Below are positions 1 to 43,479 of a stretch of 43,479 bases of DNA, one piece after another. The position numbers and the translations under genes are program-made. The notes under the pieces are model-generated. The model searched no databases. It saw only the letters and a program-made list of their open reading frames with translations, and was not told where the DNA came from. The stretch is from an uncultured Gammaproteobacteria bacterium (GTDB lineage Bacteria > Pseudomonadota > Gammaproteobacteria > PS1 > Pseudothioglobaceae), in the NCBI GenBank assembly GCA_913057955.1, contig CAJXOB010000007.1, positions 1-43,479 on the forward strand. The letters are read 5' to 3'. How positions within the stretch are numbered: position 1 is the first letter of the stretch; every line of letters begins with the position of its first letter.

Positions 1-4
1 CGAG

Positions 5-265
5 ATGTTGGTTTTTCAACACTTACTTTTTTTAGCAATATTAAATACTCTTTACAACACAATTATGAAATTTTTTATTTATACATATATCTCTTTAAAT
101 GATAGAGGTGAATTGCCAATTAACGCTGTTCATTTCATAAAAAATTATTTGATTGGCGATATTTTAGGCTCTCTAATTGTTTTATTTTTTGCGGCCTTAG
201 TGGTTGTTCCAGGGATACGATACTTGGCGCCTCACCTTATACCCAAGGAAGATAAATTGAGTTAG
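5..265 (+). CDS. Small membrane protein or C-terminal end of a membrane protein (unrecognised)
   Basis: I do not recognise a family. The frame codes for 86 residues from the first ATG, with a hydrophobic stretch near the N-terminus (about residues 5-28) and a clear membrane segment near residues 52-72 followed by a short charged tail. The frame stays open to the left edge of the window, so this may be the 3' end of a longer gene rather than a complete small one; no ribosome binding site can be judged. It converges on mfd with a 28-base gap and no obvious terminator hairpin. Confidence 0.45.
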   Translation: MLVFQHLLFLAILNTLYNTIMKFFIYTYISLNDRGELPINAVHFIKNYLIGDILGSLIVLFFAALVVVPGIRYLAPHLIPKEDKLS

Positions 266-293
266 ATTGTAAGTTTTTACCAATAACAAAACA

Positions 294-3200
294 TTAAACT
301 AGGCTGTCTATTAATATACTTGCGCTTCTAATTCGAGAAAAATCAGCATTCATGACCTCATTGGAAACAAGAGTACTTTTGTTTTTTAATTGAAACTGTT
401 GTGGTTTTGTTTGAATTAAATTAATAATTTTTGATGTGTCGATGCTATTTTTTTCATTTAAAGTAATTTCTACTTTATCGTCATAGATATTAATCTTAAG
501 AATGCCTATTTCCATCGATTGTATTTTTAATGAAGCTGATTCAAAAAGGTTGTTAGTTTGATCTGGAATAGGGCCAAAGCGATCAATCATTTCTATTTTT
601 AGCTCTTTTAATTCGTCAATGTTTGCTGCACTTGCAATTCTCTTATAGAGAATTAATCGCTCATGAACATCCTGTAAATAGGTATCAGGTATGATACAAG
701 CTATGCCGGAGTTGATTTCAACTTCTTGAACTAATGCATCTTTGATATCAAATTTGGTATTATTTTTTATTGCTTGAATGGTGCGCTTTAATAAGTCATG
801 ATATAAATTAAACCCAATTTCTGATATTTTTCCACTTTGATTTTCTCCAAGCAAGTCCCCAGCACCTCTAATCTCAAGGTCATGATTGGCTAGCATAAAT
901 CCTGCTCCAAGTTCTTCTAGTGAGGCTATAGCATCCAGTCTTTTCCTTGCGTTTGCTGTAATTGACTGGTGAGACTTAATGATAAGATAAGCATATGCTT
1001 TATGATGAGATCTTCCAACCCTGCCACGAAGTTGGTGAAGCTGGGCAAGCCCAAAGTTTTGTGCATTGTTAATAATAATTGTATTAGCACTTGGAATATC
1101 AATTCCAGTTTCAATAATTGTAGTGCAAACTAAAAGCTGAAAGCGCTGGTGATAAAAATCGGCCATTATTTGCTCAAGTTCTTTACTTGGCATTTGACCA
1201 TGCGCAATTCGAACTTTTAGATTTGGCATAAGATCGCTCAAAGATTCTGCCATATTGTCAATTGTATCAATATCATTGTGAACAACAAAAATTTGACCTC
1301 CTCGATGTAGCTCTCGAGAACACGCCTCCTTAATTGTATTTTTATCCCATTCATCTACAAAGGTTTGTATTGCTGTTCTTTTAGCTGGAGGAGTGGCAAT
1401 AATTGACATCTCTCGAAGCGAGCCTAGCGCCATGTTTAGTGATCTAGGAATAGGTGTTGCAGTCATAGTCAATATATCACTTTGACCGCGGATTTTTTTA
1501 AGTGCCTCTTTTTGCTTTACGCCAAACCGATGCTCTTCGTCAATAATAATTAAACCTAAGTTATGATATTTAATAGTTCCTTGAATAAGTTTATGAGTCC
1601 CAATAATAATATCAATCTTTCCATCATTAAGATGAGATTTAATTTCGTTTTGTTCTTTTACGTTTTGAAACCTTGAAAGGGATTTAATTACAATTGGAAA
1701 TTTGGAAAAGCGGTCATTAAAAGTTTGATCATGCTGGTTGGCTAATAGTGTTGTAGGAACAAGAATTGCAACTTGCTTGCCAGATTCAACAGCTATAAAG
1801 GCAGCTCTCATTGCGATTTCAGTTTTACCAAACCCTACATCTCCACAGACTAGTCGATCCATTGGTCTTTCAGATTGCATATCTAAAAGAACATCATCCA
1901 TTGTTTTTAATTGATCTGGAGTTTCCTCAAATGGAAAGGTAGATACAAAAGAACTATAAGCGTCATTTGGCACTGGATAGGCAAATCCTTTTTGAGATTG
2001 ACGTTTTGCATAAATTTCTAATAGTTCAGCGGCAACATCATATAGTGCTTCCGCTGCTTTTCTTTTTGCTTTAGTCCACTGCTGACTTCCTAACTTATGA
2101 AGAGGCGCATTGTCTGAGCTTGCACCAGAGTATCTTGAGATAAGATTAAGCGCAGCAATGGGAACCATTAGTACCGAGCCATTTGCATACTCAAGGGACA
2201 GAAAATCTTGCTGATTCCCATCAAAGCTTCGACTTTTAAGTCCTAAATATCGTCCAACACCATAATGCTCATGAACGACAGGATCACCTAACTGAATCTC
2301 AATAAGACTTTTAATTGCTTCATCAAAATCTTTATGTTTTGCTCTTCGTCTTCTCCTTTGCTTGACAGCATCCCGACCAAATAAATTAGTTTCAGTAATA
2401 ATTGCAATCTGTTCAAATAGAACACCCTCACTCAGACTTGCATTAGTTATGCATAGCCTGTTATTTTGATTCTGAAAGTCACTCCAGTCAGAGCAGTTAT
2501 TTACTTTAAGTTGATGCGTTGAAAGCAGATCAGTGAGAACACTTTGCCTGCCTTCTGATTCACAAACGATTAATATTTGCCCATCAAAATTTTCAATAAA
2601 CTTAATTAATTTATTAAGTGGCTTTTTTGTTTGGGCTTCTATTTTCAGTGGAGGAAGTATAGAAGAAGAGAAGTTAAAACTTTCTTTTTTTTCTATTTTT
2701 GAGCTTTGTATTTGTATTTGTTTTTTGTCAATAATTTTTTTTAAAAATTTTTCAGTACTTAAAAATACTTTATTGATTTCTAAAGGAAGTCTTTCTAATG
2801 AACCTTTGCAATACTCAAAACGCTCTAATAATTCTTTAGTTTGAAGCTCCATTGCTTCAACAAGGCCTTTTTGATAAACAAGTACAGGCTCATTCGAAAT
2901 ATAGTCAAACAGAGTTTCAGTTTTTTTAAAGAATAAAGGCAAATAAAATTCAATTCCTCCCGGATAACGACCTTCACTCACTTCGCTATAAATAAATCCA
3001 TCAGTATTACCAAATTCAGATAAATAGTTGTTTTTGAAAGTTGTGATGCTTTCACTATCTGTTGCAAATTCTCTAGCAGGGAGTAGGTTGATTTCTTCAA
3101 TGATTGCAATTGAACGCTGTGACGATGTATCAAAAGATCTCATTGAGTCTATTTCGTTATCAAATAGGTCTATTCGATAAGGGTTACTAGTGCCCATTGG

Positions 3201-3722
3201 GTATAAATCAATTAAGGCGCCCTTAATACAGAACTCACCTTGCTCCATAACGGTTGTTACTCTGCGGTATCCAATTTTGATGAGGTTTTCTGAAAAAGAT
3301 TCAATCTCAAGATGCTGATTAGTTTTTAGGTGAAGACTATATGTTTCAATATAATTCTTTGGACATAATCTTTGAGATAAGGTTTCAAGTGTTGTTATTA
3401 CTATGCCAGATTTAAGAGAGGGTAGTTTTGAGAGCGTTTCTAATCTTGATGAAACAATATCTGGGTGTGGTGAGAAATGGTCAAACGCTAAAACTTCCCA
3501 ACTTGAAAAATCTAATATGTTTAAAGAAGTATTAAAAAATTTGAGTGCCTTTTTAACTTCATCATAATGAGAAATATCTTTTGCAATATAGAGCACTACT
3601 TGATTTTTAGACTCAGCAAATTCAATGAGAGCTAAAGCCTCTGAAGACCCAAAAAGAGATCCCCAATAACTTTTTAAGCCAGGTGCAAAAGGCTTAAATT
3701 CTTCCGGATATAAAATGCTCAT
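294..3722 (-). CDS. mfd: Transcription-repair coupling factor Mfd
   Basis: Mfd is a DNA translocase that removes RNA polymerase stalled at lesions and recruits UvrA for nucleotide excision repair. At 1142 residues it matches the usual length (about 1150). Visible in order are an N-terminal UvrB-like region, the RNA-polymerase-interaction region after about residue 475, a superfamily 2 helicase core with Walker A GDVGFGKT near residue 626, a DEEH Walker B box near 727 and a TATPIPRSLNMALG motif, then a second RecA-like domain with the QLRGRVGRS motif VI, and a C-terminal TRCF domain. It starts inside the end of yceF with an ATGA overlap, so the two genes are probably co-transcribed with yceF first. 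Nothing looks broken. Confidence 0.97.
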   Translation of the reverse strand: MSILYPEEFKPFAPGLKSYWGSLFGSSEALALIEFAESKNQVVLYIAKDISHYDEVKKALKFFNTSLNILDFSSWEVLAFDHFSPHPDIVSSRLETLSKLPSLKSGIVITTLETLSQRLCPKNYIETYSLHLKTNQHLEIESFSENLIKIGYRRVTTVMEQGEFCIKGALIDLYPMGTSNPYRIDLFDNEIDSMRSFDTSSQRSIAIIEEINLLPAREFATDSESITTFKNNYLSEFGNTDGFIYSEVSEGRYPGGIEFYLPLFFKKTETLFDYISNEPVLVYQKGLVEAMELQTKELLERFEYCKGSLERLPLEINKVFLSTEKFLKKIIDKKQIQIQSSKIEKKESFNFSSSILPPLKIEAQTKKPLNKLIKFIENFDGQILIVCESEGRQSVLTDLLSTHQLKVNNCSDWSDFQNQNNRLCITNASLSEGVLFEQIAIITETNLFGRDAVKQRRRRRAKHKDFDEAIKSLIEIQLGDPVVHEHYGVGRYLGLKSRSFDGNQQDFLSLEYANGSVLMVPIAALNLISRYSGASSDNAPLHKLGSQQWTKAKRKAAEALYDVAAELLEIYAKRQSQKGFAYPVPNDAYSSFVSTFPFEETPDQLKTMDDVLLDMQSERPMDRLVCGDVGFGKTEIAMRAAFIAVESGKQVAILVPTTLLANQHDQTFNDRFSKFPIVIKSLSRFQNVKEQNEIKSHLNDGKIDIIIGTHKLIQGTIKYHNLGLIIIDEEHRFGVKQKEALKKIRGQSDILTMTATPIPRSLNMALGSLREMSIIATPPAKRTAIQTFVDEWDKNTIKEACSRELHRGGQIFVVHNDIDTIDNMAESLSDLMPNLKVRIAHGQMPSKELEQIMADFYHQRFQLLVCTTIIETGIDIPSANTIIINNAQNFGLAQLHQLRGRVGRSHHKAYAYLIIKSHQSITANARKRLDAIASLEELGAGFMLANHDLEIRGAGDLLGENQSGKISEIGFNLYHDLLKRTIQAIKNNTKFDIKDALVQEVEINSGIACIIPDTYLQDVHERLILYKRIASAANIDELKELKIEMIDRFGPIPDQTNNLFESASLKIQSMEIGILKINIYDDKVEITLNEKNSIDTSKIINLIQTKPQQFQLKNKSTLVSNEVMNADFSRIRSASILIDSLV

Positions 3723-4309
3723 AGGATATGAACATTTTCCTTAGCTAGCATTTTAATAAGTTGGATTGTTGGAAGTCCAATTAGGCTATTAGGGTCACTA
3801 CCCTCCATATTACTAAATAATGCAATTCCTAGTCCTTCAGACTTGAAGCTACCAGCACAATTAAGAACATCTTCTTTATTTAAGTAGGACAAAATTTGAT
3901 TATCAGAAAGTTGTTTAAAGGTAACCTTGAAAAGCTCAACATGAGTTTGAATTTTTAAGGTTTCAGTATTCAAGAGAGCCAACCCAGTAAGAAATGTAAT
4001 AGTTTTTCCAGAACTTTTCTTTAGCTGCAAAAAAGCATTCTCATGGCTGCCTGGTTTAGTAAATATTTCATCTTCTTCATTATTTCCATTACCAAGGGTA
4101 GCTACCTGATCTGATGCAATGATAAGGCCTGAGTGAGACTTGGCTGCCTCTAGAGCTTTTTCTTTTGACAATCGATTAACTAGATTAAAAGGAGTCTCTC
4201 CATTTTTTCTACTTTCATTAATATCTGGCGATGTTGTTTGAAAGTCAATACGAAGCCTCTCTAAAATAGCTTTTCTAAATGGCGATGATGAGGCTAGAAT
4301 GAGTGACAC
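3719..4309 (-). CDS. yceF: Maf/YceF-type nucleoside triphosphate pyrophosphatase
   Basis: This Maf-family house-cleaning pyrophosphatase is thought to hydrolyse modified nucleotides to monophosphates; the YceF branch prefers 7-methyl-GTP. The 196-residue protein opens with the Maf signature (LILASSSP, then R12), has the SDQ motif with the probable catalytic Asp67, and a C-terminal SEGLGIALF...GSDPNSLIGLP stretch that resembles YceF more than YhdE. The start is GTG at 4309, chosen because it places the conserved N-terminus one residue in; the upstream ribosome binding site is weak. It is divergent from folA across 56 bases and overlaps mfd by four bases. Confidence 0.9.
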   Translation of the reverse strand: MSLILASSSPFRKAILERLRIDFQTTSPDINESRKNGETPFNLVNRLSKEKALEAAKSHSGLIIASDQVATLGNGNNEEDEIFTKPGSHENAFLQLKKSSGKTITFLTGLALLNTETLKIQTHVELFKVTFKQLSDNQILSYLNKEDVLNCAGSFKSEGLGIALFSNMEGSDPNSLIGLPTIQLIKMLAKENVHIL

Positions 4310-4365
4310 TAGAAGTTTAAAAATTGTAAAATATTCTAATATTTTACTTCAATCAGGCAGAATTT

Positions 4366-4848
4366 ATGAGCTTATCAATAGTAGTCGCAATGGATGAAAA
4401 TCGTCTGATTGGTAAAGACAATAAGTTGCCATGGCATCTTCCTGCGGATCTTGCTTATTTTAAAAAAATTACTACTGGAAAGTCAATTGTAATGGGCCGA
4501 AAAACGTATGACTCTATTGGTAGGCCTTTACCAAATCGTCGAAATATTGTAATTTCTCGAAACTCAAAAACTTTAATTACAGGTTGTGAAGTCCTAACTA
4601 GCATTGATGAGGTGCTCTCAATCACTAAAGATGAAGATGAGGTAATGGTAATTGGGGGAGCCAGTCTTTGTGAGCAATTACTGCCGCAAGTTAGTAGACT
4701 TTATATTACGAAGATTGAAGGTAAATTTGATGGTGACGTCTATTTTCCTGAATATGATGAGTCTGATTGGCGCCAGGTTAGCTGTGAGTCACATCCTTCA
4801 GATGATTCGAATCAGCATGCTCATCACTTTCTTATATTAGAGAGGTAA
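4366..4848 (+). CDS. folA: Dihydrofolate reductase
   Basis: This is type I dihydrofolate reductase, which makes tetrahydrofolate from dihydrofolate with NADPH. The length of 160 residues is normal (E. coli 159). The family core is plain: SIVVAMDENRLIG at the N-terminus, LPWHLPADL with the catalytic acid Asp28, MGRKTYDSIGRPLPNR for NADPH binding, and VIGGASL near residue 95. An AGGCAG stretch lies upstream of the ATG. The stop is followed after two bases by the lipoprotein gene, whose ribosome binding site lies inside the end of folA. With folC in the same window, two folate-pathway genes are present, though not linked. Confidence 0.97.
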   Translation: MSLSIVVAMDENRLIGKDNKLPWHLPADLAYFKKITTGKSIVMGRKTYDSIGRPLPNRRNIVISRNSKTLITGCEVLTSIDEVLSITKDEDEVMVIGGASLCEQLLPQVSRLYITKIEGKFDGDVYFPEYDESDWRQVSCESHPSDDSNQHAHHFLILER

Positions 4849-4850
4849 TT

Positions 4851-5033
4851 ATGAAAAGTTTTATTTTATTGGGTTTAATCGCTTTGTACCTATCAGGCTG
4901 CGTTTTTACTAAAGTGGTTACGGTTCCTATGAGGGTTACCGGAGCAGTCGTATCCGTAATACCTGTTATTGGTGATGGAGTTAATAGTGTCTTAGGTTCA
5001 AGCGCCGATGTAATCGACGCGATACCTATCTAA
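4851..5033 (+). CDS. Small lipoprotein (DUF6726-like)
   Basis: This 60-residue protein has a lipoprotein signal peptide: MKSF start, hydrophobic segment, and LSGC lipobox with the modifiable Cys17. The mature part of about 44 residues contains the pattern VVTVPMRVTGAVVSVIPVIGDG and ends in DVIDAIPI. I recall this pattern in a small proteobacterial lipoprotein family of unknown function (DUF6726); that assignment is from memory. An AGAGG ribosome binding site lies at 4841-4845 inside the end of folA, so translation is probably coupled to folA. Its TAA stop overlaps the gltB stop on the other strand. The function is unknown. Confidence 0.82.
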   Translation: MKSFILLGLIALYLSGCVFTKVVTVPMRVTGAVVSVIPVIGDGVNSVLGSSADVIDAIPI

Positions 5034-8000
5034 CTCGCTTGAAGTAATTGCTTACTTTTGGCCGCAAGAACTTCTTTTAAAGCTTTCGGCATCACTTTTA
5101 CAAAATGAGTTATTTCTTCGCTCCAATTGCTGAGTATTTTATTAGCTATTTTTGAGCCAGTCAATTCGAAATGTTTAGTTAAAAGTTCAAATAACTCGGT
5201 AGTAGATTCTTTATCCATCGGATCAAAATCTATTGTAGATGGGTTAGATCTTCCTTGAAGAGTTAGGTTAGGATTGTATACAAAGGATATTCCACCACTC
5301 ATACCAGCACCAAAGTTACGCCCAACTTCACCCAGTATTACTGCGCGACCACCTGTCATATATTCACAGCCATGGTCACCAATCCCCTCAACAACGGCAA
5401 TCAGTCCAGAATTTCTGACACAAAAGCGCTCTGAGACTTGTCCTGATAAATACATTTCACCTCCAGTAGCACCATATCCACAAACATTTCCAGCGATGAT
5501 TTCATTATGCGCTAGGAAGGTTGAATCTTTTGGTGGATAAATAATAATTCGACCACCAGACAAACCCTTGCCAACATAATCGTTAGCATCGCCCTCAATA
5601 GATAGGGTAATTCCATTTGCTAGAAATGCGCCAAAAGATTGTCCAGCAGAACCCTTAAAAACAACATTTATTGCGCCATCTTTTAGGTTATTACCATTTC
5701 TAGTTTTGACAACATGGGACGAAAGCATAGCGCCAACAGCCCTGTCAACATTAGAAATGCTTGATTCAAGTTTAACTTTACCATTTCCTTCAATTGCATT
5801 TTTTGATTTAGCAATTAAATCATGATCCAGTTGCTCGTTGAGTTGATGATCTTGCTTTATAGTTTGATAGGTGCCTGCATTCCTATGTTGATTATCAGCA
5901 GGAGTTAATATTTTGCTAAGATCAATTGAGTCTTGTTTCCAGTGATTTATTGCTTTGTTCATTTCAAGCATATCAACTCGGCCAACCATGTCGGTCAGTT
6001 TTGTAAATCCAAGTTCTGCCATAATAATACGTAAATCCTCTGCCACCATAAATAAGTAATTAACAACATGTTCAGGTTTACCAGTGAATTTTTTTCGCAA
6101 AACTTTGTCTTGTGTTGCAATACCAACTGGGCACGTATTTAGATGGCATTTTCGCATCATAATGCAGCCTAATGTTATCAGTGGTGCTGTAGAAAAACCA
6201 AATTCTTCAGCTCCCAATAACGCAGCTATTGCAACATCTCTTCCTGTTTTAAGTTGTCCATCAGTTTGAATTACTACTCTTGAGCGCAAATCATTCATTA
6301 CTAATGTTTGGTGAGTTTCAGCAACTCCAAGCTCCCAAGGAAGTCCCGCATGTTTAATCGAGGTTAATGGAGAAGCGCCAGTTCCACCATCATGTCCAGC
6401 AATAACAATATGATCTGATTTTGCTTTAGTAACGCCTGCAGCAACAGTGCCTACTCCAACTTCTGATACTAGCTTTACGCTTATTCTAGCAGCTGGATTG
6501 GATCGTTTTAGATCAAAAATAAGCTGCGAAAGGTCTTCAATTGAATAAATATCATGATGAGGCGGGGGACTAATTAAACCAACACCCGCAGTTGAGCAGC
6601 GTATTTTAGCAATAAAATCATCCACCTTTCCACCAGGGAGCTCGCCACCCTCACCCGGTTTGGCGCCCTGCGAAACCTTAATTTGTAGTTCATCAGCATT
6701 ATTTAGGTATTCAATGGTAACGCCAAATCGACCAGAGGCCACTTGCTTTATTGCACTTCGTCTAGAGTCTCCATTTGCATCTGGAGTCCAACGATTCGGA
6801 TCCTCACCACCCTCACCAGTATTCGATTTACCACCTATTTGGTTCATAGCAATTGCAAGAGATTCATGAGACTCTGGTGATATTGAGCCCAGACTCATTG
6901 CTCCTGTAACAAATCTTTTGACAACCTCTTTTGCTGACTCAACTTTATCAATATCAATTGAGGCGCTTGATTTAAAAGACATTAACCCTCTAAGAGTGCA
7001 ATTTCTAGTACCCTCATCATTAGATTTTTTAGCAAATTCCCAGTATGCATTTTGATCATTACTTCTAGCAGCCTTTTGCAAGCTTGTAATAGTTTCTGGT
7101 TCCCACATATGTTTTTCACCACCACTTCGCCAGGCATAATGGCCAAGATTATTGAGTGAGTTTGAGAGAAATGCTTTTTTATGTTGCTGTTCAGATTCAG
7201 TTTGAATGACGTCAAATCCAACACCACTAATACGACTTGCTGTTTCAAAAAAGCATTTATGCATAACTTCATCAGACAAACCAACAGCCTCAAATATTTG
7301 AGCCCCTTTATATGAAGCAAGAGTTGAAATACCCATTTTAGCCATCACTTTGAGCATTCCCTTTGCTATTGCTTTACGATATGCGCTGACTATAGCTTCA
7401 TCATTTTCTAGGGCTACTAAGTTATCTCTTCTTGCCTGCCATAAGGCTTCAAAAGCTAGGTATGGATTAATAGCATCTGCACCAAATCCTGTCAATAGAC
7501 AGAAGTGATGAACCTCTCTAGCTTCACCAGTTTCAACAATTATTCCAACTTGGGTTCGCTTATGAGTGGCAACTAAATGCCGGTGAACTGCTGAAGATGC
7601 TAGGAGTGCACTTACAGCATTTCTACGAGAGTCAATTTTCCTATCAGATAGTATGACAAGGCTATGGCCATCATTTATAGCTTGAGTACTTTGTGCACAA
7701 ATTGAGTCAAGCATTTTACTTAGGCTCTGGCCCTCGTTAATGTCATAGGTGATATCAATTGTTTTACTTGTCCATCCTCGATGATTACACTCTTTAAGTG
7801 AGGACGTTTCTTCATTTGTTAAAATTGGGTGCTCAATGACTAATCGGTTTGCATTTTCAGCTTTATTAGTGAGTAAATTTCCTTCAGGACCAATCGAGCA
7901 GCTTAAGGACATAACAACTTCTTCGCGAATTGAGTCAATAGCTGGATTAGTAACCTGAGCAAAAAGCTGTTTAAAGTAGTCATAAATTATTCGTGACTGA

Positions 8001-9547
8001 TCAGAGAGGCAAGCTAAAGCAGAGTCATTTCCCATTGATCCAACTGGATCTCTCAGCTCAGTTACAAGAGGCAGTAACATAAACTTTAGAGTTTCAGTGC
8101 TATAACCAAAGGCTTGCAATCGGTTTATAAGTGTGTCTGGAAAAAAGCCTTTCTCATTAGTATTAGCTTTTAAATCAGATAGAGATATTTGTTGCTCTTT
8201 AAGCCAATCACCATAAGGGTTTTTAGACGCAAAGCTACTTTTAATTTCATCGTCATCAACTAGCCTGCCTTTTTCAAAGTCAACAAGAAACATTTTACCA
8301 GGTCTAAGGCGACCCTTCGTTTTAACATTATTGGTTGCAACGTCCACAACACCAACTTCAGATGCCATAATCACTCGATCATCATGCGTTAGATAGTAAC
8401 GCGAAGGTCTAAGGCCATTTCTATCAAGGACAGCTCCTATATATCTTCCATCAGTAAAAGCTATAGATGCAGGACCGTCCCAAGGTTCCATTACATTTGA
8501 AAAATACTCATAAAAAGCTTTTTTCTCCTTGCTCATTTCCTTATCATTTTGCCAAGCTTCAGGAACCATCATCAATACAGCTTCTTGAAGAGATCTTCCA
8601 TTCATTAATAGAAATTCTAAAACATTGTCGAAGCTTCCTGAGTCAGAAACCTCAGTTTCGATTATGGGTAAAGTTTTTGATAAATTACTACCAAAAATTT
8701 CACTTTCTAAGACTCCTTCACGAGCCCTCATCCAGTTAAAGTTGCCTTGGCGAGTATTAATTTCACCATTATGGGCCATAAATCTACATGGTTGTGCGCG
8801 ATCCCATGAAGGGAATGTGTTGGTTGAAAAGCGTGAGTGAACCATGGCTAAATATGTACTGAATTTCTTATTATTTAGATCTGGATAAAAGTCTAATAGT
8901 TGTGAGCCCATTAGCATCCCTTTATAAATAATTACCCTGGTAGAAAGGCTACAAATATAAAAAAGTAATGCTTGAGAAAGTGACTCATCAGTTCGAATAA
9001 TCTTTGAGACATTTTTTCGAATTATATAAAGAATTCCTTCAAAAGTCTCAGTATCTATATTCTTTGAGTTTCCAATAATAAGTTGTTTCATCACTGGCTG
9101 TGAATTTCGAGCTGTCTCCCCAACATCTGCTTTATCAGGGTCAACAGGGGTATCTCGCCATCCAATTAAAGTTTGTCCCTCATCTTTTATAGCTTTTTCA
9201 ATGACTGAAATACAATGCTTTCTTTCTATATTGTCTTGAGGCAGAAAAACATTTCCAACACCGTAACTTCCAGCATTAACTTCAATATCAAAAAGAGTTT
9301 TAATTTCCTCTGAAAAAAAGTCATGTGGAATATTGGTTAAGATACCTGCACCGTCTCCAGTATTTGCCTCACAGCCGCAAGCACCACGATGATCCATGCG
9401 AGAAAGCATTTCTAGTGCATCTTTTGTGATGTCATGAGAAGATTGACTTTTGACGTTGGCAATGAATCCAACACCACAATTCTCTTTTTCATTGTTTGGA
9501 TGATAAAGTCCGCGAGCCCTTGGCAAGTGTAATTGCTTATTTTTCAT
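5030..9547 (-). CDS. gltB: Glutamate synthase (NADPH) large subunit
   Basis: GltB is the large subunit of glutamate synthase, which transfers the glutamine amide to 2-oxoglutarate to give two glutamates. At 1505 residues it matches the family. A 23-residue propeptide precedes Cys24 (NCGVGF), the N-terminal nucleophile of the class II glutaminase domain. The central and FMN-binding synthase domains follow (GAKPGEGGELPGGKV; SPPPHHDIYS), then a 3Fe-4S motif with spacing C-x5-C-x4-C near residues 1127-1140, and the C-terminal glycine-rich beta-helix (GGEMYLSG, GRAVILGEVGRNFGAGMSGG). The NADPH-oxidising small subunit gltD is not adjacent here. A promoter candidate sits at 9586-9613. Confidence 0.97.
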   Translation of the reverse strand: MKNKQLHLPRARGLYHPNNEKENCGVGFIANVKSQSSHDITKDALEMLSRMDHRGACGCEANTGDGAGILTNIPHDFFSEEIKTLFDIEVNAGSYGVGNVFLPQDNIERKHCISVIEKAIKDEGQTLIGWRDTPVDPDKADVGETARNSQPVMKQLIIGNSKNIDTETFEGILYIIRKNVSKIIRTDESLSQALLFYICSLSTRVIIYKGMLMGSQLLDFYPDLNNKKFSTYLAMVHSRFSTNTFPSWDRAQPCRFMAHNGEINTRQGNFNWMRAREGVLESEIFGSNLSKTLPIIETEVSDSGSFDNVLEFLLMNGRSLQEAVLMMVPEAWQNDKEMSKEKKAFYEYFSNVMEPWDGPASIAFTDGRYIGAVLDRNGLRPSRYYLTHDDRVIMASEVGVVDVATNNVKTKGRLRPGKMFLVDFEKGRLVDDDEIKSSFASKNPYGDWLKEQQISLSDLKANTNEKGFFPDTLINRLQAFGYSTETLKFMLLPLVTELRDPVGSMGNDSALACLSDQSRIIYDYFKQLFAQVTNPAIDSIREEVVMSLSCSIGPEGNLLTNKAENANRLVIEHPILTNEETSSLKECNHRGWTSKTIDITYDINEGQSLSKMLDSICAQSTQAINDGHSLVILSDRKIDSRRNAVSALLASSAVHRHLVATHKRTQVGIIVETGEAREVHHFCLLTGFGADAINPYLAFEALWQARRDNLVALENDEAIVSAYRKAIAKGMLKVMAKMGISTLASYKGAQIFEAVGLSDEVMHKCFFETASRISGVGFDVIQTESEQQHKKAFLSNSLNNLGHYAWRSGGEKHMWEPETITSLQKAARSNDQNAYWEFAKKSNDEGTRNCTLRGLMSFKSSASIDIDKVESAKEVVKRFVTGAMSLGSISPESHESLAIAMNQIGGKSNTGEGGEDPNRWTPDANGDSRRSAIKQVASGRFGVTIEYLNNADELQIKVSQGAKPGEGGELPGGKVDDFIAKIRCSTAGVGLISPPPHHDIYSIEDLSQLIFDLKRSNPAARISVKLVSEVGVGTVAAGVTKAKSDHIVIAGHDGGTGASPLTSIKHAGLPWELGVAETHQTLVMNDLRSRVVIQTDGQLKTGRDVAIAALLGAEEFGFSTAPLITLGCIMMRKCHLNTCPVGIATQDKVLRKKFTGKPEHVVNYLFMVAEDLRIIMAELGFTKLTDMVGRVDMLEMNKAINHWKQDSIDLSKILTPADNQHRNAGTYQTIKQDHQLNEQLDHDLIAKSKNAIEGNGKVKLESSISNVDRAVGAMLSSHVVKTRNGNNLKDGAINVVFKGSAGQSFGAFLANGITLSIEGDANDYVGKGLSGGRIIIYPPKDSTFLAHNEIIAGNVCGYGATGGEMYLSGQVSERFCVRNSGLIAVVEGIGDHGCEYMTGGRAVILGEVGRNFGAGMSGGISFVYNPNLTLQGRSNPSTIDFDPMDKESTTELFELLTKHFELTGSKIANKILSNWSEEITHFVKVMPKALKEVLAAKSKQLLQAS

Positions 9548-9585
9548 GAAAATTGGTTTTTAAAACGAATCTAAGAATTCATATA

Positions 9586-9613
9586 ATAATACCTTATATT
9601 TGCTCGCTTTCAA
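9586..9613 (-). promoter_or_regulatory. Candidate sigma70 promoter for gltB
   Basis: On the minus strand a TTGAAA -35 box (9613-9608) is followed after 16 bases by TATTAT (9591-9586). It lies about 40 bases upstream of the gltB start codon, in the divergent gltB/yaaA intergenic region. Pattern match only. Confidence 0.4.
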
Positions 9614-9635
9614 AGCCCAAATTTACTTACTGATA

Positions 9636-9664
9636 TTGTCATACTGGGGATTTTAAGGTAGAAT
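9636..9664 (+). promoter_or_regulatory. Candidate sigma70 promoter for yaaA
   Basis: TTGTCA (9636-9641), a 17-base spacer and TAGAAT (9659-9664) form a good sigma70-type promoter. It would give a very short leader, as the yaaA ATG is at 9685. Pattern match only, but spacing and both boxes are close to consensus. Confidence 0.5.
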
Positions 9665-9684
9665 ATTTTTATTTTGTTATTCTT

Positions 9685-10437
9685 ATGTTGGCAATTATTT
9701 CTCCTTCAAAAACGCAAGACTTTTCTCAATGTGATGTTGATTTTTATTCTCAAACTAGACAATTGGAAAACTCCAATGAGTTGGTTAGCATTTTAAAAAA
9801 TAAAAGTCAATCTCAAATTTCTAAACTCATGTCGTTGAGTGAGAAATTATCAAAGGTGAATTTTGATCGCTTTCAGAAGTTTAAATTGCCTTTCACTCGA
9901 GACAATGCAAAGCAAGCAATACTTGCTTTTAAAGGAGATGTTTATAACGGAATTGATGCCACATCTTTCTCAAAAAATGACCTTGAGTTTGCACAAGATA
10001 GCGTTCGAATGCTTTCTGGCCTTTATGGCGTTATCAGGCCACTTGATTTAATACAGCCGTATCGTTTAGAGATGGGAACCAAGCTTTCCAATTCTAAAGG
10101 TAAGGACCTATACGAGTATTGGGGAACTGAGATAAGCGATGTTCTCAATGAAGATGAGTCTGAACTCATAGTCAATCTTTCATCGAATGAATACTTCAAA
10201 GCCGTAGATCAAACGAAACTTAATGCGAATGTTTTGGATATTGTATTTAAGGAAAAAAAAGACGAAGCATACAAAGTCATAGGTATTTATGCAAAGCGTG
10301 CAAGAGGTCTAATGGTGAATTACATTATAAGAAATCGGTTACAGAGCTCAGAGCCCTTAAAAGATTTTTCGGATGAAGGTTATAGATTCGATAAAGACCT
10401 TTCTAGTGATTCATCTTGGGTTTATCTGAGAGGTTAA
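9685..10437 (+). CDS. yaaA: YaaA family peroxide-stress protein
   Basis: YaaA (DUF328/UPF0246) lowers free intracellular iron during peroxide stress in E. coli and binds DNA; the exact activity is not settled. The 250-residue protein is close to the E. coli length of 258. It shows the family hallmarks: MLAIISPSKTQDF at the start, AILAFKGDVYNGIDA near residue 75, LSGLYGVIRPLDLIQPYRLEMG around residues 110-132, and VNLSSNEYFKAVD near 170. It has its own probable promoter and is not tightly linked to the glutaredoxin gene 89 bases downstream, although both relate to oxidative stress and face the same way. Confidence 0.94.
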   Translation: MLAIISPSKTQDFSQCDVDFYSQTRQLENSNELVSILKNKSQSQISKLMSLSEKLSKVNFDRFQKFKLPFTRDNAKQAILAFKGDVYNGIDATSFSKNDLEFAQDSVRMLSGLYGVIRPLDLIQPYRLEMGTKLSNSKGKDLYEYWGTEISDVLNEDESELIVNLSSNEYFKAVDQTKLNANVLDIVFKEKKDEAYKVIGIYAKRARGLMVNYIIRNRLQSSEPLKDFSDEGYRFDKDLSSDSSWVYLRG

Positions 10438-10526
10438 AGCCCACAATATTTGTAAAACTATTTAAGGTGTGTTTCATTAGTATGACTGGTATTATTTCTT
10501 TTCTTTTTAATGCGTATTAATGACCG

Positions 10527-10793
10527 ATGATTAAAGTTTATACATCTCACTCTTGTTTCTACTGCACAAGGGCAAAAAACTATCTGGATAATCTTGATAT
10601 TGATTATGAAACGTTAAACATTCAAGAAGATAAAGATGCCAGAGATTTTTTTGTTAAGTCCGGCTTTAGAACAGTCCCTCAAATTTTTGTAAATGACAAG
10701 CTCTTATGTAAGGGCGGGTCTGATGGCTTAGTGCAAATGAGCAAAGAAGATATTCATAATAAAGTTTTTGAGATTACTGGGTCACGCATTTAA
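10527..10793 (+). CDS. grxC: Glutaredoxin (Grx3-like)
   Basis: This small dithiol glutaredoxin reduces protein and mixed disulfides using glutathione. The 88-residue thioredoxin-fold protein has the active site Cys10-Phe-Tyr-Cys13 (CFYC rather than the usual CPYC), the cis-proline TVPQIFVND motif near residue 52, and the glutathione-binding GGSDGL segment near residue 63. It most resembles GrxC/Grx3 in length and layout, so the symbol is by similarity. gshA for glutathione synthesis lies about 1 kb downstream. The TAA stop overlaps the stop of the convergent Nudix gene (shared TTAA). Confidence 0.9.
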   Translation: MIKVYTSHSCFYCTRAKNYLDNLDIDYETLNIQEDKDARDFFVKSGFRTVPQIFVNDKLLCKGGSDGLVQMSKEDIHNKVFEITGSRI

Positions 10794-11719
10794 ATACTTC
10801 TAATTCCGGCAACTCCATGGGCTCCAATACTTAAAGCTTTTTCAAAGAGTTCTTTCCTCATTCCGCCAACTAAAAAAACTGGCAACTCACACTGCCTGAT
10901 AATGCTAGAGGCCCTCTCCCACCCCAAGGGTTTAGAATTTGGATGCGTCAATGTGTCTTCAATTGGGGATAAACTGATGTAATCAGCCAAAATATTTTCT
11001 GCATGCAATGCCTCATCAATATTATGGGTTGATGCGCCAAAAATTTTAGCCTCTGAAATTGGCCTTTCTTTTAAAGACATTAGCTCGAAGCTAGTTAAGT
11101 GCCAACCATCACAAGGTTCATTAAAGGCTTTGTTAGGAGTATTTAGGATAAGTTTCGCTTGATTTTCTTTGCATAATTTGAATATCCTTTCTATGTAAGC
11201 GTTATCAAGAGATGTTTTGCTTCTTAGTTGTATAATTTTGATACCATTAGATAAGCGTTTTTTGCATTCATTAAAGACTTTATCAGATTGATGATTATCA
11301 GGCGTAATCCAATAATATTTTGGGAGTGAAAATTTATGAATAATTCTCAACATAGTTGGGAGTAATTTGAAATTTTTGAATTTATCTGCACTACTCCAAG
11401 TAATTTCTTGTCCTTCAAATCCTACTGGCTCCCCTAGGTAATCATCAATACTATAAACCGATAAATTGATGGTTTTTTCAGGATAGATATGTTGAATCTT
11501 TTGAACTAACTTACAGTCTTTAACAGTGATTCCTGTTTCTTCAAAAAGCTCTCTTATGATCGCACTAACATGATCTTCACCTGACTCTACTTTCCCTCCT
11601 GGAAGCTCCCAGTAGTCCGCCATAAATTGATTTTTTTGACGCTTAGCAATAAATACCTCATTGTTATTATTTTGTATTATCCCAACTACTACTTCAACAC
11701 TGGTATTTTTATAAGGCAC
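10790..11719 (-). CDS. mutT: Nudix hydrolase fused to ThiE/TenI-like domain
   Basis: The N-terminal domain (about residues 1-130) is a MutT-like Nudix hydrolase with a perfect Nudix box (G42-x5-E48-x7-RE-x2-EE-x-G63); such enzymes remove 8-oxo-dGTP. The C-terminal domain (about 135-309) has the TIM-barrel pattern of thiamine-phosphate synthase/TenI: YYWITP, IIQLRSK, a degenerate GWHLTS where ThiE has GVHLGQ, GASTHN, and a final VFLVGGM...GAHGVAGI. The ThiE Asn-Asp-Arg and Gly-Gln-Asp catalytic segments are not kept, so thiamine synthesis is unlikely from this domain. The same fusion occurs in other gammaproteobacteria. The start is GTG at 11719. The symbol refers only to the Nudix half. Confidence 0.88.
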   Translation of the reverse strand: MPYKNTSVEVVVGIIQNNNNEVFIAKRQKNQFMADYWELPGGKVESGEDHVSAIIRELFEETGITVKDCKLVQKIQHIYPEKTINLSVYSIDDYLGEPVGFEGQEITWSSADKFKNFKLLPTMLRIIHKFSLPKYYWITPDNHQSDKVFNECKKRLSNGIKIIQLRSKTSLDNAYIERIFKLCKENQAKLILNTPNKAFNEPCDGWHLTSFELMSLKERPISEAKIFGASTHNIDEALHAENILADYISLSPIEDTLTHPNSKPLGWERASSIIRQCELPVFLVGGMRKELFEKALSIGAHGVAGIRSI

Positions 11720-11818
11720 AATTTTTTAAATTTTGGGTATTTTATGGATGCACTTTCTATTATCACAGTTAACACAAGTCCGAGGTAAAATAACGACTTT
11801 AATATTTGAAACTATATA

Positions 11819-13378
11819 GTGGAACTTAATAAAAAAATCCAATCGCTCATGCCCTTTAAGGATAGCCTTAAAGCCAACCTTATGGGTATTGAAAAAGAGG
11901 GTTTGCGCGTTTCAGAAGATGGGAGTATTGCGCAAACGCCGCACCCAGAAGGATTAGGCTCTGCTCTAAAAAACCCTGCAATCACTACGGATTTTAGCGA
12001 AGCATTACTTGAATTAGTCACTCAGCCTTTAATGGGGGCGGGTCAAGTTCTAGATGAGCTGACGGCAATCCATAATTATATTTATTATCACCTACCGCAA
12101 AATGAGCGATTTTGGCCTGCTAGTATGCCTTGCATATTAAGAGGGCAAACCACTATACCTATTGCGAATTATGGAAGTTCAAATTTAGGAATGATGAAGA
12201 CAGTTTATAGGCGCGGTCTTTCTAATCGATATGGCAGCGTAATGCAGGCAATTGCTGGCATTCATTTTAACTATTCATTTTCATTAGAGTTTTGGCAGTC
12301 ATATCGTGAATTAATATCACCAAAAGACACTGATTCCAAAGGCTTTATGGATGTTCACTATATGGGATTAACTCGAAATGTTTTGAGATATGGCTGGCTA
12401 ATTCCTTATTTGTTTGGAGCTTCTGCAACAGTATGTAAGTCATTTATGCATGACTATCATGAACATAATTTAGAAGAGTTTGATGACAATACTTTGTATT
12501 TACCCTATGCGACTTCGTTAAGAATGGGCGATATTGGTTATCAGAATTCTCAAGAAGATGAGAAAGGAGTTAAGGCTAACTATAATAGTTTATGCCACTA
12601 TATATACAGTCTTCGTGCGGCTATGAAAACCAACTGTGAGGATTTTGAAAAAATTGGCGTAAAGAAAAATGGAGAGTACCAACAGCTCAATACAAATATT
12701 CTTCAAATCGCAAACGAGTACTACTCTTCGGTACGTCCTAAGCCTATTTTAGGTGCAAATGATAGGCCTCTTAGAGCACTTAATAATAATGGCATAGGTT
12801 ATATTGAAGTTCGCTCACTAGACATCAACCCTATGCTTGAAGTAGGAATCGATAAGCAGCAAATTGAGTTTCTAGAAGCATTCTTACTGTTTTGTCTTTT
12901 GGAGGACTCTCCAGCAATTTCATCATCCGAGTTAGTAGAAATTGACTCTAATGCACTCTTGGTTGCGCATCAAGGTAGAAAACCTGGCCTGATGCTTGGT
13001 CATAATGGTGAAGATGTATTGTTATCTGCCTGGGGTGAAAGTCTTTTTGGTGGAATAAAGCAATGTTCAAAGTTATTAAGTAGCGCGCATCAAGAGTCAG
13101 TAGAGAGTATTTCGGCTCGAATCAAAAATCCTGATTTAACGCCATCAGCAATAATGCTTAATGAGATGAGTCACCAAGAGATAGGTTTTTTTGAATTCAC
13201 TAATCAATTTAGCCGTAAATATAAAATACAAAATCAAGAAAAAACTTTTGATAAGGCCAGTTTTCATAAACTAGATGAGCTGGCAATCAATTCCATAAAA
13301 GAGCAACTAGAGGCAGAATCTAATGACGTTATAAGCTTTGATCAATTTTTAGAAGATTATTTTGAAGATGACGTTTAA
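11819..13378 (+). CDS. gshA: Glutamate-cysteine ligase
   Basis: GshA joins glutamate and cysteine by a gamma-peptide bond, the first step of glutathione synthesis. The 519-residue protein matches the E. coli-type enzyme (518). Seen are GIEKEGLRVSEDG with ATP/metal-binding glutamates near residue 25, ITTDFSEALLELVTQP near 55-70, IAGIHFNYSF near 145, and GYIEVRSLDINPM near 328, all typical of the proteobacterial GshA family. It starts at GTG 11819; no good ribosome binding site precedes it, but the start aligns with relatives. The 3' end overlaps mnmE, suggesting coupled translation. gshB is not in the window. Confidence 0.95.
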   Translation: MELNKKIQSLMPFKDSLKANLMGIEKEGLRVSEDGSIAQTPHPEGLGSALKNPAITTDFSEALLELVTQPLMGAGQVLDELTAIHNYIYYHLPQNERFWPASMPCILRGQTTIPIANYGSSNLGMMKTVYRRGLSNRYGSVMQAIAGIHFNYSFSLEFWQSYRELISPKDTDSKGFMDVHYMGLTRNVLRYGWLIPYLFGASATVCKSFMHDYHEHNLEEFDDNTLYLPYATSLRMGDIGYQNSQEDEKGVKANYNSLCHYIYSLRAAMKTNCEDFEKIGVKKNGEYQQLNTNILQIANEYYSSVRPKPILGANDRPLRALNNNGIGYIEVRSLDINPMLEVGIDKQQIEFLEAFLLFCLLEDSPAISSSELVEIDSNALLVAHQGRKPGLMLGHNGEDVLLSAWGESLFGGIKQCSKLLSSAHQESVESISARIKNPDLTPSAIMLNEMSHQEIGFFEFTNQFSRKYKIQNQEKTFDKASFHKLDELAINSIKEQLEAESNDVISFDQFLEDYFEDDV

Positions 13379-14711
13379 GATAGAAACTATATGCGCACTA
13401 GCAACTGCCATAGGACAAAGCGGTATTGGGGTTATAAGAGTTTCAGGCCCACTATCTAAAATTATCTCTAAAAAAATATTGCATTTAGAGTTAAAGCCTC
13501 GACATGCTTTTTATGGTCCTTTTTATGACAATGAAGATAATACTATTGATAAAGGCGTAGCAATATACTTCCCTGGCCCTAACTCGTATACTGGTGAAGA
13601 TGTTGTTGAGTTCCAAGGTCATGGCGGTATGAGCGTTATGAGAAAACTGTTAGAAACTGCTTTAATTTTTGGTGCTAGACTTTCTGAGCCTGGCGAGTTT
13701 AGTAAGAGAGCTTTCCTAAATGGCAAGATGGACTTAGTGCAGGCTGAGGCAGTTCAAGACTTGATCCAATCAAGCTCAGAGGAGTCTGCCCTTAGTGCGG
13801 TAAGATCCTTAACCGGTGAGTTTTCGGAAAAAATTAACCATTTACTCTCAGAGCTAACTTCCTTAAGAGTTTTTGTAGAGGCAACTATTGATTTTTCTGA
13901 TGAGGAGATAGATTTTCTTGAATCTCATCAAGTCTCAACTAAGCTTAAAAATTTAAAAGATTTACTTACAAGTATTTTAGAGAGTGCTAATCAAGGCGCA
14001 ATTTTAAGAGATGGGCTTCACGTTGCGATTGCGGGAAAACCAAATGCAGGGAAATCTAGTTTACTTAATGCACTTACAAAACAGCCTAGCGCTATTGTTA
14101 CCGATATTGCCGGTACAACAAGAGATGTATTAAAAGAAACGATTCATGTTGATGGAATGCCGCTTCATATTATAGATACAGCTGGACTTCATAATAGTGA
14201 GGACATCATTGAGCAAGAGGGTATTAGAAGAGCATATACTGAAATTAATAATGCAGATGTGGTGTTGTTGGTTTTTGATGCAAAAGATGAGCTACCTGAT
14301 TTCTCAATATTGCCCGATTTGGTTAAAAATAAACCAATCATATGTATAAGAAATAAGATTGATCTTATAAATACTAAATCTAATGTTAATAAACTGGACA
14401 ATCAGTTAGAAGTTTGGCTTTCAGCTAAAAATGGCGATGGAGTAGATTTACTTAGAAAGGCTCTAGCTGAATTTGCCGGCTTAAATTCCGCTGGTGAAGG
14501 AGTGTTTCTTGCTCGAAAAAGACATATTGACTCAATTGATGAAACGCTTATATATATTGATAGCGCTATTGAGCAATTAGAAGGTGGGGCGAGCGAGTTA
14601 GTTGCAGAAGATTTGCGGCAGGCCGGCATGTCTCTTGGACAAATTACTGGGGAGTTTTCTTCAGATGATCTTCTGGGCGAAATCTTCTCTTCATTTTGTA
14701 TTGGCAAATAG
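13368..14711 (+). CDS. mnmE: tRNA modification GTPase MnmE
   Basis: MnmE works with MnmG to add carboxymethylaminomethyl to the wobble uridine of some tRNAs. The 447-residue product has the N-terminal formyl-tetrahydrofolate-binding domain (SGIGVIRVSG), a helical domain, and an inserted G domain with P-loop GKPNAGKS near residues 223-230, the GTTRD switch, DTAG near 270 and NKID, ending in the conserved FCIGK with its catalytic cysteine. I chose ATG 13368 over the in-frame TTG at 13362 because it fits the family N-terminus better. It overlaps the gshA stop by 11 bases in another frame. It is the last gene before the rRNA promoter. Confidence 0.96.
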   Translation: MTFKIETICALATAIGQSGIGVIRVSGPLSKIISKKILHLELKPRHAFYGPFYDNEDNTIDKGVAIYFPGPNSYTGEDVVEFQGHGGMSVMRKLLETALIFGARLSEPGEFSKRAFLNGKMDLVQAEAVQDLIQSSSEESALSAVRSLTGEFSEKINHLLSELTSLRVFVEATIDFSDEEIDFLESHQVSTKLKNLKDLLTSILESANQGAILRDGLHVAIAGKPNAGKSSLLNALTKQPSAIVTDIAGTTRDVLKETIHVDGMPLHIIDTAGLHNSEDIIEQEGIRRAYTEINNADVVLLVFDAKDELPDFSILPDLVKNKPIICIRNKIDLINTKSNVNKLDNQLEVWLSAKNGDGVDLLRKALAEFAGLNSAGEGVFLARKRHIDSIDETLIYIDSAIEQLEGGASELVAEDLRQAGMSLGQITGEFSSDDLLGEIFSSFCIGK

Positions 14712-14864
14712 AGTACAATTATCTCTTTTCGAAAGAAAAAATAAAGGAAGTTACTAAGTTTAAAATAAGTCTCTAAATTATTGATTTTAATGGCTATTTT
14801 TAGGTGAGTTATCCTATCAATAAAGCCCCATTAAAGTTTATTTGAGAAATATTCGTAATATAGC

Positions 14865-14892
14865 TTGACGATACTGTTTGAGCATGTATAAT
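14865..14892 (+). promoter_or_regulatory. rRNA operon promoter
   Basis: TTGACG (14865-14870), a 16-base spacer and a perfect TATAAT (14887-14892) form a strong sigma70 promoter about 185 bases before 16S. The bases after the -10 box (TTCCCGC) give a G+C-rich discriminator, as expected for a stringently controlled rRNA P1-type promoter. The A+T-rich sequence just upstream could act as an UP element. Confidence 0.85.
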
Positions 14893-14933
14893 TTCCCGCT
14901 TTCACCGACCAAAAAGAACTTTTTTAGTTGGTA

Positions 14934-14949
14934 GCTCTTTAAAAATTTA
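14934..14949 (+). promoter_or_regulatory. boxA antitermination site in the 16S leader
   Basis: GCTCTTTAAAAATTTA closely matches the rRNA boxA element recognised by NusB/NusE in antitermination complexes. It stands between the promoter and the 16S processing stalk, the usual location. A second copy lies before 23S. Confidence 0.75.
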
Positions 14950-14974
14950 TCAAGCAACTTGTGTGGGCACTCGT
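14948..14974 (+). other. 5' arm of the 16S RNase III processing stalk
   Basis: These 27 bases pair with 16627-16653, downstream of 16S, along the full length with only G-U wobble deviations. The stalk brings the two ends of pre-16S together for RNase III cleavage. Complementarity is read directly from the sequence; the role is known for bacterial rRNA operons. Confidence 0.85.
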
Positions 14975-15077
14975 GCAAGAAATTGTGCAGTGCACATAAA
15001 AAACAAAAGCAGATAAGCTTTTTAAAAAATTGAACTATTGGTTATAAAATGCCAAGTGTTCTAAAAAGTCAAAGATT

Positions 15078-16618
<1,541 letters not shown>

Positions 16619-16626
16619 AGAAATGT

Positions 16627-16653
16627 ACGAGTGTTCACACAAGTTGTTTGATA
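16627..16653 (+). other. 3' arm of the 16S RNase III processing stalk
   Basis: This arm is complementary to 14948-14974. It starts nine bases after the 16S 3' end and completes the 27-base-pair processing stalk. The three sites that are not Watson-Crick pairs are G-U pairs, so pairing is preserved. Confidence 0.85.
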
Positions 16654-16708
16654 ATATTAAAGAAAGAGAAAAAGACCAATAACCCAAATTCAATTTAATT
16701 GATATTAA

Positions 16709-16785
<77 letters not shown>

Positions 16786-16811
16786 TTTTTCTGGGTTATT
16801 AGTTTTCTATT

Positions 16812-16887
16812 GGGGCTATAGCTCAGCTGGGAGAGCGCCTGGTTTGCATCCAGGAGGTCAGCAGTTCGATCCTGCTTAGCTCCACCA
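16812..16887 (+). tRNA. alaT: tRNA-Ala (TGC)
   Basis: This 76-base cloverleaf has acceptor arms GGGGCTA and TAGCTCC, a GTTCGATCC T-arm, anticodon TGC at 16845-16847, and an encoded CCA. It follows tRNA-Ile by 26 bases, the standard spacer arrangement. Confidence 0.97.
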
Positions 16888-16900
16888 TTTTTCTCGAATG

Positions 16901-16942
16901 AAAACTTAAATAAGATTTATATATAAGTCTTATTTAAGTTTT
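16901..16942 (+). repeat. 42-base near-perfect palindrome in the rRNA spacer
   Basis: The arms 16901-16915 and 16928-16942 are perfect 15-base complements (AAAACTTAAATAAGA and its reverse complement). The centre is a T-G wobble pair around the self-complementary TTATATATAA. As RNA this would form a long A-U hairpin after tRNA-Ala. It lacks the G+C stem of an intrinsic terminator and sits before boxA. Confidence 0.85.
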
Positions 16943-16974
16943 TATACCAAGCCTTGGTTTAACCCTTGGTTCGG

Positions 16975-16986
16975 AGCTCTTTAACA
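16975..16986 (+). promoter_or_regulatory. boxA antitermination site before 23S
   Basis: AGCTCTTTAACA matches the boxA core (GCTCTTTAACA) and lies about 205 bases before 23S, the expected place for the second antitermination element of an rRNA operon. Confidence 0.75.
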
Positions 16987-17191
16987 ATTTGGATATGAAG
17001 TAAAGTTTGTTAAATACAATACAACGTAAAAAGGTGTATTGCATTGACACAACAATTTCAAAAAATATGGATTCTCATTGATAGATTTATCTATCATTGA
17101 AAAAATAGAATTCACCGATTGTATCGTAAGATACAGTTAGTGACTTCTCGGTGTAAAAAGAATCATTAACCCAGATACTTTGGGGTTATAT

Positions 17192-20081
<2,890 letters not shown>

Positions 20082-20228
20082 ATAACACCCAAGATATTTG
20101 GAGATGTTGTTGTGTCAACAGGCAATATGCCTTATAAACTTTACTTTATCCATTTTGTTATACCTTTTTGGTATAAAAACTTTTTAATTCACTTGAAATA
20201 AGTTTCGACTTAATTCAAGTAAACAGTT
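20082..20228 (+). other. 23S-5S spacer with processing stems
   Basis: No gene. Bases about 20106-20151 complement the 23S upstream flank (16991-17054): TTGTTGTGTCAA pairs with the TTGACACAACAA side and AAACTTTACTT with AAGTAAAGTTT, forming the 23S RNase III stalk. A second stem at 20191-20220 has 13-base arms with one mismatch around a TTCG tetraloop, just ahead of 5S. Confidence 0.75.
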
Positions 20229-20347
20229 TGCTTAGTGACAATAGCAAGTGTGACCCACCTGATCCCATCCCGAACTCAGAAGTGAAACCACTTAGCGCCG
20301 ATGGTAGTGTGGGGTCTCCCCATGTGAGAGTAGGACATTGCTAGGCT
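20229..20347 (+). rRNA. rrf: 5S ribosomal RNA
   Basis: This is a 5S rRNA of about 119 bases. It contains the conserved CCGAACTCAGAAGTGAAAC and GATGGTAGTGTGGGGTCTCC blocks. Helix I pairs GCTTAGTG at the 5' end with the TTGCTAGGC side at the 3' end, which sets the boundaries within a base or two. It is the last gene of the operon. Confidence 0.95.
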
Positions 20348-20356
20348 TTTATTCTA

Positions 20357-20392
20357 AATACCCCGACCTTTTTTAAGGCGGGGTATTTTTTT
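20357..20392 (+). terminator. Intrinsic terminator of the rRNA operon
   Basis: An AATACCCCG-A-CCTT arm pairs with AAGGCGGGGTATT around a T loop, with a single bulged A, and is followed by seven T residues. It lies ten bases after 5S. This is the clearest Rho-independent terminator in the window. Confidence 0.92.
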
Positions 20393-20454
20393 ATCTGATG
20401 CTTAGTCACGTAAAATATAACTATCATTATCACTAGAACTAATGCTTAAGGCCT

Positions 20455-21405
20455 ATGACGGATAACATTGAAGTAAGAAGCATTGCCAGTGGTATCAAAG
20501 TAATTGATTCTGGCTATTTCAGCAACGATTTTGCAGCTATATATATTATTAAGCAAAATAATAAGGCTGCGATCATTGAAACTGGAACTACCTTTAGTGT
20601 TTCTAATGTTCAAAAAGCGCTTGAGAAAGATGGCCTTAGTTTTTTAGATGTTGCTTATATAATTCCTACTCATGTCCATCTTGATCATGCAGGCGGCGCC
20701 GGTGAGCTGATGAAACAGTGCCCAAATGCGAACCTAATAGTTCATCCTCGTGGCGCTAGACATATGATTGATCCCACTAAGCTAATAGCTGGAGCTATAG
20801 CGGTCTATGGTGAGCAAAAATTTAAGACATTGTACGGTGAAATTATCCCAATAGAGGCAAGCAGGGTTATCGAGGCAAATGATGACTTTATTTTAGATTT
20901 TGATGGAAGAGAGTTGAAGTTTATTGATACTCCAGGACATGCAAAACACCATTTTTGCATTTGGGATATACAAACAGAATCGATGTTTACTGGTGATACT
21001 TTTGGCATCTCTTATCGTGATCTTGATCACAATGACCAGGTATATATATTCCCAAGCACAAGTCCGGTTCAGTTTGATCCAGATGAGTTAATTAAAAGCA
21101 TACATAAAATAATGAAATATGAGCCACAGCGGCTCTGTTTAACCCATTTTGCGGCAATTAAACCAACTCAGCAAGTAGTTGAACAGTTAATAGATGGTAT
21201 TAATTTTGTTAGTAATTTGGCAAAAAAATATTCTACTAAGGAAGATGCTGAATTAGTAATTCATAACGAGATGATGAGCTATTTTTTAGAAGGAATTGAA
21301 AAGATTGGCGTCAAAGACCTTGATTTTTGCAGAGAAAGGTTAGAACTTGATGTCAAAATAAATACTCAAGGTTTAATTTACTGGCAAAAAAATAGTATAA
21401 ATTGA
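20455..21405 (+). CDS. Metallo-beta-lactamase-fold hydrolase
   Basis: The protein has 316 residues and the full metallo-beta-lactamase metal site: HxHxDH at His73, His75, Asp77 and His78 (THVHLDHAGG), His162 in PGHAKHH, Asp181 in TGDTFG, and a late THF His231. Many members hydrolyse thioesters or lactones, or act as glyoxalase II-like or flavin-free relatives; nothing here fixes the substrate. No signal peptide is seen, so it is probably cytoplasmic. AAGG lies just ahead of the ATG. It sits 66 bases upstream of the RND exporter in the same direction and may share its transcript. Confidence 0.85.
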   Translation: MTDNIEVRSIASGIKVIDSGYFSNDFAAIYIIKQNNKAAIIETGTTFSVSNVQKALEKDGLSFLDVAYIIPTHVHLDHAGGAGELMKQCPNANLIVHPRGARHMIDPTKLIAGAIAVYGEQKFKTLYGEIIPIEASRVIEANDDFILDFDGRELKFIDTPGHAKHHFCIWDIQTESMFTGDTFGISYRDLDHNDQVYIFPSTSPVQFDPDELIKSIHKIMKYEPQRLCLTHFAAIKPTQQVVEQLIDGINFVSNLAKKYSTKEDAELVIHNEMMSYFLEGIEKIGVKDLDFCRERLELDVKINTQGLIYWQKNSIN

Positions 21406-21471
21406 GACTTGAATTTTATTAATTAAATACTAAGTAAGTATCTTATAGCCCTGTTTTTCTAAACTATAACT

Positions 21472-24168
21472 ATGAAAAATCTTTTACTATATCTAAACCA
21501 TTATTTTGCCAAGGTACCTGGCCAACTTATACCTTACCGCAAAACAGTTCTTGCATTAGCATTGCTATCAACTATTTTTATGGGGTATGGCGCCTCTCGC
21601 TTTGTTTTAGATACTTCATTTGATGTCTGGTTTAGTGAGTCTGATCCTGCAATTGAAGCTTTAGAAGATTTTCGTGACCAGTTTGGAAGTGACGATGGCT
21701 TATTTATTGTTTATGAAGCCAAAGATGGTGATGTGTTCTCAAATAAATCTTTAACTCTAGTCTCTGAAATAACAGAGGTGCTGGATAATTATAGGCAGAT
21801 AAGCGATGATGTTTGGCTAGAAAAGTATGGACTAACCCCTGATATTGTTGAATCATTAAATCATATTAAGCGTGTACAGTCCTTATCTAATATTAGAATT
21901 CAAAAAAATGAAGACGATGTTTTAAGCTCTCCTAGGTTAGTTCCTAATAAAATTCCTAGTGATGCCATTACATTAAGTCAGATAAGTTCTGAGGCTGATA
22001 ATCAGCCTAGTTTGCCGCTTTTTATGTTCTCAAAAGACCATCGTTTTGGGGCAATTTCCATTCAAACAGACTTTGGAGCAATCCCAGTAGTTCAAGAATT
22101 AAATGATGAGCTTTCACTGTTGGATGATGATGAGTGGAGCGATGATTTTGATGAAGGTATGGATGATAATGCTGTTATTCAAAAAATTGAATATCAGTCT
22201 GACGAGCCAGGACTTTATATCCCATTTATGAAGGCTATAACGGCAGTAATCGAGCAGCCAAAGATGACTGAGCATTTTACTTTTTATCCGATTGGTAACG
22301 CTGCAATGATATCTTTAGCTATGGGCACGCTTATTCAAGCTGGTTTTCTCTTGGTAGGTATGGTGGTCATTATTAACCTGTTGCTTTGGTCATTGTTTCG
22401 CTCTGCAAGTGCTGTTGTTCTTCCTCAGTTAGCGATTGGGCTTAGTATTCTCTTTGTTATTGGAGGCCTTAGTTGGCTTAATTTAGCATCAACAACTCTT
22501 ATTGCACTAACAGTCATGCTCATTATTGCAGTTGGTGTAGCCGACTGCGTGCATGTAATGAGTTCTTATTTATTTTTTAGGCGAGATGGCAAAGAACATG
22601 ATGAGGCATTATCAATGGCTTATGGTAAGACTGGTGTGCCAATTCTACTAACTACAATAACAACGATGGCGGGAATGTCCTCCTTAGCTGTAACTGGGAT
22701 GCCTATGTTTGTGCAATTTGGCCTCTCTTCTGCAGCAGGCGTATTTTTTGCTTTTTTATACACAATATATTTACTGCCAGTGTTACTCAATTACTGGCAC
22801 CCAATGCAAATTAAAAAGACTCAGAAAATAAGTGAAAATAGAAAAACTGGAGTAAGGTCGTTAGCGTTTTTATTGAAATCAAAAATATTGAGTTTTTTAT
22901 GTTTTCTTGTAAACCCAATAGCAAGACTTTCAAAGAGAGTGGGTTTGAATTGGCTCTTAGGCGCAGAATGGCTTCAACCTTTATTAAGCAGGATTCCTGC
23001 TTTTGTAGAGCGCTTCCGATACTCTATAGCTATTATTTTTATGAGTGTATTTGTAATATGCTTATATGGAGCAACTCAGGTCAAAATTGACTCCAACCTA
23101 GTTGAGCTTTATTCTGATGATGTGCCTATTGGGCAGGCCTATGAAATTGTCGATGAGCACATGATGGGCACAGGAAATATGGTGATCGTTGTAGATACGG
23201 CAAGTTCAGATGGAATAATGGATCCAGATGTATTAAATTCAATGAATAGGCTTCAAAATACAATTGAGGAAAATTATAGTGAGTTTATTATCCGCACAAA
23301 TTCTTTGGCAGATCTAGTAATAGACACTCATGCTATTATGCAAGACTCTGAAGATTATCGAAATATTCCTAATAGTCAAATTGCGGTATCTCAATTGCTT
23401 TACTTGTTTAACAGTTCAAACCCTGAAGAGCGACGAGCTCTTGTCAGTGATGATTATAGTAAGAGCCACATAAGTGTTCAATTAAAAAATGCAGGCTCTA
23501 ATGAATATAAGGATTTTTTCAAAGATATTCAGCGTGATATAAATAAAGAGTTTAATGGATTAAAAGATCAATATCCTGACATAAAAGTGCAGATTACTGG
23601 TTCATTTGCTTTAATGATGAGGCTTGCCGATGATATTAGTAAAAACCAATTTAAGAGTTTGGCGATAGCAGCCGTGGTTATTAGTTTGTTATTAATGATA
23701 ACGCTTGGTTCATTTCAGGCAGGCGTTATGTCGATTATTCCTAATTTAATCCCAGCATCATTAGCATTTGGATTAATGGGCCTTCTTGGAGTTCCGCTCG
23801 ATACTGATACATTAATGATTGCACCTTTAATTATTGGTATTGCAGTTGATGATACGATTCACTTTATTAGTCACTATAGAATGTCTCTTGCACAAAACCA
23901 TAATATGAAACTTGCGCTTGTGGAAACTATAAATGAGGTTGGTCAAGCTGTAACATTCACAACTCTCATACTGGGCTGTGGATTTTTAATGCTTACATTT
24001 AGTGACTATTTAGGACTAGCAAAGATTGGAACTTTCGGTTCTTTAGCTATATTTGTTGCGCTACTATGCGACTTATTGTTTTTCCCGGCATTGATTATGA
24101 TTTTCAAGCCGAAGTTTGGCCAGAAAGATGTTGAAGATAATTTAAATTTTATAGAGGCTACAAAATGA
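21472..24168 (+). CDS. RND superfamily (MMPL-type) exporter
   Basis: This 898-residue inner-membrane protein has the duplicated RND plan: a first membrane helix (TVLALALLSTIFMGYGASRF), a large acidic periplasmic loop, a helix bundle in the middle (about residues 280-440), a cytoplasmic linker, and a second copy ending in a helix bundle. The paired membrane motifs GVADCVHVMSSYLFF and GIAVDDTIHFISHYR carry the acidic residues expected for proton coupling. It belongs with the MMPL/hopanoid-exporter-like RND proteins rather than drug pumps, as no membrane-fusion protein is nearby. The stop overlaps the next gene by four bases. The cargo is unknown; lipid-like material is likely from the partners. 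Confidence 0.9.
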   Translation: MKNLLLYLNHYFAKVPGQLIPYRKTVLALALLSTIFMGYGASRFVLDTSFDVWFSESDPAIEALEDFRDQFGSDDGLFIVYEAKDGDVFSNKSLTLVSEITEVLDNYRQISDDVWLEKYGLTPDIVESLNHIKRVQSLSNIRIQKNEDDVLSSPRLVPNKIPSDAITLSQISSEADNQPSLPLFMFSKDHRFGAISIQTDFGAIPVVQELNDELSLLDDDEWSDDFDEGMDDNAVIQKIEYQSDEPGLYIPFMKAITAVIEQPKMTEHFTFYPIGNAAMISLAMGTLIQAGFLLVGMVVIINLLLWSLFRSASAVVLPQLAIGLSILFVIGGLSWLNLASTTLIALTVMLIIAVGVADCVHVMSSYLFFRRDGKEHDEALSMAYGKTGVPILLTTITTMAGMSSLAVTGMPMFVQFGLSSAAGVFFAFLYTIYLLPVLLNYWHPMQIKKTQKISENRKTGVRSLAFLLKSKILSFLCFLVNPIARLSKRVGLNWLLGAEWLQPLLSRIPAFVERFRYSIAIIFMSVFVICLYGATQVKIDSNLVELYSDDVPIGQAYEIVDEHMMGTGNMVIVVDTASSDGIMDPDVLNSMNRLQNTIEENYSEFIIRTNSLADLVIDTHAIMQDSEDYRNIPNSQIAVSQLLYLFNSSNPEERRALVSDDYSKSHISVQLKNAGSNEYKDFFKDIQRDINKEFNGLKDQYPDIKVQITGSFALMMRLADDISKNQFKSLAIAAVVISLLLMITLGSFQAGVMSIIPNLIPASLAFGLMGLLGVPLDTDTLMIAPLIIGIAVDDTIHFISHYRMSLAQNHNMKLALVETINEVGQAVTFTTLILGCGFLMLTFSDYLGLAKIGTFGSLAIFVALLCDLLFFPALIMIFKPKFGQKDVEDNLNFIEATK

Positions 24169-25085
24169 ATAAATTAATACTTACTTACTCAAAATCAACT
24201 TTGCTTACTGTTGTACTTGGCGCGTTTTTAATTTTACAAGCGCCTATTGTATATGCCGAAAATAATTTAAGTGCACGAGAGATTATGGAAAAAGTTGATG
24301 ATGAGAGTCGTAAGTCTACTGACTCAGCCTTCACTCGAATGAAACTGACTACTTGCAAGTATGGCCTTAGCGGTGGCAAGGTAAAGTGCGCTGAAAAAGC
24401 ACGTGTTAAGCTAATCGAAAATGCACAAATTAATACTGGGGAGGGCAACCAAGACACTAAGAGTATTGCCATAATCCTTGAGCCTTCGAGTGAAAAAGGA
24501 ATTGGAATGCTCTCATATAGCTATGATGACAGTGACCGAGATAATGAGACCTGGTTATATCTTTCTGCTCTTGGAAAAGTAAAAAGGATTAGCGTAAGAA
24601 ATAGCGATGATGAAGAGACCGAGTCTGCAAGTATTTTTGGAACTGAGATGACCACTGAAGATCAAGAGACAGGAAAGCTTGATGACTATACATACGAATT
24701 ACTAGAGCTTGGAACTTTTAGAGGAAGAGAGGTTGCTGTTATTGAGGCAACACCAAAAAAACATCGAATTAGCAAAAGCAGCTATGGGAAAACGCAAAAT
24801 TGGATTGATACTGAAAGGTTCATAACTCTTAAGGTGCAAATGTTTGATAAATACAATAACCCGATCAAGAAACTTGAGGTTGGAAAAGTTGAGAAAATTA
24901 ATGATGTCTGGATGGGAAGAAGTTTGACATTTTTTAATACGGTAAGCAATAGGCTAACAAATATGAAGCTTGAGGCGATAAACTTTGATATGGATATCAA
25001 AGAAGATTTTTTAACGCAGCGAGCATTGACTGACCAAGCATTTAGAGAGAAATTTCTGAAGGATTTACGTAAACAGGCTAAATAA
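24165..25085 (+). CDS. Outer-membrane lipoprotein-sorting protein (LolA-like fold)
   Basis: This 306-residue protein has a Sec signal peptide ending near VYA (residue 31). The mature part starts with LSAREIMEKVDD, then contains GIGMLSYSYDD, DNETWLYLSALGKVKRI, and a C-terminal VWMGRSLTFFN region, the pattern of the COG2834 outer-membrane lipoprotein-sorting family. These have a LolA/LolB-like half-barrel that can hold acyl chains. Two cysteines about 13 residues apart near residue 65 may form a disulfide. An ATGA overlap with the RND gene implies translational coupling. It probably hands a lipid-like cargo between exporter and outer membrane; this role is inferred. Confidence 0.87.
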   Translation: MNKLILTYSKSTLLTVVLGAFLILQAPIVYAENNLSAREIMEKVDDESRKSTDSAFTRMKLTTCKYGLSGGKVKCAEKARVKLIENAQINTGEGNQDTKSIAIILEPSSEKGIGMLSYSYDDSDRDNETWLYLSALGKVKRISVRNSDDEETESASIFGTEMTTEDQETGKLDDYTYELLELGTFRGREVAVIEATPKKHRISKSSYGKTQNWIDTERFITLKVQMFDKYNNPIKKLEVGKVEKINDVWMGRSLTFFNTVSNRLTNMKLEAINFDMDIKEDFLTQRALTDQAFREKFLKDLRKQAK

Positions 25086-25094
25086 ATTCTGAAA

Positions 25095-26366
25095 ATGTTA
25101 AATTTTATCTACAAAGGAATTATTGCTTTAATTATTGGCTTTGGAATTAACTCCATTTCTATTGCTGAGGATGAGTTATTATTTAACGATGAATTAGTAT
25201 TTGAAGATTCTGACGAAGATTTTGGCGAGTGGGATGATGGCAGTGATATCTTTGGTGACAATGACATAAATACAGAAAAATCTTTTTCTTGGCTGGATCT
25301 GAGTGTTGCACAGAAGTATGGTGTTAACCCTGCAAGTAATTATAGCACTGCTATGGAAAGAACTGAGTTGAGGCTTGGAACTAGTGGCTCTGTTTTTGAC
25401 TCAGGTTATGGCGAAGTAGAAATTAAAGCAATAAAATATTGGCCGAGTGATAGCAACAACGTAATTGAGGCCAGTGATATTGACGTAGAGAGGGCATTTT
25501 TGCAATTTAGTTTTGATGACTGGAGTGCTAAGCTGGGTCGATATACTATTGGCTGGGGTGAGCTTGAAGGTGGCGCACTTGACGTAATTAATCCTTCAGG
25601 AGGTCTAACAGATCCATCAATGATTTCTCAATGGATTTTAAGTTCTACTCGTTATTTTGAAAATAGTGATTTAAGCTTTTTTTATAATACAAACCCTAAA
25701 ATTACAAAAAGTAAATTAATGACCCTTAAAAATGATAGCTATGACGAATTTGGATTGCGCTATGGAATAAGTGGAGAAGGAAGTGATATAGCTTTTTATG
25801 TTGGCCAGCTTGTTCCTAATGATGCTCTCACTAACCTAACTGATGGGTTGGTTTATGCAACGCCATATCAATTATTAGGGCTTGGAATGAATAAAGCATT
25901 TGATGATTATTTGCTGAAATTTGACCTTGCATATAAACATAACTTGCAGCAAAACCGCTTAGGGCAGTTTGTAGAGGTAGGTAGGATTGATTGGGACTTG
26001 GCTTTTGATATTCAAAAAAATGATAGAACAATCTTGATTTCAGTCAACTCTCAGCACCTCTTAGATTTTTATAATGATTATCTAACGCCAACTTTAACTG
26101 GAAGTGTCAGTACAGATAAAAATAGTACGACTTATATGGCAAGAGTAAGTGACAAGTTTAGTGATTCAGATTGGAGCTGGAATGCTTCCCATATAATTTT
26201 GTCAAACAACGACCTTTCGCTTACTTCAGCTGGGCTTGATTGGGACATTAATGATCATTGGAAGGCGTCATTGAGCGCCACATACGCTGATGCTAAGCCA
26301 AACCGCGCTCTAAGCTTACTTGATCAGTACCAAAGAGTTAACTTGGAAGTTAAGTACCAGTATTAG
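25095..26366 (+). CDS. Outer-membrane beta-barrel protein (DUF1302/porin-like)
   Basis: This 423-residue protein has a signal peptide ending near SIA (about residue 23), a very acidic segment up to about residue 60, and then a long run of alternating hydrophobic/polar strands. Motifs such as AFLQFSFDDWSAKLGRYTIGWGE and SGGLTDPS recall the DUF1302/alginate-export-like barrels often found beside RND (MMPL) and lipoprotein-sorting genes. It ends in VKYQY, an aromatic C-terminus as needed for barrel assembly. It follows the LolA-like gene by nine bases. Family is by pattern; the outer-membrane barrel call is firmer than the subfamily. Confidence 0.78.
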   Translation: MLNFIYKGIIALIIGFGINSISIAEDELLFNDELVFEDSDEDFGEWDDGSDIFGDNDINTEKSFSWLDLSVAQKYGVNPASNYSTAMERTELRLGTSGSVFDSGYGEVEIKAIKYWPSDSNNVIEASDIDVERAFLQFSFDDWSAKLGRYTIGWGELEGGALDVINPSGGLTDPSMISQWILSSTRYFENSDLSFFYNTNPKITKSKLMTLKNDSYDEFGLRYGISGEGSDIAFYVGQLVPNDALTNLTDGLVYATPYQLLGLGMNKAFDDYLLKFDLAYKHNLQQNRLGQFVEVGRIDWDLAFDIQKNDRTILISVNSQHLLDFYNDYLTPTLTGSVSTDKNSTTYMARVSDKFSDSDWSWNASHIILSNNDLSLTSAGLDWDINDHWKASLSATYADAKPNRALSLLDQYQRVNLEVKYQY

Positions 26367-26439
26367 TTTTTAGGTGGTTAAGTTATTGAATTTTAAAGTC
26401 AACTTAAAGCATCAATCCTTCTTTCAGCATAGGATATTG

Positions 26440-26456
26440 TATAATTTAGCTATAAT
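26440..26456 (+). promoter_or_regulatory. Candidate -10 boxes for the serS transcript
   Basis: Two TATAAT hexamers (26440-26445 and 26451-26456) lie just upstream of serS in the 106-base gap after the barrel gene. I see no convincing -35 box for either, so the promoter call is tentative. Confidence 0.35.
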
Positions 26457-26463
26457 AATTTAG

Positions 26464-27762
<1,299 letters not shown>

Positions 27763-27788
27763 CCCCTTTATTATTTTTGGAGTGAGAA

Positions 27789-28142
27789 ATGAATTTACCA
27801 CCAGAACTATTTCTGATAGCAATGTTTGTACTGATGTATTTTTTATTAATCAGGCCGCAACAAAAAAGGGCTAAAGATCACAAAGGTTTATTAAAGGCTT
27901 TAAAAAAAGGCGATGAAGTTGTTACTAATGGCGGTGTCATTGGAAAAATTACTGCAGTAGATGAATCTTTTGCGGAGGTTGAAATTGCTTCAGGAGTAGT
28001 TGTTAAATTGCAAAAACAGGGTATTAATCAAAAAATGCCAAAGGGAAGTACAAAGTCTATGGCTAAGTCAGGCTCTAAAGCTACCCCAAAAGCTAAAGCT
28101 ACCTCTAAAGCAAAAGCAATTGAGAAAAAAGAGACAGAATAA
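27789..28142 (+). CDS. yajC: Preprotein translocase subunit YajC
   Basis: YajC is the small partner of SecDF at the Sec translocon. The 117-residue protein has one N-terminal membrane helix (LFLIAMFVLMYFLLI), the signature RPQQKRAKDH right after it, and the conserved GDEVVTNGGVIGKI segment. The last 30 residues are an unusual Lys/Ala/Ser/Thr-rich tail with repeated KAKA units, which may contact acidic lipid or RNA. A GGAG ribosome binding site precedes the ATG. It stands directly upstream of secD as usual, but tgt and queA do not precede it here. Confidence 0.95.
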   Translation: MNLPPELFLIAMFVLMYFLLIRPQQKRAKDHKGLLKALKKGDEVVTNGGVIGKITAVDESFAEVEIASGVVVKLQKQGINQKMPKGSTKSMAKSGSKATPKAKATSKAKAIEKKETE

Positions 28143-28158
28143 TACATAAAAACTAAAT

Positions 28159-30006
28159 ATGAATCATTACGCACCTTGGAAAAATTCACTTATTGTATTT
28201 TTCTTATTTATTTCAACTCTCTATGCATTGCCAAATCTCTATGGTTCAGATTTGGCAATTCAGATTACAGGCACAGGCGACTATGTCGTAGAAGATGGTG
28301 ATTTAGAGTCTATAAACAGTACACTTACAGAAAATAATGTTGACTTTAAATCTATAGGGATTGAAAACAATAATATTTTAATTCGATTTGGAGATTCAAA
28401 ATCTCAGCTTTCTTCTAAGACCCTTTTAAAGGACTCGCTTAGCAGAAATTATGTGGTTGCACTTAATCTTGCCCCATCAATCCCGCAATGGCTTGGAGGC
28501 TTGGGTGGCAAGGCAATGTCTTTAGGGCTCGATCTTAGAGGAGGCGTTCATTTTTTACTTGAAGTAGATATGGAGGCAGTTGTTTCAACTTCTTTAGATC
28601 GTTATTATAATGAGCTAAGAACGATATTGCGTAAGGATAAGCTCTATAAAAAAATTCGTAAAGAAGACAATATTTTATTTGTTAGTTTTAAGAGTGAAGA
28701 GCTTAAGAATGAGGCAAAAAAAGTCATAAAAAATGATTTACCTGATTTGGTAATTTTGGAAGGTAGTGAGCTGGAATTGGAGTTTGGTCTTGAGGTTTCA
28801 TCGAATGCTCAAACTGCTGCAAAATCTAGTGCGCTCAAACAAAATATTACTACCCTTCGTAACCGAGTGAATGAGCTAGGAGTTGCTGAGCCAATAATCC
28901 AGCAACAGGGCACAGAAAGAATTGTTGTGCAATTGCCTGGAGTTCAAGATACGGCAAGAGCAAAAGAAATATTAGGCGCTGTTGCCACTGTCGAGTTCAG
29001 GCTAGTTGATGAGCAAAATGATGTCCAGACTGCGATACAATCAGGAAAAACCCCATCGGGCTCAAAGCTTTACAAGTTTAAAGATGGAAGGCCTTTGCTG
29101 CTTAAAACCACTGTTATAGCAACAGGTGAAAACATAGTAGATGCATCTTCCAGTGTTGACCAAGATAATCAACCACAAGTTAGTATTGTTTTAGATAGTT
29201 CTGGTGGAAGAACAATGCTGGAAACTACCAAAGAGTTTATAGGGTATCGAATGGCAGTTGTTTTTATTGAGAATCAAGTTGAAACAATTATTGAAGATGG
29301 TGTTGCGGTTAAGAAGCGAAGCAAGACACAAGATATTATTAATGCAGCAACAATCCAAGGGACCTTTTCAAATCGTTTCCAGATCACTGGCATAGATAGC
29401 TCTAGAGAGGCTAGAAACTTAGCGTTATTATTAAGAGCGGGCTCACTTTCTGCTCCTGTTGAAATTATTGAAGAGCGAACAATTGGTCCAAGCTTAGGCG
29501 CTGACAATATCCAAAAAGGATTTATTTCTGTTTTAGTTGGTTTTGCTTTAGTTCTAGTTTTTATGGCTTGGCGCTATCGGGTGTTTGGTTTGGTTGCAAA
29601 TGTGGCTTTAACGTTAAACCTAATAACTATAGTTTCAATATTATCAATGATTCAGGCAACCCTAACGTTGCCAGGAATTGCAGGCATAGTTTTAACAGTG
29701 GGTATGGCGGTTGATGCGAATGTATTAATTTTTGAACGCATTAAAGAAGAGATGCGCTCAACTAAAAATATTCAAAAAGCAATTTCTGCAGGCTATGAGA
29801 AAGCACTATTGACGATCGCGGATGCAAATATTACAACCCTGATTGCCTCCTTGGTGCTGTTTAGTTTTGGTACTGGAGCAATTAAAGGTTTTGCTGTTAC
29901 CCTTTCAATTGGAATTATTACTTCAATGTTCACAGCAATTATTGTCTCTAGGGCAATGATTAATCTTATTTATGGCGGCAAGAAAGTAGAGGAGATAGCA
30001 ATATGA
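28159..30006 (+). CDS. secD: Protein translocase subunit SecD
   Basis: SecD with SecF uses the proton-motive force to help pull secreted proteins across the inner membrane. The 615-residue length equals that of E. coli. Features are the N-terminal membrane helix (NSLIVFFLFISTLYALP), the LGLDLRGGVHFLLEVD motif near residue 124, the periplasmic P1 domain with LRNRVNELGVAEPIIQQQG, and the six-helix C-terminal half with GMAVDANVLIFERIKEE near residue 515. It overlaps secF by four bases (ATGA). Confidence 0.97.
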   Translation: MNHYAPWKNSLIVFFLFISTLYALPNLYGSDLAIQITGTGDYVVEDGDLESINSTLTENNVDFKSIGIENNNILIRFGDSKSQLSSKTLLKDSLSRNYVVALNLAPSIPQWLGGLGGKAMSLGLDLRGGVHFLLEVDMEAVVSTSLDRYYNELRTILRKDKLYKKIRKEDNILFVSFKSEELKNEAKKVIKNDLPDLVILEGSELELEFGLEVSSNAQTAAKSSALKQNITTLRNRVNELGVAEPIIQQQGTERIVVQLPGVQDTARAKEILGAVATVEFRLVDEQNDVQTAIQSGKTPSGSKLYKFKDGRPLLLKTTVIATGENIVDASSSVDQDNQPQVSIVLDSSGGRTMLETTKEFIGYRMAVVFIENQVETIIEDGVAVKKRSKTQDIINAATIQGTFSNRFQITGIDSSREARNLALLLRAGSLSAPVEIIEERTIGPSLGADNIQKGFISVLVGFALVLVFMAWRYRVFGLVANVALTLNLITIVSILSMIQATLTLPGIAGIVLTVGMAVDANVLIFERIKEEMRSTKNIQKAISAGYEKALLTIADANITTLIASLVLFSFGTGAIKGFAVTLSIGIITSMFTAIIVSRAMINLIYGGKKVEEIAI

Positions 30007-30929
30007 GCCTTAAATCATTAAATATTCCAGTGATTGACTTCGTAGGTAGGCGCAAATACGCGATGATTTTTTCTGCAATTTTACTGATTGCTTCTATAGC
30101 ATCAATAGGATTTCAAGGTCTAAAATTTGGTATCGACTTTACTGGCGGCACGTTAATCGAATTGGGATATGAAAAAACCGCTGATCTTGAGGGTATTCGT
30201 TCAAAGCTTGCTTCTGCTGATTTTAAAGGCACAAATGTCCAATATTTTGGCTCAGATACTGAAGTTCTTATTCAGCTCGAGCCGCAAGCCGCCTCAAGCG
30301 CGCAGATTAGTTCGTCAATTATTAGAATGCTTGGCGATGGTATAGATGTTCGCCGAGTTGAGTTTGTTGGGCCAAAGGTTGGTGAGGAGCTAACGAATGA
30401 TGGCGGCCTTGCGATGCTTTATGCCCTTATTGGAATTCTGATTTATGTTGCTTTCAGATTTGAGTACCGTTTTGCTTTGGGCTCAATTGCAGCCCTTATT
30501 CATGATGTGATTATTACATTAGGGGTATTTTCATTACTTCAAATTGAATTTGATTTAACAGTTTTGGCCGCCATTCTAGCTGTAATTGGTTACTCTCTTA
30601 ATGATACGATTGTAGTATTTGATAGAATTCGAGAGAACTTTCTTGCAACGCGTCTTTTAGAGCCTGAGCCAATTATTAATGAGGCTCTTAACCAAACCTT
30701 GTCACGAACGTTAATGACATCATTGACAACTTTGCTTGTTCTTTTTGCTCTATTTTATTTAGGTGGAGAGGTGATACATAGTTTTGCAGGTGCACTTCTT
30801 ATTGGCGTTGTAATTGGTACTTATTCTTCTATTTATGTTGCTAGTACAACGATTCTTGCGATGGGAATTTCTAAAGAAGACTTGTTGCCTTCAGAAAAAG
30901 AGAAAAAAGAGATTGACGCTAGGCCATAA
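30003..30929 (+). CDS. secF: Protein translocase subunit SecF
   Basis: SecF is the partner of SecD in the SecDF-YajC complex. The 308-residue protein has the first membrane helix, the FGIDFTGGTLIE motif near residue 40, the small periplasmic P4 domain, and the conserved membrane segment VIGYSLNDTIVVFDRIREN near residue 195, followed by LSRTLMTSLTTL. The ATG overlaps the secD stop. It ends seven bases before the convergent fabB stop with no terminator hairpin in between. Confidence 0.97.
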   Translation: MSLKSLNIPVIDFVGRRKYAMIFSAILLIASIASIGFQGLKFGIDFTGGTLIELGYEKTADLEGIRSKLASADFKGTNVQYFGSDTEVLIQLEPQAASSAQISSSIIRMLGDGIDVRRVEFVGPKVGEELTNDGGLAMLYALIGILIYVAFRFEYRFALGSIAALIHDVIITLGVFSLLQIEFDLTVLAAILAVIGYSLNDTIVVFDRIRENFLATRLLEPEPIINEALNQTLSRTLMTSLTTLLVLFALFYLGGEVIHSFAGALLIGVVIGTYSSIYVASTTILAMGISKEDLLPSEKEKKEIDARP

Positions 30930-30936
30930 ATTAAGT

Positions 30937-32157
30937 TTATTTGCTAAATCTTTCAAAAACAAGACAAGCATTTGTGCCGCCAAAACCAAAACTATTAGAG
31001 AGGATGCGGTTAAGCTCAACGCTTTTAGTTTTTCTAACAATTGGTAATCCTATTGCCTCTTCATCAAGATTTTCAATATTCACAGACTCGGCAACAAAGT
31101 CATTTTGAAGCATCAAAAGTGAATAGATAGATTCGTTAACCCCAGCTGCGCCAAGCGCATGTCCTGACAGAGATTTAGTTGAGCCAATTAGAGGAGTTGG
31201 GGTGTTATCGAAAACTTTTTTGATTGCGCCTAGTTCTTTTGAGTCACCCACTGGTGTTGATGTTCCATGAGCATTAATATAATCAATTGGGCCATTAATC
31301 CCATCTATAGCAATTTCCATACATCGTTTTGCACCTTCACCTGAAGGCGCAACCATGTCATAGCCATCAGAGGTTGCGCCATAGCCAACTAGCTCTGCAA
31401 TTATGGCAGCCCCACGAGCCTCTGCATGTTCTAAAGACTCAAGCACAAGAGCGCCACCTCCACCAGAAATTACAAACCCATCTCGATCTGTATCAAAAGC
31501 GCGTGATGCTTTATGAGGAGAGTCATTATATTTTGAAGAAAGAGCACCCATAGCGTCAAATAACATAGTTAAAGACCAGTCAAGCTCTTCTCCACCACCA
31601 GCGAATACAACATCTTGTTTACCAAGTTGAATTTGCTCCATTGCATTACCAATACAGTGCGCGCTTGTTGAGCAAGCAGAGCTGATTGAGTAATTTACCC
31701 CTTTTATTTTAAAAAGTGTTGAAAGACAGGCGGAAGTAGTAGAACCCATAGTTCTTGGAACGCGGTATGGACCAACTCTTTTGATGCCTTTTTCTCTTAA
31801 GATATCTGCAGCTTCAACAATATTTTGATTGGAAGCTCCACCAGAGCCCATAATTAAGCCAGTTCTTTCATTCGAAATCATTTCTTGACTTAACCCAGAC
31901 TCTTTGATTGCCTCATCAAGGGCGATTGCATTAAATATCGCAGCATCGGCCATAAAACGAAGCATTTTTCGATCAATAAGTTCACTGGTGTCAACCTCTG
32001 CAATTGAACCATGAACGTGAGATCTAAGGCCCATTTCAGCATATTTTTCACTGAATACTATTCCAGATTTTGCAGTTTTTAAGGATTTAAGAACTTCTGT
32101 TTTGTTTGAGCCTAAGCTACTCACAATACCCATTCCTGTTACGACTACTCTATTCAT
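30937..32157 (-). CDS. fabB: 3-oxoacyl-ACP synthase I
   Basis: FabB elongates acyl-ACP and is needed for unsaturated fatty acids. The 406-residue protein equals E. coli FabB in length. The catalytic triad is complete: Cys162 ([12 protein letters not shown]), His297 ([11 protein letters not shown]) and His333 ([11 protein letters not shown]), with a C-terminal [14 protein letters not shown]. Its ATG shares one base with the fabA stop (TGATG), so translation is coupled. With fabA it forms the classical anaerobic unsaturated-fatty-acid pair. Confidence 0.97.
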
Positions 32158-32669
32158 CAGAATGAAGATGTGTCAGTAAATAATCCTACTCTTAGGTTTG
32201 TGGCTTCATAAATAATTTTTCCATCCACTTCCATCGTTGCATCTGCAATACCCATATACAGTTTTCTTGCAATAACTCGCGACAGACTTATATTGTATTT
32301 AACCTTTTTGCTAGTAGGCAAGACTTGGCCTGTGAACTTGATTTGTCCTGATCCAAGGGCGCGACCTCTTCCTGGCCCACCAAGCCAGCCTAAGTAAAAG
32401 CCAACTAATTGCCACATTGCATCAACGCCTAAGCAGCCAGGCATCACTGGATCATCGTTAAAGTGGCAGTCAAAAAACCATAAATCTGGATTAATATCAA
32501 GTTCTGCAGTAATTCCACCCTTCCCATAATCGCCACTATTCTCACTAATATTTGAAATGCGATCAAACATCAGCATAGGTGGTTGAGGAAGCTGCGCATT
32601 GCCAGGACCAAAAAGTTCGCCTTTGCCGCAGAGAATTAAATCTTCATAAGAATAGCTGTTTTGCTTCAT
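32157..32669 (-). CDS. fabA: 3-hydroxydecanoyl-ACP dehydratase/isomerase
   Basis: FabA dehydrates 3-hydroxydecanoyl-ACP and isomerises the trans-2 to the cis-3 double bond, the branch point for unsaturated fatty acids. The 170-residue protein matches E. coli (172). The catalytic His69 lies in [15 protein letters not shown] and Asp83 in [11 protein letters not shown]. It has an AGG-containing upstream site and starts 63 bases after metZ, across a stem-loop. It is first in the fabA-fabB operon. Confidence 0.97.
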
Positions 32670-32693
32670 AAGGCCTAATAAATCAATTACTAG

Positions 32694-32731
32694 TTGAATT
32701 TTATCATAGTTAATTTACTATGGAAATTCAA
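32694..32731 (-). repeat. Stem-loop between metZ and fabA
   Basis: Two nested inverted repeats are present: TTGAATTT (32694-32701) with AAATTCAA (32724-32731), and CATAGT (32705-32710) with ACTATG (32717-32722), separated by a short internal bulge. The structure begins two bases after the metZ stop. It may be a transcript-end or RNA-stability hairpin, or a regulator site for fabA. No T run follows on the minus strand, so it is not a standard intrinsic terminator. Confidence 0.6.
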
Positions 32732-32732
32732 C

Positions 32733-33890
32733 TTATGGAGTAATGTCAGCAATGATGTCGTCAATATCTTCTAATCCCACCGATATGCGAACAAGGTTTT
32801 CAGAAATATGGCTTTGTTTTTTTTCCTGATCAGAAAGTCGAACATGAGTTGTAGAAGAGGGATGCGTGATGGTCGTTTTTGTATCACCAAGGTTTGCAGT
32901 AATCGAAATCATTTTAGTGTTATTGATTAGGCGAAATGCTTCCTTTCTACCCCCATTAACTTCAAATGAAACTATTCCACCAAAACCGGTTTGCTGTTTT
33001 TTTGCAACATTATGATGTGGGTGGCTATCAAGTCCGATGTAGTGAACTTTTTTGACAAATGATTGGTCGCTAAGCCAAATTGCCAGTTTTGTGGCGCTTT
33101 TACAGTGAGCCTCCATTCTTATCTTGAGTGTTTCCAGCCCTTTTAGCACTACCCAGGCATTGAACGCACTCAAGGTTGGGCCTGTGCTTCGTGTAAACGT
33201 GCTTATCTCATCAATTAGAGAGCCACTACCTGCTATAGCACCCGCAAGACACCTACCTTGACCATCAATATATTTAGTGGCAGAATGGATTACTAGGTCA
33301 GCCCCTAAAGTAAGTGGTTTTTGAAGTGCAGGCGTCATGACACAGTTATCGACTGCCAATACTATATTGTTTTTCTTTGATATGATCGCAAGCTTAACTA
33401 TATCGACAACTTCACCCAGAGGGTTTGATGGGGTCTCTAATAAAAATAATTTGGTGTTTGTTTGAACACTTTTTTCCCACGCGTTTAAGTCAGCTAAATC
33501 AACAAATGTAATTTGGATTTCAAACTTTTCAATAATACTATTTAAAAGCACTATTGTTGTTCCAAACATGCATCTAGACGCAACCATGTGATCGCCTGGC
33601 TTGAGCAGAGTCATAATCGTTGCAAAGATAGCAGACATTCCGCTTGCAGTAGCTTGACATTTCTCTGCATCTTCTAAAGCAGCTAATTTGTCTTGAAAGG
33701 AGTCAACCGTTGGATTGGTAAACCTTGAATAAACGTTACCTTTTTCTTTATTATCGAAACGATCAGCGGCTTGCTCAGCGCTCTTAAATCTATAACTTGA
33801 AGTCAGAAAGATAGCCGCAGAATGCTCTTGCTCATCTGTTGCATGATGTCCTTCTCGAACTGCTTTCGTTTGAAAGTTGTGGTCTTTCAT
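32733..33890 (-). CDS. metZ: O-succinylhomoserine sulfhydrylase
   Basis: MetZ is a PLP enzyme of the Cys/Met metabolism family that makes homocysteine directly from O-succinylhomoserine and sulfide. The 385-residue protein has YSRFTNPT near residue 54, the SG-M cofactor-phosphate segment ASGMSAI near 82, LETPSNP near 151, Asp181 facing the pyridine nitrogen, and the PLP lysine Lys206 in HSATKYIDGQGR. The last motif and the position directly after purF favour MetZ over MetB or MetC. It is 13 bases downstream of purF and is the end of the folC-cvpA-purF-metZ run. Confidence 0.93.
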   Translation of the reverse strand: MKDHNFQTKAVREGHHATDEQEHSAAIFLTSSYRFKSAEQAADRFDNKEKGNVYSRFTNPTVDSFQDKLAALEDAEKCQATASGMSAIFATIMTLLKPGDHMVASRCMFGTTIVLLNSIIEKFEIQITFVDLADLNAWEKSVQTNTKLFLLETPSNPLGEVVDIVKLAIISKKNNIVLAVDNCVMTPALQKPLTLGADLVIHSATKYIDGQGRCLAGAIAGSGSLIDEISTFTRSTGPTLSAFNAWVVLKGLETLKIRMEAHCKSATKLAIWLSDQSFVKKVHYIGLDSHPHHNVAKKQQTGFGGIVSFEVNGGRKEAFRLINNTKMISITANLGDTKTTITHPSSTTHVRLSDQEKKQSHISENLVRISVGLEDIDDIIADITP

Positions 33891-33903
33891 AATTTATGCT
33901 TAA

Positions 33904-35421
33904 TTAGTCAGCATCATTGTAGATCAATTCTGAGCTTTCATTAGAGATATTGCCCTGTTTGGCATTGTCTGATCTTTGTGCTTCAAGGTTATCAAGATAC
34001 AGCTCATCAATGTCTTTGGTGAGGTAGTTTCCATCAAAGCATGAACAATCAAAACTTTGAATATCAGGATTTCCTTGTTGAACAGACCAAATTAAGTCAT
34101 CAAGATTCTGATAAATTAATTTGTCAGCACCAATAGTTTTACATACTTCTTGTGTTGTTTTGTTGTGGGCGACAAACTCATTTTTACTAGCCATATCAAT
34201 TCCGTAAACATTTGGGTATCTAACCGGCGGTGCGGCAGATGCAAAGAAGACTTTTTTTGCACCAGCGGCTCTAGCCATTTGAACGATTTCCTGGCTCGTT
34301 GTTCCGCGAACGATAGAGTCATCAACTAAAAGTACATTTTTGTCTTTAAATTCGAGTTCAATCGCGCTTAGCTTTTGACGAACAGATTTTTTTCTTTGTT
34401 TTTGCCCAGGCATAATAAAAGTTCTAGCAATATAACGGTTTCGTATAAAGCCTTCTCGGTATTTTAAATTTAACTCATTAGCAACTTGAAGGGCGGATGT
34501 TCTTGAGGTGTCAGGAATAGGCATTACAACATCAATTTCTTCATATTGCCACTCAGACTTAATTTTAACTGCAAGCCTTTCACCCATCCTGAGGCGTGAT
34601 TTATAGACTGAAATTTTATCAATGATTGAATCAGGTCTTGCAAAATAAACAAATTCAAATATGCAAGGTGATAATACTGAATTATCTGAGCATTGATGAG
34701 AATGAACATTGCCCTTACGGTCAATAATGATTGCCTCGCCAGGTTTTACATCTCGGATAATTTTAAAACCAAGGGCTGTTAGGCCAACACTTTCTGAGGC
34801 CAACATATACTTAGTGCCATTTTTTGTAGTTCTTTCACCAAGGATTAAAGGCCTTATTCCGTTGGGATCTCTAAACCCGAAGATTCCATAGCCTGGAATC
34901 ATTCCAATAGCCGCATAAGCACCCTTTACTCTTTTATGAAGTTTTGTAACTGCATTAAAAATATCATGTTCATTTATTCGATGCTTTTGCTCTTCCGCTA
35001 TTTCGCTCGCGAGTATGTTGAGTAATATTTCTGAGTCTGAATTTGTATTAATATGGCGAAGGTCTTGTTCAAAGAGTTCCCTTGCTAACGACTCTGCGTT
35101 TGTCAGATTTCCATTATGTGCAAACGCTATTCCATAAGGTGAATTTACATAAAAAGGTTGAGCTTCTGCTTCAGAAGAGCTTCCTGCTGTAGGATAGCGG
35201 ACATGACCAATACCCATATCACCAATTAATTTTTCCATATGCTTTGTTCTAAAAACATTACGAACAAGGCCATTACCTTTGCGCATATAAAAACGGCCTT
35301 TACTGGCAGTTGTTATTCCAGCGGCATCTTGACCGCGGTGCTGGATAATCGTGAGGGCGTCATAAATATAAAGACCCACATCTTTTTTTGTAGTTGATAG
35401 TATTCCAACAATGCCGCACAT
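33904..35421 (-). CDS. purF: Amidophosphoribosyltransferase
   Basis: PurF makes phosphoribosylamine from PRPP and glutamine, the first committed purine step. The 505-residue protein begins MCGIVGI with Cys2 as the N-terminal glutaminase nucleophile and no propeptide, followed by [10 protein letters not shown]. The PRPP loop [14 protein letters not shown] is near residue 365. The C-terminal Cys-containing segment ([12 protein letters not shown]) resembles E. coli-type PurF, which lacks an Fe-S cluster. It lies three bases after cvpA in the usual cvpA-purF order. Confidence 0.97.
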
Positions 35422-35424
35422 AGG

Positions 35425-36321
35425 TTATTCCCCTGTAATCTCACTTTCTATGAACTCGACAATTGCATCGCCGGGCTCAAGTTCAATAAATAATAAATGT
35501 TTAGACAAAATAGGCTTTACATCGACTGACCAATCTTGAAATGTTCTTAGGGCGCCACTAGTTTCTACCCAGGCATGGTTTTGAGTAACCCAAGACATAC
35601 TTTGAAGGATTAATACAATGATTAGAACAAAGATGCCACCTTTAAATAACCCTAATAATGCACCAAAGAAATGATTGGTTATTCCGCCAACGTTTCTAGC
35701 ATTGAGGATGCTATCAAGTGAGCTCAAAACTCTTAAAATTACCTCATAAACTGGAGCCATAAGAGAAGGATTTTCTGAGTCAATTTTAATGTTTAGAAGT
35801 TTTGATAAGGCAATTACTGCAACTATTAAAATTGTAAAAACTATAGCAAATGAAATAAAATTTCGCAATGACTCATTCACTATTAGTGACTCAATTGTTT
35901 GAAGTTCAGCTACAGCACCTCGATAGTTAAAGCTTATTACTGCAGTAATTGCTAATATTGTTGTAACCGCAAAAGGCCGATTTAGAGCGCTTGAATTATC
36001 ATTATTCGAAGAGGCCTCAGTAAGCCTATAAAAACCTTTCTTGATAAGCCAAATACTAAGAAATATACCGCCAAACGATAACGCAAAAATAGATTGGTTG
36101 TCTGGACTAATCCAGCTACTTAGGAAAGTCTTTGCAAATGAGTCGTAATAAAACCAAGCTAAGATAATTGCAAATATAACAAAAATAAAGCTAATGATTT
36201 CCCTCGCAAGGCCTTGAATAAAGCCCCTAACTACAAAAATAATTAGAATAATCAAGGTAAGCCAGTCTGACCAAGCCAGTAAACTTATAGCACTCCAAAC
36301 GTTGTCAAAAAAATTGCCCAT
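35425..36321 (-). CDS. cvpA: Enlarged CvpA family membrane protein
   Basis: CvpA is an inner-membrane protein linked to colicin V production and envelope stress. Normal members have about 160-190 residues; this one has 298. The N-terminal 70 residues match CvpA (DWLTLIILIIFVVRGFIQGLAREIISF), as do residues about 151-270 (ISFAIVF..., VGGITNHFFGALLGLFKGGIFVLIIVLIL). Between them lie about 80 extra residues with two additional membrane segments (about 78-97 and 117-132), and another insertion of about 25 residues sits near 182-210. Position directly upstream of purF supports the assignment. The extra helices are odd and possibly from an internal duplication. Confidence 0.85.
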   Translation of the reverse strand: MGNFFDNVWSAISLLAWSDWLTLIILIIFVVRGFIQGLAREIISFIFVIFAIILAWFYYDSFAKTFLSSWISPDNQSIFALSFGGIFLSIWLIKKGFYRLTEASSNNDNSSALNRPFAVTTILAITAVISFNYRGAVAELQTIESLIVNESLRNFISFAIVFTILIVAVIALSKLLNIKIDSENPSLMAPVYEVILRVLSSLDSILNARNVGGITNHFFGALLGLFKGGIFVLIIVLILQSMSWVTQNHAWVETSGALRTFQDWSVDVKPILSKHLLFIELEPGDAIVEFIESEITGE

Positions 36322-36389
36322 GAGCTCCCTGATAGATAGGTGTAATTTTACAACAGTTTCTTATGGCTTGTCGTTAACTCCAGCAACTA

Positions 36390-37592
36390 TTAATGTTCAA
36401 ACTTTTTTATGATTTTAGATGCATCAGTAATTGTATAGAAGGAGCCAAAAATAACAATTCGTTTAATTTCATTAAGTTCAAGTGATTGTCTAATCGCACT
36501 ATTCATATTAAGGCAGACTGTGGTCGATTCCGGCTCATCAAACTTATTTTTTAGAGATTCTAAATCGATTGAGCGCTCCGCTGAAATTGGAACTAAAAAC
36601 CAATGTTTAATAGTTTCAGAGGCGAGTTCAATCATATCATCAATGTTTTTATCAACAAGTGCTGAAAAAATGGCGACGGTTTCCATCGGGTCTTCTGATA
36701 ATGTATTTATAAGCGCCTCTACTGCCGCTGGATTATGCGCAACGTCAAGAACTACTGTTTTACCGCCTATGGTTATTTTTTCAAATCGCGCTGCGACTCT
36801 AGCTTTTTTAACCCCTTCAGTAATCATAGAAATGGATACTGGAAACTGGTCTGCAAGACTTTCAATGGCCTTAACTGCTACTGCAGCATTCAGTTTCTGG
36901 TGGGCTCCTTCTAGGCCTATCTCATTTTTGTAGAGTTCTGATACAAGGGTAAGGGGTGTGTTTATTTGTTTTGCGTATGACAATAAACTTTGTGGTGGTT
37001 TTTGATCACCGCAAATACACGGCATTGAGGTTCTCATAATGCCCGCTTTTTCTCTGCCTATAGCTTCTCTCGTGTCACCAAGATAGTCGGTGTGGTCGAT
37101 TGCAATATTGGTAATAACGCTTACATCACTATCAACTATATTGACAGAATCGAGCCTTCCGCCAAGACCTACCTCGAGAATGGCAAGATCTATATTTGCT
37201 TCTGCAAAAATAATTAAAGCTGCGAGCGTTGAAAATTCAAAATAAGTTAGCGTTACGTTTTCTCTTTTGGCCTCAATTAATTCAAACGCTTTTATGATCA
37301 ATTTGTCTGAAACATCCTGGCCATCAATTGCAAAGCGCTCGTTATATTTCAATAAGTGGGGAGAGGTCGAGCGGCCAATCTTATATTTCGATTCACGATA
37401 TATACTATCAATAAAAGAAACAGTAGAGCCCTTACCATTTGTTCCTGCAACGGTAATAACTTTATAGGGAACTCCATTTGGAAATAGTCTGTTATAGACA
37501 ATTCCAACTCTATCGAGCCCCATAACGATGGTTTCTTCCATTAGCATTTCTTGCCAATTTAGCCAATCATCGAGAGTCCATTTATTTTTCAT
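36390..37592 (-). CDS. folC: Dihydrofolate synthase / folylpolyglutamate synthase
   Basis: FolC adds glutamate to dihydropteroate and then to folates. The 400-residue protein has the Mur-ligase-like ATP-binding loop GTNGKGSTV near residues 48-56, preceded by GLDRVGIVYNRLF, then GLGGRLDSVNIVDSDVSVITNIAIDHTDYLG near 142-172 and VLDVAHNPAA near 279. It is slightly shorter than E. coli FolC (422). It precedes cvpA with a 68-base gap; the SPOR-domain gene dedD, common between folC and cvpA in relatives, is absent. Confidence 0.95.
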   Translation of the reverse strand: MKNKWTLDDWLNWQEMLMEETIVMGLDRVGIVYNRLFPNGVPYKVITVAGTNGKGSTVSFIDSIYRESKYKIGRSTSPHLLKYNERFAIDGQDVSDKLIIKAFELIEAKRENVTLTYFEFSTLAALIIFAEANIDLAILEVGLGGRLDSVNIVDSDVSVITNIAIDHTDYLGDTREAIGREKAGIMRTSMPCICGDQKPPQSLLSYAKQINTPLTLVSELYKNEIGLEGAHQKLNAAVAVKAIESLADQFPVSISMITEGVKKARVAARFEKITIGGKTVVLDVAHNPAAVEALINTLSEDPMETVAIFSALVDKNIDDMIELASETIKHWFLVPISAERSIDLESLKNKFDEPESTTVCLNMNSAIRQSLELNEIKRIVIFGSFYTITDASKIIKKFEH

Positions 37593-37630
37593 ATTGAAAA
37601 GTAGTTTTACTAAATCAAAAAAAGTTTAAA

Positions 37631-38089
37631 TTACTTATCTTCCCAAAACTCACCTTCAATGGCTTCATCTTTGTTAGTTTTTTTAGTTTCACTGCTTCCA
37701 CCACTATTATTAATAAAGGCCGAATTTTTCTTACTAAAGACACGCTCTGCATTTTTTTCTAAGAAGTGGTTGATGAAATAGCTTCTGCTCCATGGCATCA
37801 AGCCCAGCAAACCTAGAATATCTGTAATAAAGCCGGGCGTCAATAGCAGAATGCCAGAGACTAAAATAACGACCCCTTCAAGCATCTCTATTGCAGGAGC
37901 TCGTCCTTCAGCCATGCTCTGTTGAGCCTTTGCCATTGTTGACCAGCCTTGTTGCCTTAAAAGGCTCGAGCCAATAAATGCAGTAATAATAACAAGTAGA
38001 ACTGTTGAAAGCCCACCAATAGCTTGACCTACGCTAACTAGGACATAGATTTCAGCAAGAGTTACAACAACAAATATAGGAAATAACAT
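37631..38089 (-). CDS. fxsA: FxsA family membrane protein
   Basis: FxsA is a cytoplasmic-membrane protein known in E. coli for relieving F-plasmid exclusion of phage T7; its normal role is unclear. The 152-residue protein has about four hydrophobic segments with the family pattern: LAEIYVLVSVGQAIG, QQGW near residue 47, and GVVILVSGILLLTPGFITDILGLL near 72-95. The tail is polar and charged. Its ATG follows the trmB TAA directly, and an AAGGAG ribosome binding site lies inside the trmB end. Confidence 0.9.
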   Translation of the reverse strand: MLFPIFVVVTLAEIYVLVSVGQAIGGLSTVLLVIITAFIGSSLLRQQGWSTMAKAQQSMAEGRAPAIEMLEGVVILVSGILLLTPGFITDILGLLGLMPWSRSYFINHFLEKNAERVFSKKNSAFINNSGGSSETKKTNKDEAIEGEFWEDK

Positions 38090-38785
38090 TTAGTCTCCTT
38101 TTATGTTTGTAAAAATTATATCCCAAACACCATGGCCTAATTTTTGACCTCGATTCTCAAATTTAGTCAGCGGCCTGTTTTTTGGTCTTACAGAATATAT
38201 ATGGTCACCAGCGCAGTTTTTAAAGTGTGGGTGTGATTCTAGAGTGTCCATGATATGTTCGGCATAGTTCTCCCAGTCAGTAGCAATATGAGCGATTCCA
38301 TTGTTTTTGAGTTTTTTGGATAGAAGGTCCAGAAAGCTTGTTTGGACAATTCTACGCTTATGATGTTTTTTTTTGTGCCAAGGATCAGGAAAGAAGAGCT
38401 GGAAACATGAAAGGCTATTGTCAGAAATATTATTGGTTAGAATTTCCACCGCATCTTCTTTGATAATTTTAAGGTTGCTAAGATTGTTTTTACTTGCTTC
38501 ATTAATTAGCCTTCCAACCCCGGCTTCATAGACCTCAATACCCAAGAAGTTTTGATCTGGCTGTTGAATTGCCATCTCCAATAAACTATCTCCGTTTCCA
38601 AATCCAACCTCAAGCGTAATGTCATTCTTGTTTAAAAATAACTCATCAAAATTAAGGATCTTTTCATTAATATTGACCCCATAATCACCCCAAAGCTCAT
38701 TCAAACCAGTTGACTGTGCCTTAGAAAGCCTCCCTGAGCGCTTGACAAAGCTTTGTATTTTTCGCAAGTATTTGACTTCCGTCAT
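38090..38785 (-). CDS. trmB: tRNA (guanine-N7)-methyltransferase
   Basis: TrmB methylates G46 of tRNAs at N7 using S-adenosylmethionine. The 231-residue protein has the SAM-binding LEVGFGNGDSLLEMA near residue 58, EVYEAGVG for the acidic SAM contact, and the family signature FPDPWHKKKHHKRRIVQ near residue 130. It overlaps the xthA stop by four bases (ATGA) and is followed at once by fxsA, so xthA-trmB-fxsA appear to be one transcript. Confidence 0.96.
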   Translation of the reverse strand: MTEVKYLRKIQSFVKRSGRLSKAQSTGLNELWGDYGVNINEKILNFDELFLNKNDITLEVGFGNGDSLLEMAIQQPDQNFLGIEVYEAGVGRLINEASKNNLSNLKIIKEDAVEILTNNISDNSLSCFQLFFPDPWHKKKHHKRRIVQTSFLDLLSKKLKNNGIAHIATDWENYAEHIMDTLESHPHFKNCAGDHIYSVRPKNRPLTKFENRGQKLGHGVWDIIFTNIKGD

Positions 38786-39546
38786 AGCTGGTAATCCATT
38801 ATTAGTGGAGCATGATCAGAAAATCGCTCTTCTTTGTATATTTCACATGATCTAGCAAGACCAGCTAAATTACTACTAACTACCTGGTAGTCAAGTCTCC
38901 AGCCAGTATTATTAGCCCAGGCCTGGCCTCTATTTGACCACCAGGTGTATTGAAATTCCTTTTGGTTGATTTCTCTAAAAGAGTCGATAAATCCGACATC
39001 ATCATAAAGCGTATCAAGCCATTCTCGCTCTTCAGGTAGAAAGCCAGAATTTTTCTGGTTAGGGCGCCAATTTTTTAGATCAATCTTTTTATGTGCGATA
39101 TTCCAATCACCACAGATGATGTACTTTCTGCCATCTTTTTGGAGTTTTTTTAAGTGCGGCAAAAAGCGCTTAGTAATAAATTCCATTTTGAATGCTTGTC
39201 TTTCTTCTTTTGATGAGCCTGAAGGAAGATAAATTGAGAGGACACTTAAATCTCCAAAGTCAGCTTGAATAATTCTGCCTTCAGAGTTCATATCTTCCCA
39301 GGGGCTATAAGAAATCTTGTCTGGCTTAGATTTGCAGTAGAGTCCAGTTCCACTATAGCCTTTTCGTTCGGCGCTATGATAATAAGTGTGCATCTCAGTG
39401 GGATAGAACCTTTCGTCTAACTGATCTTCTTGCGCTTTAATTTCTTGCAGGCAAACGACATCCGCATTTTTTGTTTTGAGCCAGCTAAACAAACCTTTTC
39501 GCTCAGCAGCTCTAATACCGTTAACATTAATTGTTATAATTCTCAT
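38782..39546 (-). CDS. xthA: Exodeoxyribonuclease III
   Basis: ExoIII-family AP endonuclease/3'-5' exonuclease for base-excision repair. The 254-residue protein keeps all expected catalytic positions: Asn near 8 (NVNGIRAA), Glu35 (LQEIKAQ), the GDWNIAH Asp/Asn pair near 147, an LDYQ Asp near 220, and the final Asp244-His245 (SDHAPL). The place next to pyrE is where Pseudomonas has the related RNA-translation regulator Crc, which has lost nuclease residues; the intact site here favours a true nuclease. It is divergent from pyrE across only 31 bases. Confidence 0.93.
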   Translation of the reverse strand: MRIITINVNGIRAAERKGLFSWLKTKNADVVCLQEIKAQEDQLDERFYPTEMHTYYHSAERKGYSGTGLYCKSKPDKISYSPWEDMNSEGRIIQADFGDLSVLSIYLPSGSSKEERQAFKMEFITKRFLPHLKKLQKDGRKYIICGDWNIAHKKIDLKNWRPNQKNSGFLPEEREWLDTLYDDVGFIDSFREINQKEFQYTWWSNRGQAWANNTGWRLDYQVVSSNLAGLARSCEIYKEERFSDHAPLIMDYQL

Positions 39547-39577
39547 TGCACTTATTTTAATAGTTTAGGAATAGTCA

Positions 39578-40219
39578 ATGGAACAGTATCAAAAGGATTT
39601 TGTAGATTTTACGTTAGAGACTGGCGTTCTTAAGTTTGGTGAATTTACGCTTAAGTCTGGCCGGATTAGTCCATATTTTTTTAATGCAGGGCTATTTAAT
39701 AAGGGCAGTCATTTATCGCAGTTAGGTAAGTTCTACGCTCAAGCTATTGAGGCAAGTGGTTTAGAGTTCGATGTATTGTTTGGCCCAGCATACAAGGGGA
39801 TACCATTGGCTACTGCAACAGCTATTGCCCTTAATGATAGTCAGGGTAGGAATGCTCCTTATAGCTTTAATCGCAAAGAAGTGAAAGATCACGGTGAGGG
39901 TGGTAGCATCGTTGGACATCCTCTAGAGGGCGACATTCTGATTATTGATGATGTTATAACTGCTGGAACTGCAATCCGAGAAGCACAAGATATCATTACT
40001 GCTAACGGTGCTAACACAAAAGGCGTTATTGTTGCACTAGACCGACAAGAGAAAGGAAATGGTCAATTATCTGCGATTCAGGAAGTCGAAGAAATATTTG
40101 GAATTTCGGTTGTAAGTATTATTAACTTGTCAAATATTGTTGACTATTTAAAAGCCTCAAAAAATGAAGATGTTATTCGCAGAATAGAGAGCTATAGATC
40201 TCAATATGGAATTAACTAA
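39578..40219 (+). CDS. pyrE: Orotate phosphoribosyltransferase
   Basis: PyrE makes orotidine 5'-phosphate from orotate and PRPP in pyrimidine synthesis. The 213-residue length is normal. It has [16 protein letters not shown] near residue 22-37, [11 protein letters not shown] near 68, [13 protein letters not shown] for the flexible catalytic loop near 98-110, and the PRPP motif [11 protein letters not shown] near 123. An AGGA site lies about 10 bases before the ATG. It converges on the NfeD-like gene. Confidence 0.97.
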
Positions 40220-40240
40220 ATAAAAACTCAAGACTAGTCT

Positions 40241-40678
40241 TTACTTAATTGGTTTGACAATAAAGGTTGAAGACTCAACATCGAGAATTTTAACCATTTG
40301 TCCAATACTAAGGTCTGAACCCTTGGCAAACCATAGGGACTCACCTATTTGAATTTTCCCAATGCCATTTTCAACTGATGCCACCTTGTATTCTTTACCA
40401 ATATGAAGCTTGGCTTTGTCATGTAGTTGATCATCAACAGTTTTAACTGGAAAGTATTTCTTAGCTAAAAAAGTAGTCAATATTGAGAGTAAAACAAAAG
40501 TCAGTATTTGTAATGCAATAGAGACGTCAGGAAAAAGGTAATAAATCACACTTACTGTGATCGCAGATGCCCCAATCCAGAGTAAAAAAACAGACCACAC
40601 AAAGAGTTCAATTATCACAAGTGCGAGACCGAGTACTAGCCAATGCATATAGTTTAAATTTTCAAATAATAATTCCAT
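40241..40678 (-). CDS. NfeD-like membrane protein
   Basis: This 145-residue protein has two or three N-terminal membrane helices (WLVLGLALVIIELFVWSVFLLWIGASA and FVLLSILTTFLAKKYF) and a C-terminal beta-barrel OB domain of the NfeD type (GIGKIQIGESLWFAKG...GQMVKILDVESSTFIVKPI). Short NfeD proteins usually pair with an SPFH/stomatin-like membrane protein such as QmcA; no such gene is adjacent here, so the partner must be elsewhere or missing. Its start codon is separated by about 98 bases from the divergent dioxygenase gene. Confidence 0.88.
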   Translation of the reverse strand: MELLFENLNYMHWLVLGLALVIIELFVWSVFLLWIGASAITVSVIYYLFPDVSIALQILTFVLLSILTTFLAKKYFPVKTVDDQLHDKAKLHIGKEYKVASVENGIGKIQIGESLWFAKGSDLSIGQMVKILDVESSTFIVKPIK

Positions 40679-40776
40679 GGAGGTAATTTTATATTCTTTC
40701 TAATGATGTAATAATTTTTTCTTTATTTTTTTGAAACTTTAGTTCATAATTGACTCTGAAATTTAGGAGTATATTT

Positions 40777-41667
40777 ATGCAAGAAAATATTTCAAATATA
40801 AGCCAGGAGTTGGCTGATCAATTTCATCGCGATGGTTATATCTTTCTTGAGGAGGCTCTAACAGAGTCTCAATTATTAGCAATTAATAGTCAATTATTAA
40901 CTTGGGTTGAAGAGAGTAAGCTTCATTCAGAGTCTTTTGGTAAGATTAAAGATGGAAGACCTCGCTTTGATGTTGACTTAAAAAGCCATAGCGAAAATAA
41001 CCCAGCCTTAAGGAGAATTACTTCACCGGCAGAAATATCAGATGCCTGCCTTGATGTTGTTAAAGATAATAGGGCGCTAGATTTTGTTGCTGAAATTTTT
41101 GGTCCTAATATTAAGCACTGGACAAATAAACTGAACCTTAAGCTACCTAGCTCAGGCACTGAAGTTAAATTTCATCAAGATTTTCCATTTGAGCCGCACT
41201 CAAATGAAGATATTATGACAGTTCTTTTTTTTCTGGATGACGTAACGCTTGAAAATGGGCCTCTTGAGGTTGTTCCAGGAACCCATAATGGGCCTCTTTA
41301 TTCTTTATGGCATGATGGAGTGTTTACAGGAGCCGTAAGCTCTGAAGTTGAACTAGAAAAAAAAGAGGGAGCTATAAGTTGTACTGGGAGAGCTGGCTCA
41401 GCATGCTTGATGCATTCTAAATTATTGCATGGCTCTAGCTCAAATCGAACTAAGCTGCCTCGATCTCTATTTATTGTAAGTTACTCAGCTGAAGATGCTA
41501 TTCCTTTAACAGAAAACCCATTGCCGAGTGATTTAGACGGGATGATAGTTAGGGGTAAGAAAACAGATACTGTGAGGTGCTCAAGCTATAGTGTTGAATT
41601 GCCTGAGTACCCTAAAGAGGTTTCTTTTTTTGGTCAGCAGGATAAATCTAGTAATCTTTTGATGTAA
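40777..41667 (+). CDS. PhyH-family 2-oxoglutarate/Fe(II) dioxygenase, possible phosphonate hydroxylase
   Basis: This 296-residue protein is a phytanoyl-CoA-dioxygenase-family oxygenase. The start is ATG 40777, preceded by AGGAG at 40765-40769. The N-terminus has the family FHRDGYIFLEEAL opening; the iron site is His133-x-Asp135 (FHQDFPF) and distal His218 (LLHGSSSN), with Arg229 placed to bind 2-oxoglutarate. PhnY and PhnY*, which hydroxylate C1 of 2-aminoethyl- or methylphosphonate ahead of PhnZ, belong to this same family, and the gene lies 29 bases upstream of a TmpA-like gene and a PhnZ/TmpB-like gene. That makes a phosphonate substrate likely but not shown; other small molecules are possible. 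No Pho box is visible upstream. Confidence 0.85.
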   Translation: MQENISNISQELADQFHRDGYIFLEEALTESQLLAINSQLLTWVEESKLHSESFGKIKDGRPRFDVDLKSHSENNPALRRITSPAEISDACLDVVKDNRALDFVAEIFGPNIKHWTNKLNLKLPSSGTEVKFHQDFPFEPHSNEDIMTVLFFLDDVTLENGPLEVVPGTHNGPLYSLWHDGVFTGAVSSEVELEKKEGAISCTGRAGSACLMHSKLLHGSSSNRTKLPRSLFIVSYSAEDAIPLTENPLPSDLDGMIVRGKKTDTVRCSSYSVELPEYPKEVSFFGQQDKSSNLLM

Positions 41668-41696
41668 CAATATCAATTCCTTGATTGGATGCATAA

Positions 41697-42863
41697 ATGC
41701 CAATGAGAACTAATAAGCCAAATTACTTTATTGAAAAGCTTTTCATTGATAATGATGATTTAGTGATTGATTGGAATGATGGAAAGCGAAGTCGCCTTTA
41801 TAGTCACTGGCTTCGAGATCATTGCCAACTGACAACATCTCGCAATCCTAATAATGGCCAGCGCTTATTTAGTATTAGTAGCGTACTCAAAAATACCTAC
41901 ATTGAGAAAGCAAATATAGATGAAAAGAGTGATGTCTGTGTGCGATTTCAACCCGAAGATTATGTATCTATTTTTTCACAGGACTGGTTAAGAAAAAACT
42001 GTTATAACCTTAACAATCCCTTCGATGACAGGAGTGAAAAAAATAAAAAATTGTGGAAAAAAAGTAGCTTTAATAATGACCTGCCCAGAGTCAAGTATAA
42101 AAATTTCCATCAAAATGATACTGGTAAGTTAGATTCTTTGCGCTTCGTTAGAGACTTGGGTTTTTGTATTATCGAGGGCGCTCCAATCACAGAAGGGCAA
42201 GTGTTGTCTGTAATTGCTGAGCTAGGGTTTACTAGAGAGACGAATTATGGCCAATTATTTGAAGTCCGCACTGAAGTAAATCCAAATAATCTCGCCTTTA
42301 CAAATATGGGGCTTGGCTCCCATACTGACAATCCATATCGTGAACCTGTTCCAACAGTGCAGCTCCTGCATTGCCTAGAGAGCTCAATTGAGGGTGGTGA
42401 TTCGATTTTAGTGGATGGATTTAATGCTGCAAAAATACTAAAAGAAGAAAGCAGTGAAAATTTTGAAGTGTTAACAAACAACTGGATTAATTTTCGATTT
42501 TCTGATGGGAAGGCTGATCTTAGGTCAAGAGTTCCGATGATTGAAATTAATGATAATAATGAAATTATTAAGGTGAGATATAACAACCGATCAATTGACA
42601 CAATTAAACTTCCTCCAGAAAAAATTCAACCCTTTTATTTGGCTTATCGGCACTGGAGTGAGGTAATTGAGCGAGATGAGTTGAAGATTGAATTTCAGCT
42701 TTTACCTGGTGAAATATTAATGTTTGATAACACTAGAGTAATGCATGCGAGGACCGCTTTTTCTAAAAATGGTAAGCGCCACTTGCAGGGGGCTTATACC
42801 GATCTTGATGGGCTTTATAGTTTACTAAACATCTTAGAAAACCAAGAAAATGATCAAGATTAA
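41697..42863 (+). CDS. tmpA: Gamma-butyrobetaine hydroxylase/TmpA-like 2-oxoglutarate dioxygenase
   Basis: This 388-residue protein has the two-domain plan of gamma-butyrobetaine hydroxylases: an N-terminal DUF971-like domain (SHWLRDHC near residues 36-43) and a TauD-type double-stranded beta-helix. The iron ligands are His209-x-Asp211 (SHTDNPYREPVPT) and His350 (VMHARTAF), with Arg361 for 2-oxoglutarate. TmpA of this family hydroxylates 2-trimethylaminoethylphosphonate; BBOX enzymes make carnitine. Overlap with a TmpB/PhnZ-like gene strongly favours a phosphonate role, so the symbol rests on context. Of the zinc cysteines of human BBOX, only the first appears kept; the next two positions look like Leu45 and Ser48. 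Its 3' end overlaps the HD gene by 14 bases. Confidence 0.82.
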   Translation: MPMRTNKPNYFIEKLFIDNDDLVIDWNDGKRSRLYSHWLRDHCQLTTSRNPNNGQRLFSISSVLKNTYIEKANIDEKSDVCVRFQPEDYVSIFSQDWLRKNCYNLNNPFDDRSEKNKKLWKKSSFNNDLPRVKYKNFHQNDTGKLDSLRFVRDLGFCIIEGAPITEGQVLSVIAELGFTRETNYGQLFEVRTEVNPNNLAFTNMGLGSHTDNPYREPVPTVQLLHCLESSIEGGDSILVDGFNAAKILKEESSENFEVLTNNWINFRFSDGKADLRSRVPMIEINDNNEIIKVRYNNRSIDTIKLPPEKIQPFYLAYRHWSEVIERDELKIEFQLLPGEILMFDNTRVMHARTAFSKNGKRHLQGAYTDLDGLYSLLNILENQENDQD

Positions 42864-43410
42864 TCATTTTAATATTGTAAATCATATTGAGGATATCTTT
42901 AATAGGCGCGGCGCTGAATCCTATTTGGGTGAAGACGTCACAATGGCTCAACATATGCTCCAAGCTGCCCAATGCGCAGAAGAATCTGGCGCGGATGGAA
43001 GTCTAATTGTCGCCGCATTGCTTCATGACATAGGTCATTATAAGAATGAAATTCCTGAAACGGCATTAGCAAAAGGGATAAATAATTATCATGAGGAGGC
43101 GGGTGCTAATTTTTTAGAAGATTACTTTCCAGTATCTGTTATTGAGCCTATAAGGCAACATGTCTCTGCAAAGCGTTATTTGTGTGCAGTCAAGTCTAAT
43201 TATTTTCAAAGTCTTTCAGTCGCTTCAGTCCACACCCTTAATCTTCAAGGTGGTCCAATGAATGAAAATGAGATTAAAGAGTTTGAGAAAAATGCTTATT
43301 TAGATGAATGCATAAAGCTGCGATACTGGGATGAGGACGCTAAAGATCCAGAAAGAGCTCATCATCCATTTTCATACTTCCGAGCTTTGGTTGAGTCACT
43401 AGTCAAATAA
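42850..43410 (+). CDS. tmpB: HD-domain di-iron oxygenase, PhnZ/TmpB-like (C-P bond cleavage)
   Basis: This 186-residue HD-domain protein matches PhnZ/TmpB in length and in every active-site residue I recall: metal ligands His35, His59-Asp60, His81, His104 and Asp161; the gating pair Tyr25/Glu28; and phosphonate-side residues His63, Lys108, Ser126, Gln133 and Arg158. PhnZ uses a mixed-valent Fe(II)/Fe(III) centre and O2 to split the C-P bond of 1-hydroxy-2-aminoethylphosphonate; TmpB does so on the trimethylated analogue, giving glycine betaine and phosphate. The ATG lies inside the end of the upstream oxygenase gene, so translation is coupled. A plain HD phosphohydrolase would not need the Tyr/Glu pair. 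The symbol depends on the true substrate. Confidence 0.85.
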   Translation: MIKINHFNIVNHIEDIFNRRGAESYLGEDVTMAQHMLQAAQCAEESGADGSLIVAALLHDIGHYKNEIPETALAKGINNYHEEAGANFLEDYFPVSVIEPIRQHVSAKRYLCAVKSNYFQSLSVASVHTLNLQGGPMNENEIKEFEKNAYLDECIKLRYWDEDAKDPERAHHPFSYFRALVESLVK

Positions 43411-43448
43411 TAATATTAATTGAAGAAATATCACTTATTTTTAATCGT

Positions 43449-43477
43449 GTTACATACCCTCATTGGGAAAGTATAAT
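43449..43477 (+). promoter_or_regulatory. Candidate promoter for the next gene to the right
   Basis: GTTACA (43449-43454), a 17-base spacer and TATAAT (43472-43477) lie at the window's right edge after the HD gene. The -10 box is perfect; the -35 box matches four of six bases. If real, it would start a new transcript beyond the window and mark the end of the cassette. Confidence 0.4.
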
Positions 43478-43479
43478 AT

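What the first reader, a model, noticed from the sequence alone, without database searches (positions are those of the whole stretch)
40777..43410. Oxidative phosphonate-degradation cassette in a low-GC gammaproteobacterium
Three co-directional, tightly packed genes encode a PhyH-type 2OG dioxygenase, a TmpA-like 2OG dioxygenase and a PhnZ/TmpB-like HD oxygenase. Known PhnY-PhnZ and TmpA-TmpB pairs hydroxylate C1 of a phosphonate and then split the C-P bond to release phosphate. The genes follow housekeeping genes directly, so they may be an accessory insert at a conserved chromosomal site. It would let the cell use dissolved organophosphonates without C-P lyase.
Basis: partly seen in the sequence, partly recalled or inferred. 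Interest (0 to 1): 0.78.

Follow-up and report, generated by a model that had tools for sequence, protein, structure and literature searches.

The report
TmpA-TmpB phosphonate-splitting gene pair

Summary
The three genes are present exactly as described. TmpA (41697-42863) and TmpB (42850-43410) overlap by 14 bp. They are close relatives of the characterised Leisingera TmpA and TmpB (44% and 50% identity), keep every catalytic and phosphonate-contact residue I could test, and fall inside the TmpA and TmpB clades, away from GBBH, PhnZ and PhnX-linked HD proteins. The best reading is the known TmpAB route: 2-trimethylaminoethylphosphonate to its (R)-1-hydroxy form, then glycine betaine plus phosphate. 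No C-P lyase (PhnJ) was found in this genome or its relatives. The host is a SUP05/Pseudothioglobus genome.

PhyH is not PhnY-like: 33 bits on the PhnY* model, against 261 for a PhyH truly paired with an HD oxygenase. It comes unlinked from TmpAB inside the genus, and its 45-48% relatives sit in amino-acid-uptake operons. The pair is also no accessory insert: 23 of 26 genus genomes that hold this region have TmpB.

Side observations: TmpA and TmpB became fused into one protein at least twice in bacteria; a 432-aa protein of unknown family follows TmpB at two unrelated sites. Activity is inferred, not measured.

The parts
41697..42863 (+). TmpA: Fe(II)/2OG-dependent 2-trimethylaminoethylphosphonate C1-hydroxylase
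   Evidence: 44% identity to Leisingera TmpA 6npb; NF049936 420.8 bits over the cut-off of 400; iron triad H209/D211/H350, phosphonate contacts N198/N297/R298; TmpA clade 97*
42850..43410 (+). TmpB: mixed-valent diiron HD oxygenase that splits the C-P bond
   Evidence: 50% identity to Leisingera TmpB 6npa; H35, H59, D60, H81, H104, D161 and the Y25-x-x-E28 lid all kept; TmpB clade 96* that excludes PhnZ
42850..42863 (+). 14-bp overlap of tmpA and tmpB (likely translational coupling)
   Evidence: ORF coordinates; short overlaps of 4-8 bp in ten related loci
40777..41667 (+). PhyH-type 2OG dioxygenase, same strand, 29 bp upstream; role unknown, probably not C-P chemistry
   Evidence: PF05721 1e-25; HxD...H kept (H133, D135, H218); not PhnY or EctD by NCBIfam; unlinked from TmpAB in G001 and G019
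40241..40678 (-). nfeD, upstream border of the site
   Evidence: same neighbour in most genus loci
39578..40219 (+). pyrE, conserved chromosomal anchor

Best explanation
TmpA and TmpB form the known two-step oxidative route. TmpA uses Fe(II), O2 and 2-oxoglutarate to hydroxylate C1 of 2-trimethylaminoethylphosphonate to the (R)-1-hydroxy product. TmpB, a diiron HD oxygenase, then cleaves the C-P bond to give glycine betaine and phosphate. Shown here: family, clade, catalytic and contact residues, conserved order and overlap, fusion of the two in other lineages, absence of PhnJ. Inferred: the reaction, the substrate, uptake by one of four OpuAC-type betaine/choline transporters, and use of the betaine. 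The upstream PhyH enzyme is most likely a separate small-molecule (amino-acid-like) hydroxylase that shares the site.
For: PDB relatives 6npb and 6npa. All metal ligands and the YxxE lid are conserved (residues from PMC8177086). TmpA's phosphonate contacts N187, N287 and R288 (PMC9296572) are window N198, N297 and R298. In 48 distinct TmpA sequences that are adjacent or fused to TmpB, R298 and the surrounding signature are kept, while human GBBH and 24 solo homologues lack the full set. The TmpA clade (42 rows, 97*) and TmpB clade (46 rows, 96*) include the Leisingera enzymes and exclude GBBH/TMLD-like proteins, PhnZ, and PhnX- or PhnY-linked HD proteins. Fusion arose twice. Another TmpAB locus lies among quaternary-amine genes: BCCT, MttB and a DMGDH-like gene in L041. 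PhnJ is absent and four OpuAC binding proteins are present in the own genome.
Against: TmpA scores higher on the GBBH model TIGR02409 (461) than on the TmpA model (421), and both cut-offs are passed. TmpB scores 251.5, under NF049941's cut-off of 300. No Pho-box-like site precedes the genes. The glycine-betaine methyltransferase candidate found next door in some relatives is absent from this genome. No activity was measured.
Confidence: 0.85

Rival explanations
1. Three-enzyme cassette: PhyH is a second C1-hydroxylase (PhnY-like) with its own phosphonate substrate, and TmpB splits the hydroxy-products of both.
For: PhyH lies 29 bp upstream here and upstream of tmpA in most genus members; 22 genus genomes have both PhyH and TmpB; true PhnY enzymes are also PhyH-family (Dietzia pair).
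Against: 33.5 bits on the PhnY* model against 260.8 for the HD-paired Dietzia PhyH. Unlinked in G001 and G019, absent in G026, which still has TmpAB. No orthologue near TmpAB in 28 loci outside the family. Relatives at 45-48% identity sit with amino-acid ABC transporters and M20, RidA and aldolase-II genes.
Confidence: 0.13
2. TmpA is a gamma-butyrobetaine hydroxylase (carnitine synthesis) that merely lies next to an HD protein.
For: TIGR02409 scores 461 bits, over its cut-off, above the TmpA model.
Against: R298 and the contact set are those of TmpA; human GBBH has Ala at that position. Inside the TmpA clade with Leisingera TmpA. Overlap or fusion with TmpB in related loci.
Confidence: 0.06
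3. The pair acts on 2-aminoethyl- or methylphosphonate (PhnY/PhnZ-type function).
For: Same chemistry and same HD superfamily.
Against: The HD protein scores TmpB 251 > Phn-HD 203 > HMP dioxygenase 143, while the PhnY-paired Dietzia HD scores the other way round (Phn-HD 212, HMP 202, TmpB 142). The aromatic residues that could hold a quaternary amine are kept in TmpA (Y184, F188, F201, Y367).
Confidence: 0.06

Closest known systems
TmpA/TmpB of Leisingera caerulea (PDB 6npb, 6npa; Rajakovich 2019)
   Same: Gene order, fold families, iron ligands, YxxE lid, phosphonate-contact residues, clade
   Different: 44% and 50% identity; marine sulfur oxidiser; a PhyH gene upstream; fused to one protein in some genus members
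PhnY/PhnZ (4mlm) and Gimesia PhnY*/PhnZ1
   Same: Two-step 2OG hydroxylase plus HD diiron oxygenase logic
   Different: PhnZ and PhnY-paired HD proteins fall outside the TmpB clade; the hydroxylase here is GBBH/TauD-type, not PhyH-type
PhoF, the fungal PhnY-PhnZ fusion (PMC10574752)
   Same: Hydroxylase and HD oxygenase in one chain, as in the TmpA-TmpB fusions of relatives
   Different: Fungal, acts on 2-AEP and 3-aminopropylphosphonate; the window's own genes are separate
Gamma-butyrobetaine hydroxylase
   Same: Overall fold and trimethylammonium cage
   Different: Ala instead of Arg298 (human enzyme); not linked to an HD oxygenase

Membership tests
TmpA | 2OG-oxygenase iron triad HxD...H | tested here: met
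   H209, D211, H350
TmpA | Phosphonate contacts N187, N287, R288 (PMC9296572), Arg absent in GBBH | tested here: met
   Window N198, N297, R298
TmpA | Clade with Leisingera TmpA, apart from GBBH | tested here: met
   97* clade of 42 rows (quick tree, SH-aLRT only)
TmpA | Curated equivalog score | tested here: met
   420.8 vs 400; but the GBBH model is also passed with 461
TmpA | Hydroxylates C1 of 2-trimethylaminoethylphosphonate | not testable with these tools
   needs enzyme assay
TmpB | Diiron motif H...HD...H...H...D | tested here: met
   H35, H59, D60, H81, H104, D161
TmpB | YxxE substrate lid | tested here: met
   Y25, E28 (PMC8177086)
TmpB | Clade with Leisingera TmpB, apart from PhnZ | tested here: met
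   96* clade of 46 rows
NCBIfam TmpB equivalog NF049941 (annotation label, not a biochemical criterion) | Score over the curated cut-off | tested here: not met
   251.5 vs 300; so filed as a TmpB-clade oxygenase, not as a certified equivalog
TmpB | Releases phosphate from the hydroxyphosphonate | not testable with these tools
   needs enzyme assay
PhnY/PhnY* (for the PhyH gene) | Family score; close to HD-paired PhyH enzymes | tested here: not met
   33.5 bits vs cut-off 500; the HD-paired Dietzia PhyH gives 260.8
Ectoine hydroxylase EctD (for the PhyH gene) | Family score | tested here: not met
   56.6 vs 336.5
Gamma-butyrobetaine hydroxylase | GBBH pocket without Arg298, GBBH clade | tested here: not met
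   Arg298 present, TmpA clade

The most novel reading that the evidence does not exclude
PhyH is a new kind of phosphonate C1-hydroxylase, so one HD oxygenase (TmpB) is fed by two unrelated hydroxylases with different substrates in a globally abundant marine clade.
Probability: 0.1. Interest if true: 0.62.

Novelty: new member of a known kind. Interest (0 to 1): 0.4.

Why it matters
It makes SUP05/Pseudothioglobus, a common ocean clade, a likely consumer of 2-trimethylaminoethylphosphonate. The expected product is glycine betaine plus phosphate, with no C-P lyase and hence no methane route. The marine phosphonate survey that I could read (PMC9381506) does not mention SUP05 or Thioglobus in its main text. 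Some genus members are in culture (PMC12421898), so the claim can be tested by growth. The independent TmpA-TmpB fusions give natural single-chain versions for mechanistic study.

Tried and rejected
PhyH as PhnY or EctD: rejected by family scores. A PhyH tree did not resolve deeper placement. The PhyH AlphaFold model (pLDDT 84) matches proline hydroxylase H11, SnoN, GriE and EctD about equally, so it gives no substrate. Accessory-island idea: rejected by genus-wide distribution and GC. Pho box: none found. Terminator or structured RNA after tmpB: none. Adjacent glycine-betaine catabolism as proof of substrate: weakened, because the homocysteine-methyltransferase-like gene is in only 5 of 19 genus genomes and not in this one, and in G026 it lies near the same chromosomal site without TmpAB. 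The structure of the 432-aa neighbour failed (pLDDT 51), so it was not searched. The original TmpA/TmpB and PhoF papers are not held in the library.

Full report
Observation. The last two overlap by 14 bp. The window is an entire contig of a 1.57-Mb genome and ends 69 bp after the HD gene. The host is a SUP05/Pseudothioglobus relative.

TmpA. The protein matches the solved 2-trimethylaminoethylphosphonate hydroxylase 6npb at E=1.5e-92 and human GBBH at about 1e-53. Family scores alone are ambiguous: both the GBBH and TmpA models are passed, GBBH with the higher score. Residues decide. According to PMC9296572, TmpA binds the phosphonate with N187, N287 and R288, whereas GBBH uses two Asn and no Arg. 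The chain numbering appears to be six higher; the equivalents in the window are N198, N297 and R298. I aligned 48 distinct TmpA sequences that are adjacent or fused to a TmpB. All carry the Tyr, Phe, Asn and Arg298 signature (one has Ser at 297). Human GBBH and 24 solo homologues lack the full set. A tree puts the window protein in a 42-row clade (97*) with Leisingera TmpA and TmpB-linked proteins only (quick search, SH-aLRT support).

TmpB. The HD protein is 50% identical to TmpB 6npa and a weaker match to PhnZ. All six diiron ligands and the Y25/E28 lid are kept (motif from PMC8177086). It scores 251.5 on the TmpB model, below the curated 300, but above its scores on Phn-HD and on HMP dioxygenase. 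As a control, the HD protein of Dietzia that is paired with a PhnY-type enzyme scores in the opposite order. The TmpB clade (46 rows, 96*) excludes PhnZ, the Dietzia protein and the PhnX-linked HD proteins.

PhyH. It keeps HxD...H but is not PhnY: 33.5 bits against 260.8 for the Dietzia PhnY-type control. In most of the genus it is directly upstream of tmpA. In G001 and G019 it lies elsewhere, near an ftsK-like gene, and G026 has TmpAB without it. None of 28 TmpAB loci outside the family has its orthologue nearby; L041 has a different PhyH (29%) downstream. Its nearest relatives outside the genus (45-52%) occur without HD oxygenases in the stretches read, and three of them (45-48%) sit with amino-acid ABC transporters and genes such as M20, RidA, DUF1028 and aldolase-II (M20, RidA and DUF1028 named by eye). 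By fold it resembles proline, leucine and ectoine hydroxylases, among others. I infer an amino-acid-like substrate, at moderate confidence.

Site and distribution. TmpB is in 23 of 29 genus genomes. Among the 26 in which pyrE and nfeD were recovered, 23 have it, and two of the other three end at a contig edge inside PhyH. One other genus of the family has it near pyrE (G032). Three genus members keep pyrE-pirin-nfeD-stomatin without the genes and carry a fused TmpA-TmpB gene elsewhere. GC of the genes (36.5-38.7%) equals that of the window (38.2%). So the trait is core to the genus, at a site that changed at least once.

Fusion. One-ORF TmpA-TmpB proteins of about 570 aa occur in a Pseudothioglobus subclade (three genomes) and in many Streptomyces and relatives. 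On the TmpA tree this takes two changes of state. This links the two functions independently of operon order. Fusion of this kind is known from the fungal PhoF (PhnY-PhnZ; PMC10574752). I found no report of a bacterial TmpA-TmpB fusion in the papers held, but the library lacks the key papers.

Physiology. PhnJ is absent here and in all 29 relatives searched, with E. coli as a working control. No PhnD passes its cut-off in this genome. Four OpuAC-type binding proteins clearly pass theirs and are plausible carriers for a quaternary-amine phosphonate. Downstream of tmpB some relatives have homocysteine-methyltransferase-like and DMGDH-like genes. That suits glycine betaine as a product, but the association is patchy and the first of these is absent here. 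Outside the family, L041 couples TmpAB with BCCT, MttB and a DMGDH-like gene.

Verdict. A well-supported new member of the TmpAB pathway, in an abundant marine clade. The three-gene cassette and accessory-insert readings are not supported.

Noticed in passing
L032 5834-7543, L034 5792-7543, L037 5780-7543; L049, L051-L055 and other Streptomycetaceae loci: TmpA and TmpB fused into one ORF, in two independent lineages.
   Followed up: yes
L025 7593-8891, L065 7593-8891, L032 7566-8864, L034 7571-8872, L037 7561-8859 (also L027, L030): A 432-aa protein of unknown family (only a faint methylcobalamin:CoM methyltransferase match, 19.6 bits) directly follows tmpB or the fusion at two unrelated genomic sites; a candidate extra partner of the pathway.
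   Followed up: partly
L101 2500-3633, L103 1937-3043, L146 2342-3499, L151 2983-4110: A separate TmpA-like subfamily (signature F-F-D-Y...P-R); on a Pseudomonas plasmid it sits beside a divergent HD protein, a choline transporter and choline dehydrogenase, perhaps another hydroxylase/HD pair.
   Followed up: partly
L022 7659-8126 and 8123-8569: A divergent type II dehydroquinase-like gene directly before a normal AroQ, conserved across most genus loci.
   Followed up: no
L036 4963-5751; L023 4864-5838 (homologue by eye at L155 2139-3068): Extra genes between PhyH and TmpA in single genomes: a HalD-like 2OG enzyme (48 bits) and an unknown protein with an apparent signal peptide.
   Followed up: partly
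window 14712-20454: About 5.7 kb without an ORF of 100 aa or more; probably an rRNA operon, not checked.
   Followed up: no
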